Assembly (NCBI GenBank): GCA_033549065.1
Contig: JAWSUE010000006.1
Coordinates: forward strand, 1-64,000
Origin: Bacillota bacterium
GTDB taxonomy: Bacteria > Bacillota > Dethiobacteria > DTU022
DNA length: 64,000 nucleotides
Direction of reading: 5' to 3'
The notes under the pieces were generated by a model. The model did no database searches, was not told where the DNA came from, and saw nothing but the letters and a program-made list of their open reading frames with translations. How positions within the stretch are numbered: the first letter of the stretch is position 1; the number at the start of each line of letters is the position of its first letter. Both the position numbers and the translations under genes were made by a program. This document shows positions 1 to 64,000 of the stretch, in pieces.

Positions 1-102
1 AGCGTAACCTTAACACTTGACACATACTCCCATGTATTACCCGATATGCAGAAAGCTGCATCTGATAAAATTGGAAGTTTGCTTTTTGGCACACTTTCAT
101 AA
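1..102 (+). CDS. Tyrosine recombinase/integrase, C-terminal fragment
   Basis: Frame 1 is open from the window edge to TAA at 100-102 and encodes 33 residues. It contains LDTYSHVLPDMQ followed by a short helix. DTYSHV carries the nucleophilic Tyr of phage-type tyrosine recombinases (family knowledge), and the residues after it match the usual C-terminal tail. The gene starts to the left of the window, so nothing can be said about its N-terminus. It reads toward the 3' end of tRNA-Thr about 70 bp away, the usual layout at the end of an element integrated into a tRNA gene. The integrated element would lie to the left. Confidence 0.8.
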   Translation, partial: SVTLTLDTYSHVLPDMQKAASDKIGSLLFGTLS

Positions 103-123
103 ATCCGCACACTATCCGCACAC

Positions 124-150
124 AAAAAGAAACTGGTTATTTTAACCAGT
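124..150 (-). terminator. Rho-independent terminator of tRNA-Thr
   Basis: Read on the minus strand, a 7-bp stem (ACTGGTT/AACCAGT, 132-138 with 144-150) is followed by TTTCTTTTTG. It lies just downstream of tRNA-Thr. On the plus strand the stem is followed by CCCC, so it should terminate only minus-strand transcription. Confidence 0.75.
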
Positions 151-171
151 CCCCGAAAACCCCTTAAAATC

Positions 172-246
172 TGGAGCCGACGAAGGGAATCGAACCCCCA
201 ACCTGCTGATTACAAATCAGCTGCTCTACCGTTGAGCTACGTCGGC
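172..246 (-). tRNA. tRNA-Thr (anticodon TGT)
   Basis: The minus strand folds as a cloverleaf. The acceptor stem is GCCGACG/CGTCGGC, the anticodon stem GCTGA/TCAGC holds loop TTTGTAA (anticodon TGT), and the T arm contains GGTTCGATTCC. The CCA end is encoded (172-174). It has its own promoter and terminator. Its 3' end faces the integrase remnant at 1-102, so it is a likely attachment site. Confidence 0.95.
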
Positions 247-276
247 AGCATATTGACCTCCAGAAAAAGCATTATC

Positions 277-305
277 AGTATAGCTTATTTGTTAAAATAC
301 GTCAA
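277..305 (-). promoter_or_regulatory. Sigma-A promoter of tRNA-Thr
   Basis: On the minus strand TTGACG (300-305) and TATACT (277-282) are separated by 17 nt. This places the start near 270, about 24 nt before the mature tRNA 5' end. Confidence 0.8.
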
Positions 306-399
306 CAGAACATCAGGAGGAATTTACTGAAGATCTCTCGAAGATTTTATAGTAATAAAGTATCAATATTTCAGAAATAATCTTACAGGAGGACAGGGT

Positions 400-1197
400 A
401 TGCCTGGAGTAAAAGTAGCGATAATTGGAGGGACCGGAGTATATAACCAGTCCCTGTTGGAAGGCGAGCATGAAATATCCGTTGAAACCAGGTTTGGTTC
501 AGTTGCGATGAGTGAAGGCTCTTATAAAGATAAGACAGTTTATTTTCTGGCCCGTCACGGCGGCGGGCATTCAGTACCGCCCCACCTTGTAAATTACAGG
601 GCCAATATAGCAGCTTTGAAAAAACTTGGCGTAAATGCGATAATTTCCACTGCCGCTGTAGGTACCCTGAGGGAGGATATGCCTCCCGGAAGCAGGGTTG
701 TAATTGATCAGTTTATTGATTATACAAAAAACAGGCCGCTTACTTTTTATGAAGGTGATAATGGACTGGTTGTACATACAGATTTTTCTGAACCATATTG
801 CTATGAAGTAAGAGAGGCGATAATGAGAGCCGGATCAATCCTGAAAGAAAAACTAGTTGATGGCGCTTGCTATGTTTGTGCCGAGGGTCCGCGATTCGAA
901 ACCCCGGCTGAGATCAAAATGATGAAGAGTTGGGGAGGAGATCTGGTTGGTATGACCAATGTCCCGGAAGTTGTTTTAGCACGGGAAGCAGGCCTCTGTT
1001 ACGCCACGATAGCGCTCCCGACAAATTATGCGGCCGGCATTTCGTCTTCTCCGCTGACTCATGAGGAAGTTCTGGAAGAAATGGAGAGAGGTAAACCGGT
1101 TCTTGATCAATTAATTGCTTCATCTATCGAACAAATTAAGCCGGGACACAGCTGCAGGTGTAGTGAATCAGGTAAATACTGGCCCAAGGAATGGTAG
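400..1197 (+). CDS. mtnP: 5'-methylthioadenosine/methylthioinosine phosphorylase
   Basis: A purine nucleoside phosphorylase-fold protein of 265 aa, the normal MtnP length. It cleaves methylthioadenosine (or the deaminated inosine form) with phosphate to methylthioribose-1-phosphate and base in the cytosol. Visible features: N-terminal IGGTGVY phosphate loop, RHGGGHSVPPH, EGPRFETPAEI, and the GMTNVPEVVLARE substrate segment. AGGAGG at 388-393 sets the ATG. The C-terminus is Cys-rich (HSCRCSESG). It heads a run with mtnA (3-nt gap) and the deaminase (no gap). Because a deaminase is co-encoded, the physiological substrate may be methylthioinosine, as described for archaeal homologues; that is inference. 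Confidence 0.92.
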   Translation: MPGVKVAIIGGTGVYNQSLLEGEHEISVETRFGSVAMSEGSYKDKTVYFLARHGGGHSVPPHLVNYRANIAALKKLGVNAIISTAAVGTLREDMPPGSRVVIDQFIDYTKNRPLTFYEGDNGLVVHTDFSEPYCYEVREAIMRAGSILKEKLVDGACYVCAEGPRFETPAEIKMMKSWGGDLVGMTNVPEVVLAREAGLCYATIALPTNYAAGISSSPLTHEEVLEEMERGKPVLDQLIASSIEQIKPGHSCRCSESGKYWPKEW

Positions 1198-1200
1198 CTT

Positions 1201-2271
1201 ATGAAAAAGAAAGATGATATTTTAACAATGTTCTGGAGTGACGGCTGCCTTCATTTGCTTGATCAACGCAGGCTTCCCCTGGAAGCCGTATACCGTAAAT
1301 GCTGTTCCTCTGATGAAGTTATTGAATCTATCAAGGATATGACCGTCCGGGGAGCACCGGCTATCGGAATCGCTGCTGCTTACGGAATGGCTATAGCTGC
1401 CCGCGAGACTCTTGATGCCGGTTATAATTCTGAAAATACGCGTAAATATATTAAAGAGATTGCAGAAAAGTTGCGATTTTCCAGGCCGACTGCAGTTAAC
1501 CTGACCTGGGCTGTAGATTGTCTGATCAGGTTGTTGGAAGAAAACTCAAAAGCAACTCCGGATCAGATATTTACCGCATTTGTTGCTGAAGCAGAGCGAA
1601 TTCACTCTGAAGATATTGAAAACAATTATTTGATCGGAAAGCATGGCTCAACGCTTATAAAAAAAGGTTCTTCGCTTCTAACCCACTGCAATGCCGGAGC
1701 CCTGGCAACAGGAGGATACGGTACGGCTGTTGGAGTAATCAGGACGGCTTTCGATGAAGGTAAGGTTATTAAAGTTTATGTTGATGAAACAAGACCGCTT
1801 CTTCAGGGAGCCCGGATAACCGCTTTTGAAATGCTTCAATTAGATATACCGGCGGTGCTGATTACAGATAATAGCGCCGGTTATCTTATGTCAAGAAAAA
1901 TGATCGATGCCATTATAGTCGGAGCAGATCGCATTGCTGCAAATGGTGATACGGCGAATAAAATAGGAACTTACTCTCTGGCGGTGCTTGCAAATTATCA
2001 CCAAATACCTTTTTATGTTGCCGCCCCATTATCGACGATTGATCTGAATATACCCGATGGAAATCACATTGTAATTGAAGAGCGATCAGACGACGAAGTA
2101 ACCAAAATTGGAGAATACAGGATCACTCCGGAAAAGATGGGTATATTAAATCCGGCTTTTGATGTAACGCCGGCAGAATTGATTACAGCAATAATAACTG
2201 AAAAGGGAGTAATCCGTGACCCGGATCTTGGAAAAATCAAAAATCTCTTTAAAGAGGAGGGCACAAGCTAG
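1201..2271 (+). CDS. mtnA: Methylthioribose-1-phosphate isomerase
   Basis: A 356-aa eIF2B-alpha-like isomerase that converts methylthioribose-1-phosphate (and 5-deoxyribose-1-phosphate in dual-purpose pathways) to the ribulose form. Family motifs are seen in order: RGAPAIGIAAAYG, HCNAGALATGGYGTA with the catalytic Cys, DETRPLLQGARITAFE, and GADRIAANGDTANKIGTY with the catalytic Asp. Length is typical. It starts 3 nt after mtnP, and its stop abuts the next start, so translational coupling is likely. No mtnB/C/D genes follow here, so the product probably goes to an aldolase encoded elsewhere or to isoprenoid-shunt-type enzymes. Confidence 0.95.
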   Translation: MKKKDDILTMFWSDGCLHLLDQRRLPLEAVYRKCCSSDEVIESIKDMTVRGAPAIGIAAAYGMAIAARETLDAGYNSENTRKYIKEIAEKLRFSRPTAVNLTWAVDCLIRLLEENSKATPDQIFTAFVAEAERIHSEDIENNYLIGKHGSTLIKKGSSLLTHCNAGALATGGYGTAVGVIRTAFDEGKVIKVYVDETRPLLQGARITAFEMLQLDIPAVLITDNSAGYLMSRKMIDAIIVGADRIAANGDTANKIGTYSLAVLANYHQIPFYVAAPLSTIDLNIPDGNHIVIEERSDDEVTKIGEYRITPEKMGILNPAFDVTPAELITAIITEKGVIRDPDLGKIKNLFKEEGTS

Positions 2272-3573
2272 ATGTCAATAATTGCAGTAAAAGAAGCTGT
2301 AATCATAACCCTTGATCCGGACAGACCAGCATTTTTCAGGGGTGATATTCTGATCGAAAAAGAATATATTCATGCCATAACCGAGCATCCAAATTCAATT
2401 GAAACTGAACATTCAGTAAAGGTTATTGACGGCAAAAATCTGATTATAATTCCCGGGTTGATCAACACCCATGGACATACAGCAATGACCCTCTTTCGCA
2501 GCTATGCAGATGATCTTCCTCTTCAGGAATGGCTGGAAAATAAAATATGGCCGGCGGAAGAATTACTGGAAAGTAATGATGTCTACTGGGGCACACTGCT
2601 CGGTATCGCTGAGATGATTAAGAGCGGAACCACTACATTTACAGATATGTATTTCTTTATGGATCGTGTTGCAGAAGCAACAGAAGAAAGTGGAATAAGG
2701 GCCATGCTTTCCAGGGGGTTGATCGGGTTGGGCAGCAGCGCGCAGGAAGGGCTTGAAGAAACAGAAGGTTTTATTAGAGATTGGCACGGTAGAGGTAATG
2801 GAAGAATCAACGTATCGCTGGGTCCCCATGCGCCCTATACATGTCCACCCGAATTTCTGAAAAAAGTAATAACTATGGCAGAAAAATATAACCGGCCTCT
2901 GCAGATCCATGTTTCAGAAACTAAAAAAGAGGTCGATGATTGTATTAAAGATTATGGATTAACCCCACCTAAATTGCTTTATGATACCGGTCTATTTGAC
3001 TGCAAGACTATTGCCGCGCATTGTGTTCATTTAACGGATGAAGATATAGAACTGATGGCTGAAAAAGACGTAGGAATTGCTCATAACCCGGGCAGCAACC
3101 TGAAGCTTGGAAGCGGCATAGCGCCTGTATCTAAAATGCTCTCAAAAGGACTAAAAGTCGGTATAGGAACTGACGGTACTGCCAGTAACAATAATCTAGA
3201 TATGATAGAAGAGATCCGTTTTGCGGCTCTCCTGGAAAAAGGACTGTTCATGGATCCAACCAGGATTAATGCGGAAACTGCTCTTAAAATGGCTACATCA
3301 ATGGGCGCAGAAGTATTGGGATTACCCTCTACAGGAGTAATAAAAGAAGGTTTTAAAGCAGATCTGATTGGTCTAAAAACCGACCTTCCGCATTGGACGC
3401 CAATGAATAACCCTATGGCGAATCTCGTTTACTCTTCAGCTGCTGCAGATGTTGATCTAGTCATAGTAGACGGCAGAATCCTGATGGAAAATAGAACGCT
3501 GAAAACCCTTGATGAAGAAAAAATCAGGTTTGAAGCGTCACGATGTGCCAGACGGTTGTTAGAAGGGAGATAA
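2272..3573 (+). CDS. mtaD: 5-methylthioadenosine/S-adenosylhomocysteine/5'-deoxyadenosine deaminase
   Basis: A 433-aa metal-dependent amidohydrolase (TIM barrel, cytosolic). Metal and catalytic motifs are present: NTHGHTAMT near residue 66, HVSETKKE near 212, AHCVHL near 250, and GTDGTASNN near 299. Such enzymes deaminate MTA, SAH and 5'-deoxyadenosine, the by-product of radical-SAM enzymes, which this window encodes (miaB, GRE activase). GAGGAGG precedes the ATG, which directly abuts the mtnA stop. Gene order suggests deamination first, then phosphorolysis by MtnP and isomerisation by MtnA. Exact substrate preference cannot be read from sequence. Confidence 0.9.
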   Translation: MSIIAVKEAVIITLDPDRPAFFRGDILIEKEYIHAITEHPNSIETEHSVKVIDGKNLIIIPGLINTHGHTAMTLFRSYADDLPLQEWLENKIWPAEELLESNDVYWGTLLGIAEMIKSGTTTFTDMYFFMDRVAEATEESGIRAMLSRGLIGLGSSAQEGLEETEGFIRDWHGRGNGRINVSLGPHAPYTCPPEFLKKVITMAEKYNRPLQIHVSETKKEVDDCIKDYGLTPPKLLYDTGLFDCKTIAAHCVHLTDEDIELMAEKDVGIAHNPGSNLKLGSGIAPVSKMLSKGLKVGIGTDGTASNNNLDMIEEIRFAALLEKGLFMDPTRINAETALKMATSMGAEVLGLPSTGVIKEGFKADLIGLKTDLPHWTPMNNPMANLVYSSAAADVDLVIVDGRILMENRTLKTLDEEKIRFEASRCARRLLEGR

Positions 3574-3587
3574 AGTAGTAATTAGCC

Positions 3588-4373
3588 ATGAAAAATATGC
3601 ATATTTTAATAACCAATGATGATGGTATATTTGCCGAAGGTATCCAGTATCTAAGCCAAATACTTTATGAGAATGATTGCAATACCCGTCTTTCAATAAT
3701 TGCTCCGGATCGGGAACGGAGCGCTGTTGGACATGGAATTACAATGCACCGTCCGCTCCGTGTAGACAAGGTCAACTTTATTCATAATGCTGAGCTTTCC
3801 GGGTGGTCGGTGAATGGAACACCCTCTGATTGTGTCAAACTGGCGATTGAAGCAATTCTCGATGAAAAGCCTGACCTGGTGATATCAGGAATCAACAGGG
3901 GCAGTAATCTTGGGACAGATGTCCTATATTCCGGGACTGTATCCGCAGCCGTTGAAGGCCTGATCATGGGTATACCATCAATTGCAATTTCACTGACTGA
4001 TCGGGGCAAAAGCGAAGATTATATATTCGCTGCCCGCTACATCTGTAAAATAATTCCCAGGTTGTTGGAAAATGAATTTCCTGCAGCAACCCTGCTTAAT
4101 ATAAATGTTCCTGTTGATACAGATGGTATTAAGGGTACAAGGATAACAAGCCTGGGTAACAGACGGTATCGTAATACATTTGATAAACGTCTTGATCCGA
4201 GAGGCATGATATACTACTGGCTTGCCGGCGAACTGGTCGATGACGATCCGGAGGATGCTGACAGCGATACAAAGGCTATCCGGGAAGGTTATATTTCAGT
4301 AACACCGGTTCATTTTCAACTAACCAACAAGGAAGCAATGCCACTTTTTAATAAGATCCTGAGTGAGATCTAA
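3588..4373 (+). CDS. surE: 5'/3'-nucleotidase SurE
   Basis: A 261-aa metal-dependent nucleoside monophosphate phosphatase. The N-terminus MHILITNDDGI carries the paired Asp metal ligands, followed by APDRERSAVGHG, NGTPSDCVKLA and SGINRGSNLGTDVLYSGTV, all SurE hallmarks. Two in-frame ATGs (3588 and 3597) are possible and neither has a strong Shine-Dalgarno. It follows the nucleoside salvage genes by 14 nt and probably shares their transcript. Confidence 0.93.
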   Translation: MKNMHILITNDDGIFAEGIQYLSQILYENDCNTRLSIIAPDRERSAVGHGITMHRPLRVDKVNFIHNAELSGWSVNGTPSDCVKLAIEAILDEKPDLVISGINRGSNLGTDVLYSGTVSAAVEGLIMGIPSIAISLTDRGKSEDYIFAARYICKIIPRLLENEFPAATLLNINVPVDTDGIKGTRITSLGNRRYRNTFDKRLDPRGMIYYWLAGELVDDDPEDADSDTKAIREGYISVTPVHFQLTNKEAMPLFNKILSEI

Positions 4374-4399
4374 AATGATGCCTGTGAGGAGATTTGAAG

Positions 4400-5833
4400 T
4401 TGTATAACTTAGAACCTGCGGGAAAAAATTGTTTTAAAATTAAACGGCAGGGCAACATGCGGGCAAATGTACTCGTCTACCTGAACAGTGAACTTTACCA
4501 TTCATTTTCAGAAGATCAATCTTTGCAGCAGTTGGTGGATGCGGCATCTTTAAATGGTGTTCTCGATCCGGTTATCGGTATGCCTGATATCCATACCGGA
4601 TTCGGGTTACCCATCGGGGGCGTTATGGCCATGGATGCTGAGGATGGCCTTGTTTCGGCCGGAGCTGTTGGGATGGATATAAACTGTGGGGTCAGGCTTC
4701 TTAAAACAAACCTGTCTACACGTGAACTTAATCAGAAACAGCTTAAAACATTAATTAAAAGGATAGAAGATCGCGTTCCAAGCGGGATCGGCCAAAAAAG
4801 CAAGCATGCCGGAATGATTCAGAAAAACTTTAAATCACTGATCGAAAAAGGGGTTCCATGGCTAATCGAATTAGGTTTTGGAAGATCTGAAGATCTCGAA
4901 AGTATTGAAGAAAGAGGTTACATTGAAGGCGCGGATATCAGGACAGTGAGCAGTGAAGCAATTAACAGGGGATTGCAGCTTTCAACAATCGGCGGGGGTA
5001 ATCATTTTATTGAAATCGGTTACATTGATCAGGTTTTCGATAAAGCAACAGCAGATATATTCGGTTTGAAAGAAGGACTTCTAACCATACTGATCCATAC
5101 CGGGAGCCGCGGCTTCGGGCACCAGATCTGCACCGATTACACGGCAATTATGAAAAAAGCCGCCCCCCGCTATAGCATTCAGATACCTTCGCCTGGCCTT
5201 GCATCCGTTCCGATTAAATCAAAGGAAGGTGAAAAGTATCTCTCGGCGATGGCCTGTGCAATTAATTTTGCCTTCTGTAACCGACAGTGGATTGCCGACG
5301 ATATTCGCAAGGCCTTTGCCGGGTACCTGGGAGGCTCTGATCACGACTATGATCTAAGCCTTCTTTATGATGTGGCGCACAATACAGCACGGTTCGAATC
5401 TATTAAAGGGAAAAATATGCTGGTTCACCGAAAAGGGGCTACCAGGGCTTTACCGGCCAATCATCCGTCAAACCCAGAAAAGTACCGTTTTACAGGACAT
5501 CCGGTACTGATTCCGGGCAGTATGGGCAGCGCTTCCTATATCATTACCGCCGAGCAGGGTGTAGACGTAATTTATAATTCAGTCAACCATGGTGCTGGAA
5601 GGGTAATGTCAAGAACGGCGGCTAAAAAAAATATCTCGGTCGAACAGTTAAAAGACCGCCTGGGTGAAGTTATCGTATCCGGACGTAGTTATAGGGCATA
5701 CCTGGATGAAGCTCCCCAGGCTTACAAAAACATCGATGCCGTGGTGGAAACGTTTGTGGAGGTCGGTTTAAGCCGCAAGATTGCCCGCTTACTGCCGATT
5801 GCAGTTATCAAGGGAGAAGGCGGAGACAGTTAG
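4400..5833 (+). CDS. rtcB: RNA-splicing ligase RtcB
   Basis: About 477 aa. RtcB joins RNA 2',3'-cyclic phosphate or 3'-phosphate ends to 5'-OH ends using GTP and Mn2+. Motifs: GMPDIHTGFGLPIGGV, AVGMDINCGVRL, GGGNHFIEI, IHTGSRGFGHQI, the VHRKGATRALP guanylation region, IPGSMGSASYI and HGAGRVMSR. GAGGAG at 4386-4391 fits the TTG at 4400 (8-nt spacing) better than the in-frame TTG at 4394 (2 nt), so I use 4400. No archease or RtcA gene is adjacent. Its role here is probably tRNA or rRNA repair. Confidence 0.92.
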   Translation: MYNLEPAGKNCFKIKRQGNMRANVLVYLNSELYHSFSEDQSLQQLVDAASLNGVLDPVIGMPDIHTGFGLPIGGVMAMDAEDGLVSAGAVGMDINCGVRLLKTNLSTRELNQKQLKTLIKRIEDRVPSGIGQKSKHAGMIQKNFKSLIEKGVPWLIELGFGRSEDLESIEERGYIEGADIRTVSSEAINRGLQLSTIGGGNHFIEIGYIDQVFDKATADIFGLKEGLLTILIHTGSRGFGHQICTDYTAIMKKAAPRYSIQIPSPGLASVPIKSKEGEKYLSAMACAINFAFCNRQWIADDIRKAFAGYLGGSDHDYDLSLLYDVAHNTARFESIKGKNMLVHRKGATRALPANHPSNPEKYRFTGHPVLIPGSMGSASYIITAEQGVDVIYNSVNHGAGRVMSRTAAKKNISVEQLKDRLGEVIVSGRSYRAYLDEAPQAYKNIDAVVETFVEVGLSRKIARLLPIAVIKGEGGDS

Positions 5834-5879
5834 TAATAATTTTAATGATCAAAACTGAAACATTGAGGGTGGGTAATTG

Positions 5880-6845
5880 ATGCTTTATCTTAACGAAAAA
5901 GATATAACCGGGGCAGCCGGTTACGATGAAATTATGGATGTTATCGAAGAAGCATACAAGATAGAGGGCAGTAAAGATTATTACATGCCTCCCCGAATGT
6001 ATGTAAACCAGGGAGAGAATACTATACTTTACATGCCCTGCTTTATCGAAAAGGCATTCGGGACCAAGATTTTAACCCTATTCCCCGGTAATGCAGCCCA
6101 GGGGAAACCGGTAATTGAAGGTGTTGTCCTGCTAAATGATCTGCTAACCGGCACGATTTTAGCTATATTCGATGGAGCGAAATTAACAGCGATGCGAACC
6201 GGAGCGGTCGGGGGAGTAGGTATAAGACATACTGCACCGAAAAATGCCAAAAATCTGGGTCTGATTGGTGCCGGTGTCCAGGGATACCACCAGGTACTGT
6301 TTGCCAGCCAGGCCAGGCCGATAAAAAATATATTGCTTTATGACTCTAACGGTGAGAAAAGGGAGAAAACATTAAAAATGCTGGAAGAAGTATTGCCCCA
6401 TCTTGATGCAAGAGTCGCAGAAGGGCCGGAAGAGATTCTGCAGTTTGCGGATATAGTTATAACCGCCACTCCCTCGGAAACCCCGGTGCTTCCCGATGAT
6501 CCTCAACTACTGGCCGGAAAAAGCTATATCGGAATCGGCTCGTATAAACCACAGATGCGTGAATTCCCGGAATCACTCTATTCGCTGGTGAAAAATGTAT
6601 TTATCGACACGGTACACGGCCTTGAAGAATCAGGAGATTTGATCACCCCCTTGAAGAAAGATTGGATCAGCAGGGATCAGATTGTTCCTTTTAACGAATA
6701 CCTGGAATCAAAAAGAAACAATTATCCACAAAATGAAACCACACTTTTCAAGTCGGTCGGAATGGCTTTATTTGATATTACTGTTGCAGAACTGATTTAC
6801 CGGAAGGCGCTGGAAAAAGGGATTGGACAGAATATAATTCGCTAG
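5880..6845 (+). CDS. Ornithine cyclodeaminase/mu-crystallin family protein (possible pyrroline-2-carboxylate reductase)
   Basis: 321 aa, the usual family length, with an NAD-binding Rossmann segment at LGLIGAGVQGYHQ (about residue 128) and the family segment GAKLTAMRTGAVGGVG before it. The family includes ornithine cyclodeaminase (ornithine to proline), alanine dehydrogenase, and reductases of delta-1-pyrroline-2-carboxylate. By eye I cannot choose. A trans-3-hydroxyproline dehydratase-type enzyme at 17501 makes pyrroline-2-carboxylate, which argues for the reductase, but it is 11 kb away. The start is ATG 5880 behind GAGGGTGGG; TTG 5877 is in frame. The next gene begins 10 nt after the stop. 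Confidence 0.75.
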   Translation: MLYLNEKDITGAAGYDEIMDVIEEAYKIEGSKDYYMPPRMYVNQGENTILYMPCFIEKAFGTKILTLFPGNAAQGKPVIEGVVLLNDLLTGTILAIFDGAKLTAMRTGAVGGVGIRHTAPKNAKNLGLIGAGVQGYHQVLFASQARPIKNILLYDSNGEKREKTLKMLEEVLPHLDARVAEGPEEILQFADIVITATPSETPVLPDDPQLLAGKSYIGIGSYKPQMREFPESLYSLVKNVFIDTVHGLEESGDLITPLKKDWISRDQIVPFNEYLESKRNNYPQNETTLFKSVGMALFDITVAELIYRKALEKGIGQNIIR

Positions 6846-6855
6846 GAGTAGATAC

Positions 6856-8439
6856 ATGAACAAGCTACCGCCAAGTATATTCAATGACGTTATCGGACCT
6901 GTTATGCGGGGCCCGTCAAGCTCTCATACAGCGGCATCGGTCAGAATCGGCCGGATCATTAACCAATATGTCAGTGGCGAAATTAAATCATGTATAGTAG
7001 AGTTTACACCTTCAGGTTCACTGGCCACTACCTATCATGGTCAGGGGACTGATATCGGTATTGCCGCCGGACTGCTCGGTTTGAATACCGATGAAAAAAA
7101 CCTGGTCAACTCCCTTAACAAAGTTAAAACTCTAGGTATTGATTTGAAGTTTCAAATTGTTGATTATCAGGCAAAACACCCCAATACATACCGGATAAGA
7201 GTTGTTGATAAAGATAATCTTTCAACAGAATTTCTTTTTTTGTCAACCGGAGGGGGTATGATCGAACTGCTGAGAATCAACAACTTTGAGTTTTCGATAA
7301 AAGGAGATAATTTTGTAACTTTATTTTTTATCAGCGATTCAGATCTAACAAAGCTTAACAATTTTACTGACACAATAGAGTCTTTGATTCCCGGTAAGTT
7401 TAAATTGCACCATGCCAGTGATCCTTTATCGGAACTATTTATATTGGAGACTGCTGATAAATTGCCTCCAGGAGTATTAAATTCAATTTCGAAATTACGG
7501 CAAGATTTGAATTTACCCGGGAAGACTGTTGAACTGGATCCTGTTATGCCGGTTCGTTCAATTGTAAACGATTATTTTCTTTATCCGGATGCCGATAAGC
7601 TATATAAAATTATGGAGAAAAATGATCAGCCACTATGGAAAATCGCTGTACAATATGAAAGCGCAAGAGGGAGTATAACTGAAGACGATGTTATACAGTT
7701 CGCTGAAAACCTGGCTCGGGTTATGAAAAATTCTGTTGTCGAAGGCCTTTCGGGCACTAAATACGATAACAGAATTTTAGGTGCCCAGGCAGCTAATATC
7801 CTAAAAAGCGGCCAGCCTCTGCTTGGAGGTGCCTACCTGAAAAAGATCATTGCTTATTCCACGGCAGTTATGGAAGTTAAAAGTGCCATGGGAACGATAG
7901 TAGCCGCTCCTACAGCTGGTTCCTGTGGAGTTCTTCCGGGTGCGCTGATAACAACAGCAGAGGAACTTGAAATATCTGATCAAAATCTTGCCCGGGCAGT
8001 TCTGGCTGCCGGAATAATCGGGGTGCTAATTGCCTGGAAGAGTACCTTTGCCGCAGAAGAATGTGGATGCCAGGCTGAGTGCGGATCAGCATCAGCAATG
8101 AGTGCTGCAGCCCTGGTTCAAATGACCGGTGGCAGCCCGAAACAGGCTATGGATGCGGCGGCTCTTGCCCTGCAGAGTATTCTGGGTTTGGCCTGCGATC
8201 CTGTTGCAGACAGGGTGGAAGTACCCTGTCTCGGTAAAAATATCCTGGCTGCCTTGAATGCTGTAGCCGCTGCGAATATGTCTCTGGCCGGATTCGACAA
8301 AGTAATTCCATTGGATGAATCAATTGAGGCGCTTGATCAGGTCGGCCGACTGCTTCCCCCGGAACTCTGCTGTACCGGAAAAGCGGGGCTGTCAATAACT
8401 AGAACAGCTCAAGCAATTCACAAGCATTTAGGTAAGTGA
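6856..8439 (+). CDS. L-serine dehydratase, fused beta and alpha chains
   Basis: A 527-aa [4Fe-4S] enzyme deaminating L-serine to pyruvate. The N-terminal part is the beta chain: VIGPVMRGPSSSHTAA, then about 150-225 a weak ACT-like stretch (RINNFEFSIKGDN) as in Bacillus-type SdaAB. From about residue 255 comes the alpha chain, with AAPTAGSCGVLPG, EECGCQAECGSASAM and ACDPVADRVEVPC supplying cluster cysteines. In Bacillus-type organisms these are separate sdaAB and sdaAA genes; here they are one polypeptide that keeps the ACT-like region. It supplies pyruvate in amino acid fermentation. It is the last gene of the first plus-strand run. Confidence 0.9.
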   Translation: MNKLPPSIFNDVIGPVMRGPSSSHTAASVRIGRIINQYVSGEIKSCIVEFTPSGSLATTYHGQGTDIGIAAGLLGLNTDEKNLVNSLNKVKTLGIDLKFQIVDYQAKHPNTYRIRVVDKDNLSTEFLFLSTGGGMIELLRINNFEFSIKGDNFVTLFFISDSDLTKLNNFTDTIESLIPGKFKLHHASDPLSELFILETADKLPPGVLNSISKLRQDLNLPGKTVELDPVMPVRSIVNDYFLYPDADKLYKIMEKNDQPLWKIAVQYESARGSITEDDVIQFAENLARVMKNSVVEGLSGTKYDNRILGAQAANILKSGQPLLGGAYLKKIIAYSTAVMEVKSAMGTIVAAPTAGSCGVLPGALITTAEELEISDQNLARAVLAAGIIGVLIAWKSTFAAEECGCQAECGSASAMSAAALVQMTGGSPKQAMDAAALALQSILGLACDPVADRVEVPCLGKNILAALNAVAAANMSLAGFDKVIPLDESIEALDQVGRLLPPELCCTGKAGLSITRTAQAIHKHLGK

Positions 8440-8443
8440 ATTA

Positions 8444-8452
8444 TGATATAAT
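8444..8452 (+). promoter_or_regulatory. Extended -10 promoter of the AOR operon
   Basis: TGATATAAT (TGn + TATAAT) lies just after the serine dehydratase stop and about 90 nt before the polyferredoxin start. There is no convincing -35, as expected for extended -10 promoters. Confidence 0.55.
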
Positions 8453-8544
8453 ATAGGCTGTGATGGCAATAATATCTTACACCCAGGCTAAATTCCATAA
8501 AAAGACATTAATTGAACAATTTATATATTTTGGAGGTGGAATTT

Positions 8545-8967
8545 TTGAAAATTGTAGAAAAGAATGAAGAGTTATGTACTCTCTGCGGCGCCTGTGAAAC
8601 AACCTGTTCATCGTATTATTTCAAAGAGGATAACCGAGAAAAATCATCCATTCAGGTTGAAGAGATCGGCGAAGATCCAGGGGTTGCCATTAAAGTTTGC
8701 AACCAGTGTGGAGTCTGCATTGATGTATGCCCGGTGTTGGCTTTATCCAGAGCGAAGAGCGGGGTGGTAATCTTAAATAAAAAACTCTGTGTCGGCTGCT
8801 TCAACTGTGTGGGGGTATGTCCCACACAGACAATGTTCTGGCACGAATCGCTGACCGAGCCTTTCAAATGTATATCCTGCGCCCGCTGCACGAAAGAATG
8901 TCCCACCGAAGCAATTTTCATGGAAGAAGTGGAAATCCCCTATAAGGAGGCGACTCGTAATGTCTGA
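8545..8967 (+). CDS. Four-cluster ferredoxin-like electron-transfer protein of the AOR operon
   Basis: 140 aa with four Cys-rich [4Fe-4S] motifs: CTLCGACETTC, CNQCGVCIDVCP, CVGCFNCVGVCP and CISCARCTKECP. The start is TTG 8545, five nt after GGAGGTGG (8532-8539); the longer reading frame upstream has no ribosome site. It overlaps the AOR gene by 8 nt, so the two are translationally coupled and it is very likely the electron carrier subunit of that enzyme. Homologous small subunits accompany several tungsten/molybdenum AOR-family enzymes. Confidence 0.88.
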   Translation: MKIVEKNEELCTLCGACETTCSSYYFKEDNREKSSIQVEEIGEDPGVAIKVCNQCGVCIDVCPVLALSRAKSGVVILNKKLCVGCFNCVGVCPTQTMFWHESLTEPFKCISCARCTKECPTEAIFMEEVEIPYKEATRNV

Positions 8968-11119
8968 TAATCTGGATAAAATACGTGATTCCAGAAAGGT
9001 GCTTGCCGAGTTTAACTATGAACCGGCAACTGTAGAGAAAGGGTATTCCGGTAAAACACTCTATGTCAATCTTTCTGATTTGTCGGTTAAACCGAAAGAT
9101 GTTACTCAGCAGATGAAAGATAAATTTATCGGAGGAAAGGGTTTCGGCCTCTGGTATCTATGGAATGCAGTAACTCCGAAAACAAAATGGAGCGACCCGG
9201 AAAATGAAATAGTTATATCTCCGGGACCGATTGGTGGTATTACCCAGTACCCCGGTTCGGGTAAATCTCTGGTTGTTACACTTTCACCGCTTACCAATCT
9301 TGTTATTGACAGCAATGTGGGCGGCTTTTTCGGTCCATTTATGAAGTTTTCCGGATGGGATGCTCTTGAAATACAGGGTAAGGCTGAAAAAAATGTTGTC
9401 GTAGTTATTGATGGAGATTCGGGAAAGGTTACCATTGAAGAAATAGAAATTGACCCGGGTGCAAGCCATCTTGTAAGCGAGCAGCTTACAGAGTTGTTCG
9501 CAGAAAATGAGCGTGATAAGAAAAATATTTCTGTTGTTTCATCGGGAATCGGCGGAGAGCATACAAAAGTGGGAATTCTTAATTTCTCCTTTTATGACTT
9601 ACGACGAAAGGTTGCCAGAATGAAGCAGGCAGGACGTGGTGGGATCGGGACTGTTTTCAGGGATAAGAAATTAGCAGCGCTTGTAGTAAAATATTCGAGC
9701 CTCAGTGGAAAAAGCAATAACCCTGCTTATCCTGAAATAATTGCCAAAACGGGTGTTAAAATCACCCGGGAGATAAATAAATTCGATGATCAACAGTTCA
9801 GGATGAGGCAAATAGGTACGGCCAACTTAATGACACCAATGAATGATTACGACTTACTTCCTGTACACAATTTCAAATATGGTTCCCACCCCGATGCAGT
9901 AAAAATTTCATCCGAGGTTCTTCGCAGTAGATTTACTCAAAATATGCCTGATGGCTGCTGGGTTGGCTGTGCTCTCTCCTGCTGCAAGGCAGTGGATAAT
10001 TACCAACTTAAAACTGGACCGTTTAAAGGCGAAAAAGTGCTGGTAGACGGGCCTGAATATGAAAATGCTGCCGGTCTTGGTTCAAACTGCGGTATTTTTG
10101 ATCCGGATTACGTAATTGAGGCTAACTTCTACTGTGATACATACGGAATCGACACTATTTCAACCGGAACAATAATCGCCTTTGCCATGGAGTGTTATGA
10201 AAATGGAATCATTAACAAGGAGATAACAGGCGGGCTCGAGTTGAGCTTTGGTAATGCTGATGCAGCGATGGAGTTGCTTCACCAGATGGGCCAGGGCCGC
10301 GGCTTTGGAAAAGTAGCCGGACAGGGCGTCCGGCGGATGAAAAAGATATTTTCTGAAGAATATGGCGCCGATCCTGCCTTTTTACAGGATATCGGTATGG
10401 AAAACAAGGGGCTTGAATATTCCCAGTATCAGGCCAAGGAATCGCTTGCCCAGCAGGGCGGCTATGCTTTGACCAACAAGGGACCACAGCATGATGAAGC
10501 CTGGTTGATTTTCATGGATATGGTTAATAACCAGCTTCCCACTTTTGAAAAAAAAGCGGAAGCACTTCATTATTTTCCAATGTTCAGAACATGGTTTGGT
10601 CTGCAGGGTCTCTGTAAGCTTCCCTGGAATGATATCATTCCGGAAGGAAATGCGATGACAGAAAGTCCTGAAAAAATACCCGAACATGTTCAAAACTACG
10701 TAGATCTATTCTACGGGGTTACCGGAGTTAAAATTGATAAGGATGAGCTGATCCGCCAGTCAGAAAGAGTATATAACTTCCAGAGAGTCTTCAATCTGAG
10801 GATGGGATATGGAACCAGGGAACATGATGCCGCTCCATACCGGGCTCTTGGTCCTGTTACGGAAGAAGAATACGAGTCCAGGGTGGAACGATATGATAAA
10901 CAGCTCAAGGAAGATGTAGGGATTAATCCATCCGGGATGACAACAGCAGAAAAAGTAAAAGAAATGCGCAAATATCGCGAAAACCGTTATGAAACACTGA
11001 TCGATGTGGTTTACAAAAGAAGAGGATGGACCAATAATGGTGTGCCTACCTTAGAGCACTTAAAAGAAATAGGCATGGATCTGCCGGAAGTAGTGGAAGT
11101 TGTCAAGGATCATCTATAA
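8960..11119 (+). CDS. Aldehyde:ferredoxin oxidoreductase family protein (W/Mo bis-pterin)
   Basis: 719 aa, longer than the roughly 610 aa of archaeal AOR. The N-terminal domain begins GYSGKTLYVNLSDLSV and includes FIGGKGFGLWYLW and SPGPIGGITQYPGSGK. Cluster cysteines appear as C333-x3-C337-x3-C341-C342, not the C-x2-C-x3-C spacing I associate with AOR, and a later Cys lies in LQGLCKLPW. Enzymes of this family oxidise aldehydes to acids, reducing ferredoxin; some members instead act on aromatic acyl-CoAs (BamB). Here the setting (amino acid transporter, fermentation genes) suggests aldehydes from amino acid breakdown. It is co-encoded with a polyferredoxin and a ThiS/MoaD-like protein. Confidence 0.88.
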   Translation: MSDNLDKIRDSRKVLAEFNYEPATVEKGYSGKTLYVNLSDLSVKPKDVTQQMKDKFIGGKGFGLWYLWNAVTPKTKWSDPENEIVISPGPIGGITQYPGSGKSLVVTLSPLTNLVIDSNVGGFFGPFMKFSGWDALEIQGKAEKNVVVVIDGDSGKVTIEEIEIDPGASHLVSEQLTELFAENERDKKNISVVSSGIGGEHTKVGILNFSFYDLRRKVARMKQAGRGGIGTVFRDKKLAALVVKYSSLSGKSNNPAYPEIIAKTGVKITREINKFDDQQFRMRQIGTANLMTPMNDYDLLPVHNFKYGSHPDAVKISSEVLRSRFTQNMPDGCWVGCALSCCKAVDNYQLKTGPFKGEKVLVDGPEYENAAGLGSNCGIFDPDYVIEANFYCDTYGIDTISTGTIIAFAMECYENGIINKEITGGLELSFGNADAAMELLHQMGQGRGFGKVAGQGVRRMKKIFSEEYGADPAFLQDIGMENKGLEYSQYQAKESLAQQGGYALTNKGPQHDEAWLIFMDMVNNQLPTFEKKAEALHYFPMFRTWFGLQGLCKLPWNDIIPEGNAMTESPEKIPEHVQNYVDLFYGVTGVKIDKDELIRQSERVYNFQRVFNLRMGYGTREHDAAPYRALGPVTEEEYESRVERYDKQLKEDVGINPSGMTTAEKVKEMRKYRENRYETLIDVVYKRRGWTNNGVPTLEHLKEIGMDLPEVVEVVKDHL

Positions 11120-11136
11120 GACAAAGGAGAATTTAA

Positions 11137-11334
11137 ATGATTGAAGTTAACGGCAGAAAAATGGATTGGCGTGATAATCTGACCGTTGAAAAGCTGCTCA
11201 GTGAGATGAATTATACCTACCCAATGATCCTTGTCAAGGTGAACGGACAACCGGTTAAAGCAGAAGAATGGTCGGAGTTTATTATACCTGACAATGCAGT
11301 TGTTCAGGCTCACCATCTTATTGCCGGTGGGTGA
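11137..11334 (+). CDS. ThiS/MoaD-like sulfur carrier protein
   Basis: 65 aa with a beta-grasp pattern ending in the diglycine LIAGG-stop that is adenylated and thiocarboxylated in ThiS/MoaD proteins. It follows AOR by 17 nt behind AAAGGAG. In AOR operons such proteins are thought to donate the dithiolene sulfur of the tungsten/molybdenum pterin. A thiamine role is less likely, since no thiamine gene is nearby. Confidence 0.85.
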   Translation: MIEVNGRKMDWRDNLTVEKLLSEMNYTYPMILVKVNGQPVKAEEWSEFIIPDNAVVQAHHLIAGG

Positions 11335-11586
11335 TTATAAGATAAGAATATTTAGTATTTTCAGTTTAAAGGAAAGTCTGGTTGGATAGCGAATTAAAAA
11401 ACTCGTGAATAAGGTAAGACTATTAAGTATAATAGGATTGTATGTCGTATTCGAAAGGATTTAGTTTTTAGTTAATTATGCAGGGAGGGGATACGGGCAA
11501 TATAGATCAATTCTTGAGAAAAAGGTTAGTTGAAGAATTCAAATCATTATTGCGTTGAAATTTACTTTTAGGGGAGGTCATTTGAT
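11335..11586 (+). other. Intergenic region before livJ
   Basis: 250 nt, AT-rich. A TATAAT lies near 11424 (AAGTATAATAGG) without a clear -35. GGGGAGGT at 11571-11578 is the livJ ribosome site. I see no strong terminator hairpin, so read-through from the AOR operon is possible. Confidence 0.4.
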
Positions 11587-12738
11587 TTGATTAAGAAACA
11601 ATGGATTATAATGCTCGTTTTGGTTTTGTTTGCCTTTGGTATCTTTGGCTGCGGTCAGGATACAACCGGCCCGGATGATGAGGGTCCGGGTGAAGAAGAG
11701 GGTACCATCTTGATCGGTATAATGGTTCCAGTAACAGGTGCATATTCTGAGAATGGAATTGACATGGAAAATGCTGTTAAACTGGCGGTTAATGAAATCA
11801 ATGCCGCCGGGGGAATTTTAGGTCACACAGTTGTCACAACAACTGGTGATGATGAATGCGATCCCGCTAAAGCAACAGCAGCTGCAAGTAAGCTTGTTTC
11901 TGAAGAAGTTGTTGGTGTTGTCGGCGGATACTGTTCCGGCGCCACACTGCCAACCCTAAAGATATACGGTGATGCTGGAATTCCACTCGTCGTAGCTGCA
12001 GCAAATGCAACCAGTCTTGTCGAAGAAAACCCGGGTTGGACTTTCATGATTAACAGTACTGGTGATATGCAGGCAGAAAATGCAATTGGCTGGTTTGAAA
12101 AGCAAGGAGTTGAAACTATCGGTCTAATCGACGATGGAAGTGCATTTGCCACTGACCTGAAAATGCTGACCAAACAACAGTGGGAAGCAAAAGGAAAAAT
12201 TGTTCTGACCGATGATACCGTTACGACTGGAGAGCAGGATTTTTCTGCTCTTGTAACAACAATTATGTCTGCCAATCCGGATGGTATCTACTGGACCGCA
12301 TATCACGCTGAGGGAGCTCTAATTGTACGTCAGCTCCGCGAGGCAGGGTATGAAGGCATAATTATCGTAGCCGACGGATCGAGTGCACCGGCATTTATAG
12401 AACTTGCGGGCCCTTATGCCGATGGAGTATTTTGTACAGCCCCACCATTTGCTGACCTAAACCCGGCTGCAGCAGAATTTGTTACCAATTATAAAGAAAT
12501 GTTTAACTCAGATCCTGGTGCATACTCAGGCCTTACCTACGATGCCATGTACCTCTTGGCTGATGCCATCGAACGTGCAGGTTCATTTGATGATACCGCC
12601 ATCAAGGATGCCCTTGCTGCTACAGATGGATTCCAGGGAATTTCCGGCGAGGTAATGTTTACAGAAAAGAATACATTAGGAAGAAGCAACTTCGTAATCC
12701 TTGTTGTGGAAGATGGAAAATGGACATTCGCTGAATAA
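11587..12738 (+). CDS. livJ: Liv-type amino acid ABC transporter, substrate-binding lipoprotein
   Basis: 383 aa. The N-terminus is a lipoprotein signal: KKQ, a hydrophobic stretch, then the FGIFGC lipobox with Cys near residue 22. A periplasmic-binding-protein type 1 fold follows (ILIGIMVPVTGAYSENGIDMENAVKLAVNEIN). The start is TTG 11587 with GGGGAGGT 8 nt upstream. It captures an amino acid outside the cell and delivers it to LivHMGF. The substrate could be branched-chain amino acids, or proline/hydroxyproline-like compounds given the downstream enzymes; sequence alone does not decide. Confidence 0.92.
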   Translation: MIKKQWIIMLVLVLFAFGIFGCGQDTTGPDDEGPGEEEGTILIGIMVPVTGAYSENGIDMENAVKLAVNEINAAGGILGHTVVTTTGDDECDPAKATAAASKLVSEEVVGVVGGYCSGATLPTLKIYGDAGIPLVVAAANATSLVEENPGWTFMINSTGDMQAENAIGWFEKQGVETIGLIDDGSAFATDLKMLTKQQWEAKGKIVLTDDTVTTGEQDFSALVTTIMSANPDGIYWTAYHAEGALIVRQLREAGYEGIIIVADGSSAPAFIELAGPYADGVFCTAPPFADLNPAAAEFVTNYKEMFNSDPGAYSGLTYDAMYLLADAIERAGSFDDTAIKDALAATDGFQGISGEVMFTEKNTLGRSNFVILVVEDGKWTFAE

Positions 12739-12753
12739 ACCTAAGGACATAGA

Positions 12754-12788
12754 GAAGCGCAGGCCTGGATCTATCAGGCCTGCGCTTC
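12754..12788 (+). promoter_or_regulatory. Intercistronic 14-bp hairpin between livJ and livH
   Basis: A perfect 14-bp stem (12754-12767 with 12775-12788) and a 7-nt loop, not followed by a T run. Such hairpins after binding-protein genes typically stabilise the upstream mRNA or attenuate read-through, so that the binding protein is made in excess over the permease. Confidence 0.75.
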
Positions 12789-12807
12789 ATAATGATGGGG
12801 TGAATAA

Positions 12808-13722
12808 ATGTCTTTCTGGGAAATTTTTGCACAGCAGCTTTTCAACGGGTTATTGATTGGTTCGTTTTATGGTCTGGTTGCTATCGGTTATTCAATGGTT
12901 TATGGAATTATTAAACTTCTGAATTTCGCCCATGGTGATATTTACATGTTTGGGGCATTTACAGGAATGGTGGCTCTCGGATTATTGTCACCAGCCTTTG
13001 GTAACGCATGGCTGGGTATAATTGCCGCATTGTTGATTACCATGGTCTTTGTTGGCCTTTTTGGAGTCACAATTCAAAGAGTTGCCTACCGCCCTATGCT
13101 TAAAGCTCCTCGACTATCAATATTAATCACTGCTCTTGCTGTTTCAATGATCATCTATAATAGCATGCTACTGATAACACAGGGCCAGGCAAGGCCTTTT
13201 CGTACCGGTTTAACTCATGAAAGCTTTTTTATTGGACCACTGCGTTTAACAGAAACCCGTATTGTTTTATTAGTTGCTGCTCTTGCCTTAATGTTTTTAA
13301 TGCATATGTTTATTACACGTACAATGTACGGAAAGGCAATGCGTGCAATAGCACTTGATAGGGATACCTGCCAGCTGATGGGAATCAATGTATACAAAAT
13401 TATTGCTATTACTTTTTTTGTTGGATCATCACTTGCAGCGGCTGCAGGTATTATGGCAGGAGTTTATTATGGAACAATCCACTTCTTCATGGGATTTTTA
13501 ATCGGTTTAAAAGCCTTTACAGCAGCGGTTATTGGAGGTATAGGCATTATACCGGGTGCCATGCTCGGAGGATTACTCTTGGGGCTTCTAGAGGCATTTG
13601 CTACCCAGATTCCCTTTGTTGGCACAGTTTGGAAAGATGTTTTTTCATTCGTATTTTTAATTTTATTTCTAATCTTCAAGCCTACCGGTATACTTGGGCG
13701 TGTTGAGAGTGAAAGGATGTAA
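12808..13722 (+). CDS. livH: Liv-type ABC transporter permease
   Basis: 304 aa, hydrophobic throughout, about eight membrane helices. Family signatures: NGLLIGSFYGLVAIGYSMVYG near the N-terminus, LLNFAHGDIYMFGA, and AAVIGGIGIIPGAMLGG near residue 235. Length is typical. It is the inner-membrane channel half paired with LivM. The stop is 6 nt before the livM start. Confidence 0.95.
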   Translation: MSFWEIFAQQLFNGLLIGSFYGLVAIGYSMVYGIIKLLNFAHGDIYMFGAFTGMVALGLLSPAFGNAWLGIIAALLITMVFVGLFGVTIQRVAYRPMLKAPRLSILITALAVSMIIYNSMLLITQGQARPFRTGLTHESFFIGPLRLTETRIVLLVAALALMFLMHMFITRTMYGKAMRAIALDRDTCQLMGINVYKIIAITFFVGSSLAAAAGIMAGVYYGTIHFFMGFLIGLKAFTAAVIGGIGIIPGAMLGGLLLGLLEAFATQIPFVGTVWKDVFSFVFLILFLIFKPTGILGRVESERM

Positions 13723-13728
13723 TGCTTA

Positions 13729-14733
13729 ATGGCAGAGATGAAAAAGTCGTCACATTCACCAAAAAAGTATCCGGCAGTGATCGATCAAATTTATAATTTG
13801 TTTGACAACAATGTTTTACGCTATTTTACCTTTTTTATTATAATATCCTTCCTGATAATTTTGCCTCAAACTTCAAGTAGATTTACTCAAGAAGTTATGT
13901 CCAACCTTTTCTTCTACATCACTGTATGTCTCGGATTGAATATTATTGTCGGTTTTGCCGGGCTTCTTCATCTCGGTTATGCTGCATTTATTGCGGTTGG
14001 AGCTTATACAACAGGCATTTTAAGTGCTGTATATGGAATAAATTTTTGGGCAACCCTACCGGTTAGTATACTGGCGGCTATTATAGCAGGGTTAGCAATC
14101 GGTGCCCCCACATTAAGATTAAGAGGCGACTACCTTGCAATTGTTACTTTAGGTTTTGGTGAGATTGTTAGACTTACAGTTAGAAATATAGGTATAACTG
14201 GAGGAGCAATAGGTTTAATTGGGATTGAAAGACCTGTGATTTTTGGTTATGTTTTAAATCAAATTACACATTTTTATTATATGTTTTTTATTTTAGCAAT
14301 TTTAGCAATATTTACTTCATACCGCCTACATAATTCACGTATGGGTAGAGCCTGGGAGTACATCAGGGAAGATGAAGATGCGGCTTCCGCAATGGGTATT
14401 AATGTTGTATCAGCAAGGCTTTATGCATTCATTATCGGTTCTGCTTTTGGAGCCCTTGCCGGTTCATTATACTCTGCCAAAATGACAGCAATATCACCAG
14501 AATCGTTTATGTTTCTTCATTCAGTAATGTTTCTTTTAGCTGTCGTTTTAGGCGGGATGGGGAAGATACCGGGAGTTATTTTGGGTGCAGCAATTGTAAC
14601 AATATTTCCTGAAATATCGAGAGACATCGGTCAATACCGATTAATAATATTCGCCTTTGTTCTTCTTCTTTTGATGCTTTATCGTCCACAGGGTATATGG
14701 CCCGATCGTCAATACATATCAACAAAAAAATAA
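13729..14733 (+). CDS. livM: Liv-type ABC transporter permease
   Basis: 334 aa, multi-spanning. Signatures: VCLGLNIIVGFAGLLHLGYAAF, PTLRLRGDYLAIVTLGFGEI, AMGINVVSARLYAF, and LGGMGKIPGVILGA. A 30-residue polar N-terminal extension precedes the first helix. It forms the translocation path with LivH. Confidence 0.95.
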   Translation: MAEMKKSSHSPKKYPAVIDQIYNLFDNNVLRYFTFFIIISFLIILPQTSSRFTQEVMSNLFFYITVCLGLNIIVGFAGLLHLGYAAFIAVGAYTTGILSAVYGINFWATLPVSILAAIIAGLAIGAPTLRLRGDYLAIVTLGFGEIVRLTVRNIGITGGAIGLIGIERPVIFGYVLNQITHFYYMFFILAILAIFTSYRLHNSRMGRAWEYIREDEDAASAMGINVVSARLYAFIIGSAFGALAGSLYSAKMTAISPESFMFLHSVMFLLAVVLGGMGKIPGVILGAAIVTIFPEISRDIGQYRLIIFAFVLLLLMLYRPQGIWPDRQYISTKK

Positions 14734-14745
14734 TGGGGTGTTGCG

Positions 14746-15525
14746 GTGGCTCTTTTAGAAATTAAAGACTTAACGTTAAGATTTGGCGGTCTGTGTGCTG
14801 TCAATAATTTATCACTGGAAATTGAGGAAGGATCAATACGAAGTTTGATTGGGCCGAACGGTGCCGGCAAAACCTGTGTATTTAACTGCCTTACCGGTTT
14901 TTATAAGCCTAGCAGCGGAGATATGATTTTCAAAGGGGAAAGTTTACTTAATAAAAAGCCACATGTTATTACTTACATGGGCATGGCTCGCACATTCCAG
15001 AATCTTAGATTGTTTAAACAGATGACTGTCCTCGAGAATGTCATGTCTGGAATGCATTGTAGAACTAATGCCGCATTTATCGCCACTGTCCTTCGAACAA
15101 AAGAACAGCAGAAAGAAGAGAAAATGATCCGGGAAGTTGCGGAGGAGTGCCTTGACTTTGTGGGAATTTTAGATAAAAAAAACCAGCTAGCCAAAAATTT
15201 ACCTTACGGCGACCAACGACGTATTGAATGGGCCAGGGCTTTGGCCACTCAACCTAAACTTCTTCTGCTTGATGAACCGGCTGCAGGCTTAAATCGTGAT
15301 GAAAAATCTAGATTAATCGACTTGATGAAGAAAATTCGTGAAGAAAGAAAAATTACGATTTTTCTAATCGAACACGATATGGGTTTAGTCATGAAAATAT
15401 CAGAAAATATTTTCGTCATCGATTACGGAGTAAAGATAGCCGAAGGAACCACGAAAGAAGTCCGAGATAATCCTCGTGTAATTGAAGCTTATCTTGGCAA
15501 GGAAGAAAAGGAGAATGCCGTATGA
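14746..15525 (+). CDS. livG: Liv-type ABC transporter ATP-binding protein
   Basis: 259 aa ABC ATPase. Walker A GPNGAGKTCVFN, a degenerate signature NLPYGDQRRIEWARAL (LPYGDQR, usual for LivG), Walker B LLLLDEPAAGLN, and the switch His in IEHDMG. The start is GTG 14746 behind ATGGGGTG. It overlaps livF by 4 nt. Confidence 0.95.
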   Translation: MALLEIKDLTLRFGGLCAVNNLSLEIEEGSIRSLIGPNGAGKTCVFNCLTGFYKPSSGDMIFKGESLLNKKPHVITYMGMARTFQNLRLFKQMTVLENVMSGMHCRTNAAFIATVLRTKEQQKEEKMIREVAEECLDFVGILDKKNQLAKNLPYGDQRRIEWARALATQPKLLLLDEPAAGLNRDEKSRLIDLMKKIREERKITIFLIEHDMGLVMKISENIFVIDYGVKIAEGTTKEVRDNPRVIEAYLGKEEKENAV

Positions 15526-16238
15526 GTGAAACAGTGCTTGAATTAAAAGAACTTGAAACTAAATACGGTCAGATCTACGCTCTGAGAGGCATTGATATTA
15601 AAGTTAAGAAAGGTGAAATAGTCGCTTTGCTCGGAGCAAATGGAGCAGGTAAAAGTACAACACTTAAAACAATTTCGGGTCTTGTTCATGCATTTTCCGG
15701 AACTGTAAATTTTTTCAGCGAGGATATTACGCGTCATGACCCTTATGCTATAGTGGAAAAAGGGCTTATTCACGTTCCTGAAGGACGAATGATTTTTAAA
15801 GAGCTGTCGGTCTTAGAAAATCTTGAATTAGGTTCATTTACCCTTAAAGATAATGCAGAACGACAAAAAAGAATAGATAAGGTGTTTAAAATTTTCCCCG
15901 TACTTAGCGAAAGGAAAAAACAGATGGGCGGTTTTCTGTCGGGAGGAGAACAGCAAATGCTGGCCATCGGCAGAGCCTTAATGACGGAGCCAAAGCTTTT
16001 AATGCTTGATGAGCCATCGATGGGTTTAGCCCCAATAATTGTACAAAATATTATGGATATCATCAAACAAATAAATAATGAGGGTACAACAATTTTGCTG
16101 GTGGAGCAAAACGCCAAGGTTGCTCTGAAACTAGCCGACAGGGGTTATGTCCTTGAAACAGGTGAAATTGTCATGGAGGGAGAAGCATCTATACTTAGCC
16201 AAGACGAAAGTATTGTAAAAGCTTACCTGGGTGAATAA
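15522..16238 (+). CDS. livF: Liv-type ABC transporter ATP-binding protein
   Basis: 238 aa ABC ATPase. Walker A GANGAGKSTTLK, signature LSGGEQQMLAIGRAL, Walker B LLMLDEPSMGLAP, and VEQNA at the switch. It has the usual LivF length. ATGA overlap with livG indicates translational coupling. It completes a five-gene transporter. Confidence 0.95.
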   Translation: MSETVLELKELETKYGQIYALRGIDIKVKKGEIVALLGANGAGKSTTLKTISGLVHAFSGTVNFFSEDITRHDPYAIVEKGLIHVPEGRMIFKELSVLENLELGSFTLKDNAERQKRIDKVFKIFPVLSERKKQMGGFLSGGEQQMLAIGRALMTEPKLLMLDEPSMGLAPIIVQNIMDIIKQINNEGTTILLVEQNAKVALKLADRGYVLETGEIVMEGEASILSQDESIVKAYLGE

Positions 16239-16243
16239 AATAA

Positions 16244-17479
16244 ATGCAACATTTTGAACGAACTAAATATTATCTTTTAATATTTATTTTTGCTATATTA
16301 CTTACTGCAGCGAATGCTTCAACAGAGGCATCCGAAACACTAAAAGAAGGTGAGGGAGAAATCCTTTATTACTTTTGGGGCCATTGTCCGGTATGCAGCA
16401 AGCCAGAGGACCACGTCGGTTTATTTGAAGACTATCCTGTTACAGTTGAAATCTATGAAGTATTTTATGACCAGGACGGACGAGCGATTTACGATCAAAA
16501 AAGAAACGAACTGGGTATCGAAATTTTCGGTTTCCCTACAGTAGTCTTTGGCGATAGATACTGGATAGGTTTTTCTGAAGTTAATCAGAATGATATTCTC
16601 GCCACTATAGAGGCTTCACTTTCTGCTGAATCTGAAGAAAGTGAGATAAATACTGTCAGGTTTCCCATGATCGGTGAAATTAACCTTGAAACTACGCCAA
16701 TTCTTCTTACAACTGTTATCATCGCTTCCCTTGATGGGTTTAACCCCTGCTCGCTCTTTGTTCTTACATTTCTGCTTGCCATAATTGTTCATTCTGCATC
16801 GCGCAGAAGAATATTTGCGGTCGGTTTAACCTTTCTGATCGTTACTGCTGCCGTTTACGGATTATTTATGCTGGGTGTTCTTAATATCATGATCTTTGTC
16901 GGCCAACTTTTCTGGATCCGCAATATTGTTGCAGCAATTGTTATCATACTCGGCCTGGTCAGTATCAAAGATTTCTTCTGGTTTAAAGAAGGGATATCAT
17001 TTTCCATTCCGGATTCATATAAAAGTAAGTTTTACAAGCAGGTCCGCAATATATTCTACACGAAATCTTTTATCCCCATGGTCCTGGCAACAGTCGTCAT
17101 GGCCCTTGGCATATCTTTGGTTGAGATACCCTGTACTGCAGGCTTTCCCTTTATCTGGAGCAGTATAATAAGTAGAATGGACCTTTCAATTACTCAATTT
17201 GCTCTTTTATTTGTTTTATACATCTTTTTATACCTTCTAATTGAGCTGATCATCTTTGCCGTGGCCATGATCAGGATGCGCGCAGTTAAATTAACTGAAG
17301 AGAGAGGACGTCTGCTAAAGCTTGCCGCAGGCTGCCTTATGCTTGTTCTCGGTTTTATCCTCTTGGTTAAGCCTGATTATATGGAAAATATTGTTGGGCT
17401 CACTGCAACATTTGCAGCTTCTACCGCTCTTATTATAATATTGTATTATTGCCAAAAGATTTTTAGTAAAAAATCATAA
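16244..17479 (+). CDS. Thioredoxin-like domain fused to CcdA/DsbD-type membrane domain
   Basis: 411 aa. An N-terminal signal/anchor helix (about 8-25) is followed by a thioredoxin/glutaredoxin-like domain with a CPVC active site near residue 46 (WGHCPVCSK) and the FGFPTVVFG cis-Pro segment. From about residue 150 come six or so helices of the CcdA/DsbD type with NPCSLFVLTFLL and VEIPCTAGFP, each bearing the conserved membrane cysteine. It probably moves reducing equivalents across the membrane to extracytoplasmic thiols. It starts 6 nt after livF, so it appears to be part of the transporter operon, an unusual placement. Confidence 0.82.
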   Translation: MQHFERTKYYLLIFIFAILLTAANASTEASETLKEGEGEILYYFWGHCPVCSKPEDHVGLFEDYPVTVEIYEVFYDQDGRAIYDQKRNELGIEIFGFPTVVFGDRYWIGFSEVNQNDILATIEASLSAESEESEINTVRFPMIGEINLETTPILLTTVIIASLDGFNPCSLFVLTFLLAIIVHSASRRRIFAVGLTFLIVTAAVYGLFMLGVLNIMIFVGQLFWIRNIVAAIVIILGLVSIKDFFWFKEGISFSIPDSYKSKFYKQVRNIFYTKSFIPMVLATVVMALGISLVEIPCTAGFPFIWSSIISRMDLSITQFALLFVLYIFLYLLIELIIFAVAMIRMRAVKLTEERGRLLKLAAGCLMLVLGFILLVKPDYMENIVGLTATFAASTALIIILYYCQKIFSKKS

Positions 17480-17500
17480 TGCATAATGGAGGTTTTAAAG

Positions 17501-18523
17501 ATGGATTGGGATCCGCCTGATGACTGGATCAGCATCACTGCTATTGACGCTCATACGGGAGGTGAACCCCTACGTATCTATACCGGCGGTTACCCCGTCC
17601 TGAAGGGGGCAACAATTCTTGATAAAAGACGTCATGCTATGTCTAATTTCGACCATTTGCGAACCGCTACGATGTGGGAGCCCCGAGGACACGCCGACAT
17701 GTATGGATGCCTGGTTACTGAACCGGTAACTCCTGATGGACATTTCGGTGTTTTATTTTTACACAATGAAGGTTACAGCAGTATGTGCGGTCATGGAATT
17801 ATTGCAGTAACAAAGGTCGTCCTTGAAACCGGTATGCTGAATTTGCCTGAAGATATCAGGGAAGTAAAAATTGATACACCGGCAGGGAGGGTGATTTCAA
17901 CACCTCACTGGAAAAACGGCCGAGTGGCAGAAGTATCTTTCCTCAATGTTCCTTCTTTTGTCTATGCTTTCGATCAACAGATTGATGTACCGGGCTTGGG
18001 CTTAATTAATTATGACATTGCTTTCGGCGGAGCTTTTTATGCCTTTGTCAGGGCTGAAGAGGTTGAGGTGGAATTGAATGAAAAAGGATTCCGAAGATTA
18101 ATAGAACTGGGAGTCAATATTAAACAGGCTGTCATGGATCGAAGAAAAGTAGTTCACCCCTTCGAAGAAGATCTTAGTTTTCTCTACGGGGTTATTTTTG
18201 TCGGAAAAGCCTATGAAAAAGAGAATCACAGCAGAAATGTCTGTATTTTTGCCGATGGAGAGGTTGATCGAAGTCCTACCGGAACAGGGGTAAGCGCCAG
18301 GACTGCACTGCAACTGGCCCGAAACGAACTAAAAGTAGGAGAATCCTTTACTGTTGAATCAATATTAGGGACCTGTTTTAAAGGTGAGGCTGTGGAAAAG
18401 CTAAAATTTGGCGACTATGATGCAGTAATCCCTAAAGTCACCGGCTCTGCACATATCTGCGGAATTAATCGGATGCTGATTGATCCGGAAGATCCACTGA
18501 AATACGGATTTATATTGCGCTGA
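17501..18523 (+). CDS. Proline racemase-family enzyme, trans-3-hydroxy-L-proline dehydratase type
   Basis: 340 aa of the proline racemase fold. The first active-site motif is SSMCGHG (Cys96); the second is DRSPTGTG with Thr260 where proline racemases and 4-hydroxyproline epimerases have Cys. The Cys/Thr pair is the known signature of trans-3-hydroxy-L-proline dehydratases (product delta-1-pyrroline-2-carboxylate). The start is ATG 17501, because the ATG at 17486 overlaps the GGAGG (17488-17492) that would serve 17501. It follows the membrane thiol protein by 21 nt and is convergent with the GRE activase. I call it dehydratase rather than racemase on the Thr alone. Confidence 0.85.
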   Translation: MDWDPPDDWISITAIDAHTGGEPLRIYTGGYPVLKGATILDKRRHAMSNFDHLRTATMWEPRGHADMYGCLVTEPVTPDGHFGVLFLHNEGYSSMCGHGIIAVTKVVLETGMLNLPEDIREVKIDTPAGRVISTPHWKNGRVAEVSFLNVPSFVYAFDQQIDVPGLGLINYDIAFGGAFYAFVRAEEVEVELNEKGFRRLIELGVNIKQAVMDRRKVVHPFEEDLSFLYGVIFVGKAYEKENHSRNVCIFADGEVDRSPTGTGVSARTALQLARNELKVGESFTVESILGTCFKGEAVEKLKFGDYDAVIPKVTGSAHICGINRMLIDPEDPLKYGFILR

Positions 18524-18535
18524 TTTAATAATTTC

Positions 18536-19492
18536 CTAAAGATACCCACTGCCGACCTTGATAGTGATGTTCGGCATCATTCCTTTTAAGAAGGATTGCG
18601 TTTCTTCAAGCTTGTTCTGATCAGGGGGGAGTATAGCGGAACACCTGTAATCACGTTCCAGGTAGCTGTATGTATCTGAACCCAGGCGGTGATAAGGAAG
18701 AATTTCAAGTCCCCGGATCCTGGACAGGTTATTTAAAAAAGAAGCTAATTCTATAAGGTTATCTTCTCCATCGTTAAATCCGGGGACAAGTGGCAGTCTG
18801 ATTACAATCGCCAAGGGAAATTCGCTCTGGTCAATTATGCGGATATTTTGAAGTATCTCCCTGTTGGTAATACCAGTCCACATTTCATGTTCCACCGGAT
18901 TCATATGTTTAATGTCAACATATATTGTATCAAGCCAGGGCAGCAGCTTTTCTATTTCTTTGTATTCAGCCTGCAAACTGGTTTCAATAGCGGTATTGAT
19001 TCCAATCATTTTACAGGCTTTAAGCAGCTTGGCAGTAAAATCGGCCTGTGCGAGAGGCTCACCACCGCTGACGGTTACACCTCCACCGGAGTAAAAGTAA
19101 AAAATCTCGTCCCTGCTGATTGTATCGACCAATTCTTCCACACTGCATTGTGTGCCATATTTCTTGATAGCATTTGAGGGGCAAACTTCAAAGCAGGTAA
19201 AACAGGTTCTGCATTTAGTTTTATCAGTAATAACGGATGATTTATCCTTAGCATAAACGATAGCCTTTTGCGGACATACGTCGATACATCGGCCGCAGGC
19301 TGTGCAGAGTTTTGCTGAATAGCCTTTCTCCGGTTCAAACTGCTGTGACTCAGGAGTGGAACACCAGGCGCAGTTCATCGGACAGCCTTTAAGAAAGACA
19401 ACGGTTCTCAGTCCCTGGCCGTCATGGAGGGAAGATCTTTCGACTCTCAGGAGTAAACCGGTTGTATTCTTGTTTAAAATCAACTGGTTCAC
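18536..19492 (-). CDS. Glycyl radical enzyme activating protein (radical SAM)
   Basis: 318 aa. The radical-SAM motif C-x3-C-x2-C is seen as CPMNCAWC near residue 38, followed by an inserted pair of [4Fe-4S] motifs, CTACGRCIDVCP and CRTCFTCFEVCP, as in activases of eliminase/decarboxylase GREs. SGGEPLAQ is the SAM-binding GGE motif. It installs the glycyl radical on the adjacent GRE, releasing 5'-deoxyadenosine. Its GTG start overlaps the GRE stop (GTGA), so synthesis is coupled. It ends 12 bp from the convergent dehydratase-like gene. Confidence 0.93.
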   Translation of the reverse strand: MNQLILNKNTTGLLLRVERSSLHDGQGLRTVVFLKGCPMNCAWCSTPESQQFEPEKGYSAKLCTACGRCIDVCPQKAIVYAKDKSSVITDKTKCRTCFTCFEVCPSNAIKKYGTQCSVEELVDTISRDEIFYFYSGGGVTVSGGEPLAQADFTAKLLKACKMIGINTAIETSLQAEYKEIEKLLPWLDTIYVDIKHMNPVEHEMWTGITNREILQNIRIIDQSEFPLAIVIRLPLVPGFNDGEDNLIELASFLNNLSRIRGLEILPYHRLGSDTYSYLERDYRCSAILPPDQNKLEETQSFLKGMMPNITIKVGSGYL

Positions 19493-21885
19493 CCCACAGA
19501 TATACCCTGTTGAACGGTCCGTCCGATTATCTCATCCTGAACATCTTTACCCAGCTCTGTGAAATAGGCAGTATAACCGGCTACTCGGACCAGTAAGCCT
19601 TTATATTTTTCCGGATTTTTCTGAGCCTTGATCAGAGTTTCCTGATCGACAACGTTAAACTGCACGTGGTAAACACCGAGGCTGCACAGGCTTTTAAGTA
19701 AGGCCATCAACTGGGCAATACCGTTTTCGGTTTTTAACATGGCCGGTTCAATTTTCATGTTTAGCAGAGTGCCCTGGACAAACCGACCGTGTGGAATATG
19801 GGCAACAGATTTCAGAATTGCCGTTGGCCCGTTAAAATCAGTTCCACCGCTGGGGCTTACTCCATCGGCCAGAGGCTGCCAGGCTTTGCGGCCCGATGGA
19901 AGGGCGCCAACCTCCAATCCAAAAGGAGTATTTCCGGATACCGGAAGGATACCGGGAGTCATTTTCCCGTATTTACTGCAATATTTTTCGATTTCATCAG
20001 CAATAAATGTAAAAATTTCACCTGCAATCCGGTCAACGTTATCATCATTGTTCCCAAACTTCGGAGCGGCGATGCAAAGTTTTCGAAGTTCTTCTTTCCC
20101 TTCATAATCCTTGTCAAGAGCATCGAGCAGTTCAGTCATTGTTACTGCTTCAGTGTCATAAACCAGATGCCTGACAGCCGCGATACTGTTAACAAGGTCA
20201 GCAACACCGATCAGAATTATTCCGTTTCCCGTATTATATTTGGCACCTCCCCGTGAGTAATCAAGGGCTTTATCGATACATTCCCTGAAGGTCAGCGATA
20301 AGGCGGGGACAGGCCGGTTCAACCCAATCTCATCAATTACATGGCTGCCGGCGACTACTGCCCGGATCGTATGCTGAATCTGTTTCTTGACAGCATTTAA
20401 GAATTGATCATAAGATTTAAAATTACGGGGATCTCCGGTCCTGCTTGAAGCGTAGAGGCCGCTTTTCCTGTTCTGGCCGTCGAGTAGGGCAAACTCAACT
20501 ATACTGCCTAAATTAATGTCAGCCAGAGCAGTAAATTGACGCAGCCTGCCCTCAAGATTGGTTTCAACACATCCGCAGGGGTTCCAGTTATAAGCTTCAG
20601 TGAGGGGTATACCCTTGTTCATCAGCATCATGATTCCAATGTCATCATTGTGGAAAGCGGGAAATCCCGTGCCCAGGCTGATCAATTCAACAATTTTTCG
20701 TAGAAATTTATTCGGGTTCTTGGCAACGCTATACCGGACCGAGAGGGAAGGCTGATAGAGCTGAACATCCATGGTGGCCTGCAGGATCATATATGATAAT
20801 TCATTGACGGCATCTTTTCCGGTATCATCTAACCCGCCAACACAGACATTCTGAAACATGGGATAACCTGCTGCAAACTCGGCAGTAACCGCGTCCTGAA
20901 ACAAACATGGCTCACTGAATTTAACCCAGAGGCAGTCGAGAAGCTCCTGAGCCACTTCCTTGGTCAGCCGGCCTGCTTCAAGATCTGCTTTATAAAATGG
21001 CCATAGATATTGGTCCATACGGCCGGGATTATAGCTCGCAGCATTCTGTTCCATGAAAAGCATGGTCTGGTAAAAATAGATCGATTGTAAGGCTTCCCGG
21101 AAGGTCCTGGCCGGATGCTCCGGTACCTGTCTGCATGTTTCGGCAATGAGTCTAAGTTCTTTTCTTCTCTCCGGATTTTCTTCATTAACAGCCAATTTAT
21201 CTGCTTCATCTGCATAGCGATTGGCCATCTTGATAATTCCTTCAGCAACTATTAACAGTGCCTGAAGGTAATAATCCTTTTCATATTCACCCGGATTTGT
21301 AATGTCGAGCTTTGAACGGGCTTCTTCAATATAATTAATGATGCCGGTAATGCCCTCGTTGATCAGCCAGGTATATCCAGCTGTTGTTTCACCCCAGCCG
21401 CGAACAGCCTTACGATCAATATATATAACACCACAATCGCGTAATATCCTGGTATCTTCGGGAATCTGAGCCTGCCATTCTTCATAATTTGATCGCCCTT
21501 TCCAGTATGGACGAACCTCATCTTCAAAGATTTTACGATCCTCCGGCGGTAGAAAAAAAGGATCATACTGCCTGGAATTAATTGATTCAAGTTCTTTGTC
21601 GAGAACTGACCAGCAGGAATCGGCACAAAGTATGCCGGCCCTGATCTTGCTGCCTGAACAGCCGACGATTAATTCGTCATCCCAGATCTTTATAGTTTTC
21701 TTCAGACACTGGTTGCGGAAGGCTTTAGCTTTTTTAACTACCAGTGGTTCACCTTCAGCATCGATAAAACCCTCTGTTAGAAGGCGGGCATTTTCAAGGT
21801 CCATTTCCGGTTTTGTTTCGAGCACCCGTTTTTTCAAACGTGTAACTCGTTCAAAATAAGCAGGTTTTTGAACGGTCTCGGGCAT
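19489..21885 (-). CDS. Glycyl radical enzyme of uncertain substrate (HypD-like by context)
   Basis: 798 aa. The C-terminal radical loop is RVAGYTAYF (Gly770); the thiyl-radical loop is NPCGCVETN with Cys439 and Glu441. Length and spacing fit trans-4-hydroxy-L-proline dehydratase (HypD, whose counterparts I recall as Cys434, Glu436, Gly765). However, by-eye comparison from memory does not show the HypD His of PGHT (here AGYTW), the Asp before PGR (here ASYNPGR) or the Tyr 16 residues after the Cys (here Ala455). It is therefore a GRE of the C-x-E class whose substrate is open; the surrounding genes suggest a hydroxyproline or related imino acid. The start is ATG 21885 behind GGGAGGGG; the upstream in-frame ATG 21936 lacks a ribosome site. 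Confidence 0.85.
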   Translation of the reverse strand: MPETVQKPAYFERVTRLKKRVLETKPEMDLENARLLTEGFIDAEGEPLVVKKAKAFRNQCLKKTIKIWDDELIVGCSGSKIRAGILCADSCWSVLDKELESINSRQYDPFFLPPEDRKIFEDEVRPYWKGRSNYEEWQAQIPEDTRILRDCGVIYIDRKAVRGWGETTAGYTWLINEGITGIINYIEEARSKLDITNPGEYEKDYYLQALLIVAEGIIKMANRYADEADKLAVNEENPERRKELRLIAETCRQVPEHPARTFREALQSIYFYQTMLFMEQNAASYNPGRMDQYLWPFYKADLEAGRLTKEVAQELLDCLWVKFSEPCLFQDAVTAEFAAGYPMFQNVCVGGLDDTGKDAVNELSYMILQATMDVQLYQPSLSVRYSVAKNPNKFLRKIVELISLGTGFPAFHNDDIGIMMLMNKGIPLTEAYNWNPCGCVETNLEGRLRQFTALADINLGSIVEFALLDGQNRKSGLYASSRTGDPRNFKSYDQFLNAVKKQIQHTIRAVVAGSHVIDEIGLNRPVPALSLTFRECIDKALDYSRGGAKYNTGNGIILIGVADLVNSIAAVRHLVYDTEAVTMTELLDALDKDYEGKEELRKLCIAAPKFGNNDDNVDRIAGEIFTFIADEIEKYCSKYGKMTPGILPVSGNTPFGLEVGALPSGRKAWQPLADGVSPSGGTDFNGPTAILKSVAHIPHGRFVQGTLLNMKIEPAMLKTENGIAQLMALLKSLCSLGVYHVQFNVVDQETLIKAQKNPEKYKGLLVRVAGYTAYFTELGKDVQDEIIGRTVQQGISVG

Positions 21886-21922
21886 AGCGACCCCTCCCAG
21901 ATGGAGACAAATTAATGCATAT

Positions 21923-21931
21923 ATTATATCA
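21923..21931 (-). promoter_or_regulatory. Extended -10 promoter of the glycyl radical enzyme operon
   Basis: On the minus strand TGATATAAT (TGn + TATAAT) lies about 40 nt before the GRE ATG. A perfect palindrome GATAGCTATC sits just upstream of it and could be an operator. Confidence 0.55.
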
Positions 21932-21974
21932 TACACGATAGCTATCTATTATCTCAACTTATCTACAGGATTCG

Positions 21975-22003
21975 TTGACAAGGATGGGTAAATAGAATAA
22001 AAT
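21975..22003 (+). promoter_or_regulatory. Sigma-A promoter of tRNA-Trp
   Basis: TTGACA (21975-21980), 17-nt spacer, TAAAAT (21998-22003). The predicted start is near 22010, six nt before the tRNA. Confidence 0.85.
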
Positions 22004-22015
22004 GATTACTGATAA

Positions 22016-22091
22016 AGGGGAGTAGCTCAACTGGCAGAGCAGCGGTCTCCAAAACCGCAGGCTGCGGGTTCAAGTCCTGTCTCCCCTGCCA
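22016..22091 (+). tRNA. tRNA-Trp (anticodon CCA)
   Basis: The acceptor stem is AGGGGAG/CTCCCCT, the anticodon stem GCGGT/ACCGC with loop CTCCAAA gives anticodon CCA, and the T loop is GGTTCAAGTCC. The CCA end is encoded (22089-22091). A strong promoter precedes it and a terminator follows. Confidence 0.96.
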
Positions 22092-22101
22092 CTGTAAATT
22101 G

Positions 22102-22140
22102 TGAGATGCCGCATACAACAAGTGGCATCTCATTTAAATT
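22102..22140 (+). terminator. Terminator after tRNA-Trp
   Basis: A 9-bp stem TGAGATGCC/GGCATCTCA (22102-22110, 22124-22132) is followed by TTTAAATTTATTT. Confidence 0.7.
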
Positions 22141-22175
22141 TATTTCTACAAAAAATAAATTATGAGGTGATAATC

Positions 22176-23369
22176 ATGCCGTCAACAAGCGAGATTTTAA
22201 AAGTTACTGAACAGTACAGCGCTCGCAATTATCTTCCTTTACCGGTTGTATTGACAAAAGGGAAGGGAGTCTGGGTTGAAGATCCCGAGGGCAATCGTTA
22301 CATGGATATGCTCAGCGCCTATTCAGCAATGAATTTCGGACATTGTCATCCGAAAATTATCAGCGCATTAAAAGAACAGGCTGACCGAATAACGGTTACT
22401 TCCAGAGCTTTTCACAATGACCACCTCGGTACATTTTGCCGGATGCTTTCTGAACTGACCAGCAAGAAAATGGTTTTACCGATGAATACGGGTGCAGAAG
22501 CGGTGGAAACTGCAATTAAAGCGGTCAGGCGCTGGGCTTACAGGATCAAGAAGGTCGCGCCCGACAAGGCAGAGATTATTACATGCAGAGGCAATTTTCA
22601 CGGACGGACAACTACAATTGTATCTTTCAGTTCCGATGAAGCTTACAAGGCTGATTTCGGACCTTTTTCTCCCGGTTTTAAAATTATTGAATACGGCAGT
22701 ATTGATGCGTTGAAGGCCGCAATTAACAATAATACCTGCGCTTTTCTTGTTGAGCCGGTTCAGGGTGAAGCGGGGATAATCATTCCTCCTGAAGGCTACC
22801 TGGAAGAGGCATATAAGCTATGTAAAGATAATAATGTTCTTTTTGTTGCCGATGAAATTCAGACCGGTTTTGGCAGAACGGGAAAAATGTTTGCCTGTGA
22901 CTGGGAAAAAGTGATCCCCGATGTTTACATTCTCGGCAAAGCGCTTGGAGGAGGAGTGCTGCCGATTTCTGCGGTTACAGCCGACGAAGAGATTCTTGGC
23001 GTTTTTGAACCTGGCTCACATGGTTCTACTTTCGGCGGAAACCCACTGGCCTGTGCAGTTTCAATCAGAGCACTGCAGGTGATGAAAGAAGAAAAACTTG
23101 TTGAAAATTCAGCTGATCTCGGGAAATACTTCCTCAGCAAACTGAAAGATATTGCTAACCCGGTTGTCATGGATATTAGAGGAAAGGGCTTATTTGTGGG
23201 GGTAGAATTAACCGAAAAAGCACGACCCTACTGTGAAGAACTGATGAAGATGGGAATCCTGGCCAAGGAAACACATGACAATGTTATTCGGTTTGCCCCA
23301 CCGTTGATTATAGATAAAAAAGATCTTGACTGGGCAATCGATGCGATTCATAAGCTTTTTGCCAGTTAA
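22176..23369 (+). CDS. rocD: Ornithine aminotransferase
   Basis: 397-aa class III PLP aminotransferase converting ornithine and 2-oxoglutarate to glutamate-5-semialdehyde (which cyclises to pyrroline-5-carboxylate) and glutamate. Features: [18 protein letters not shown] (phosphate-binding region), the [10 protein letters not shown] segment, [18 protein letters not shown] lysine in [15 protein letters not shown], and [16 protein letters not shown]. These strings match RocD/OAT rather than acetylornithine aminotransferase. The start is ATG 22176 with GAGGTGA 5 nt upstream; the longer frame would begin inside the tRNA-Trp terminator. It feeds the P5C pool shared with proC. Confidence 0.93.
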
Positions 23370-23404
23370 AATTGATTATAATATTATTAATTTTATAAAA
23401 GGTA

Positions 23405-23433
23405 TTGACAAGTCTGATTAATTGATCCATAAT
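23405..23433 (+). promoter_or_regulatory. Sigma-A promoter of the structured RNA
   Basis: TTGACA (23405-23410), 17-nt spacer, CATAAT (23428-23433). The expected start is about 23440, the first paired bases of the RNA described next. Confidence 0.75.
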
Positions 23434-23439
23434 GATCTT

Positions 23440-23731
23440 GCCAGGTTCCGAGAGACTGGACAGCAAACCAGATCCGGAGAAGAGGATAGATTCAGTGGAA
23501 GAAGGTAAAACTGATTCTGTTGAAACAATTCCTCCGATGCGGGTCGCTGAAAGAACCGGTAACTGAAAGGTCGCAAGACCGGGATTTGCCGGAGATCGCA
23601 GCACGGAAGGTTAGTAGCGAACCGGAGGTTGAGGGAAGGCCATCCAGAGGTGGTGGCGGAAGCTCAGTTGTGGATGGTTTCGCGAAGAATTTCCGGTGGC
23701 AAGTTGAAAGGCCTGTTGAACCTGGCATTTT
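23440..23731 (+). ncRNA. Predicted structured RNA of about 290 nt, family not recognised
   Basis: No protein is supported here. The 5' end (23439-23448) pairs perfectly over 10 bp with 23718-23727, after which come four T residues. Inside are a GGTC-GCAA-GACC hairpin nested in a CCGGTAA/TTGCCGG stem, an AGATTCAGT/ACTGATTCT hairpin, CTGG/CCAG, and CCATCC/GGATGG. It starts at a good promoter. It lacks the signatures I know for SRP RNA, tmRNA, RNase P, 6S RNA, T-box or common riboswitches. It could be a free-standing small RNA or the leader of the nuoEF operon: the palindrome at 23737-23757 followed by TATAATTTTTTT could act as its terminator. Confidence 0.6.
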
Positions 23732-23733
23732 CA

Positions 23734-23763
23734 TTGACATTGACTTTTAGTCAATGTTATAAT
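23734..23763 (+). promoter_or_regulatory. Promoter with palindromic operator for the NuoEF operon; leaderless start
   Basis: TTGACA (23734-23739), 18-nt spacer, TATAAT (23758-23763). A perfect palindrome with 9-bp arms ACATTGACT/AGTCAATGT and a TTT centre (23737-23757) overlaps the -35 and fills the spacer, as an operator would. The -10 ends 7 nt before the A of ATG 23770, so transcription should begin at the start codon. The region before the ATG is only T residues, with no Shine-Dalgarno. Confidence 0.7.
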
Positions 23764-23769
23764 TTTTTT

Positions 23770-26142
23770 ATGGAAAAAGAAAAATCAATATTTGATGAAA
23801 CTATCAGTAAACACAACCACGACATTTCCAACCTGATAATGATGCTGCAGGATATTCAATCCGCTACAGGTTACATATCTTCGAATTCAGTGGAGTATCT
23901 CTCAAGGAAACTCAATATACCGGAAGCACAGATTTATTCAGTTGCTACTTTTTATAAATCATTTTCGTTACGTCCAAAGGGAAAACATCGAGTTGATATT
24001 TGCGAAGGCACCGCCTGCCATATACGCGGTGCTTCTGTTTTGATGAGCAGAGCTTCTGACGAACTTGGCATCAAGGCCGGAGAGACAACAGCAGATGGAG
24101 AGTTTTCTTTGAATTCGGTTCATTGTGTAGGTGCCTGCGCCATGGGACCGGTTGTTGTAATCGACGGTAAATATCATGGCAGCGTCACCACTTCGACTCT
24201 ATCCAAAGAGCTGCGAAAAAGCAAGACGGCTGCAGATGGAGAGTTGGAAAGCACTGCTGTCGAAGAAGTTCCGGATATTGGTTTGGAAAAAATCAACTCT
24301 CCTCAAAACTTTAAAACTTTGCAGGAATTAGCCAGAAGCATGAACGCTTTGAAAGAAAAACGAGTTCTGGTTTGTGCCGGTACCGGATGTATTGCCAAGG
24401 GCAGCCTGGAGGTTGCCGGCTCATTTAAAGAAGCTCTGGGAGAGTTAAATCTTGAAATCCCTGTTTCTTTAGAGATGAAAACAGTAGGTTGCCAGGGTTT
24501 TTGCGAAAAAGGGCCCCTGGTAATCATAATACCTGATGAAGTCTTTTATTCCGGTGTTAAACCCGGAGATGTTAAAGAAATAGTTAATGAAACCTTATTA
24601 AACAACCGCTATGTTGAGAAACTTCTCTATCATGAACCGAACAGCGGGACGATTATCTCAAGGTATGAAGAAATTCCTTTTTTCGCGGGACAACACCGCA
24701 TCGCCTTAAGAAATGTAGGTACAATTAACCCCTTAAACATTTACGATTACCTGGCCCGGGGTGGCTACAGTGCGCTGTTGAATGCTCTTTATTTTATGAA
24801 TTCTAATGAAATTATCACTGAAGTTGAAAACTCAGGTTTGAGAGGACGGGGAGGAGGAGGCTTTTCCACTGGAAAGAAGTGGAGAACCACGGCAAAAATA
24901 GAATCGCCGGTTAGATATGTTATCTGTAACGGTGATGAAGGTGACCCCGGTGCTTTCATGGACCGCAGCATAATGGAAGGCGACCCGCATTCCGTAATTG
25001 AGGGTATGGTTATCTGCGCTTACGCTGTAGGCTCTAATCATGGCTATATATATGTTAGGGAAGAATACCCACGGGCCCTGAAACACCTTGAAGAAGCAAT
25101 TGACCAGGCCCGTAGAGCAGGTTTTCTCGGCAACAACATTTGCGGCACCGATTTTTCCTTTGATATTCGAATCAACAGGGGAACAGGCGCTTTTGTCTGT
25201 GGTGAATCGACTGCCCTGATGCAATCGGTTGAGGGCAAAGTAGGCGAGCCGCGAGCTAAGTATATCCGCTCTGCAGAACGAGGGTTGTATGATCAACCAA
25301 CGGTTTTAAACAATGTTGAAACATTTGTTAATATACCGCCAATAATTGAAAACGGCGCTGCCTGGTTTGCTTCGACCGGTACTGAAAAAAGCCCTGGAAC
25401 AAAAGTATTTTCAGTTGTCGGTAAAGTTAAGAACACCGGATTGGTCGAGGTTCCCATGGGCATGACGCTCCGTTCAATAATTTATGATGTTTGCGGCGGA
25501 ATACTTAATAACAAAAAATTTAAAGCAGTTCAAACCGGAGGGCCCTCAGGTGGGTGTTTACCTGAAAGCAAACTGGATCTGCCTGTAGATTTTGATACCC
25601 TCACCCGGGAAGGTTCAATGATGGGATCTGGCGGTATGATCGTAATGGATGAAGATACATGCATGGTTGATGTTGCCCGTTACTTTACCGATTTCTTGAA
25701 CCAGGAATCCTGCGGTAAATGTTCGGCCTGCCGTCTCGGTATTTCGAACCTTCATTCTATCCTTGACAGGATATGCCGCGGTGAAGGAGTAGCAGACGAT
25801 ATTGAACGGATAGAAAAGCTGCTTTCGGTTCTTGAACTGGGCTCACTATGTGGGTTGGGTAAATCGGCTCCGAATCCGGTTAGAAGTACCCTGACTCATT
25901 TTAAAAATGAATATATGGCGCATATTATAGAAAAACGCTGCCCTGCCGGTGTCTGCCGCGCCTTAATCAGTTATGAGATTAACGATTTATGCACTGGCTG
26001 CCGTCGCTGTGCCCGTAATTGCCCGCAAAATGCTATCAGCGGAGAAAAAAATGAACGTCATTATATTGATCAGGAACTATGCAACCGCTGCGGACTCTGT
26101 CTGGCAACCTGTAATTTTGAAGCTGTTTTCGTTAAAAAATAG
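23770..26142 (+). CDS. NuoE-NuoF fusion: NADH-binding flavo-iron-sulfur subunit
   Basis: 790 aa. Residues 1-150 are NuoE-like, with [2Fe-2S] cysteines in CEGTAC (78) and CVGAC (about 119). A second thioredoxin-like [2Fe-2S] domain follows (VCAGTGC near 201, GCQGFC near 241). Then comes NuoF: FMN/NADH loop GLRGRGGGGFSTGKKW near 355, NGDEGDPGAFMDRS, and [4Fe-4S] motif ESCGKCSACRLG near 646. The tail carries two ferredoxin motifs (CTGCRRCARNCP, CNRCGLCLATC). The architecture is that of HydB/NfnB-like modules of bifurcating enzymes with NuoE attached. It would exchange electrons between NAD(H) and iron-sulfur partners. The start is ATG 23770; the longer frame's TTG 23629 abuts its only purine-rich site and lies inside the RNA. 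Confidence 0.88.
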   Translation: MEKEKSIFDETISKHNHDISNLIMMLQDIQSATGYISSNSVEYLSRKLNIPEAQIYSVATFYKSFSLRPKGKHRVDICEGTACHIRGASVLMSRASDELGIKAGETTADGEFSLNSVHCVGACAMGPVVVIDGKYHGSVTTSTLSKELRKSKTAADGELESTAVEEVPDIGLEKINSPQNFKTLQELARSMNALKEKRVLVCAGTGCIAKGSLEVAGSFKEALGELNLEIPVSLEMKTVGCQGFCEKGPLVIIIPDEVFYSGVKPGDVKEIVNETLLNNRYVEKLLYHEPNSGTIISRYEEIPFFAGQHRIALRNVGTINPLNIYDYLARGGYSALLNALYFMNSNEIITEVENSGLRGRGGGGFSTGKKWRTTAKIESPVRYVICNGDEGDPGAFMDRSIMEGDPHSVIEGMVICAYAVGSNHGYIYVREEYPRALKHLEEAIDQARRAGFLGNNICGTDFSFDIRINRGTGAFVCGESTALMQSVEGKVGEPRAKYIRSAERGLYDQPTVLNNVETFVNIPPIIENGAAWFASTGTEKSPGTKVFSVVGKVKNTGLVEVPMGMTLRSIIYDVCGGILNNKKFKAVQTGGPSGGCLPESKLDLPVDFDTLTREGSMMGSGGMIVMDEDTCMVDVARYFTDFLNQESCGKCSACRLGISNLHSILDRICRGEGVADDIERIEKLLSVLELGSLCGLGKSAPNPVRSTLTHFKNEYMAHIIEKRCPAGVCRALISYEINDLCTGCRRCARNCPQNAISGEKNERHYIDQELCNRCGLCLATCNFEAVFVKK

Positions 26143-26196
26143 ATTTGCAGCATAATTATTTCCTTGAGGCAACTGAAAGTTAAAGAAAGGTTAAGA

Positions 26197-29100
26197 ATGA
26201 AGAAAAAAATCATTATTAACATTGACGGAAGGACGGTTGAAACAGAAAGCGGCAAAATGCTGCTTGATGTTATAAGAGATCTCGGTATCTACATACCAAC
26301 TTTATGTTACCATCCATCACTGCCGAGAAGCGGTGCCTGTCGACTCTGCCTGGTTGAAGTAAACAAAAAAGAGTGGGCTGGCTCTTCCCGAATTGTTACC
26401 TCTTGCCTTTATCCGGTAGAAGAAGGCCTAATCATTAATACCCGAACTTCAGAGGTTATGAAAACCCGAAGAAGCCTGCTTGAGCTATACATGTCCGAAT
26501 GTCCGGGATCCGAAGAAATTAAAGCGCTGGCTCGGCTGGAAGGAATTGATGATACTTCTTTTGCATTGAGTTCTGACGATAATAAATGCGTTCTTTGCGG
26601 TTTATGTGTTCGAGTATGTCAGGATTGTGGACCCGGGGCAATTTCGACCCAGGGCAGAGGAATCGATAAAATAATTGCACCCAATCCGGAAGGAGTCGCA
26701 GATCATTGTGTCGGCTGCAGGGCATGTGCATATATCTGTCCGACCGGGACAATTCCCTTTGAACAGCAAAACTGTCAGTTAAAAATCTGGAACAAAACAT
26801 TTGAAATACCGATCTGTACGGTTGATGAGAAATTGTGCAGGGGCTGTGGTATTTGCGAAGAAGTCTGCCCTTTTTCTATACCGAGGGTTGATCTGAAAAG
26901 CGACGGTCTTCCCAGGGCAGTTATCTCTTCAAACGCCTGTGTTGGTTGTGGAATATGTGAAGGTTCTTGCCCGACCGGAGCGATCAGTCAAATTTCAACT
27001 GCACAGGTTAACTGCTACAGAAGTACAATTGCAGATGACGATTTAAATAATCAGGATATCCTTTTTGCATGCCCCCGGTCTCCTCTTCCGGATAGTATGC
27101 CCGGTTTATACCGGGTCAGTTGCATCGGAAACATTGATCTCTCTACTATCTTATTTACCATGGCATCAGGCGCCCGAAGTATTTCTCTCATGTGCCGTGA
27201 TAAATTAAGCTGCCCTTATGAGGAGGGTGGCGTTATCGGTGAGAGCCTGGTAGCTAATGTGAGGAATATTTTAAAACTATTAGATTGCAATCTTGATTAT
27301 ATAACTATCCTGAACCCGGAACCTGAACAGGCAGGGCCATTAAAAACATGGATAAAAAGAAAAGAAACAGTAAACTCAATCGATCCGATTGTCGCTAAAA
27401 ACAATATTGGACAGGAATTAACACCACGGGGAATGGATTTAGCTCTCAAACTGCTTCCATCGTTAAAATCAGGGAAACAGGCGGGCTCGCTCCTGGATGA
27501 AAACCTGAGAAGTTTGTTCGATGAGCATTTATCTGAAGATCATGCTCTTCTTTTCCTGGACAACCTGCCGGAGCTGCATATAATATTTACCCTGATTGGT
27601 GATCCTGCATTAATCCCCGGTATTATTGCTCATGCCGTTACATTTTTAAAAGAAAAGGGAATCCAGGTCCGACCTGTTGATACTCCTGAGGATATTCTTA
27701 ATAATCCCGGGAGAATGGTCTATACTATCTTCGAACCTTCTGAAGAGATAAGAGTGCTAAAAGACGATGCAACCTCTCTGAATACACTTGCCGGCGCTTC
27801 CGGCGCAGGCTACAGTTCAGATTTTAATTTTTTAATTGATGATCTGGAGCGAAATAGACTACTTGAGAAATTACCACAGGACAGCTGCACCTGGTACTCA
27901 ATAAATATCCCCGAACTGTTGCAGTACAACCTGCTGCTGCGTACGGGCGCCTGGTTAAAAAGCCTATCTCCCAAACCACTTCCCATATTTTCTAAACTAG
28001 AGGAAAATCCGCTCGATCAGTTAATACTCAGTGACAGTTACCGGATCAAAAATCATCCGATTATTCCTTCTACAGAAACGTCAAAGATATCTTTTACCTT
28101 TAACGGAACAGGGTTAAAAGCCCGTAATAATGAGGTGATCACTTCCGCCCTTTATGCGTCCGGGATACATATATTCGGGCATCATGAAAGAGATGGCGGA
28201 GCCCAGGGTATTTTTTGCGTGAATGGTCAGTGCTCACAGTGCATGGTTATTGCAAATGGAAAGCCGGTGAAAGGCTGCATGACTCCGGTCAAGGAAGGGA
28301 TGGTTGTTACAAGTGTAGAGGGGACTCCTGCTCTATCTGATATTCCTCCACTGGATTTTGACATCCCTGAACCTCCAGAATTTGATACAGAGGTTCTGAT
28401 TATCGGCGGCGGTCCGGCCGGAATAAGCGCAGCCATTGAACTTGGCAATGTGGGCGTCAAAGTTTTACTGATCGACGATAAACAGGAATTGGGTGGAAAG
28501 TTAAGTCTCCAGACTCATAACTTTTTTGGTTCAGTCGCTGATTGTTACGCCGGTGAAAGAGGAATTTATATCGGTGATACTCTTGCCGAGAACTTAAAAA
28601 GGCTGCCCACCGTTGATATATGGCTTGATTCTACCGTTGTTGGAGTTTTCAGCGATCGAAAATTCGGTGTTTCCGGCGGGGGAACATATCGACTGGTCAA
28701 AGCCGGAAGGGTTCTATTTACAACCGGCGCCAGAGAAAAAAGCCTGGCTTTTCCCGGAGCTGACCTTCCGGGAGTCTACGGAGCAGGTGCTTTTCAGACA
28801 CTGGTCAATCGCGATCTTATCCGCTGTGCTGAAAGATTGTTTATTGTTGGTGGCGGTAACGTGGGTTTGATTGGCGCTTACCATGCCCTGCAGGCCGGCA
28901 TTGATGTTGTCGGTCTGGTCGAAGCTTTGCAGAAATGTGGAGGTTACAAAGTTCATGAAGATAAAATTAAACGTTTCGGTGTTCCGGTCTGGACATCACA
29001 TACTGTTTTAAAAATTGAAGGTTCCGAAAAGGTTGAGCGGGTTATTACTGCTGCTGTAGATGAGTCGTTTAAACCCATTCCCGGAACTGAAAAAATATTC

Positions 29101-30120
29101 GAAGTAGATACAGTTCTAATTGCAGTTGGCTTAAGTCCTGTAAATGAACTCCTTGAAAAGGCGAAGGAATATGGTATGGATGCTTATGCCGCCGGAGATG
29201 CAAATGAGATTGCTGAAGCATCGGCAGCGATATTTTCCGGAAAAATTATCGGACGCCGCATAGCCCAATCTATGGGTATTGACCTGCCCGTTCCGAGTGA
29301 CTGGGAAGAATTCGGAGAAACCTTGAAGCATCATGCCGGTGATAGCGATCCTTTTATTCCCGGGGAAGGTGGTGACAAGGTATTTCCGATCATTAGATGC
29401 ATGCAGGAAATACCTTGTAATCCCTGCACGGAAGCCTGTCCGAAAAATTGCATCACCATGCAGGATTCTATTCTTTCGCTCCCCGAATTTGATGGTGAAT
29501 GCATCGGTTGTGGCCGTTGCGTCCTTGCCTGTCCCGGCCTGGCCATCAATCTTGTTCTCGATGATTATGACCCGAAAAAAGAAAAAGCTCTGTTAATGAT
29601 GCCTTTTGAATTTGTTAACGATCTTATCCCAATTGGTGAAGAAGTAACTACAACCGACATGGAAGGTCATGTTGTAGGTAAAGGAAAAGTCATCGCCTAC
29701 AAAGACCGGAAAAGCCAAAACAGCAGGCGTTTACTCCTGCTGGAAGTTCCATATAAGGAGCGCCTTGTTGTTGCGGGGTTCAGGATAAGAGAGATAGACA
29801 AAGGATCACCTCTGGAATATCTACCTGCTGATGATCTCGACCCGATAGTATGCCGCTGTGAAAGAGTCAGAAAAAGTGAGATTGTCCAGGCCATCAGGGA
29901 TGGAGTACGAGATATGAACCAGTTAAAAGCACTGCTTCGCACAGGACTGGGCGGATGCAACGGAAAAACTTGTACTGATTTAATTCTGCGCATTTACCGT
30001 GAAGAGGGTATACCGATCTCCGAGATAACCCTGCCGACACACCGGCCTCTGGTTGCCGAAGTTCATTTGGGAGACTTTCTTGCCCGAAATACCGGAGGTG
30101 ACAGCAATGGCAAAAAATAA
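26197..30120 (+). CDS. Giant fusion: NuoG-N/polyferredoxin/MvhD-like/HcnA/HcnB-type flavoprotein
   Basis: 1307 aa. In order: NuoG-type [2Fe-2S] domain (1-95, SGACRLCLVEV); four [4Fe-4S] motifs at about 129, 168, 212 and 246; an MvhD-like domain from about 285 (ACPRS, SCIGNID, MCRDKLSC giving four cysteines); a linker of about 250 aa; an HcnA-type [2Fe-2S] domain around 630-710 (CVNGQCSQC, KGC); an HcnB-type pyridine-nucleotide-disulfide domain with IIGGGPAGISAA near 732 and FIVGGGNVGLIGAY near 879; two more [4Fe-4S] motifs near 1067-1110; and a BFD-like end with CRC near 1217 and GGCNGKTC near 1250. It appears to join an amine dehydrogenase alpha/gamma pair to a NADH/ferredoxin relay. The start is ATG 26197 after AAAGAAAGG. 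It overlaps the next gene by 14 nt. Confidence 0.85.
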   Translation: MKKKIIINIDGRTVETESGKMLLDVIRDLGIYIPTLCYHPSLPRSGACRLCLVEVNKKEWAGSSRIVTSCLYPVEEGLIINTRTSEVMKTRRSLLELYMSECPGSEEIKALARLEGIDDTSFALSSDDNKCVLCGLCVRVCQDCGPGAISTQGRGIDKIIAPNPEGVADHCVGCRACAYICPTGTIPFEQQNCQLKIWNKTFEIPICTVDEKLCRGCGICEEVCPFSIPRVDLKSDGLPRAVISSNACVGCGICEGSCPTGAISQISTAQVNCYRSTIADDDLNNQDILFACPRSPLPDSMPGLYRVSCIGNIDLSTILFTMASGARSISLMCRDKLSCPYEEGGVIGESLVANVRNILKLLDCNLDYITILNPEPEQAGPLKTWIKRKETVNSIDPIVAKNNIGQELTPRGMDLALKLLPSLKSGKQAGSLLDENLRSLFDEHLSEDHALLFLDNLPELHIIFTLIGDPALIPGIIAHAVTFLKEKGIQVRPVDTPEDILNNPGRMVYTIFEPSEEIRVLKDDATSLNTLAGASGAGYSSDFNFLIDDLERNRLLEKLPQDSCTWYSINIPELLQYNLLLRTGAWLKSLSPKPLPIFSKLEENPLDQLILSDSYRIKNHPIIPSTETSKISFTFNGTGLKARNNEVITSALYASGIHIFGHHERDGGAQGIFCVNGQCSQCMVIANGKPVKGCMTPVKEGMVVTSVEGTPALSDIPPLDFDIPEPPEFDTEVLIIGGGPAGISAAIELGNVGVKVLLIDDKQELGGKLSLQTHNFFGSVADCYAGERGIYIGDTLAENLKRLPTVDIWLDSTVVGVFSDRKFGVSGGGTYRLVKAGRVLFTTGAREKSLAFPGADLPGVYGAGAFQTLVNRDLIRCAERLFIVGGGNVGLIGAYHALQAGIDVVGLVEALQKCGGYKVHEDKIKRFGVPVWTSHTVLKIEGSEKVERVITAAVDESFKPIPGTEKIFEVDTVLIAVGLSPVNELLEKAKEYGMDAYAAGDANEIAEASAAIFSGKIIGRRIAQSMGIDLPVPSDWEEFGETLKHHAGDSDPFIPGEGGDKVFPIIRCMQEIPCNPCTEACPKNCITMQDSILSLPEFDGECIGCGRCVLACPGLAINLVLDDYDPKKEKALLMMPFEFVNDLIPIGEEVTTTDMEGHVVGKGKVIAYKDRKSQNSRRLLLLEVPYKERLVVAGFRIREIDKGSPLEYLPADDLDPIVCRCERVRKSEIVQAIRDGVRDMNQLKALLRTGLGGCNGKTCTDLILRIYREEGIPISEITLPTHRPLVAEVHLGDFLARNTGGDSNGKK

Positions 30121-31279
30121 AATATATGATGTAATAGTTGTCGGCTGTGGAAGTGTGGGAAACCCTACTGCATACCATCTCTCGAAACAAGGATTGAAAG
30201 TGCTTGTAATTGACAAACGCTCTTCTGCCGGTCAGGGCGAAAATAAAACTGCTATCGGCGGAGTAAGGGCCACTCATTCCGATCCGGGCAAGATCAGTTT
30301 AGGACTTGAAAGTATACGAATCTTCTCAACCTGGAAGGATCGATATGGATTTGATATCGAGTGGAAACCTGGAGGATACTGCTTTCCCGTCTATGATGAA
30401 AATATTGAAAATACTCTCAAGGGATTGCTGCCCTACCAAAAGAGCTACGGTTTGAACATTAACTGGGTCAGTGTTGATGAAATTAAAGAAATTATACCTG
30501 GCATTAATCCTGACGGCCTCCGGGGAGGAACCTATTCTCCTGAAGACGGGCAGGTTTCATCTATCCTTGTCCCCATTGCTTTTCAACGGGAAGGGGAACG
30601 ATGCGGGGCCGAATATCACTTTAACGAAAGAGTTATAGGATATCTGCGTGATGGTGACAGAATTACCGGGGTGAAAACAGATAAGGGAATTTATTCATCC
30701 TCATGGGTGGTTCTTGCTGCCGGGTCTGATGCTGCAGAACACGGACCAATGCTTGGTTTTGATATCCCGGTTACCCCGGATTCTCATGAAGCTGGTATCT
30801 CAGCTCCGATTGAACCGTTTCTGGCACCTTTAATCGTTGATCTAAGGCCGGGCCCTGAAGGGAAAACAACTAATTTTTATTTCGGACAAAATAAAGAAGG
30901 TCAGATTATCTTCTGCTACACACCGAAGGATCTATTTGTCGGCACCAACAGGGAATCACTGTCGGAATTTCTGCCTGTCCTTGCCGGAAGAATGATCGCC
31001 TTGATCCCAAAATTTAAGAATCTTTTAATCCGCAGAATATGGAGGGGTTGTTATCCCATGACCCCGGATGGTGTGCCTATCATCGATTATGCACCCGGTC
31101 TGAAAGGGATTATTCTTGCGGTTGGAATGTGCGGTCAGGGACTTATGCTTGGGCCGGGAGTGGGGCTTAATGTTACCTCAATGATTACCAGCAATCAGCC
31201 GTGCATCTCTGAGGAAGCTCATGATTGCTTCTGCTGTGATAGGGATTTTTACAAGGCTGAGAAAGAAACCCTCAAGTAA
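30107..31279 (+). CDS. HcnC/DadA-type FAD-dependent amine (proline/sarcosine-like) dehydrogenase subunit
   Basis: 390 aa DAO-superfamily flavoprotein. The FAD Rossmann motif VVGCGSVGNPTAYHLSKQG is at the N-terminus, TAIGGVRATHSD follows, and GCYPMTPDGVPIIDYAPG with VGMCGQGLMLGPGVG close the FAD site. Relatives are the catalytic beta subunits of dye-linked L-proline dehydrogenase, D-hydroxyproline dehydrogenase, sarcosine oxidase and HcnC. The C-terminus is Cys-rich (HDCFCCDRDF), which I do not recall from these families and could bind a cluster. The start is ATG 30107, six nt after GGAGGTG. It is coupled to the giant fusion upstream, the HcnA/HcnB partner. The substrate is inferred from neighbours: an imino acid such as proline. 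Confidence 0.85.
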   Translation: MAKNKIYDVIVVGCGSVGNPTAYHLSKQGLKVLVIDKRSSAGQGENKTAIGGVRATHSDPGKISLGLESIRIFSTWKDRYGFDIEWKPGGYCFPVYDENIENTLKGLLPYQKSYGLNINWVSVDEIKEIIPGINPDGLRGGTYSPEDGQVSSILVPIAFQREGERCGAEYHFNERVIGYLRDGDRITGVKTDKGIYSSSWVVLAAGSDAAEHGPMLGFDIPVTPDSHEAGISAPIEPFLAPLIVDLRPGPEGKTTNFYFGQNKEGQIIFCYTPKDLFVGTNRESLSEFLPVLAGRMIALIPKFKNLLIRRIWRGCYPMTPDGVPIIDYAPGLKGIILAVGMCGQGLMLGPGVGLNVTSMITSNQPCISEEAHDCFCCDRDFYKAEKETLK

Positions 31280-31298
31280 CTTCATTTAAACCTTTTTC

Positions 31299-31327
31299 TT
31301 GCATTAAGAACATGCATTAGATAGAAT
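31299..31327 (+). promoter_or_regulatory. Possible promoter of proC
   Basis: TTGCAT (31299-31304), 17-nt spacer, TAGAAT (31322-31327), 33 nt before the proC start. proC may therefore be expressed independently of the dehydrogenase operon. Confidence 0.5.
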
Positions 31328-31360
31328 ACTCCTTAAGATCCTCTGGGGGGCGAATTATCG

Positions 31361-32173
31361 ATGAATAATTTTTTAATCGGTTTGATCGGTTGTGGAGCCA
31401 TGGGTTCTGCACTGGTAAAGGGTATGGTTGAAAAGGGCGGTATGAACCCAAATTCTATTTATCTTTTTGATCTTAACAAAGATCGCCAGCAGCAGCTGGT
31501 TGATATGATTAAAGCCAAACCGGCAGAGACATATGCGCAGATGACCGAAAAATGTACGCATATCTTCATTGCAGTTAAACCACAGGATACGGAAGGTTTG
31601 CTCTATTCCTTAAAGACATTGGTTCGTCCTGAGCAGATTATAGTTTCCATAGCAGCAGGGACGACCATCAGCTACATAGAGAGCTGCCTGATAAGTGGAA
31701 GTAAAATCATCAGATTAATGCCGAATACTCCTTGTCTGATCGGTGAAGGTGCGGTTGCAATGAGTACTGGCGATGCAGTTACAGAACAGGAGATCAAAGA
31801 TTTGGAGCAAATACTAAAACCTCTTGGGCTGATTATCCGTTTACCTGAAAAGCTGATGGATGCGGCAACTGGTTTAAGCGGTACAGGTCCGGCATATGTT
31901 TATCTATTTATTGAGACTATGATCGATGCCGGAGTGTCGGTAGGTATCCGTAGAGATGTTGCTTCAAAATTAGTGATTCAAAATGTAATCGGCGCCGCCA
32001 AAATGCTTGAGATCAATACACAACACCCTGCTGAACTGCGAAATATTGTTACTTCTCCTGCCGGAACAACCAGTTCTGCCCTACTTGTTTTGGAGGAGTC
32101 GGGTTTCAGAAGTTGCCTGATTAAAGCTGTCAGAGAAGCCACCAGGCGGTCTGAAGAATTGAGAAGGGGTTAA
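31361..32173 (+). CDS. proC: Pyrroline-5-carboxylate reductase
   Basis: 270 aa, normal length. N-terminal NAD(P) fold LIGLIGCGAMGSALVKGM, central KPQDTEGLL and IRLMPNTPCLIGEGA, and the C-terminal signature region TGPAYVYLFIETMIDAGVS to TSPAGTTSSALLVLEE. It reduces P5C to L-proline. With ornithine aminotransferase and the imino-acid enzymes upstream it sits at the P5C hub. GGGGGG precedes the ATG. Confidence 0.95.
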   Translation: MNNFLIGLIGCGAMGSALVKGMVEKGGMNPNSIYLFDLNKDRQQQLVDMIKAKPAETYAQMTEKCTHIFIAVKPQDTEGLLYSLKTLVRPEQIIVSIAAGTTISYIESCLISGSKIIRLMPNTPCLIGEGAVAMSTGDAVTEQEIKDLEQILKPLGLIIRLPEKLMDAATGLSGTGPAYVYLFIETMIDAGVSVGIRRDVASKLVIQNVIGAAKMLEINTQHPAELRNIVTSPAGTTSSALLVLEESGFRSCLIKAVREATRRSEELRRG

Positions 32174-32225
32174 ATAACGTTTATAATAAAGATAAAACAC
32201 TTAATAATATAACAGGAGGTATCAG

Positions 32226-33410
32226 ATGAAACGATTTTTGGAAGCTCTAAAAGAAAATCTGCCTATGCTGGTTGATACTACCCTGCGTGACGGTGAACAA
32301 ACTGCCGGAGTAGTATTTTCAAACAGGGAAAAACTGCGTATTGCTAAAATGCTTGATAATTTAGGAGTACACCAGATTGAGGCTGGCATACCGGTTATGG
32401 GCGGCGATGAAAAAGAAGTTATCAGGGAAATTGTATCATATAACCTGAATGCAAGCATCATGGCCTGGAACCGGGCAAACATTGAGGATCTGAAGCATTC
32501 TATAGATTGCGGAGTAGACGCTGTGGCTATATCGATTTCAACGTCCGATATCCATATACAACATAAATTGAAAACTTCAAGAGAATGGGTGCTCGAAAAC
32601 ATGGTCAAGGCTGTTAAGTTTGCCCGTGAGCATGATTTATACATATCAGTTAATGCTGAAGATGCATCCAGAAGCGATATGGACTTTTTGGTTGAATTTG
32701 CCGGTAAAGCTAAAGAGGCCGGAGCCGATAGGTTTCGATTTTGTGATACCATCGGTGTTCTTGAACCCTTCAAAACTTTTGATATTATTGAAGAACTGAT
32801 CAGTAAAACAGAAATGGATATTGAAATGCATACCCATAATGATTTCGGTATGGCAACAGCAAATGCACTGGCCGGCTTAAAAGCCGGAGCCAAGTTTATC
32901 GGAGTAACTGTTAACGGTCTCGGAGAAAGAGCAGGTAATGCAGCACTTGAAGAAGTGGCAATGGCTCTCAAACATCTTTTTGGCGTTAATCTTGGAGTAA
33001 ACACCAGGGATTTCAGAAACCTTTGTGAATATGTTGCGCGCGCTTCCGGACGCCAGCTTTATCCGGGAAAACCGATTGTGGGAGCAAATACTTTTGCCCA
33101 TGAATCAGGTATTCATGCCGATGGAGTTCTCAAACATCCTTCAACTTATGAAGTATTCAGCCCGGAAGATGTAGGACTGGAGAGGCAGATTGTTATCGGT
33201 AAACACTCCGGTTCAAAATCAATTAAGATGAAATTTGTGGAATATGGAATTGATCTCTCTGATGAAGAGGCTTCAGAACTGCTCGAAGCTGTGAGATCCG
33301 TGACGGTTGATCTAAAAAGAACCCTTTTTGATAAAGAATTGATGTATATCTATGAAGATTACCTTTATGAAAGACATAAGCCGACATCAGAGGAATTGAA
33401 GAACAGGTAA
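32226..33410 (+). CDS. Homocitrate synthase-like (NifV-type) enzyme
   Basis: 394-aa DRE-TIM metallolyase: DTTLRDGEQTAGVVFSN, a MAWNRA segment, metal His pair in EMHTHNDFGMATANA, GLGERAGNAALEEVAM, and HESGIHADGVLKHP. The phrase EQTAGVVF and the IEAGIPVMG segment resemble NifV homocitrate synthases more than LeuA. No nif genes are in the window, and a separate leuA is present, so its role could be homocitrate for a nitrogenase or lysine route, or another Claisen condensation. AACAGGAGG positions the ATG. It lacks the LeuA regulatory domain (length under 400). Confidence 0.8.
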   Translation: MKRFLEALKENLPMLVDTTLRDGEQTAGVVFSNREKLRIAKMLDNLGVHQIEAGIPVMGGDEKEVIREIVSYNLNASIMAWNRANIEDLKHSIDCGVDAVAISISTSDIHIQHKLKTSREWVLENMVKAVKFAREHDLYISVNAEDASRSDMDFLVEFAGKAKEAGADRFRFCDTIGVLEPFKTFDIIEELISKTEMDIEMHTHNDFGMATANALAGLKAGAKFIGVTVNGLGERAGNAALEEVAMALKHLFGVNLGVNTRDFRNLCEYVARASGRQLYPGKPIVGANTFAHESGIHADGVLKHPSTYEVFSPEDVGLERQIVIGKHSGSKSIKMKFVEYGIDLSDEEASELLEAVRSVTVDLKRTLFDKELMYIYEDYLYERHKPTSEELKNR

Positions 33411-33464
33411 GCATATTAGCGGTTGCCAGGATTTGACATTTTATTTATCTGAAAGGCCTGCATT

Positions 33465-34412
33465 ATGAACAATGAAATTTACGGAGTTTTTGACATAGGC
33501 GGAACGAAAATCCTTTTTCATCTGATAGATGAAGAGGGAAATAGTATTTACAGTGAAAAAATAGCAACCCCTAAACCGGTCGAGCCTTCGGGAATCATTG
33601 AAATAATAGAGGAAACTATATCTAAAACAGTTGCCAGGTTAGCGCTTTCGGTAAAATCAGTGAAGAGTGTCGGGATCTGTATTGCCGGATTTGTTGACAG
33701 TGCACAAGGAATTATTTACCAGGCACCGAATCTGGAGTGGAACGAAAAAATAAATCTCGCTACAATGGTCGAAAACAGACTAAATTGTTCTGTTTTAATA
33801 GAAAACGATGCAAGCGCAGCGGTTGTCGGCGAAGTTATTTTTGGAGCAGCCCGTGGGCATGAGAATGCCGTTTATATTACCGTAAGCACCGGGATAGGCG
33901 GGGGATTATTTTTAAATGGTCGGCTTTACAGGGGAACTAACGGGTTCGCCGGAGAAATCGGCCATATCAAGCCATTTGGCAAGAACAGACCATGTAAATG
34001 CGGTGGTATGGATTGTCTCGAAACATGGGCATCGGGAAGCGCTATAGCTGCTCATGCAGCAGACCTCTTGTTAAATACGGCACTGGAACAGGACGATATC
34101 ACTACCGGCGAAGTATTTGAATTGGCTGGTAATGGAGATCCTCTGGCCCAGAATATTATAAACTTTGCCGCTGGAAGTATAGGCCAGGGATTGTCGAACC
34201 TGGTTAACATTTTAAACCCTTCCTGCCTGGTGATCGGTGGAGGAGTCGGAGCCAACCGAGAAGACTTTCTCTACAAAATCATTAATAAGATCAAGATTGA
34301 ATCGATAAGGCCGTCTGTTAATATTACGCCGTTGAAAATTACCACTGCTGAACTGGAACCGGAATCTGGTATATGGGGTATGTATTCATTATTAACGGGA
34401 AAATCGGTATAA
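33465..34412 (+). CDS. ROK-family sugar kinase
   Basis: 315 aa. ATP motif DIGGTKILFHLIDEEG at the N-terminus, ENDASAAVVGE, TVSTGIGGGLFLNGRLYRG, ROK zinc motif GHIKPFGKNRPCKCGGMDCLE written as CKCGGMDCLE, and GGGVG near the C-terminus. It has no helix-turn-helix, so it is a kinase (glucokinase-like) rather than a repressor. Its 3' end lies 5 nt before the DedA start. Confidence 0.9.
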   Translation: MNNEIYGVFDIGGTKILFHLIDEEGNSIYSEKIATPKPVEPSGIIEIIEETISKTVARLALSVKSVKSVGICIAGFVDSAQGIIYQAPNLEWNEKINLATMVENRLNCSVLIENDASAAVVGEVIFGAARGHENAVYITVSTGIGGGLFLNGRLYRGTNGFAGEIGHIKPFGKNRPCKCGGMDCLETWASGSAIAAHAADLLLNTALEQDDITTGEVFELAGNGDPLAQNIINFAAGSIGQGLSNLVNILNPSCLVIGGGVGANREDFLYKIINKIKIESIRPSVNITPLKITTAELEPESGIWGMYSLLTGKSV

Positions 34413-34417
34413 ATAAT

Positions 34418-35131
34418 ATGATGGAAACAGTTGAACCTGTTGAACAATTCTATGATATGCTCGAAATGATCGTTACCCGCTATGGCCCATATGGAATAGC
34501 GTTGGTGATGGCTGCAGAAAGCGCCGGTCTGCCCTTTGCATCGATAATTATAATTTTAACGGCCGGAACATTAATTCTTCGGGGTAGCATATCTTTCTTT
34601 ACGGTATTTCTTGCTTCAACGATCGGGATCACTATCGGCAGTATAATCAGCTACTTGCTCGGATTGCTCGGTAATATGGCCGGAACCGCGCTCAGGAATT
34701 TCTATCGTTTCAGGCATAACGGTAACAAACCATTACTTGAGAAAAAAAGGAAGAGCTCCAGAGCGCTGCAGTTCTGGGAAAGATACGGTAATTTTTCAAT
34801 ATTCATGGCTCAACTATGGGGAGTAACCAGGACATTTATATCCTTTCCGGCCGGTGTCATGCATATGAACTTTTTATTTTTTGTCGTTTATACATTTCTT
34901 GGAGGGGCAATTTACAGTCTTTCTGCGATAGCGATCAGTATTGCCCTGGCCGGAACTATGGGGTATACGATTAAGATATTACGAGTGTTAGCCGGTTTAT
35001 CTCCCTGGCTGCTTTTGATTCCGGTTTTACTGGTTGCAGCCCTTATTTATTTATACCGTAGAAATATTATTAATCCGGAATTTTTTATAAAGCAATGGTC
35101 GAAAATTAAAAAAGGATTTAAAGGTTACTAA
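34418..35131 (+). CDS. DedA-family membrane protein
   Basis: 237 aa with four to six hydrophobic segments. The DedA pattern is seen as ESAGLPFASIIIILTAG (E-x3-P/LP), GSIISYLLGLLG, and FWERYGNFSIF followed by the Arg-containing TRTFISFPAG. The family is linked to undecaprenyl-phosphate/phospholipid flipping. I start at ATG 34418 (MMETVEP); the upstream in-frame ATG 34373 lies inside the ROK gene. No strong ribosome site is visible. Confidence 0.85.
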   Translation: MMETVEPVEQFYDMLEMIVTRYGPYGIALVMAAESAGLPFASIIIILTAGTLILRGSISFFTVFLASTIGITIGSIISYLLGLLGNMAGTALRNFYRFRHNGNKPLLEKKRKSSRALQFWERYGNFSIFMAQLWGVTRTFISFPAGVMHMNFLFFVVYTFLGGAIYSLSAIAISIALAGTMGYTIKILRVLAGLSPWLLLIPVLLVAALIYLYRRNIINPEFFIKQWSKIKKGFKGY

Positions 35132-35181
35132 AAAGAAAAATACATTACCGGTTTGCAAGTAATTTTTGAAGGGAAATGTTA

Positions 35182-35424
35182 ATGGGTAAAACAAAATTCA
35201 ACCTGAAAGTATACAGTGATCGATGCAAGGATTGTGGAATCTGTTTCGCTTTCTGCCCAAAAGATAATTTAAAACCTAGCGAAGATGGTTCACCGGTAAT
35301 GATAGATCCCGAAGCATGTACCGGCTGTAAATTGTGTGAGTATATGTGTCCGGACTTTGCTATTCAGGTGCTCAAAGAAAAAAGGGACGAAGCGGAAGAT
35401 GAAGGACCTGAAATAGCTGAATAA
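35182..35424 (+). CDS. 2x[4Fe-4S] ferredoxin, KorD-like
   Basis: 80 aa with two ferredoxin motifs, CKDCGICFAFCP and CTGCKLCEYMCP, and the spacing typical of 2-oxoacid:ferredoxin oxidoreductase delta subunits. No alpha/beta/gamma subunits follow: a terminator comes next. It is either a stand-alone ferredoxin or a detached KorD. ATG 35182 fits GAAGGGAA better than ATG 35176, which touches it. The C-terminus is strongly acidic. Confidence 0.85.
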   Translation: MGKTKFNLKVYSDRCKDCGICFAFCPKDNLKPSEDGSPVMIDPEACTGCKLCEYMCPDFAIQVLKEKRDEAEDEGPEIAE

Positions 35425-35484
35425 ACGGGAGATCAGGAGATGCTTAATATAGAATGGCAGAACAAATCAATCCTCAACAAGCAG

Positions 35485-35507
35485 GGGCTGCGATTAGCAG
35501 CCCTTTT
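35485..35507 (+). terminator. Rho-independent terminator after the ferredoxin gene
   Basis: Stem GGGCTGC/GCAGCCC (35485-35491, 35497-35503) with a 5-nt loop, then TTTT. Confidence 0.85.
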
Positions 35508-35590
35508 GATTAACACAAAATCACAAATCATATTGCACAGGTTTGGAAACAATTTCTCCAGTAGTTGCAGATGTCCTGAGTAGTTCGATC

Positions 35591-35599
35591 TGCTATAAT
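35591..35599 (+). promoter_or_regulatory. Extended -10 promoter of the miaB-mutSL operon
   Basis: TGCTATAAT (TGn + TATAAT), 24 nt before the miaB start, in the only gap between the ferredoxin terminator and miaB. Confidence 0.55.
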
Positions 35600-35622
35600 T
35601 TTAAGAAAAGGAGTGCCGATTT

Positions 35623-36987
35623 TTGGACAGGGAAATAACGGAAATAATCCATCAAACCGGGCAGATCGGGGAAGGAAAACGTTACCTGATAATTACTCTG
35701 GGCTGCCAGATGAACGAACATGATTCAGAAGTAATGGCTGCACTGTTGGAATCTATCGGTTACAGTCCTGCTCTAGCCCCTGAAGATTCAGATCTGATCC
35801 TGATTAACACCTGTGCTGTAAGAAAAAAACCTGAAGATAAGGTGGCTTCCCTTCTGGGTAAATTTAATGCCCTGAAACAGGAGAACAGGGACCTGATCAT
35901 TGCCGTAGCCGGTTGTATGTCTCAGCAGAGTTCGGCAGCTGAATATCTGAAAGAGCGATTTCATCACGTTGATCTGATTTTCGGCACTCATGCCCTACCC
36001 CGTTTACCCCTGTTGATTGAAGAAGCAATCAGTACGAAAAAGATGATTATAGACATCGAAGAAGACTACACTGATCGGGAAGGTTTGCCGGTAAAACGTC
36101 TTGGGTCTCTGCAGGCCTGGCTGCCTGTGATTTACGGATGTAATAATTTTTGTTCCTACTGCATCGTACCGCACGTCCGCGGCAGGGAAAGGAGCCGGTT
36201 ACCTGAAGAGATAATCAAAGAAGCCGAAACAATGGCTGTGGAAGGATATAAGGAAATAACCCTGCTCGGTCAGAATGTTAATTCTTACGGCAACGATCTT
36301 CCCGGAAAACCTTCTTTTGCCGAGCTGTTACGTAAATTGGACAAAGTTGAAGGCCTGGAGCGAATACGTTTCATGACATCTCATCCGAAGGATTTATCGT
36401 TGGATTTGATTAATGCTGTTAAAGAGGGAAGAAAGATTTGTGAGCACTTTCATTTACCGGTACAATCAGGAAGCAACAGGATCCTGGAAAAGATGAACAG
36501 GCGTTATACTCGTGAACACTATCTGGATTTAGTTCACAGAATCAGGGAAGCGATACCCGGCGTGGCTATTACTTCAGACCTGATCGTCGGTTTCCCGGGT
36601 GAAACTGAACAGGATCTTATTGATACTGCAGATCTTTTGGAAAAAGCGCGTTTTGATAATGCCTTTTCGTTTATTTATTCACCAAGAAAAAATACTACCG
36701 CTTCAGAGTTAACAGATGAACTGAGTAGAAATGAGAAAGAAGAGAGGCTGCAATACCTAAATAAAATTCAACACCGGATCAGCAGGGAAATTAATAATCT
36801 TTTAAAAGATCAGGTATTGGAAGTCCTTGTTGAGGGATACAGTAAAACAAAACCGGAGATGCAAACAGGGAGAACCAGAACGAATAAGCTGGTACACTTT
36901 AAATGTTCAGAAGCTCTTAGCGGTAAACTGATCTGGATTAAAATTACGGAGGCACGGACCTGGAATCTTGGAGGAATAATCAATTGA
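35623..36987 (+). CDS. miaB: tRNA-2-methylthio-N6-isopentenyladenosine synthase
   Basis: 454-aa radical-SAM methylthiotransferase modifying A37 of tRNAs. The N-terminal UPF0004 domain has Cys in TLGCQMNEHDSE, NTCAVRKKPEDK and AGCMSQ; the radical-SAM motif is GCNNFCSYCIVPHVRGRE; a TRAM domain ends the protein. The start is TTG 35623 behind AAGGAG. The substrate (i6A37) is produced by miaA in the same cluster. The 3' end overlaps mutS by 4 nt. Confidence 0.96.
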   Translation: MDREITEIIHQTGQIGEGKRYLIITLGCQMNEHDSEVMAALLESIGYSPALAPEDSDLILINTCAVRKKPEDKVASLLGKFNALKQENRDLIIAVAGCMSQQSSAAEYLKERFHHVDLIFGTHALPRLPLLIEEAISTKKMIIDIEEDYTDREGLPVKRLGSLQAWLPVIYGCNNFCSYCIVPHVRGRERSRLPEEIIKEAETMAVEGYKEITLLGQNVNSYGNDLPGKPSFAELLRKLDKVEGLERIRFMTSHPKDLSLDLINAVKEGRKICEHFHLPVQSGSNRILEKMNRRYTREHYLDLVHRIREAIPGVAITSDLIVGFPGETEQDLIDTADLLEKARFDNAFSFIYSPRKNTTASELTDELSRNEKEERLQYLNKIQHRISREINNLLKDQVLEVLVEGYSKTKPEMQTGRTRTNKLVHFKCSEALSGKLIWIKITEARTWNLGGIIN

Positions 36988-39611
36988 ATCGCACCAGTCC
37001 GATGATGGAACAATATAAGAATATTAAGGCTCAACATCCGGATAAACTGCTCATGTTTCAGGTTGGCGATTTCTACGAATTCTTTTACGAGGATGCCCGG
37101 ACAGCAGCAAGGGAAATGGATATAGCCTTAACCTCGCGTGATACAGGCAGTGAAAATCCCATACCACTGGCCGGTGTGCCAATCCATGCGGCTGATACAT
37201 ACCTGAATAAACTACTCGGAAAAGGGTTTAAGGTTGTAATTTGCGAGCAGGTTGAGAGTTCATCACAGGCCAAAGGATTAGTCAGGCGCGAAATTACCAG
37301 AATTTTAACTCCCGGTACAATAATCGATCCGGAAATGCTTGAGGAAAGCCGCAATAATTATCTTGTTACCCTGATCAAAAATGAAAGCAGTTACGGTCTT
37401 GCCGCTGTTGATGTTTCCACTGGAGATTTTCAGATAACCGAACAGAGTGGGGAAGATGCCTGGGAAATTATAATCGATGAAGTTAACAGGCTGCAGCCCT
37501 CAGAAATTCTCTGTTCTTCTCCTGAGCTTGAGTTATTATCAAATTACCTTTCAAAATCAAACGGGGGATGCCTGACCAGTTCACTGCAGTCAATCCCAAC
37601 CGGCCCTGTTGCCCGGGAATTAATAACAGCACAGTGGGGCGAAGCTATTTGGGATGATCTTTCATTGGACCATTATCCCCGGGCTGTATCAGCAGCAGCA
37701 GCAGTTATTACTTACCTTGAATTGCTTCAACAAATCCCATCCGGAAAGAGCCATTTTCATCACCTTGATCTATATTTCATCAATAAAAATATGATCATCG
37801 ATATGATAACCAGCCGTAATCTCGAACTTACCCAGTCACTGCGTGAAGGAGGTAAAAGAGGCAGTTTACTTGGCCTATTGGATAACTGCCTGACCGGAAT
37901 GGGCCGGAGATTATTCAGGCGTTGGATTGAGCAGCCGCTGGTTAACTTAGTTTTGATCAATAAACGTCTGGATTCAGTTGAAGAACTCCTGACGAAACCC
38001 ATACAGCGCAGGGCGTTGAGAAAGAAACTTGAAGAAATATTCGACCTGGAAAGATTCTGCAGTAAACTTTCTTTTGAAAGGGTCAATGCCCGCGATCTGG
38101 TTTCACTGAAAAATACGCTGAAGGAAATTGAACTACTCCGAGAAAAGATCTGTGAGCTGGAATCTGAACTTCTCAGAGATACAGCGGTCGGTATACCCTC
38201 ATTTGATGATTTAATTTGTACGCTTGAAAAAGCTCTAGTTGAGGATCCTCCTCTTGCAATTAAAGAGGGAGGACTCTTTAAGCCAGGATATAACTCAGAA
38301 GTAGACCGGTTAAAACAAATTTCAAGTGAGACCAACAAGCTCTTGCTTGAATTTGAAAGCAGTGAACGGCAACGAACCGGTATTAAATCCCTCCGTGTAG
38401 GCTATAATCGAAACTTCGGTTACTTCATTGAAATAACCAGGTCAAACCTCAATCTGGTTCCGGAGAATTATCATAGAAAACAAACCCTGGTTAATGCTGA
38501 ACGTTTTTCAACAGAAGAGCTGCTGGAGATGGAAGAAGAGATCACAGGAGCCAGGGATAAGCTGGCCGGTTTGGAATATGAGCTTTTTGAAGACCTGCGC
38601 CGTGAAGTTGGAAATTATACAGATCAGCTTTTAAAAGCATCCTTCGAGATTGCCAAGATTGACTCTCTTCAGGGCTTGGCCGAATCAGCGGAAAGATTTA
38701 ATTTCAGCCGTCCGCTATTTTCTGAAAATAATGTAATGCATATCGTTAAATCACGGCATCCGGTTGTAGAACAGTTATCTGCCGAAAGATTTGTTCCCAA
38801 CGACATAATTATCGACAACAAAAACTATATTCTTATTATTACCGGTCCCAACATGGCCGGAAAAAGTACCTATATTCGCAGTACAGCGCTAATCGCTATT
38901 ATGGCTCAAATGGGCAGTTTTGTCCCCGCTGAAAGAGCCGAACTGCCCCTGTTTGATCGCCTCTTTGCCAGGGTAGGTGCCAGCGATGATCTTAGCCGCG
39001 GCCACAGCACCTTTATGGTTGAAATGCAGGAAACGGCGGCAATTCTAAAGGAGGCCACAGCAAATAGTTTAATTATTCTTGACGAGATAGGCCGGGGAAC
39101 CAGTACTTATGACGGAATGAGTATCGCTCGCAGCGTGATTGAATATCTAAGCCGAAAAATTAAGGCCAAAACTCTTTTTTCGACGCATTATCATGAACTG
39201 ACCAATCTTGAAAATGAACTGGAAGGCATTAAAAACTATACAATTGCCGTAAAGGAAAAGGGGAAGGATGTAATTTTCTTACGGCAGGTTATTCCGGGCA
39301 AGGCAGATAAAAGTTATGGAATAAACGTGGCTCGCCTTGCCGGTGTCCCCATGGAAGTACTGATAAGGGCGGAAACAATTCTGAATGAACTGGAGCTCGC
39401 TTCTTCAAAAGCTTCCGAACACCAGCTAAGTTTGCTGCCCATGGTTTCAGAACCGGTTCTCGATCATCTGAAAGAGTTGGAAGCTGCTGAAATAATCAGG
39501 GAGCTGGATTTAAACCGGATGACACCGCTGGAAGCGCTGCAGAAGATGTATGAACTGCAGAAACAGTTGATGGAAGAGGACAATGAATCCGAACAGGAAG
39601 GTGCCGGATAA
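36984..39611 (+). CDS. mutS: DNA mismatch repair protein MutS
   Basis: 875 aa. Mismatch-binding Phe-x-Glu in FQVGDFYEFFYEDA, connector, clamp, and ATPase with Walker A ITGPNMAGKSTYIRS and Walker B LIILDEIGRGTSTYDG, then STHYHELT. Full length for MutS1. The start is TTG 36984 overlapping the miaB stop, with GGAGG upstream. Residue 12 onward begins the canonical PMMEQYKNIKAQHPD. Confidence 0.97.
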   Translation: MNRTSPMMEQYKNIKAQHPDKLLMFQVGDFYEFFYEDARTAAREMDIALTSRDTGSENPIPLAGVPIHAADTYLNKLLGKGFKVVICEQVESSSQAKGLVRREITRILTPGTIIDPEMLEESRNNYLVTLIKNESSYGLAAVDVSTGDFQITEQSGEDAWEIIIDEVNRLQPSEILCSSPELELLSNYLSKSNGGCLTSSLQSIPTGPVARELITAQWGEAIWDDLSLDHYPRAVSAAAAVITYLELLQQIPSGKSHFHHLDLYFINKNMIIDMITSRNLELTQSLREGGKRGSLLGLLDNCLTGMGRRLFRRWIEQPLVNLVLINKRLDSVEELLTKPIQRRALRKKLEEIFDLERFCSKLSFERVNARDLVSLKNTLKEIELLREKICELESELLRDTAVGIPSFDDLICTLEKALVEDPPLAIKEGGLFKPGYNSEVDRLKQISSETNKLLLEFESSERQRTGIKSLRVGYNRNFGYFIEITRSNLNLVPENYHRKQTLVNAERFSTEELLEMEEEITGARDKLAGLEYELFEDLRREVGNYTDQLLKASFEIAKIDSLQGLAESAERFNFSRPLFSENNVMHIVKSRHPVVEQLSAERFVPNDIIIDNKNYILIITGPNMAGKSTYIRSTALIAIMAQMGSFVPAERAELPLFDRLFARVGASDDLSRGHSTFMVEMQETAAILKEATANSLIILDEIGRGTSTYDGMSIARSVIEYLSRKIKAKTLFSTHYHELTNLENELEGIKNYTIAVKEKGKDVIFLRQVIPGKADKSYGINVARLAGVPMEVLIRAETILNELELASSKASEHQLSLLPMVSEPVLDHLKELEAAEIIRELDLNRMTPLEALQKMYELQKQLMEEDNESEQEGAG

Positions 39612-39615
39612 ACTG

Positions 39616-41391
39616 ATGAGTATAAAGGTTCTGGACAGGAGCACCTCTGAACAAATTGCCGCCGGAGAAGTAATCGAAAATCCTTCATCGGTGGTCAAAG
39701 AATTAATTGAGAATGCTCTTGATGCCGCTTCATCTTCAATTGAAATATATATCGAAAACGGCGGGAAAAAAATAATAAGAGTTACCGATAACGGCTGCGG
39801 AATTGTTAAAAGTGAACTTCCCGTGGCTTTTCAGCGTTTCGCTACAAGTAAAATAGAAGATATTACCGATCTTGATAATCTAAGTAGTCTCGGCTTCAGG
39901 GGAGAAGCGCTGCCCAGCATAGCCGCCGTAGCCCGGGTGAAATTAACATCGCGAATTAAAGAATCACTTTCTGCCTGGTGCATTACAGTCGAGGGCGGAG
40001 AGATAACCGGTTCTGAAGAAACGGGAGCACCGATAGGTACAACTGTGGAGGTTCGTGACCTTTTTTACAACACACCGGGGCGGTTGAAATTTCTCAGGGC
40101 AGATTCTGTTGAAGCGGCAAAGGTCAGTACTCTCGTCTCAGAACTGGCGTTAACCCATCCTGGAGTCAGCTTTTTGCTAAATAGCGGAAAGAAAAAACTA
40201 TTTACTTCCACCGGTGACGGAAATTTGAAGCATGCAGTGGCTTCTGTTTACGGGATCGATACCGCTGAAGCCATGGTTGAAGTTAACCGGATCGGACATG
40301 ATCATAACATCATGGTTAAAGGACTAACTTCTGCTCCCGGATTGAACAGGTCGTCCCGCCGGTGGATAACCCTGGTGATAAACGGCAGATTGATCAGAAA
40401 TGCAATGCTGGTTAATGCTATCGAGAGAGCATACAGCGATCTTTTACCCCGACATAGACACCCTGTGGCTATCCTGCACCTGAGAATACCTTCCAAACTT
40501 ATTGATGTTAACGTTCATCCCGCAAAAGTTGAAATACGTTTCCAGGATCCCGAACCGGTTAAATCGCTGGTTTACAGATCTGTCCGGGCAGCCCTCACGG
40601 AATATAGTGATCTGAATCTGCAGAAAAGTGCGCTGAATACCGGTTTACCGCATCTGGTGAGGGAGTCGGATGTGACGATCGGTAAATATACACCGGAAAA
40701 TTTTCTGAAACAGGAATTAAAATTTGATCATTATTCTACATTGCAGAAGACAGAAGCCGGGAATATTGATAATAATAAGGAATCTCTCTTCGTCGAAAAT
40801 GGACCGCCGGGGAAAAGCCGTCTTATCGGACAGTTTTTACACAGTTACCTTCTGGTTCAAAAGGACGATAAGCTGCTTTTAATTGACCAGCATGCTGCTC
40901 ATGAAAGAATTCTTTATCACCAGGTAGAAAAAATAGAACATTCTTCAGACGATTCCAAAGCATCGCAGCTCACCATACCACAAACACTGGAGATTCCAGT
41001 TTCATGGCGGGATAGGATGGATTATCTCTTACCCTTTTTAAGTAAAACCGGATTCTGCATCGAACCCCTTGGCGAATACAATTATGTAATCAGGGCTGTT
41101 CCTTATATGTTACATGAAAGCTTTGGTGTGCATGAACTGAAAGATATCATCGAAAAACTGCTGACTGATGAAAATGAATCTCCGGACGATTACAGGGATA
41201 CGATTCGCAAAACAATTGCCTGCCATCGTTCAATTAAAGCAAAACAGCCGCTATCCTGGTCTGAAATGGAGAAACTGCTGGGTGAATGGGAAATTACACC
41301 CAACGCTCATCGATGCCCTCATGGAAGGCCTACGGTAATCGCTTATGACAAAGCAGAAATTGAAAGAAATTTTCTGCGCCGGGGGAATTGA
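39616..41391 (+). CDS. mutL: DNA mismatch repair protein MutL
   Basis: 591 aa. GHKL ATPase: IAAGEVIENPSSVVKELIENALDA, DNGCGI, FATSKIEDITDLDNL, and GFRGEALPSIAAVA. The C-terminal domain has DQHAAHERILYHQ, an endonuclease-type MutL motif (DQHA-x2-E), and HRCPHGRPT near the end, as in Firmicutes without MutH. ATG 39616 lies 4 nt after the mutS stop; the in-frame ATG 39583 is inside mutS. Confidence 0.96.
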   Translation: MSIKVLDRSTSEQIAAGEVIENPSSVVKELIENALDAASSSIEIYIENGGKKIIRVTDNGCGIVKSELPVAFQRFATSKIEDITDLDNLSSLGFRGEALPSIAAVARVKLTSRIKESLSAWCITVEGGEITGSEETGAPIGTTVEVRDLFYNTPGRLKFLRADSVEAAKVSTLVSELALTHPGVSFLLNSGKKKLFTSTGDGNLKHAVASVYGIDTAEAMVEVNRIGHDHNIMVKGLTSAPGLNRSSRRWITLVINGRLIRNAMLVNAIERAYSDLLPRHRHPVAILHLRIPSKLIDVNVHPAKVEIRFQDPEPVKSLVYRSVRAALTEYSDLNLQKSALNTGLPHLVRESDVTIGKYTPENFLKQELKFDHYSTLQKTEAGNIDNNKESLFVENGPPGKSRLIGQFLHSYLLVQKDDKLLLIDQHAAHERILYHQVEKIEHSSDDSKASQLTIPQTLEIPVSWRDRMDYLLPFLSKTGFCIEPLGEYNYVIRAVPYMLHESFGVHELKDIIEKLLTDENESPDDYRDTIRKTIACHRSIKAKQPLSWSEMEKLLGEWEITPNAHRCPHGRPTVIAYDKAEIERNFLRRGN

Positions 41392-41394
41392 ACT

Positions 41395-42348
41395 TTGACA
41401 AAACCGGGAGTCGAAAAAATACCTTTATTAGTCTTAGTCGGTCCGACTGCTGTTGGTAAAACTGCATTTGCAATTTCTTTAGCCTCGATCCTGAACACCG
41501 ATATTATCAGTTCAGATTCAGCCCAGGTATACCGGCATCTCGATATCGGAACGGCCAAACCTACAGCAAATGAGCAAGCCCTGGTGAAACATTACATGAT
41601 TGATCTGGTGAAGCCGGATCAATTTTTTAGTGCGGCCGATTATAAGAAAATGGTAGATGAACTTATACCCATTTTATGGAAAAAAGGACGACTGCCTTTT
41701 ATGGTAGGTGGCACGGGATTGTATGTCGATGCAGTAACCAATCGCTATGCCTTCGGTGAAAAGGCATACAGCAGTGAAATTAGAAATTTACTGGGTGAAA
41801 GGGCGGAGATAGAAGGCCTGGAAGCCCTCTATAAAGAGCTTGAAGAAATAGATCCTGCTGCTGCCCAGCGAATACATCCCAACGATCGGCGGAGAATACT
41901 CAGAGCCCTTGAAGTATATCAGCTTGAAGGAAAACCCATTTCTGAGCAGGTGACCGAGACTGCCAAGCAGGAACCGATTTACCAGACAGCTTATTTCGGT
42001 CTTAACATGCAAAGGGAGCAGCTTTATGAGCGGATTAACCGCAGGGTTGAACAGATGCTTGATCAGGGATTTCTCGAAGAGGTGGAACATTTAAAGAACT
42101 GCGGATATGGTATGGATGCTCCGGCAATGCAAATTCTCGGATACCGCCAGCTCTACCAATATCTTTCTGGAAAGATCAGCTGGGATGATACTTTAAATGC
42201 GATAAAAAAAGAAACCCGGAATCTTGCCAAGCGACAGCTAACCTGGTTTCGCCGCAACAAGGCGATCATCTGGTTTGATATAACAGAACAAAAGAGGGTG
42301 GAAGAATTTATTGAAAATATTTGCTTAAAAGTGAAGGATATGACATAG
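41395..42348 (+). CDS. miaA: tRNA dimethylallyltransferase
   Basis: 317 aa. P-loop LVGPTAVGKTAFAI, SSDSAQVYRHLDIGTAKP, PFMVGGTGLYVDAV, and the DNRRRxxRALE-like NDRRRILRALEVY. It transfers dimethylallyl to A37 of tRNAs, the substrate of MiaB. The start is TTG 41395, 4 nt after the mutL stop. The C-terminal AKRQLTWFRRN is typical. Confidence 0.96.
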   Translation: MTKPGVEKIPLLVLVGPTAVGKTAFAISLASILNTDIISSDSAQVYRHLDIGTAKPTANEQALVKHYMIDLVKPDQFFSAADYKKMVDELIPILWKKGRLPFMVGGTGLYVDAVTNRYAFGEKAYSSEIRNLLGERAEIEGLEALYKELEEIDPAAAQRIHPNDRRRILRALEVYQLEGKPISEQVTETAKQEPIYQTAYFGLNMQREQLYERINRRVEQMLDQGFLEEVEHLKNCGYGMDAPAMQILGYRQLYQYLSGKISWDDTLNAIKKETRNLAKRQLTWFRRNKAIIWFDITEQKRVEEFIENICLKVKDMT

Positions 42349-42417
42349 TTTCAGGCGAATAGTAACCCTTAATAACTATCATTCAGATCAGTAATCGATA
42401 TGAAGGGAGCCCGATAG

Positions 42418-42681
42418 ATGAAAGGCGCGGTCAATTTGCAGGATACATTCCTTAACCAGGCTCGTAAAGAAAACATGTTAACAACTGTATTCCTGGTAAA
42501 CGGATATCAAATCAAAGGGGTTGTCAAAAGTTTCGATAACTTCACATTAATGCTCGAGGTTGAGGGGAAGCAGCAGTTAGTTTACAAACACGCTATCTCA
42601 ACCATAATTCCGATCAGGAATATCAACTTACGCTCTTTTGAAGCAGAAGGTGCCGACATTGATGCTCCCGAAGATGAGTAA
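42418..42681 (+). CDS. hfq: RNA chaperone Hfq
   Basis: 87 aa, Sm-like fold. [13 protein letters not shown], the Sm1 region [20 protein letters not shown], and Sm2 [12 protein letters not shown] are diagnostic. It has the short acidic C-terminal tail usual for Firmicutes. GAAGGGAG lies upstream of the ATG. A terminator follows. Confidence 0.97.
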
Positions 42682-42701
42682 AACGATTTAAAATTCTCTA
42701 A

Positions 42702-42731
42702 AAAAGGCACTCTTCCGGAGTGTCTTTTTTA
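42702..42731 (+). terminator. Terminator after hfq
   Basis: A GGCACTC/GAGTGTC stem with a short loop is flanked by AAAAAA and TTTTTT, so it could work in both directions. Confidence 0.85.
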
Positions 42732-42791
42732 AATTTCCGATGATCGGATTTTATTTAACAAATTCACTGCACAAAAAGGAAACGTGAGTAA

Positions 42792-44051
42792 ATGACTCAA
42801 TCAATAGAGAAGGCTGTCCTGGTTGGCCTTGATCTAAACAGGCCGGGAGTAGATATTGAACGGCAGATGGAAGAGCTGGCTTTACTGGCCGATACAGCAG
42901 GGGCAAAAGTTATGAACCGGGTCATCCAGAAAAGAGTTTCACCAGACCGGGCATATTATATAGGGCAGGGCAAAACACAGGAACTGAAAGCACTGGTTGA
43001 GATGTACGATGCCGATATGGTGATCTTTAATGATGAATTATCGCCATCGCAGATCAGAAATATCGATCGGGAAATCGGCGTGAAGGTTATCGACCGCTCT
43101 GCTTTAATTCTAGATATATTTGCCAGACGCGCTCTGTCAAGGGAAGGTAAATTACAGGTAGAGCTGGCCCAGTTAAATTACCTGCTGCCGCGCCTGATCG
43201 GCCTTGGACAGCAGATGTCACGTCTTGGTGGCGGAATCGGCACCAGGGGCCCCGGTGAAACCCAGCTGGAAGTTGACAGAAGGGTTATCCGGCGTAAAAT
43301 CAGTGAACTTAAAAGAGAAATAACTGCTTTAAGAAAACATCGAGCCTTACACAGGCAGCGTCGTAAGCGTAACCGCTGCAGTGTGATCAGCCTTGTCGGG
43401 TATACCAATGCTGGAAAATCGACACTGCTTAATGCCCTCACCGGTTCAGATCTCTATACGGAAGATAAGCTTTTTGCCACACTTGATCCAACTGTCAGAA
43501 GGGGTGAAGTGGGAGGAGGGAGGGAGGTCCTTTTTACCGATACTGTTGGCTTCATTGAAAAGCTGCCGAAACAGCTTGTTACCGCCTTTCAGGCCACTTT
43601 AGAGGAAATTGACGCAGCAGATCTACTGCTGCATGTCGTTGATATTAACCATCCAGATTATATAAATCAAATCCGAATAGTCAGAGATCACCTGTCCCGG
43701 ATTAATCCCGAATATTATCTTCGGGAATTATTGGTTTTCAATAAAATAGATCTACTCGAGGATCTTTCGGAAAAGCATTTCATCCTCCGCGAATATCCGG
43801 ATGCACTATTTATCTCAGCCCTCACTGCTGATGGATTAGATTTACTGAAAGAAAAAATCGCTGCTGTCTTGAGTGAACAGCGATGCCGGTTAAAAATATT
43901 TCTGCCCTACAGTGAAGGAAAACGCTACGCTGAACTACAGAAGCTCGGAGCCATCGAAAACGAAACATCAACCTCAGACCACCTTGAGCTTGTTGTGGAA
44001 GTGGATTTCGAACTTGCGGATAAACTCAAACCCTTCATTAAAAAGCAATAA
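42792..44051 (+). CDS. hflX: Ribosome-associated GTPase HflX
   Basis: 419 aa. The N-terminal HflX domain ends in the Gly-rich signature GGGIGTRGPGETQLE; the G domain has G1 GYTNAGKSTLLN, G3 DTVGFIEKLP and G4 NKID. It splits stalled ribosomes in other bacteria. The usual partner of the hfq-miaA cluster. It is convergent with lexA. Confidence 0.96.
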   Translation: MTQSIEKAVLVGLDLNRPGVDIERQMEELALLADTAGAKVMNRVIQKRVSPDRAYYIGQGKTQELKALVEMYDADMVIFNDELSPSQIRNIDREIGVKVIDRSALILDIFARRALSREGKLQVELAQLNYLLPRLIGLGQQMSRLGGGIGTRGPGETQLEVDRRVIRRKISELKREITALRKHRALHRQRRKRNRCSVISLVGYTNAGKSTLLNALTGSDLYTEDKLFATLDPTVRRGEVGGGREVLFTDTVGFIEKLPKQLVTAFQATLEEIDAADLLLHVVDINHPDYINQIRIVRDHLSRINPEYYLRELLVFNKIDLLEDLSEKHFILREYPDALFISALTADGLDLLKEKIAAVLSEQRCRLKIFLPYSEGKRYAELQKLGAIENETSTSDHLELVVEVDFELADKLKPFIKKQ

Positions 44052-44088
44052 GTGTACGAATTACGGACAGGCTTTAAATCGTACACTT
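44050..44088. terminator. Bidirectional terminator between hflX and lexA
   Basis: A 10-bp perfect stem AAGTGTACGA/TCGTACACTT (44050-44059, 44079-44088) with a 19-nt loop, followed by TATTTTAG on the plus strand. It separates convergent genes. Confidence 0.7.
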
Positions 44089-44091
44089 ATT

Positions 44092-44700
44092 TTAGAGTTT
44101 CCGGAATAAACCGACCACTTTGCCGATGATTTTAACATCCCGGGACATGATCGGAGCGTAGGCATCGTTTTCCGGTTGCAAGCGGATATAGTCTTTTTCG
44201 CGGTAGAAGCGCTTTACAGTAGCTTCATCACCGAGCAGGGCGGCAATGATATCGCCGTTTTCCGCAGTGCTCTGCTGTTTGATAATCACATAATCACCGT
44301 CAAATATACCGGCGTTTTTCATACTGTCTCCGGCAACCCGCAGAGCAAAGCAGCTATTTCCGTTGGATATTGCTTCGGGAACGGGAAAATAACCTTCACG
44401 GTTTTCTTCGGCTAGGATAGGTTGCCCGGCGGTAATACGTCCGATAAGGGGAACAAAGACACAATCACGCCCATCTTCATCATCCATTTTGTTTAGCAGT
44501 TTAATAGCTCTCGGCTTGGTGGCCATTCTCGAAATGTAGCCTTTGTTTTCCAGTATATCAAGGTAGCTGTGAACAGTTGCAGTAGAGCTGATTCCAAGCG
44601 CTTTGCATATTTCTCGGACAGATGGAGGGTAATTACAGCGTTCTACTTCACGCTCAATGAAATTCAGAACTCTTTTCTGTTTCTCAGTCAGCGGCTCCAA
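44092..44700 (-). CDS. lexA: SOS repressor LexA
   Basis: 202 aa. Winged-helix N-terminus MEPLTEKQKRVLNFI with PPSVREICKALG and TVHSYLDILE; self-cleavage site Ala-Gly in RITAGQPIL near residue 91; catalytic Ser in GDSMKNAGI and Lys in EATVKRFY. It represses DNA damage genes until RecA stimulates cleavage. A LexA-box-like palindrome lies over its own -35, indicating autoregulation. Confidence 0.97.
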   Translation of the reverse strand: MEPLTEKQKRVLNFIEREVERCNYPPSVREICKALGISSTATVHSYLDILENKGYISRMATKPRAIKLLNKMDDEDGRDCVFVPLIGRITAGQPILAEENREGYFPVPEAISNGNSCFALRVAGDSMKNAGIFDGDYVIIKQQSTAENGDIIAALLGDEATVKRFYREKDYIRLQPENDAYAPIMSRDVKIIGKVVGLFRKL

Positions 44701-44732
44701 ATAATCACCCTTTCATCCAGAACTTTTTTAAA

Positions 44733-44772
44733 ATTATATCATCACAGTTTGAAGATGACAAACAAAAGTTTG
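44733..44772 (-). promoter_or_regulatory. lexA promoter with LexA box
   Basis: On the minus strand TTGTCA (44756-44761), 17-nt spacer, TATAAT (44733-44738). The palindrome CAAACAAAAGTTTG (44759-44772) overlaps the -35. It resembles the Firmicutes SOS box GAAC-N4-GTTC with one change per arm. Confidence 0.75.
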
Positions 44773-44787
44773 CCCAAACCGATATAT

Positions 44788-44868
44788 TGTCAGGGGGACG
44801 GGGTTGTTGACAACTTTTTTTCACATTAAACCGTATTATATGTTGTCAACAACCCCGTCCCCCTGACA
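44788..44868. repeat. 27-bp perfect inverted repeat (REP-like)
   Basis: Arms 44788-44814 and 44842-44868 are perfect reverse complements over 27 bp, with a 27-nt AT-rich loop. Each arm contains the run GGGGGACGGGGTTGTTGACA. The outer end GTCCCCCTGACA recurs in shorter form at 50352-50363 (GTCCCCTGACAA), suggesting a dispersed palindromic repeat family. It lies between the leuA stop and the lexA promoter and may incidentally terminate leuA transcripts. Confidence 0.85.
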
Positions 44869-44885
44869 GTTTACGTTCTGACAGT

Positions 44886-46433
44886 TTAGTCGTTGCCGTT
44901 TATCTTAAGCAATTTATTCAGGCCGTTGAGGTATGCCTTGACGCTGGCTTCAATAATATCGGTGCTTGTGCCCCTGCCGGTGATTGTTCTGTCCTGGTAA
45001 GACATCTGGACCTGGACTTCACCGAGAGCATCTCGACCCTGGGTTACAGCATTTATCTTGTAGTTTTCAAGACCTATGCTCAGACCGGTAATTTTGTTTA
45101 TTGCATTATAAGCGGCGTCAATTGGACCTGCACCGACTGCCACCTCTTCAATGGTTGTATCATCCTCTTTTTTAAGGCGGATGACTGCAGCAGGAATACT
45201 TTTACTACCGCTTACCGTCTGCAGGTAATCGAGTCTGTAGCGCGGTTCTGTTGATGAGAGGTGATCGAGAACTAGAGCTTCAAGATCTTCCGGGTAAATT
45301 TCTTTTTTCTTGTCAGCAAGATTAACGAAGCGGTCGTAAATTACTTCAAGCTGTTCATCAGTAAGGGAGAAACCGAGCTTATTCAACTGATCAAGCACAG
45401 CATGTCTTCCGGAACGAGCAGTCAGGTGCATCTGGGCTGCTTTTCCGCCGATTAATTCAGCATCAATTATTTCATAGGTCGTTTTGTTCTTTAGTATGCC
45501 GTCCTGATGTATACCGGATGAATGAGCAAAGGCATTCAAGCCTACTACAGCTTTGTTGACCGGTACAGAGATTCTGGTTAACTTACTGACCAATCTGCTG
45601 GTCCGGTAAATCTCGGAGAAATTAATATCAGTGTAATAAGGGAAATGATTCTGCCTAATTCGGAGTGCAACTGCAATCTCTTCAAGGGCAGCATTTCCGG
45701 CTCGCTCGCCGATACCGTTAATATTACATTCAATCTGGCGTGCGCCGTTTTTTACGGCTTCCAGGGAATTTGCCACCGCCATGCCAAGATCATTATGGCA
45801 GTGAACACTTAATATAACTTTATCCATGCCATCAACGTTCTCCCGGAGTCTTTTGATCAGTGCCCCAAACTCTGATGGAACAGCATAACCGACCGTATCA
45901 GGGATATTGATCACTGTCGCCCCGGCTTTAATGACCTCTTCCAGAAGCTTATAGAGATAGTCTTCTCTTGCCCTTGTCGCATCTTCAGGGGAGTACTCTA
46001 CATCATCGGTATATTTTCTAGCGTATTTTACCGCTTCCACACCCTGCATAAGCAGCAATTCCGGCTCTTTTTTCAGTTTATGTTGCATATGAATATCTGA
46101 AGCGCCAAGGAAAACATGTAATCTTGGATTCTCAGCTTCTTTAATTGCCTCCCAGGCTGCATCTATATCGCCCTGAACGGCTCTGGCCAAAGCACAGATA
46201 GTCGGGCCTTTTATTTCTCTGGCTATCGCTTGTACGGCCTTTAATTCGCCCGGAGACGATATGGGAAAGCCGGCTTCAATAATATCAACATTAAGTCGGG
46301 CCAGTTGACGGGCTACTTCAAGTTTTTCTTCATAATTTAGTCGCGCGCCCGGAGTCTGCTCTCCATCCCTCAGGGTGCTGTCAAATAAAAATATTTTTTC
46401 GGCTTTAATTTCATTATTCACTTTTTTGCTCAT
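44886..46433 (-). CDS. leuA: 2-isopropylmalate synthase
   Basis: 515 aa, full LeuA length including the C-terminal leucine-binding regulatory domain. FDSTLRDGEQTPGARLN, SVHCHNDLGMAVANSLEAV, GIGERAGNAALEEIAVAL, and SSGIHQDGILKNKTTYE; then the regulatory half with YQTVSG-like and TDIIEASVKAYLN. First step of leucine synthesis. The start is ATG 46433 behind GGAGGAG; the longer frame runs into the T-box. It is regulated by the leader described next. No other leu genes follow. Confidence 0.95.
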   Translation of the reverse strand: MSKKVNNEIKAEKIFLFDSTLRDGEQTPGARLNYEEKLEVARQLARLNVDIIEAGFPISSPGELKAVQAIAREIKGPTICALARAVQGDIDAAWEAIKEAENPRLHVFLGASDIHMQHKLKKEPELLLMQGVEAVKYARKYTDDVEYSPEDATRAREDYLYKLLEEVIKAGATVINIPDTVGYAVPSEFGALIKRLRENVDGMDKVILSVHCHNDLGMAVANSLEAVKNGARQIECNINGIGERAGNAALEEIAVALRIRQNHFPYYTDINFSEIYRTSRLVSKLTRISVPVNKAVVGLNAFAHSSGIHQDGILKNKTTYEIIDAELIGGKAAQMHLTARSGRHAVLDQLNKLGFSLTDEQLEVIYDRFVNLADKKKEIYPEDLEALVLDHLSSTEPRYRLDYLQTVSGSKSIPAAVIRLKKEDDTTIEEVAVGAGPIDAAYNAINKITGLSIGLENYKINAVTQGRDALGEVQVQMSYQDRTITGRGTSTDIIEASVKAYLNGLNKLLKINGND

Positions 46434-46493
46434 CGTCAATCTCCTCCATGATCTTGGATCTTGATTATTAAAAACAGGAGTGGGGGAGAGGCA

Positions 46494-46770
46494 TAAAAAA
46501 ACTTCCGTCAAAGAGACGAAAGTATTCTTCGTGGTACCACTCTTCTTGGCGGCATAACAACTACCACCCACTCTTTAAAGTAACGGAAGTCTCCGGCCAG
46601 GCCTAATCACGAATGTTTATGCAAATATTTTTATCCGGTTTCGGTTGGCAGCTAACGGAGGAGTTTCGCCGTTGTCTTCATGCCGTTTTTCACCTTATTA
46701 CGGCTCTCTGAAATGAATACTCCGGTTACTGGTTCCGATCATCGCTTTTTAACACTATTTAACTTTTAGA
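46494..46770 (-). promoter_or_regulatory. T-box leader of leuA (leucine)
   Basis: On the minus strand the T-box antiterminator sequence GAGTGGTACCACGAAG (complement of about 46529-46544) precedes an intrinsic terminator ACTTTCGTC/GACGGAAGT (46501-46523) followed by seven T residues. Upstream is stem I with an AGAGAGCC loop and, near 46658-46666, GAAACTCCTCC, where a CTC leucine codon sits at the expected specifier position. Uncharged tRNA-Leu should stabilise the antiterminator and switch leuA on. Confidence 0.92.
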
Positions 46771-46771
46771 T

Positions 46772-46800
46772 AGATTAACGGATTTAAAACAATTTGTCAA
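46772..46800 (-). promoter_or_regulatory. Promoter of the leuA T-box transcript
   Basis: On the minus strand TTGACA (46795-46800), 17-nt spacer, TAATCT (46772-46777). Confidence 0.7.
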
Positions 46801-46864
46801 GGATATTAAAGTTATTTACTGCATAGAACACAATTAACCCTGTAAAAAGGTTAAAATAAGTAAA

Positions 46865-46964
46865 CGGAATTATATATAGTACCGCTTGGTCTTGACATTT
46901 ATAATACTTTATGTCAGAATATATTTATAATTCAACATTTACAAAAACATTATATATAATTCCG
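46865..46964. repeat. 14-bp inverted repeat flanking the recombinase promoter
   Basis: CGGAATTATATATA at 46865-46878 and its exact reverse complement at 46951-46964. Between them lies TTGACA (46892-46897) with a weak -10 CAGAAT 17 nt on (46915-46920), reading toward the recombinase gene at 47003. The arms are AT-rich, so chance must be considered; outside the repeat GTATTATA also occurs twice. Confidence 0.5.
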
Positions 46965-47002
46965 TATTATAAATATATGGTATTATAAGGTCGGTGATAT
47001 TA

Positions 47003-47944
47003 ATGTCTTTGACTAGAAGAAATCCTGCAACGTTGAATAGTTACGAGCAGATCGCTCTGCTGAAACAGCCAAATCCAAAGGCACCAACCGGTTTACGCAA
47101 TTTATGCCTGTTAATTCTCATGCTTAAAGCCGGTTTAAGGGTAAATGAGGTACTTAACCTGAAAGTAGAGGATATCGACTGGGAAAAGGGCTGCGTCCAT
47201 GTATCTGGAAGCGGCGCTGCACTGGAACGGTCCCTGGTCCTTGATGACTCTGAAATGGCACTTTTACGTCGATTGAGCGAATCAACTGAACGTATGGAGG
47301 GTTACATGTTTACAACACTGGACGGTAAAAAGTTAAAAGATCGCTATATCAGGGAAATGGTTAAGAGACTTTCTAAAAAAGCCGGCATTACGAAAGATGT
47401 ATATCCACACCTGTTGCGCTATACATTTGCAGTCGACTTCATGCGTGAAACAAGGGATGTCAAGCTTCTCCAAAAGGCATTGGGACATCGGGACCCTTCA
47501 GCTACTCAGGCGTATGCTAATCTCCTTTTTGAAGAACTTAAGGGAGACCAAGAAGGGGAAAAGCGTCATAAAAGAAGCGGTATGCCATTAAGTGAACCTT
47601 ATGTTAAAAAAGTTGTACACGACGATAACGTGCAACTCAGAGTATTTGAAGATGAAAAGGGAGAAGGGATGCCTGAACCAGACCCGATTGTGTATGAGCG
47701 AACATTTGAAGAGCAAATAACGGCAAGCGGTTCAATTGATACTAATAAACCCGAAACTGAACCCGAAGCCAATGAATATATTCCAACTTTGGAAATTGAA
47801 ACTGAGCCTGAACGGGAAGAAAGAATTGCCATCCCGCCGTTAAAATGCAGCAACTGTAATTATATTCTGCACTACCAGGGTAACTGTCCAAAATGCGGAA
47901 CTTCCTTTAATGAAATATTAATGCACTGGGGCAAGAAATTCTAG
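47003..47944 (+). CDS. Short tyrosine recombinase with C-terminal zinc ribbon
   Basis: 313 aa. The catalytic domain of the tyrosine recombinase family fills residues 1-185: Arg in KAGLRVNEVLNL, HLLRYTFAVDF (H-x2-R), LGHRDPSATQAY with the nucleophile Tyr. The N-terminal core-binding (SAM-like) domain of XerC/D is absent. Residues 190-280 are acidic and low-complexity (many E, P, T), and the end carries a zinc ribbon, CSNCNYILHYQGNCPKCG. This architecture is unusual for an integrase. ATG 47003 is preferred to GTG 46994 because of the GGTCGGTGA upstream. It is not embedded in an obvious element; leuA is divergent upstream. Confidence 0.8.
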   Translation: MSLTRRNPATLNSYEQIALLKQPNPKAPTGLRNLCLLILMLKAGLRVNEVLNLKVEDIDWEKGCVHVSGSGAALERSLVLDDSEMALLRRLSESTERMEGYMFTTLDGKKLKDRYIREMVKRLSKKAGITKDVYPHLLRYTFAVDFMRETRDVKLLQKALGHRDPSATQAYANLLFEELKGDQEGEKRHKRSGMPLSEPYVKKVVHDDNVQLRVFEDEKGEGMPEPDPIVYERTFEEQITASGSIDTNKPETEPEANEYIPTLEIETEPEREERIAIPPLKCSNCNYILHYQGNCPKCGTSFNEILMHWGKKF

Positions 47945-47947
47945 CAT

Positions 47948-47971
47948 GAGAGTAGGAGATATTCTCTTTTT
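47948..47971 (+). terminator. Terminator after the zinc-ribbon recombinase gene
   Basis: Stem GAGAGTA/TATTCTC (one G-U pair) with a 5-nt loop, then TTTTTATTTTT. The remaining 47972-48180 is AT-rich with TATAAT near 48141, and holds no gene I can support. Confidence 0.7.
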
Positions 47972-48188
47972 ATTTTTCAGATATTACTTCCGATAATCTA
48001 TCTTATGTTAACTCAAGCATATTTTAATATAATTATGGATGACAAGCCTCCTCCCGGCCTGTAAAATATGCGTTTTTTGCTTTTTATTGGTATTCATCAA
48101 AATAACCGCTTTACTGTATATAATGTGCCTGTTTACTGTTATAATATGCTGAGATAAATTATTCTGCAAAATCCAGGAGGCTCAATAA

Positions 48189-49079
48189 TTGTTTAAACGA
48201 TCAAGAACTCTCTTTATCCTAACCTCCCTCCTCTTTCTCTTTCTAATATTTCTTTCCTCCTGCAACGATGCGTCTGTTAACGAGCAGGATGATATTATTT
48301 CAGAGGACATACAATTACCTTCGGAGGATTCGGAAAATGCCTCAGAAGGCAATATATTAGGCGCTAAAAATGAGGAAATAATTCCAGAGCCGGTTATTGT
48401 CGGTATTTATGGCGGAAAGGGTCATTGGGACATAAATCTTGAAGCAATCATCAATTTTCTGGATAACTATGAAATTGAATGGTCTGTTTTCGATGAAATC
48501 GATGCCGTTGAGGCTGATTTAAGTGAACGATATGATCTTATCTGGTTTCCCGGAGGCTTTGCCGCAGAATACAAAAACTATATTCGTGACCATGCGAACA
48601 TCCGTTCGTTTGTAGAAGAGGGAGGTATGTTCATCGGCAGCTGTGCGGGAGCATATTATGCAGGGGATATTTTACGTTGGCAGGGAACTGATCACGAATA
48701 CCCTCTCAAATTATTCAATGGTAAAGGTGTGGGACCGCTTTCAGGTCTGATCGGCTGGGGTGAAATAGACAGTTTCAGCCTGGAAACTGAGCATAGTGTG
48801 AACTTAGAATTTGATACTACTATCGAGTTCTATTATTTCGACGGCCCCTATTTTGAACCGTATGTTACAGAATCAATTGTAATCCTGTCCCGATATGAAG
48901 TTAACGCCGAACCAGCCGTTATTGCCGGCCACTTTGGCGATGGCAAGTACCTTCTGCTGGGTCCTCATCCTGAACTGGGAGGCTACTCCCCCTCCTCCCC
49001 CAATTTTAATGTTTCCGGTGGAGAAGGCGCTCAGTGGCCATGGCTCTATTCAGCCATTTCATGGCTGATTACCTGGTGA
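48189..49079 (+). CDS. Lipoprotein with BPL_N/glutamine-amidotransferase-like domain
   Basis: 296 aa. The signal peptide ends in the lipobox LSSC (Cys25). A Glu/Asp-rich linker follows, and from about residue 75 a class I glutamine-amidotransferase fold: VGIYGGKGHWDIN, DLIWFPGGFAAEYKN, GGMFIGSCAGAYYAGD with a nucleophile-like Cys, and LLLGPHPELGG. This matches the BPL_N family rather than true amidotransferases; function unknown. It would sit on the outer face of the membrane. The start is TTG 48189, eight nt after AGGAGG. Confidence 0.8.
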   Translation: MFKRSRTLFILTSLLFLFLIFLSSCNDASVNEQDDIISEDIQLPSEDSENASEGNILGAKNEEIIPEPVIVGIYGGKGHWDINLEAIINFLDNYEIEWSVFDEIDAVEADLSERYDLIWFPGGFAAEYKNYIRDHANIRSFVEEGGMFIGSCAGAYYAGDILRWQGTDHEYPLKLFNGKGVGPLSGLIGWGEIDSFSLETEHSVNLEFDTTIEFYYFDGPYFEPYVTESIVILSRYEVNAEPAVIAGHFGDGKYLLLGPHPELGGYSPSSPNFNVSGGEGAQWPWLYSAISWLITW

Positions 49080-49166
49080 TCACGATCTTAAATGTGGTAT
49101 TATTGATTATTACATAAAACTAACCTCCGTCACACCCGTCTACGGAAAAGGGAGCATTGCTGATCT

Positions 49167-50084
49167 ATGGGAGGAATCATTGTTCTTATCGCGGCCCTGG
49201 GCTTTTCACTTGACAGCATTTTTGTCAGAAAAGGTTTAATCGAAGAGAATTCAGGCAACGTCTGGGATATCCGTTTTATATCTTCCTTAACAACATTTAT
49301 CTTGTTTGTTATCGGAATCTTTATCGCCATTCTATTTGGATTTGATCTTGCTGAGGAATTTAAACTCATCACTTTTCCTGCTGTACTATTACTGATTATG
49401 GCTGGAATTCTAGGCCCTCTAATTGGCTCTCTATTGATGAGCATGTCGATCGGCCAGATTGGTGCTTCTCAGGCTTCCGCATTGTGGGGGGGATCCAACC
49501 CATTCTTTGCTGCTTTACTCGCTTACTTTTTTCTCGGAGAAAAACCAGGTTTAATTGGACTTTTTTCTATTTTGTTGATCGTAATAGGAATAACAGTTAT
49601 TGGCTACCATCGTTACGAAGGCACAGCTATGCTTCTGAAAAAAACAAAATTAGCAGGTGGTTTTATTGCGTTGCTGTCTGGATTAAGTTTTTCCCTGTCC
49701 CAGGTCAGCCGAGGCGCGGCTTTAAAAATGGGCGCTACTCCAAATACGGCATTCTTAGTATTTTTCTTTACTACCGCTTTTCTTCTTCTTATAATTACTT
49801 ACTTTAAAAATAAAGGAAATCTGAAACGTATAACGTCTATCAATCGCAAAAGCCTATACTGCTATATTTTTTCCGGCATCAGCGTTCTCGTGGGAGCCTA
49901 CGGACTTTTAACGGCTTTTACCCTTATTCCAGTCTGGCAGGCTATTGCCATCAGGAATATCCAGCCTCTGATAGTAATTATTTTATCGTGGTTCTTTCTT
50001 AAACAGGTCGATAGGATTAATTTACGCCTCATTCTGGGGGCTTTTTTAGTTACAGTCGGCGTGGTTATCTTAAATATCTACTAG
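49167..50084 (+). CDS. EamA-family (DMT) transporter
   Basis: 305 aa with about ten hydrophobic helices in two repeats. The first repeat ends with ALWGGSNPFFAALLAYFFLGE and the second with PVWQAIAIRNIQPLIVIILSWFFL, the usual EamA pattern of a small-residue helix followed by F-x-GE or similar. The substrate cannot be inferred. The start is ATG 49167 with AAGGGAG upstream. Confidence 0.85.
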   Translation: MGGIIVLIAALGFSLDSIFVRKGLIEENSGNVWDIRFISSLTTFILFVIGIFIAILFGFDLAEEFKLITFPAVLLLIMAGILGPLIGSLLMSMSIGQIGASQASALWGGSNPFFAALLAYFFLGEKPGLIGLFSILLIVIGITVIGYHRYEGTAMLLKKTKLAGGFIALLSGLSFSLSQVSRGAALKMGATPNTAFLVFFFTTAFLLLIITYFKNKGNLKRITSINRKSLYCYIFSGISVLVGAYGLLTAFTLIPVWQAIAIRNIQPLIVIILSWFFLKQVDRINLRLILGAFLVTVGVVILNIY

Positions 50085-50150
50085 TAATTAATCGGATACT
50101 GTAAGCCCCGGCTAGCGAGCTATGTTTTCACCAAGTTGAAATACTTTATC

Positions 50151-50314
50151 GGATAAGCAAACCCTGATACTGTTCGCTCCGGATCATTTCGCGGAGAATT
50201 ACTGCCGGTTCGCCTTCAAGCTTCAGCAGGCAGCCTCAACAGTCGACACTTAAGTCTCCGGCCTCGGTCTGCCTCTCCGGAAAGCTGAAGCAGTATTAAT
50301 CATTCCGGAGAGGC
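50151..50314 (+). repeat. Structured repeat, copy A
   Basis: It contains the 22-bp block, an AGAATTACTGC segment, the 30-bp block (50240-50269), and then an 11-bp perfect hairpin GCCTCTCCGGA/TCCGGAGAGGC (50271-50281, 50304-50314) whose loop carries CTGAAGCAG (50285-50293). Confidence 0.75.
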
Positions 50315-50325
50315 ATAATACGTAT

Positions 50326-50357
50326 GGGGACATATTGACCGAAGGTTATGTGTCCCC
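50326..50357. repeat. Small REP-like hairpin
   Basis: GGGGACA (50326-50332) and TGTCCCC (50351-50357) form a hairpin between repeat copies A and B. It is followed by TGACAA, as in the larger palindrome at 44788-44868. Confidence 0.65.
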
Positions 50358-50561
50358 TGACAACTTTATTTCGGCTCACCGGTAATTCTAACCCCTCATG
50401 CTAATGTCGCTTACAGTATCAGGGTCTGCTTATCCTGCTCCAGGTTGGTTTGCTTGCTTAAAAACAGAACAAGCATGCAATAAGGCGGATGCTGTAAGCC
50501 TTCAGCGAATCATTAAGCGAGTGGCGTAGAATCGCCGGCGAAACAAAGACTATAAAGAGAT

Positions 50562-50740
50562 CCGGCCTTTAAAAATATTAAATTCTGCTTCAGTTTTTTT
50601 AAAAGGCCGGACCGAGGCCGGAGACTTAAGTGTCGACTGTCGAGGTTTCTCTTGGAAGGCTGCAGTTGAGCCGCAGCAATTCTCAGCGAGCTTACGTGAG
50701 CCAAGGCTTACAGCATTCGTCTGGAAGATTATCCGAACCA
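50562..50740 (-). repeat. Structured repeat, copy B
   Basis: On the minus strand it has the same order as copy A: AGAATTGCTGC, the 30-bp block (50610-50639), then a hairpin of different stem sequence CCGGCCTTT/AAAGGCCGG (50562-50570, 50602-50610) whose loop again carries CTGAAGCAG (complement of 50585-50593). Confidence 0.75.
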
Positions 50741-50843
50741 GAACACTTCAGTAGTAAATAATCGTAGCAAACAGTGTAAACGTTTACGAAAATTATGTTA
50801 TAATTGGTAATGGAATGCCAATTAAATCCGAGGTGAATTGACT

Positions 50844-52175
50844 GTGCGACGCATATATTTTTTCGCAATACTGGTCATTTTCATAACAATTTCCTTCATA
50901 ATAGGCATGAAAACCGGCTCTGCTTTTCCGCCGGAAGCTATATTCAATGGCTTATTTGAAACATCCGCCGAAGAGGTTGAAGAAGAACCTGCGCCTGAGC
51001 CTGAAGAGGAAGAATTTATTCCCGATATCAGGACGGTTAGGTTGGTCTCAACTGGTAATATAATGGCCCACATTCCCCAGATCACCCAGGCCCATATCGG
51101 TGACGGCAAGTATGATTTTACTCCCAGTTTTGAAGTTATTAAACCCTATCTGAAAGCCGGAGATTTTACGGTAGCAGATCTTGAAGGCATGCAGGCCGGT
51201 CCGGATATCGTTTCATCAGGATGGGGAATCAAAGGTTATACAGGGTTTCCGGAATTTAATGCTCCGAATGAACTATCAGAAGCCCTAGTCGATGCAGGAG
51301 TTAATATTTTTACCTTTGCCAATAACCATGGCATGGATCGTGGAGTAGAAGGATTAATGATCACCCTCGATCATGTTCACAGCCTCGGAGCCAAAACATT
51401 TGGCGCTTATAAAAGCCAGGAAGAACGAGATGAACCGGTCATCCTGGAGCATGACGGCATAAAAGTAGCCTTTATCGGATATACCTACAGCACAAACGAG
51501 ATACCGATTCCTGAGGGCTATGAATACTGCCTTAATTTTGTCCGCGATTTTTCCGATATAACTCCCGTTATTGATGATATTGAAAAAGCGCGTCTTTACG
51601 GAGCAGACTTTATTGCTGTGTTCACTCACTGGGGCGCTGCAGAACACGCTCATGAACCCCAACCCCAGCGATTACGCGAAGTTGCTGCCGATCTTGCTGC
51701 TGCCGGCGCAGACTTGATCATTGGAGGCCATCCCAAGTTTATTCAACCGGCGGAATGGTTTTTCAACCCTAACGCCGATGGATCGGAAAGAGCAACTTTT
51801 GTCATCTACTCCCAGGGCAATTTCATTTCAAACCAGGGTGAAAACGACGGTTATAACACGATTTATAATGAGTTTGGACTACTTTTAAACATTGAGCTAA
51901 GTAAAAGTTTTGATACCGGTCAAACCTGGATAAGTGATGTTGATTACGAAATAACCTGGGTTCACCGTGACTGGCGTCATCGGGTCCTCCCCCTTTCAGC
52001 GGTGTTCGAAAGTTCACCCGAAGACTATAACCTCAGCGAATCACGGGTAAACCGCTTAAAAAGTATCTACGATTTTTCGAATGAAGTAGTTGAAAGATAC
52101 GGCCATCTGGAAGATAAAGTACGAGCTATGGATATTTCCGAAATGCTATTTAACGAAGCTTCCGGAGGTAACTAG
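50844..52175 (+). CDS. CapA-family (PGA_cap) metallophosphatase-like protein
   Basis: 443 aa with an N-terminal membrane anchor (about 5-25) and an acidic linker (EEVEEEPAPEPEEEE). The CapA domain follows: VSTGNIMAH, DLEGMQAG, FANNHGMDRG, FTHWGAAEHAHEPQPQ, and LIIGGHPKFIQP. Two positions differ from the pattern I know: GN where GD is usual, and HPK where HPH is usual, so metal binding may be altered. It is probably extracytoplasmic and acts on polyglutamate or the envelope; the substrate is unknown. The start is GTG 50844 (7 nt after GAGGTGA), not TTG 50838. Its stop lies just before the glycosyltransferase start. Confidence 0.85.
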   Translation: MRRIYFFAILVIFITISFIIGMKTGSAFPPEAIFNGLFETSAEEVEEEPAPEPEEEEFIPDIRTVRLVSTGNIMAHIPQITQAHIGDGKYDFTPSFEVIKPYLKAGDFTVADLEGMQAGPDIVSSGWGIKGYTGFPEFNAPNELSEALVDAGVNIFTFANNHGMDRGVEGLMITLDHVHSLGAKTFGAYKSQEERDEPVILEHDGIKVAFIGYTYSTNEIPIPEGYEYCLNFVRDFSDITPVIDDIEKARLYGADFIAVFTHWGAAEHAHEPQPQRLREVAADLAAAGADLIIGGHPKFIQPAEWFFNPNADGSERATFVIYSQGNFISNQGENDGYNTIYNEFGLLLNIELSKSFDTGQTWISDVDYEITWVHRDWRHRVLPLSAVFESSPEDYNLSESRVNRLKSIYDFSNEVVERYGHLEDKVRAMDISEMLFNEASGGN

Positions 52176-52176
52176 C

Positions 52177-53406
52177 TTGAAGATAGGCATTTTTACCGAT
52201 AGTTTCAGACCATATACCAGTGGTGTGGTAAGATCGATAGAGCTGTTCACCCGCGAATTTACCAGTCGCGGTCACAAGGTATATATTTTTGGCCCTGATT
52301 ACCCACTTCTTCACCCACCTAAAGAAGAAGGGGTTTTCCGTTTCATATCGGTTCCTGCTCCGACTATGCCGGAATTCTGGCTGCCGATTCCTATTTCCGT
52401 ACAGCTCGGACCAACGATCAAGAAGTTGGGGCTCGACTTAATCCATGTTCACTCCCCATTTTTAATGGGCAGCCTTGGTGCCCGTGCAGCTCGAAGGTAT
52501 AAATTACCGCTTCTCTTCACCTTTCATACGCTTTATGAACAATACGTTCATTATTTACCCCTGGTTGGCAAATCTTCCAAACAGGTTGTACAAACAATCG
52601 CCCGCGACTTCTGTAACCGCTGCAACACTGTTATAGCACCGTCCCAGATGGTAGTTAACTATCTTGAAAGAATCGGTGTTAAATCTCCTGTAATTGCAAT
52701 CCCAACCGGAGTCGACCTTGAAGAGTTTCGCAATCTTAATCCGAACTGGCTGGTAGAAAACTATGGTGTTCGTCAGGATGAAAAAGTTTTGCTCTTTGTC
52801 GGCCGACTAGGCAAAGAAAAGAATGTAACCTTTTTGCTTAAAGCATTCAGTGAAGTCAATTCCGCAATCCCTGAGACAAGACTTGTATTGGTTGGTCAGG
52901 GTCCACTGGAGCATTATCTGCATAAACAGGCGGTAAAGTTGGGCATTCAAGACAAATTAACTTTCACCGGCATGCTGCCCCGCCATAAAATAATTCATTG
53001 CTATGCCAGCGCTGACCTTTTTGTATTTCCGTCCGTAACGGAAACACAGGGACTGGTTATCGGTGAAGCAAAAGCAACCGGGTTGCCGGTTATAGCCATT
53101 CGCGCTTTTGGCCCGGCCGAAATGGTCATACACGGCGATGATGGACTTTTAACAGATCCTACCCTCCCCTCATTTACCCAGGCCATACTGGATATATTGA
53201 AAGACCAGGCACTGCATGAAAAGATGAGTAATAATGCTTTAAAAAATGTAACACACATATCTTCTGCCAGCTGTGCAGAACGAATGCTTGAAGTTTACCA
53301 GGATCATATAGATTCGGGAAAGACGGCACCCCGAAGGCACTATCTCAATTATGAACTTGAAATTGAACGGATATGGAAGAACTATCGCTTCCGGGGCTAC
53401 AGGTGA
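52177..53406 (+). CDS. Glycosyltransferase family 4 protein (glycolipid type)
   Basis: 409 aa GT-B enzyme. MKIGIFTDSFRPYTSGVVRS, DLIHVHSPFLMGSLGARAA, LFVGRLGKEKNVTFLLKAF, and the nucleotide-sugar motif FPSVTETQGLVIGEAKATG with the EX7E pattern. The N-terminus resembles diacylglycerol glucosyltransferases and PimB-like enzymes, so a membrane glycolipid role is possible. The start is TTG 52177 behind GGAGGT; the longer frame lies within capA. One nt separates it from the capA stop. Confidence 0.88.
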   Translation: MKIGIFTDSFRPYTSGVVRSIELFTREFTSRGHKVYIFGPDYPLLHPPKEEGVFRFISVPAPTMPEFWLPIPISVQLGPTIKKLGLDLIHVHSPFLMGSLGARAARRYKLPLLFTFHTLYEQYVHYLPLVGKSSKQVVQTIARDFCNRCNTVIAPSQMVVNYLERIGVKSPVIAIPTGVDLEEFRNLNPNWLVENYGVRQDEKVLLFVGRLGKEKNVTFLLKAFSEVNSAIPETRLVLVGQGPLEHYLHKQAVKLGIQDKLTFTGMLPRHKIIHCYASADLFVFPSVTETQGLVIGEAKATGLPVIAIRAFGPAEMVIHGDDGLLTDPTLPSFTQAILDILKDQALHEKMSNNALKNVTHISSASCAERMLEVYQDHIDSGKTAPRRHYLNYELEIERIWKNYRFRGYR

Positions 53407-53434
53407 TGAAGTTATAATCTCAAACAACTTCTGC

Positions 53435-53463
53435 TTGCGAACATTTTTATATTTCGGTATAAT
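53435..53463 (+). promoter_or_regulatory. Promoter of tRNA-Gln
   Basis: TTGCGA (53435-53440), 17-nt spacer, TATAAT (53458-53463), with the start expected near 53470. Confidence 0.75.
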
Positions 53464-53476
53464 TAATGTTGCGCGT

Positions 53477-53550
53477 TGCGGGATGGTGTAGCGGTAGCAC
53501 GGATGACTCTGGATCATCAAGCCGGGGTTCGATCCCCTGTCCCGCAGCCA
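53477..53550 (+). tRNA. tRNA-Gln (anticodon CTG)
   Basis: The acceptor stem TGCGGGA/TCCCGCA has the U1-A72 pair usual for tRNA-Gln. The anticodon stem GATGA/TCATC with loop CTCTGGA gives anticodon CTG. The T arm is GGGGTTCGATCCCC and the CCA end is encoded (53548-53550). Confidence 0.95.
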
Positions 53551-53558
53551 GTTATTAA

Positions 53559-53590
53559 AAAGCCCCCTGCTCTGTTCAGCAGTGGGCTTT
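53559..53590 (+). terminator. Terminator after tRNA-Gln
   Basis: Two-part stem AAAGCCC/GGGCTTT and TGCT/AGCA with a 6-nt loop. The T run is only the TTT of the stem. Confidence 0.7.
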
Positions 53591-53620
53591 AATTCTAAGA
53601 TAAGGAGCGAGCGACCTGTT

Positions 53621-53740
53621 ATGCAGCAGCTTATAACCGGGATCATCCTAATTGCAGTCTTTTTTCTGTTGTTAATATTTGTTAAAAGCGGTTATCTTCG
53701 GAAGGAAAAAGAAAAAGAGGAAAATAAAAAAGATAAATAA
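53621..53740 (+). CDS. 39-aa single-pass membrane peptide
   Basis: MQQLITG, then a 16-residue hydrophobic helix (IILIAVFFLLLIFV), then a Lys/Glu-rich tail ending KKDK. AAGGAG (53602-53607) lies 13 nt upstream, a long but usable spacing. It stands alone between the tRNA-Gln terminator and the convergent gltX, ending 1 nt from its stop. I do not recognise the family; small membrane proteins of this build are common. Coding status rests on the helix/charged-tail pattern and the ribosome site only. Confidence 0.5.
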   Translation: MQQLITGIILIAVFFLLLIFVKSGYLRKEKEKEENKKDK

Positions 53741-53741
53741 C

Positions 53742-55190
53742 CTATCTTAATTCCTTCTCGATATATTCAGCGGCTCTTTCCAATCTTGCTGCCGTTTCTT
53801 CTTTTCCCAGCAGGATCATAATTTCAAATAATCCCGGTCCGCCCATAACTCCTGTCAGGGCTAGGCGGGCTAGCGGTATCAGACAGCCTTTTGAAACCTC
53901 AAGATTTTCTGCAAGAAGGTTTATGCAATTCTCTGCCGATTCATGGTTAAACTCTGGAAGCGCTTTCAAGACCTCCGCTGTCTTTTGCAGAAACTCTGCT
54001 GAACCTTCTTTCAAGAAATGCTTTTTCAAACCTTTCTCATCATAGGAAAAATTACTTTCAAAGAAATAAACAGAAAGATCAGCCAGTTCAATAAGCGTTT
54101 TTGCCCTTTCACGAACGGCATTAATTACTCTCTTAATAAATGCTTTTTGAAATTCTTCAACCGGTTCTTTAACCAATCCTTTTCGTTTAAAGAAAGGAAC
54201 AGCAGCCTCATATAATCGTTCTAGATTATATTCCCTTAGATAGTGACTGTTCATCCAACCCAATTTATTAATATCATAAATAGCAGCTGTTTTATTGACC
54301 TTTTTAAGGGAAAATTTATCAATCATAGAATCCAGGCTTAATATCTCTTCATCATTTCCCGGAGACCAGCCGAGTAGTACCATATAATTAATTAACGCTT
54401 CCGGTAGATATCCTTCATTTCTAAATTCCTCAACCGAGGTAGCTCCGTGCCTTTTACTCAGTTTGCTGCGGTCCGGGGCCAGAATCATCGGAACATGGGC
54501 AAATCGCGGCTTCGAATACCCCAGAGCGTTAAAACATAACTGCTGGCGAGGTGTATTTGACAGATGTTCTTCAGCCCTGATAATATGGCTGATCTTCATC
54601 TGCATATCATCTACCACGCTGGCAAAATTGTAAGTAGGCTGACCGTTTGATTTAACAATTATAAAATCATCCAGGTGTTCATTTTCGAAACTTACTTCTC
54701 CTCTGATCTCATCGTGAACAACGGTTGAACCGAAATCCGGAGTGATCAGCCTGATAACCGGTTTTCGACCTTCTTTTTCAAAGACATCTATCCTGTCCTG
54801 AGTAAGATTTCTACAGATTCCCGGATAGAGATATGTCTTGTTTTCCTTTCTGGCTTCCTCTCTTCCGGCAGCCAATTCTTCCACACTACAGTAGCATTGA
54901 TAAGCTTTACCTTCTACTAGCAGTCTGTTTGCTTCTTTCTGATATTCTTTCAACCTTTGTGACTGGTAATAGGGACCTTCGTCCCAGTTAAGTCCAAGCC
55001 ACGACATCGATTCGATCAGTTTATCAATATACTCATTACGGGATCTCTCCGTATCGGTATCATCTATGCGCAGCACAAAAGTACCTTTTTCTTTTCGGAC
55101 GAATAACAAATTAAACAACGCAGTCCGGGCTCCACCGATATGCAGTTCACCGGTTGGGCTCGGAGCAAATCTTACCCTCACTTCTGGCAC
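53742..55190 (-). CDS. gltX: Glutamyl-tRNA synthetase
   Basis: 482 aa. HIGH motif in PSPTGELHIGGARTALF, KMSKS-type motif SKLSKRHG, and the family segments VDDMQMKISHIIRAEEH and YMVLLGWSPG. The start is GTG 55190 behind GAGGTG. With tRNA-Gln next door it may be the non-discriminating type that also charges tRNA-Gln for the GatCAB route; that is inference. Confidence 0.96.
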   Translation of the reverse strand: MPEVRVRFAPSPTGELHIGGARTALFNLLFVRKEKGTFVLRIDDTDTERSRNEYIDKLIESMSWLGLNWDEGPYYQSQRLKEYQKEANRLLVEGKAYQCYCSVEELAAGREEARKENKTYLYPGICRNLTQDRIDVFEKEGRKPVIRLITPDFGSTVVHDEIRGEVSFENEHLDDFIIVKSNGQPTYNFASVVDDMQMKISHIIRAEEHLSNTPRQQLCFNALGYSKPRFAHVPMILAPDRSKLSKRHGATSVEEFRNEGYLPEALINYMVLLGWSPGNDEEILSLDSMIDKFSLKKVNKTAAIYDINKLGWMNSHYLREYNLERLYEAAVPFFKRKGLVKEPVEEFQKAFIKRVINAVRERAKTLIELADLSVYFFESNFSYDEKGLKKHFLKEGSAEFLQKTAEVLKALPEFNHESAENCINLLAENLEVSKGCLIPLARLALTGVMGGPGLFEIMILLGKEETAARLERAAEYIEKELR

Positions 55191-55216
55191 TATAACACCT
55201 CGCTAATATAATATTT

Positions 55217-56347
55217 TTAATTCAGGATTGAAAGTAATATACCGGCGGCCACTGCTGAGCCAATTACACCGGCTACATTTGGACCCATAGCATGCATTAG
55301 TAAATAATTATTCGGATTTTCCCGTTTTCCAACTGTCTGTGATACCCTTGCTGCCATCGGAACTGCAGAAACGCCTGCCGAACCGATTAAGGGATTTATA
55401 TTACCCTTTGTAATCACATTTAAAAGTTTTCCCATCAAAACCCCTGCTGCAGTCCCGAAAGCAAAGGCTACCAACCCAAGCAAGATGATTTTGATTGTAT
55501 CAGGAGTCAAAAAATAAGCTGCAGTTGCTTTTGCCCCGACGGTCAGTCCCAAAAATATTACAACAATGTTGTTTAGTTCATTTTGAGCCGCCTTGCTCAA
55601 ACGTTCAGTAACTCCGGATTCCCTGAGTAGGTTTCCAAACATCAGCATGCCGAGAAGTGGTAGAGCTGCAGGCAATAACAAACCGGTAATGATAATAACG
55701 ATGATAGGAAACATGATCTTCTCAGTTTTTGATACCGGTCGCAGTTGTTTCATGACTATCTGTCGCTCTTTTTTACTGGTCAGCATGCGCATTATTGGTG
55801 GTTGAATAACCGGAACCAACGCCATATAAGAATATGCGGCAATGGCAATTGAGCCTAATAATTCAGGGGCCAGACGGGTAGCTATGAATATGGCTGTTGG
55901 TCCATCTGCACCACCGATAATCCCGATTGCTCCGGCCTGTTGAGCCGTAAACCCCAGGTAGAAAGCTCCGACAAAAGTTAAAAATATACCAAATTGAGCA
56001 GCAGCGCCCAGGAGCAAGGTAATCGGGTTGGCAATCAAAGGTCCAAAATCTGTAAGTGCTCCCACACCGAGAAATATCAATGGTGGATATATTCCTAGTT
56101 CCAGCCCCAGTGAAAGATAGTATAGCAGGCCACCTAACTGCTGATCAACAGCAGGTGCCATCAGGTTTCCAAGAGGTAAATTAACCAACAAAATACCGAA
56201 ACTGATCGGGACCAATAGCAATGGTTCATATTTCTTTACTATCCCAAGGTACAGAAGTATACCGGCGATAATAATCATAATTACGTCGTTAATCTGGATA
56301 TTTAAAAAACCGGTTGTTGATAAAAATTCAATAAGAAGATCAATCAT
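55217..56347 (-). CDS. oadB: Na+-translocating decarboxylase beta subunit
   Basis: 376 aa, highly hydrophobic, of the OadB/MmdB/GcdB family: [51 protein letters not shown], and the C-terminal [19 protein letters not shown]. It couples decarboxylation of a carboxybiotin carrier to sodium export. The gene order oadG-biotin carrier-oadB forms three of the four pump parts; the carboxyltransferase alpha subunit is not in the window. Confidence 0.94.
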
Positions 56348-56385
56348 AACAGCTCAACCCCTTTCGATCAATCATGATAAGATTA

Positions 56386-56805
56386 CTAAGAAAGCATAAT
56401 CAAGGGGTCTCCGCTGTTTACTGTGTCGCCTTTTTTGACCAGCACAGCTGAAACCGTACCATTCTGTGGAGCTGTAAGTTCATTTTCCATTTTCATCGCT
56501 TCCAGAATCAAAAGAATGTCACCTTCACTGACTTTATCACCAACCTGCACCGGAACATCAAGTACGGAACCGGGCATGGGAGCTTTTACCTCCAATCCAT
56601 TCCCGGCTGCCGGCTGTAGGAGATCTTTTTCCTTACTTTCAGAAACCGGGTTTTCTTTCTCGATCATCGGTGCTGGAGTTACAACTGGTTTTGCAGCAAT
56701 CTCCTCTTCGGAAGTTCCTACAGTTTTCTGTTCAGCTGTAACTTCCGTTTCCTCAACCTCTACTAAATAAGTATGACCATCAACTGTTACCTTAAATTTT
56801 TTCAC
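56386..56805 (-). CDS. Biotin carrier protein of the Na+-pump decarboxylase
   Basis: 139 aa. An N-terminal KKFKVTVDGHTYLVEVEE strand region, a Glu/Pro-rich linker, and a biotinyl domain with the acceptor lysine in ILEAMKMENELTAP. The start is GTG 56805 behind GAGGAGGAG, overlapping the end of oadG by 14 nt. It carries CO2 between the missing alpha subunit and OadB. Confidence 0.93.
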   Translation of the reverse strand: MKKFKVTVDGHTYLVEVEETEVTAEQKTVGTSEEEIAAKPVVTPAPMIEKENPVSESKEKDLLQPAAGNGLEVKAPMPGSVLDVPVQVGDKVSEGDILLILEAMKMENELTAPQNGTVSAVLVKKGDTVNSGDPLIMLS

Positions 56806-57196
56806 GTTTCTTACTCCTCCTCATCTGATCAATCATCAGGTTGCTATCCATCAACTCTTTTCGTCCATTTATTTTCCAGCTCGTAGTGGAACCTGACCAG
56901 CCGGACTTAACCGCAACTGTTATCGGTTTTTTAAATTTCAAAGCTTTATCATATTGCAGATACTGGTACACAGCACCAATAATGGCAGCAACACGTCTGC
57001 CTTCGTCATCGCCGACGTTTTTTAACAACTGTGCAGATATATCTCCGCCTGAAACCACACGCTCTGGTTTACTTTTGCCTTGTTGGTTAAAGACCTTGCT
57101 GAACATGGAGAGAATTCCATAGAGCAGAAAAAGTATAACCATGACAACCATAAATCCAACAACCATTACCTGCATTGCAAAATTTAATTTTTCCAT
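56792..57196 (-). CDS. oadG: Na+-pump decarboxylase gamma subunit (OadG family)
   Basis: 134 aa. One N-terminal transmembrane helix (FAMQVMVVGFMVVMVILFL) followed by a polar region; AAIIGAVYQYL and WKINGRKELMDSN resemble OadG C-termini. It assembles the pump. ATG 57196 lies 12 nt after GGAGGG; the longer frame has no ribosome site. Confidence 0.85.
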   Translation of the reverse strand: MEKLNFAMQVMVVGFMVVMVILFLLYGILSMFSKVFNQQGKSKPERVVSGGDISAQLLKNVGDDEGRRVAAIIGAVYQYLQYDKALKFKKPITVAVKSGWSGSTTSWKINGRKELMDSNLMIDQMRRSKKREKI

Positions 57197-57270
57197 ATAT
57201 CTCGCTGTCCCTCCATTAGAGCATATAACTGATTTTAGCATTTTCTCCTGTTGATGAAAAGAGCAATCCT

Positions 57271-58104
57271 TTATTTACCTGCCGCTTCTTTAAGCTTTCG
57301 GTAAAATTCATAATCGATCGCGAAATGCTTTGGATAGGCCGGCTTATCTCTTGACTCACCGTGAAAATCAGAACCACCGGTTATAATCAGGTTGTTAGCA
57401 GCAGCAACTTTAGAATAATATTGAATCATCGACCTGCCGTGATCCGGATGGTATACTTCGATACCGTCTAATCCCAATTTTATCAAATATTTTATACGGT
57501 CAATGCACTTTTCTCCAGGATGGGCAATAACTTTGACTGCTCCGGATTCCTTCAGTAAACTCATTGTTTCAGCTGTGCTTAAAGTTTTACGCTCATAGTA
57601 GGCCGGTCTGTTCCATCCCAAATATAAGGAAAAAGCCTCTTCTAGGTTCTGGACATATCTTTTATTTAGCATAACCCGGGCCAGGTGCAGCCGGCCTGGA
57701 GCAGCCGCTCCGGCTTCCCTTTCTATATCGCCTTTAGATAAATTGAATTTCATCTTTTGGAGACGCTCGATAATTATATCCATCCTTCTTAGTCTTTCTT
57801 CTCTCAATAAAACCAGTGCATCATTAAGGATCTTTAACTTTTCCGGATAGTAACCCAATAAGTGAATTTCAGTATCATTTTCAATAACGCTTATTTCTAC
57901 TCCGGGCACAAATTCAATCTTTGCTGCTGATACAGCTTCAGCTGCTTCTTTTAGTCCCTCAATTGAATCGTGATCAGTTAATGCGACAGCCTTTATTCCA
58001 GATTTAGCAACAATTGTAATCAACTCGGTAGGTGTAAATAATCCATCAGAATAATTGCTGTGCATATGCAGATCAATAGTTTTATTAGTATTATGCATCT
58101 TCAC
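57271..58104 (-). CDS. PHP-domain phosphoesterase
   Basis: 277 aa. PHP motifs: IDLHMHSNYSDGLFTP, ALTDHDSIEGL, EFVPGVEIS, VKVIAHPGEK and GSDFHGESR. This is the layout of 3',5'-nucleoside bisphosphate phosphatases (RnaB-type) rather than a polymerase PHP domain. GTG 58104 or ATG 58098 is the start. It may have entered the pump gene string by position only. Confidence 0.85.
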   Translation of the reverse strand: MKMHNTNKTIDLHMHSNYSDGLFTPTELITIVAKSGIKAVALTDHDSIEGLKEAAEAVSAAKIEFVPGVEISVIENDTEIHLLGYYPEKLKILNDALVLLREERLRRMDIIIERLQKMKFNLSKGDIEREAGAAAPGRLHLARVMLNKRYVQNLEEAFSLYLGWNRPAYYERKTLSTAETMSLLKESGAVKVIAHPGEKCIDRIKYLIKLGLDGIEVYHPDHGRSMIQYYSKVAAANNLIITGGSDFHGESRDKPAYPKHFAIDYEFYRKLKEAAGK

Positions 58105-58153
58105 CTGATCCTATATATTAATAATATTTTTAAATCAAATAAAATAATCTCAT

Positions 58154-58188
58154 AGAAAAAACCCTCCCGAAGTATAAAACAGGAGGGT
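58154..58188 (-). terminator. Terminator after spoVS
   Basis: On the minus strand stem ACCCTCC/GGAGGGT (58161-58167, 58182-58188) is followed by TTTTTC. Confidence 0.8.
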
Positions 58189-58222
58189 GTTTCAATCGCT
58201 TAATTTTTCTTGTCGATTGAGC

Positions 58223-58483
58223 CTAGCGAGGTTCGATAATTAATTTAATCGCTGTTCGTTCTTCGCCATCAATCTCAATATCCGTAAAGGCCGGGATGCA
58301 TATTAAGTCGATGCCTCCTGGAGCGACAAATCCTCTTGCTATGGCAACCGCTTTGACTGCCTGGTTAAGAGCCCCCGCTCCTATAGTTTGAATTTCTGCG
58401 CCTCCTCTTTCCCTAAGCACTCCAGCCAGAGCACCTGCTACGGAATTAGGATTAGACTTTGCTGAGACTTTTAATACTTCCAT
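58223..58483 (-). CDS. spoVS: Stage V sporulation protein S
   Basis: 86 aa. MEVLKVSAKSNPNSVAGALA, GAGALNQAVKAVAIARG and the Alba-like ending are diagnostic for SpoVS. In Bacillus it acts in late sporulation under sigma-H; it also occurs in non-spore-formers. ATG 58483 lies behind GGGAGG. It is transcribed apart from its neighbours (own promoter and terminator). Confidence 0.96.
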   Translation of the reverse strand: MEVLKVSAKSNPNSVAGALAGVLRERGGAEIQTIGAGALNQAVKAVAIARGFVAPGGIDLICIPAFTDIEIDGEERTAIKLIIEPR

Positions 58484-58517
58484 TGTAATGTTCCTCCCTT
58501 GCGGATTTACATACAAT

Positions 58518-58542
58518 ATTCGGCCTAATAAATAAAAGTCCT
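58518..58542 (-). promoter_or_regulatory. Sigma-H-like promoter of spoVS
   Basis: On the minus strand AGGACTT (58536-58542), 13-nt spacer, CGAAT (58518-58522). This fits the sigma-H consensus AGGAWWT-N12-14-RGAAT with one mismatch; the Bacillus subtilis spoVS promoter is known to be sigma-H-dependent. Confidence 0.6.
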
Positions 58543-58572
58543 GCCAGAATTATATGAATAATTCGATATACT

Positions 58573-59352
58573 TTAAAATATTTCAGAGATAGGTTTTATT
58601 TCCAGCGCTTTTCCGGAACCTATATCCAGATCGATAATAACTGCATTAAACAAAACCTTGCCTTCGGAAATCTCCAGCTTATGAGGTAACCTTGTAATGA
58701 ACCTCTGCAGCGCTCCTTCTATATCTACACCCAGGATTGAATCATATTTACCGACCATACCGACATCTGATATAAACGCAGTTCCCCGGTTTAGGATTCT
58801 GCAATCCGCGGTTTGAACATGGCTGTGAGTACCGAGCACCGCGCTTACTTTTCCATCAAGGTACCAACCCATTGCCTGCTTTTCCGAGGTCGCCTCTGCA
58901 TGAAAGTCTACTATTATTAGATTGGTTTCTTTCTTCAGATTCTTAATCTCACGTTCTGCAGCCCTGAAGGGGCAATCTGCAGGGTTCATGAAAACACGAC
59001 CGATCAAATTTATAACGCCTATTTTTACGTTCTCTTTTATTAATACTGCTGCACCACGGCCGGGTGTTGTATTAGTTGGTAAATTAGCCGGGCGGATGAG
59101 ACCTTCTTCACGCTCCAAGATATTGTATATATCTTTTCTATCCCAGGTGTGGTTACCTCCTGTAATCAGATCTATTCCCATATCAATCAATTCAGCATAT
59201 ACTTTTTCTGTTATTCCAGCTCCGCCGGCAGCATTTTCACCATTGGCAATAACCAGATCAATCTCATTTTTCGATATAATCTTTTGTAGGTGATTTGCTA
59301 AATAATTTCTTGCAGGTTTACCAACAATATCCCCGATAAATAGAATACGCAT
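58573..59352 (-). CDS. ymdB: YmdB-family metallophosphoesterase
   Basis: 259 aa. MRILFIGDIVGKPARNYL, IANGENAAGGAGIT, DLITGGNHTWD, VDFHAEATSEKQAMGWYLDG and VLGTHSHVQTAD. In Bacillus it is a 2',3'-cyclic nucleotide phosphodiesterase that also affects RNase Y. ATG 59352 is set by AAAGGAG. It lies downstream of rny, the usual pairing. Confidence 0.94.
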   Translation of the reverse strand: MRILFIGDIVGKPARNYLANHLQKIISKNEIDLVIANGENAAGGAGITEKVYAELIDMGIDLITGGNHTWDRKDIYNILEREEGLIRPANLPTNTTPGRGAAVLIKENVKIGVINLIGRVFMNPADCPFRAAEREIKNLKKETNLIIVDFHAEATSEKQAMGWYLDGKVSAVLGTHSHVQTADCRILNRGTAFISDVGMVGKYDSILGVDIEGALQRFITRLPHKLEISEGKVLFNAVIIDLDIGSGKALEIKPISEIF

Positions 59353-59384
59353 ATCCTTCTCCTTTAAAAGGGCAATATATATAA

Positions 59385-59439
59385 TCGGCACTGAAAGCTT
59401 ACTGCAATTAGAATCTTCCTGTTTAAGCTCCAGTGCCGA
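59385..59439 (-). promoter_or_regulatory. Intercistronic hairpin between rny and ymdB
   Basis: TCGGCACTG (59385-59393) pairs with CAGTGCCGA (59431-59439), with inner AAGCT pairs. On the minus strand only TTATATATATT follows, so it may attenuate or stabilise rather than fully terminate. Confidence 0.55.
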
Positions 59440-59465
59440 ATCTTTTTACTTTAATTCAACGCAGC

Positions 59466-61001
59466 TTACTTGGCGTAATCGACTGCTCTTGTTTCGCGGA
59501 TTACGGTTACCTTAATCTGTCCGGGATATTCAAGTTCACTTTCTATTTTCTTAACAATATCACGAGCCACCTGGATAGACTTGTAATCATCGATCCGGTC
59601 CGGCTTGACCATTATTCTGATCTCACGGCCGGCGTGAATGGCATATGCTTTTTCTACACCATCAAATGAATCTGCAATATTTTCAAGATTTTCAAGCCTT
59701 TTGATATAAGCCTCCAGCGTTTCTCTACGCGCACCTGGACGAACAGCTGATATTGCATCAGCTGACTGAATTAGAACAGCCTCCAGTGTATGAAAATCTG
59801 TATCACCATGGTGTGCAGCAATAGCATTGATTATGCCCGGAGATTCTTTATATTTCTTGGCCAGTTCGGCACCGATAAAGACGTGGGATCCTTCTGTTTC
59901 ATGGTCTATGGCTTTACCGATATCATGCAGCAGTCCAGCTCGTTTCGCAAATGTTACATCAAGCCCCAGTTCAGCTGCCATTATACCAGCTAAATGGGCT
60001 ACTTCAATAGAATGCTGCAGGACATTTTGCCCATAACTGGTCCTGAAACGAAGTTTCCCCAGCAGATTAACTATTTCAGGATGAAGTCCGTGAACCCTTG
60101 TTTCAAAGGTCGCTCTTTCACCCTCTTCCTTAATCTGGGCATCAACTTCTTTGCGGGTTTTTTCAACGATCTCTTCTATTCTGGCGGGATGTATACGTCC
60201 ATCGCTGACCAGTTTTTCAAGAGATAGGCGGGCCACCTCGCGTCGGATCGGGTCAAATCCGGAAATAATTACTGCTTCCGGGGTATCATCAATAATTAAG
60301 TCTATGCCGGTGAGGGTTTCAAGAGCCCTGATATTCCTCCCTTCCCTGCCGATAATGCGTCCTTTCATTTCATCATTGGGCAGAGATACAACCGATACCG
60401 TTGATTCAGATACATGGTCGGCTGCGCATCTTTGAATAGCCAGAGTGACAATTTCTCTTGCCTTTTTATCTCCTTCAGCTTTTGCCTGATTTTCAAGATC
60501 CCTGACCATCATTAGTAACTCGTGTTCTATTTCTTCCTTTACCCGCTGCATTAAAAGTTCTTTAGCATCTTCCGAGGTCATTCCGGATACTCGCTCCAAC
60601 TCAGCAAGCTGTTTCTGGTGTATCTCTTCAAGTTGAACACGAACAGTATTGTTTTCTTCTTCTTTTGTCCGGAGTTCCTCTTCTTTTCTCTCCATGTTGG
60701 AAATTTTTCGATCAAGACCCTCTTCTTTCTGCAATAAACGTCTTTCAAGACGCTGTAGCTCTGCACGTCTTTCTTTACTTTCTTTTTCAATTTCATTGCG
60801 CAGTCGGTGAGCTTCTTCTTTTGCTTCCAGTTCTTTTTCTCTTTTCAGAGCGTTTGCTTTTTCATCAGCTTCTTCAACTATTTTCTTGGCAGCTGACTCA
60901 GCAGAAGATATCTTTGCTTCTGCAATCAGTTTTCTGATAAAATAACCGCCTGCAATACCGATAACCAGGGCGGCTAAACTCATTAATATACTTTCCTGCA
61001 T
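59466..61001 (-). CDS. rny: Ribonuclease Y
   Basis: 511 aa. An N-terminal membrane helix ([17 protein letters not shown]), a long charged coiled coil (about 30-190), a KH domain ([21 protein letters not shown]) and an HD domain ([15 protein letters not shown]). It is a membrane-bound endoribonuclease initiating mRNA decay. ATG 61001 is set by GGGGGTGA; the ATG at 61016 has none. Confidence 0.96.
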
Positions 61002-61054
61002 TTCGGTCACCCCCATTTCTTAGTATGGTTATGATATAGTAATCAATAAAAATA

Positions 61055-61222
61055 TAAGCTGTGTCCAGGACACAGCTTAAAAGAGAAAGTTTTGGAAAAG
61101 GGTACAACTATCCCTTAACCTTTGTTATCTTATGCTTTTGTTATCTATCCTCAGTGCGTTACGCACCAGGCTTTCTCTTATCAGTCATGAACTGAACTAC
61201 CGTTCAAGAATTAATTCTACAT
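61055..61222 (-). ncRNA. Structured 5' leader (or small RNA) upstream of rny
   Basis: On the minus strand, transcription from the promoter at 61228-61256 would give about 170 nt containing GAACGGTAGTTC, GTGCG-TAA-CGCAC, AAGGG/CCCTT, a long-range pair AAGAGAAAG with CTTTCTCTT, and finally a terminator-like hairpin TAAGCTGTG/CACAGCTTA (61055-61079) followed by TATTTTTATT. The rny ATG lies about 50 nt further on. It may be a leader with an attenuator or an independent small RNA. I do not recognise the family. Confidence 0.55.
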
Positions 61223-61227
61223 TTACA

Positions 61228-61256
61228 ATTTTAGCCTTTACATAATTTTATGTCAA
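61228..61256 (-). promoter_or_regulatory. Sigma-A promoter upstream of rny
   Basis: On the minus strand TTGACA (61251-61256), 17-nt spacer, TAAAAT (61228-61233), only 14 nt past the recX stop. Confidence 0.75.
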
Positions 61257-61269
61257 GGAAAGATTACTG

Positions 61270-61740
61270 CTAATAATTTTTATACTTTACTGCGTCAAGA
61301 ATAACTCCATCCTGAAATCCACGCCTCTTCAAAAAAGATACTTCTTTACTGAAACTGCTTTCCCGATCTTCTTCTCTACCGGTTGTATTTCTTCTTCTAT
61401 CAAGAAGCTCTTTTGCTCTTGCCAGGTCTTCTTCGTAATCAAACATCTCTTCAATTTTTTCCTCTAACAGATATCTGTCAATGCCTTTTTGTTTTAATTC
61501 ATATCGAACGCGATTAATTCCCTGTCCTTTTGATTTTCGGTAATTTATAAATTCCCTGGTAAATTTATCATCATCAATATATCCGAATTCTTCTATCTTT
61601 TTAACAGTTTTCTCAATCAGGACAGCAGAATAACCTTTTTTCTTCAGGTAGTCTACAACTTCTTTTCTGCTTCGTGCTCGATATGTAAGATACCGTAAAA
61701 CCTGGTTAAGAGCCTTTTTAAATATTACCTGATCTTCCAA
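61270..61740 (-). CDS. recX: Regulatory protein RecX
   Basis: 156 aa built of three-helix repeats: RYLTYRARSRKEVVDYLKKKG, FGYIDDDKFTREFI, RVRYELKQKGI, SFLKRRGFQDGVILDAV. It modulates RecA filaments. The start is TTG 61740, nine nt after CCGGAG; TTG 61749 abuts that site. It lies 17 nt after recA. Confidence 0.93.
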   Translation of the reverse strand: MEDQVIFKKALNQVLRYLTYRARSRKEVVDYLKKKGYSAVLIEKTVKKIEEFGYIDDDKFTREFINYRKSKGQGINRVRYELKQKGIDRYLLEEKIEEMFDYEEDLARAKELLDRRRNTTGREEDRESSFSKEVSFLKRRGFQDGVILDAVKYKNY

Positions 61741-61757
61741 TGCAGTCAACTCCGGTA

Positions 61758-62804
61758 TTAATCCTTATCAGGTTGTTTTACGTCATTATTATCTTTTCCA
61801 TTACTTTCAGCAATAGTAACCGGCAATCCGGCAAGTTCCCTGACTTTCTGCTCTATTTCTTTCCTAATTGATGTATTCTCTTTCAGGTAATCCCTGACAT
61901 TTTCTTTCCCCTGACCCAGTCTTTCTTCGCCGTATGAATACCACGCACCGCTTTTAGTAATTACATTATGTTCAAGACCGAGATCTATAATAGAGCCTTC
62001 TGCAGAAATTCCCGTGCCATAGAGTATATCGAATTCGGCTATTTTAAACGGCGGGGCAACCTTATTCTTTACCACTTTAACCCGTGTTCTGTTGCCAATT
62101 ATCTGATCAGAGCCGATCTTTAAAGATTCTATCCTCCTGACATCCAGACGGACTGATGAATAAAACTTTAATGCCCTACCTCCGGGTGTAACTTCCGGGT
62201 TACCGAACATTACCCCTACTTTTTCTCTGATCTGATTGATAAATACTGCACAGGTTCTCGATTTGCTGATTACGCCGGAAAGCTTACGCAGTGCCTGCGA
62301 CATCAATCTTGCCTGCAGCCCCACATGCGCATCACCCATTTCCCCTTCTATTTCTGCTCTCGGCACCAATGCCGCAACCGAGTCAATAACCAGGATGTCA
62401 ATTGCTCCACTGCGCACAAGAGCTTCCGCAATTTCAAGGGCTTGCTCTCCTGTATCAGGCTGTGATACAAGTAATTCATCCAGATTTACACCGAGATTTG
62501 TCGCATATTGGGGGTCCAGTGCATGTTCGGCATCGATAAATGCAGCATATCCGCCCAATTTCTGAGCTTCGGCAATTACATGGAGCGCTACAGTAGTTTT
62601 TCCTGATGATTCCGGTCCAAATATCTCGATCACCCTACCTCTGGGCATACCTCCTACTCCAAGGGCAACATCCAGTGATAGGCTTCCGGTTGGAATTATT
62701 CCAATATCCTGTCTCGCATCCTGCCCAAGTTTCATAACCGAACCCTTGCCAAACTGCTTTTCAATCTGAACCAGGGCTGCTTCCAGTGCTTTTTCCTTTT
62801 CCAA
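61758..62804 (-). CDS. recA: Recombinase RecA
   Basis: 348 aa. Walker [20 protein letters not shown], the segment [19 protein letters not shown], Walker [20 protein letters not shown], and [20 protein letters not shown] (written in part). It forms the SOS-inducing filament that triggers LexA cleavage. The start is TTG 62804 behind GGAGGT. In the 116 nt between thpR and recA I do not see a clear LexA box. Confidence 0.97.
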
Positions 62805-62920
62805 ATGATTTTACCTCCTTTATAAGGGTTCTTTTACTGATAATTTCTTTCAAAATTCGCTATTTCCTGCCCTTATTTACAAGATACATAATCATTGTTT
62901 CATATTAAAGAGAAATTTAA

Positions 62921-63505
62921 TTATTCGCCCAGTTGGCTTGAATATAACCTGTTATATACCGCACCATGCTTAGTTAATCTGCTTTGATACAAAATAACCT
63001 CACAAATATTATTTGGCGGAGATTCAAAATATTCTTCCTGCTCCAGAAATATTTTTACCAATTTATCTGGCAGGGGATATCTTGCCCTTCCGATAGTCAG
63101 ATGCGGTCGGTAATCTCTTTTTTCCGGTTCAAAACCATACAGGATTAACTCTGAATCGATACTGGAGGCCAGCCTGTTTAAAGCTTCCTTTCCTCTGCTT
63201 ACATCCACCCAAAAGATCCTCGCCCTCGATAAATTCGGAAAAACTCCACAGCCTCCAAATACAGTCTCAATAGGCTCATAATTCATGAATGCCTTGTCCA
63301 TAGCGCTTTTAATCTCTGTTATCTTGTGTTCTTCAGTTTCACCTATAAACTTTAACGTCAGGTGCATCCCTTCCGGTTTTACCCATTTGATTCCTTCCAG
63401 GTATTCTGAAGCCCTGTGCTGCATATTGAGCACTTCGTGTTTCTGCTTATCCGATAAATCAACAGCAATAAATAATCGAAGCACTCCATTCCCCGGACTA
63501 TTCAT
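62921..63505 (-). CDS. thpR: RNA 2',3'-cyclic phosphodiesterase (2H family)
   Basis: 194 aa with the two catalytic H-x-T motifs, HLTLKFIGET and HLTIGRARYP, of the 2H phosphoesterase LigT/ThpR family, and the N-terminal RLFIAVDLSD. It overlaps the end of cinA by 8 nt and lies upstream of recA, a known cinA-thpR-recA arrangement. An RtcB ligase is encoded in the same window, and both handle RNA cyclic-phosphate ends, though far apart. Confidence 0.93.
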   Translation of the reverse strand: MNSPGNGVLRLFIAVDLSDKQKHEVLNMQHRASEYLEGIKWVKPEGMHLTLKFIGETEEHKITEIKSAMDKAFMNYEPIETVFGGCGVFPNLSRARIFWVDVSRGKEALNRLASSIDSELILYGFEPEKRDYRPHLTIGRARYPLPDKLVKIFLEQEEYFESPPNNICEVILYQSRLTKHGAVYNRLYSSQLGE

Positions 63506-64000
63506 TTATATTCACTTCCCTGAGCAAACTTCTCCGCAATAAATCTATCGATAATTGGACAGCCCTCTCCTTGATTCCCCTTCTTGCACCAGGAAGATTC
63601 AACTCTTGGCAACTGCAACCGCCAGGTGAATCAATAGCCACATAAACCAGGCCCACCGGTTTATTTGTTGAATCGCTCTCCGGGCCGGCCAACCCTGTAA
63701 TACCGATGCCAAAGTCTGTATTAAATTTATTTCTTACCGCTGACGCCATCTTATAGGCGGTTTGCTCACTGACTTCACCGTTAATTTCCAGGTCTGTACG
63801 ATCAAGGCCAAGTAGATTTATTTTTGCTTCTGCTGAATATACAACCAGGCCGCCTTTGAAGTATTTTGAACTGCCGGGAATATCAGTCAACATATCAGCA
63901 AGTAGTCCTCCGCTGCATGATTCTGCGGTAGAAACAGTCATATTTTGATCAGTTAATAATTTTGCAACCGTCCCAACCAGAGTATCATCATCGCAACCAT
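63498..64000 (-). CDS. cinA: CinA-type nicotinamide-nucleotide amidase, C-terminal part
   Basis: The frame is open to the window edge, so the true start lies beyond 64000. The internal ATG 63941 is not the start, because GCDDDTLVGTVAKLLTDQN precedes it in frame. The PncC/CinA-C domain is complete: TVSTAESCSGGLLADML (usually ESCTGG, here Ser for Thr), GVSEQTAYKMA-like VSEQTAYKMASAVRNKF, GITGLAGPES, and KPVGLVYVAID. It hydrolyses NMN in nucleotide salvage; the N-terminal MoCF-like domain would be outside the window. Confidence 0.93.
   Translation of the reverse strand, partial: GCDDDTLVGTVAKLLTDQNMTVSTAESCSGGLLADMLTDIPGSSKYFKGGLVVYSAEAKINLLGLDRTDLEINGEVSEQTAYKMASAVRNKFNTDFGIGITGLAGPESDSTNKPVGLVYVAIDSPGGCSCQELNLPGARRGIKERAVQLSIDLLRRSLLREVNINE

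Follow-up and report, generated by a model that had tools for sequence, protein, structure and literature searches.

The window analysed here, a stretch of 64,000 nucleotides from the genome of an anaerobic bacterium, carries at 23440-23726 on the forward strand, outside protein genes, a structured RNA of about 287 nt, which we interpret as belonging to type A of a new bacterial superfamily of stand-alone RNAs that would act in trans. The members would be transcribed singly from sigma-A-type promoters of their own, or from one shared promoter in tandem pairs, and would all fold into branched molecules with the same closing stem at their ends, P1. That the RNA class itself is real we consider close to certain. 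Our preferred explanation, to which we assign a probability of roughly 0.4, is that its members are stand-alone noncoding RNAs acting in trans whose terminal stem would dock a common partner, this partner plausibly coming from a gene cassette with hpt2, a hypoxanthine phosphoribosyltransferase gene. The features of the window on which the argument draws are:

22101-23369 (+), rocD, ornithine aminotransferase, given as the longest open reading frame (NCBIfam NF003145, 685 bits); the true start is probably further in
23405-23433 (+), promoter with TTGACA (23405-23410), a 17-nt spacer and CATAAT (23428-23433), matching the consensus at 11 of 12 positions, its layout conserved in other copies
23440-23726 (+), type A structured RNA, with a fold z of -5.9, a covarying consensus of 85 pairs and 255.9 bits against covariance model R1, which was built with the window copy included
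23440-23457 (+), 5' strand of terminal stem P1, with the superfamily-invariant CCGAGAG at 23448-23454
23462-23470 (+), 5' strand of helix P2, the helix at the base of a four-way junction; its partner lies at 23697-23705
23471-23545 (+), arm I of the four-way junction, in whose outer helix 6 of 7 pairs are changed on both sides
23546-23602 (+), arm II of the four-way junction, its tip in the window being GGUC-GCAA-GACC (23569-23580)
23604-23695 (+), arm III, a long segmented hairpin with a conserved GCCAUCC/GGUGGU stem
23710-23726 (+), 3' strand of terminal stem P1, with CUGUUG at 23713-23718
23734-23763 (+), promoter of the NuoE/NuoF-like gene, TTGACA-18-TATAAT, 12 of 12 positions, overlapping an 11-bp palindrome (23735-23759)
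23770-26142 (+), NuoE/NuoF-like fused NADH-dehydrogenase subunit (Pfam 2Fe-2S_thioredx, Complex1_51K, NADH_4Fe-4S), the first gene of the downstream operon

The CATAAT box ends 6 nt upstream of the RNA, with an expected start near 23440, and a TTGACA/(C)AATAAT layout at the same distance is conserved in other superfamily copies of all types. The two ends of the RNA pair with each other, GCCAGGUUC (23440-23448) with GAACCUGGC (23718-23726), in nine perfect pairs that continue inward with mismatches; a GNRA loop, GCAA, lies at 23573-23576. The folding energy obtained with RNAfold was -114.9 kcal/mol as against a mean of -86.4 for shuffled sequences, none of the 200 shuffles being as good. Among the covariance models of Rfam 15 no family reached its gathering score on the window RNA, and the sole match at E ≤ 10 was a meaningless one to a plant miRNA. 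No reading frame is conserved among the relatives, whose stretches without a stop are between 20 and 98 codons long, and a protein-coding reading was dropped on that account. An own promoter—judged by its consensus and conservation only—together with a compensatory fold and the lack of a conserved frame points to a stand-alone structured noncoding RNA gene as far as the sequence can tell, whose product we infer to be made as a discrete transcript. The initial annotation had placed a sigma-A-type promoter so that transcription starts at the 5' arm of the stem, had described internal stems with a GCAA tetraloop, and had recognised neither an open frame nor a known family, with all of which these results agree; its 10-bp end-to-end stem is present, though with nine perfect pairs; and its discrete RNA gene of about 290 nt with a promoter of its own stands by the sequence evidence, except that the gene is not a lone one but one subtype of a multi-copy superfamily.

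Covariation among relatives, by which the initial annotation had proposed to check the fold, is present. RNAalifold, when applied to 22 type A sequences, returned 52 pairs, 22 of which had at least one double-sided change, and a refined alignment of 16 type A sequences led to a four-way junction set on the terminal stem, with 85 pairs and 92% of the cells paired. Changes on both sides were found in 40 of these 85 pairs versus 20.2 in shuffles, which do not keep relatedness, and in 500 shuffles none reached any of the five measures. When the partner was slid by one column the pairing fell from 92% to 43-49%, a control somewhat favourable to the structure, since this was derived from the same alignment; the counts of double-sided change are the measure least affected by such control biases. 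Types B and C (the C8, C4 and C22 copies, for whose coordinates see below) have a consensus of their own with 64 pairs, 34 of them with double-sided changes.

Regarding the neighbourhood, rocD immediately precedes the type A RNA in 15 of 22 loci, its end being for the most part 56-78 nt away, and the gene that follows the RNA is the NuoE/NuoF-like subunit in ten and ProC in nine. The position in the window, on the same strand as the NuoE/NuoF-like gene and upstream of it, would suit a cis-acting leader of the dehydrogenase operon, either an attenuator or a riboswitch-like element, and regulation of the terminator-like hairpin at 23735-23759 is conceivable. A leader, however, would hold a fixed place upstream of one gene family, and here it is rocD that stays constant while the downstream gene changes; because, in addition, the NuoE/NuoF-like gene has its own perfect promoter, a leader function is very improbable and a separate RNA is favoured, and paralogous copies that are convergent to, or opposite, their neighbours speak against a leader as well. 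The initial annotation had held a leader and a co-regulated small RNA equally possible, a parity that these observations do not support. As to the operon itself, the TATAAT of its first gene stands 6 nt before the ATG with no visible Shine-Dalgarno sequence (window 23758-23772), for which reason its mRNA may be leaderless. The palindrome that overlaps this promoter, AACATTGAC-TAAAA-GTCAATGTT (other strand), has counterparts in relatives.

Every copy in the superfamily shares P1, in which CCGAGAG stands opposite CUGUUGG—a core helix that contains a single G-U pair and a single G-G mismatch—flanked by covarying pairs. For an unbiased assessment we took a set defined by CCGAGAG, by CUGUUGG 120-420 nt downstream and by an upstream TTGAC box, irrespective of pairing. 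All seven outer pairs form in 76 of the 78 unique RNAs so chosen, and the 30 distinct arm combinations make a mean of 6.9 out of 7 pairs, whereas in 2000 permutations the mean was 5.9 and the maximum 6.4; covarying arms are, for instance, CCAGGUU/AACCUGG, CCAGAUU/AAUCUGG, ACAAGUC/GACUUGU and AAAGGUC/GACCUUU. The core is nearly unchanging in a separate set chosen with a pairing threshold, an invariance that is partly due to selection because the motifs were search criteria; in type C copies, found by other searches, it can vary a little. The interiors are unrelated between types and the lengths range from 172 to 410 nt; since the core stayed constant as the remainder of the molecule changed, we regard it as a putative docking site. 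The window copy has the 5' motif of the superfamily and the outer pairs, but in its 3' motif, which reads CUGUUG at 23713-23718, one G is missing from the nearly invariant CUGUUGG, which may point to a modified or decaying copy, or else to an error of the draft assembly at that place. In many copies of types A, B, C and E (e.g., L002, L102) a conserved TTATGTACA-like sequence occurs a few bases past P1, outside the predicted fold.

The genome to which the window belongs has four diverged copies, identified by search only, those besides the window being G000:C8:53525-53842, C4:37835-38150 and C22:7763-8082; a pattern match with 3 mismatches gave mostly noise beyond these true copies. Of 150 related genomes, 23, all members of the same family, gave a match to the window RNA in a DNA search, the identity being 72-76% for matches that span its whole length. 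A scan for both ends with their spacing, taking one genome per species, returned 51 records, most of them 'Syntrophomonadaceae' bacterium or 'Dethiobacter sp.' MAGs, and the class is presumably Dethiobacteria. Model R1 for type A had matches in 52 of the class's 98 genomes, these being of families f1, f5, f6, f7 and f8, which number rose to 59 for the superfamily once the evidence from P1 and the 3' end was added. Furthermore, a pattern search in 398 genomes of the phylum added G129 (f40) and a search around G129 added G181 (f54), so that the superfamily is present in two further families of the phylum. No Rfam 15 family matched the other types tested, no description of the superfamily was found in the open full texts searched, and neither hpt nor hypoxanthine was mentioned in the RNA-discovery papers that were text-searched; as judged from Rfam 15 and these open texts, the superfamily was previously uncatalogued.

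In G129 and in G093 (f7) two RNAs, of about 256 and 172-179 nt, lie 5 nt apart behind one visible promoter. Complete tandems of this kind, 5 nt apart with one promoter, are seen at L229 (1076-1515) and L231 (7757-8191), and the second RNA (172-179 nt, fold z -5.6) may be a minimal form. At L102, L124, L137 and L095 types D (about 280 nt) and E (about 360 nt) flank a kinase-like/hpt2 gene pair or lie nearby. At L300, L304, L308 and L278 contigs of several draft genomes end inside RNAs beside hpt2; copy numbers in MAGs are underestimates because draft contigs end inside the copies.

Several copies per genome, tandems in some families and contigs that often end inside copies would also fit repeated or mobile DNA, or else an artefact, in place of a functional RNA. 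The compensatory changes and the promoters and synteny conserved over the whole class leave this explanation with hardly any probability, as do the great divergence of the paralogues, which are not identical repeats, and their absence from viral contigs; nor was a transposase-like gene noticed beside the copies examined. The artefact reading in particular is refuted by the permutation of the P1 outer pairs and by the covariation of type A. A phage element in the manner of GOLLD, or a plasmid element, was likewise rejected: plasmids gave no match to the RNA, viral contigs gave 0 matches with the strict pattern, and the 35 matches obtained there with a looser pattern lacked the pairing flanks and the promoter and were at about chance level.

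Promoters of their own and several paralogues in each genome would be expected also of base-pairing small RNAs acting in trans, or of sponges for a regulatory protein as in 6S or CsrB, with paralogue-specific targets and with P1 as a shared element for stability or processing; unpaired purine-rich segments and the U-rich tract that follows P1 in many copies fit such RNAs. The strong folding and the scarcity of a conserved single-stranded seed render them improbable here. Like 6S RNA, the superfamily members stand alone, would act in trans and are closed by a long stem between their ends; the branched four-way fold is where they differ. The only 6S (RF00013) match of the genome, G000:C2:39435-39614 at 97.8 bits, is an ordinary 6S RNA and none of the four copies, so that a replacement of 6S is ruled out.

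The most widespread address of the superfamily is a locus other than that of the window. In families f5, f6, f7, f8, f40 and f54, and likewise for the type B copies of f1, the RNA and a hypoxanthine phosphoribosyltransferase gene converge, the 3' end of the RNA lying from 2 to a few hundred bases, usually within tens, past the stop codon. This gene, hpt2, is a second paralogue distinct from the ordinary hpt: within the class the hpt2 products score at least 214.7 bits versus at most 196.5 for the ordinary ones. The widespread hpt2-linked copy is probably the ancestral one. In a sample of the phylum the RNA was found just past the stop at 10 of 10 hpt2 loci and at 0 of 20 ordinary hpt loci. Among the 98 class genomes 51 had both RNA and hpt2, 4 hpt2 only, 8 the RNA only and 35 neither (Fisher p = 2e-14), the respective counts for the good genomes being 33, 2, 3 and 20 (p = 2e-10). 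Inspection of the flanks of hpt2 had contributed 7 of the 51, a bias towards the association; when matches of the covariance model are counted by themselves the figures become 44, 11, 8 and 35 (p = 1e-9). All of these p-values ignore phylogeny. A stronger argument for the link than these p-values comes from apparent transfer. Both hpt2 genes found in G129 cluster with G093, a member of f7 (support 98/93), the two genomes having the same tandem of two RNAs, and the hpt2 of G181 falls inside the f7 clade (99/98), while in the relatives of G129 and G181 that were searched (G170 and G205; G143 and G246) only ordinary hpt and no RNA were detected. RNA and hpt2 appear to have been transferred together between families.

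Upstream of hpt2 lies a gene for a Cytidylate_kin2 protein with a tail of about 100 residues, SPDFYLPDQDLFIELTTQK, that resembles PD-(D/E)XK nucleases. The assignment of the tail as nuclease-like is a weak one, based on the motif SPDFYLPDQDLFIELT and on a best sequence match, to T7 endonuclease I, of E = 0.04; the predicted structure of the protein is poor, with a mean pLDDT of 62.6 overall and values below 50 over much of the tail. Pairs of this kinase/nuclease-like gene with hpt that have no detected RNA occur at L260, L266 and L269. Net charge was considered as a hint of RNA binding by Hpt2 and was dropped, Hpt2 being no more basic than ordinary Hpt.

On our preferred reading P1 would dock a common protein, for which the product of the kinase/nuclease-like and hpt2 cassette is the best candidate, and each copy would owe a target or state of its own to its variable interior; the copy linked to amino acids or redox would be type A, with its rocD and proC-type neighbours. 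PyrR is a phosphoribosyltransferase-fold protein that binds RNA, and Hpt2, which has the same fold, could bind RNA in a similar way, coupling it to the status of PRPP, purines or (p)ppGpp. Because PyrR does so and because HPRT is a target of (p)ppGpp, a nucleotide- or stress-sensing ribonucleoprotein is a reasonable, if unproven, model by analogy. The analogy, which is a possible one only, is that of a phosphoribosyltransferase-fold protein gene adjoining an RNA, and what we have in the present instance is genomic linkage with hpt2. The sites bound by PyrR, short hairpins in the leaders of pyr operons, have the consensus ARUCCNGNGAGGYU, to which we take the superfamily sequence UUCCGAGAGRC to bear a resemblance; the superfamily motif, unlike those hairpins, is part of a long-range helix, and the Rfam PyrR model had no match to the window RNA at E ≤ 10. 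The fullest version of such a model is, as a whole, less likely than not: a ribonucleoprotein in which Hpt2 and its kinase/nuclease-like partner bind the invariant P1, the interiors are interchangeable, nucleotide or alarmone status is passed to several RNA effectors, and the cassette moves as a unit between families. If Hpt2 does bind P1, purine-salvage enzymes would join PyrR as phosphoribosyltransferases that control RNA. The enzyme HPRT being a known target of (p)ppGpp (PMC6783271), binding would then also provide a direct route from a stress signal to RNA.

Three good genomes, G004, G007 and G076, carry the RNA with no detected hpt2, for which reason the partner may be some other protein, or none, and hpt2 and the RNA could be linked by shared descent only. 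These genomes, the dispersed copies far from hpt2, and the large size and strong folding of the RNA within AT-rich intergenic DNA would all fit a structured RNA without a protein partner from the cassette, e.g., an RNA-only assembly or scaffold in the manner of OLE, ROOL, GOLLD or raiA, for which hpt2 would be an ancestral address and nothing else. We take this to be a serious contender, though one short of even odds: a nearly invariant P1 core on unrelated interiors argues for recognition at P1, and the RNA and hpt2 seem to have moved jointly between families. By kind the superfamily does belong with the orphan structured RNAs (raiA/ModT, OLE, ROOL and GOLLD), among which it stands out by a constant stem on variable bodies and by the hpt2 cassette. 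The raiA motif, or ModT, is a conserved structured RNA that stands alone, is at most a few hundred nt long and is widespread in Bacillota (PMC11706538), in which respects the superfamily resembles it; no superfamily type tested matched it by covariance model, and the shared terminal stem, unrelated interiors, several paralogues per genome and the hpt2 cassette are points of difference. OLE, ROOL and GOLLD are large multi-branched bacterial RNAs (PMC12286853); the superfamily is similarly large and branched, but is smaller than these, is defined by P1 with a variable interior, has no Rfam match, and gave no match above chance in viral contigs. Rarely does a new class of large structured RNA come to light in bacteria, and what such RNAs do belongs to the oldest open questions of RNA biology; the design found here, one conserved stem on many unrelated RNA bodies, is unusual, and the class, unlike most orphan RNAs, has a specific candidate genetic partner, the hpt2 cassette, with which it seemingly co-travels between families.

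Elsewhere in the window, a glycyl-radical enzyme and its activase (18536-21936, reverse strand) are divergent from rocD, the enzyme being of the PFL2-3/dehydratase family and below the cut-offs of every specific equivalog, and a T-box leader was detected with 122 bits at 46509-46751, also on the reverse strand.
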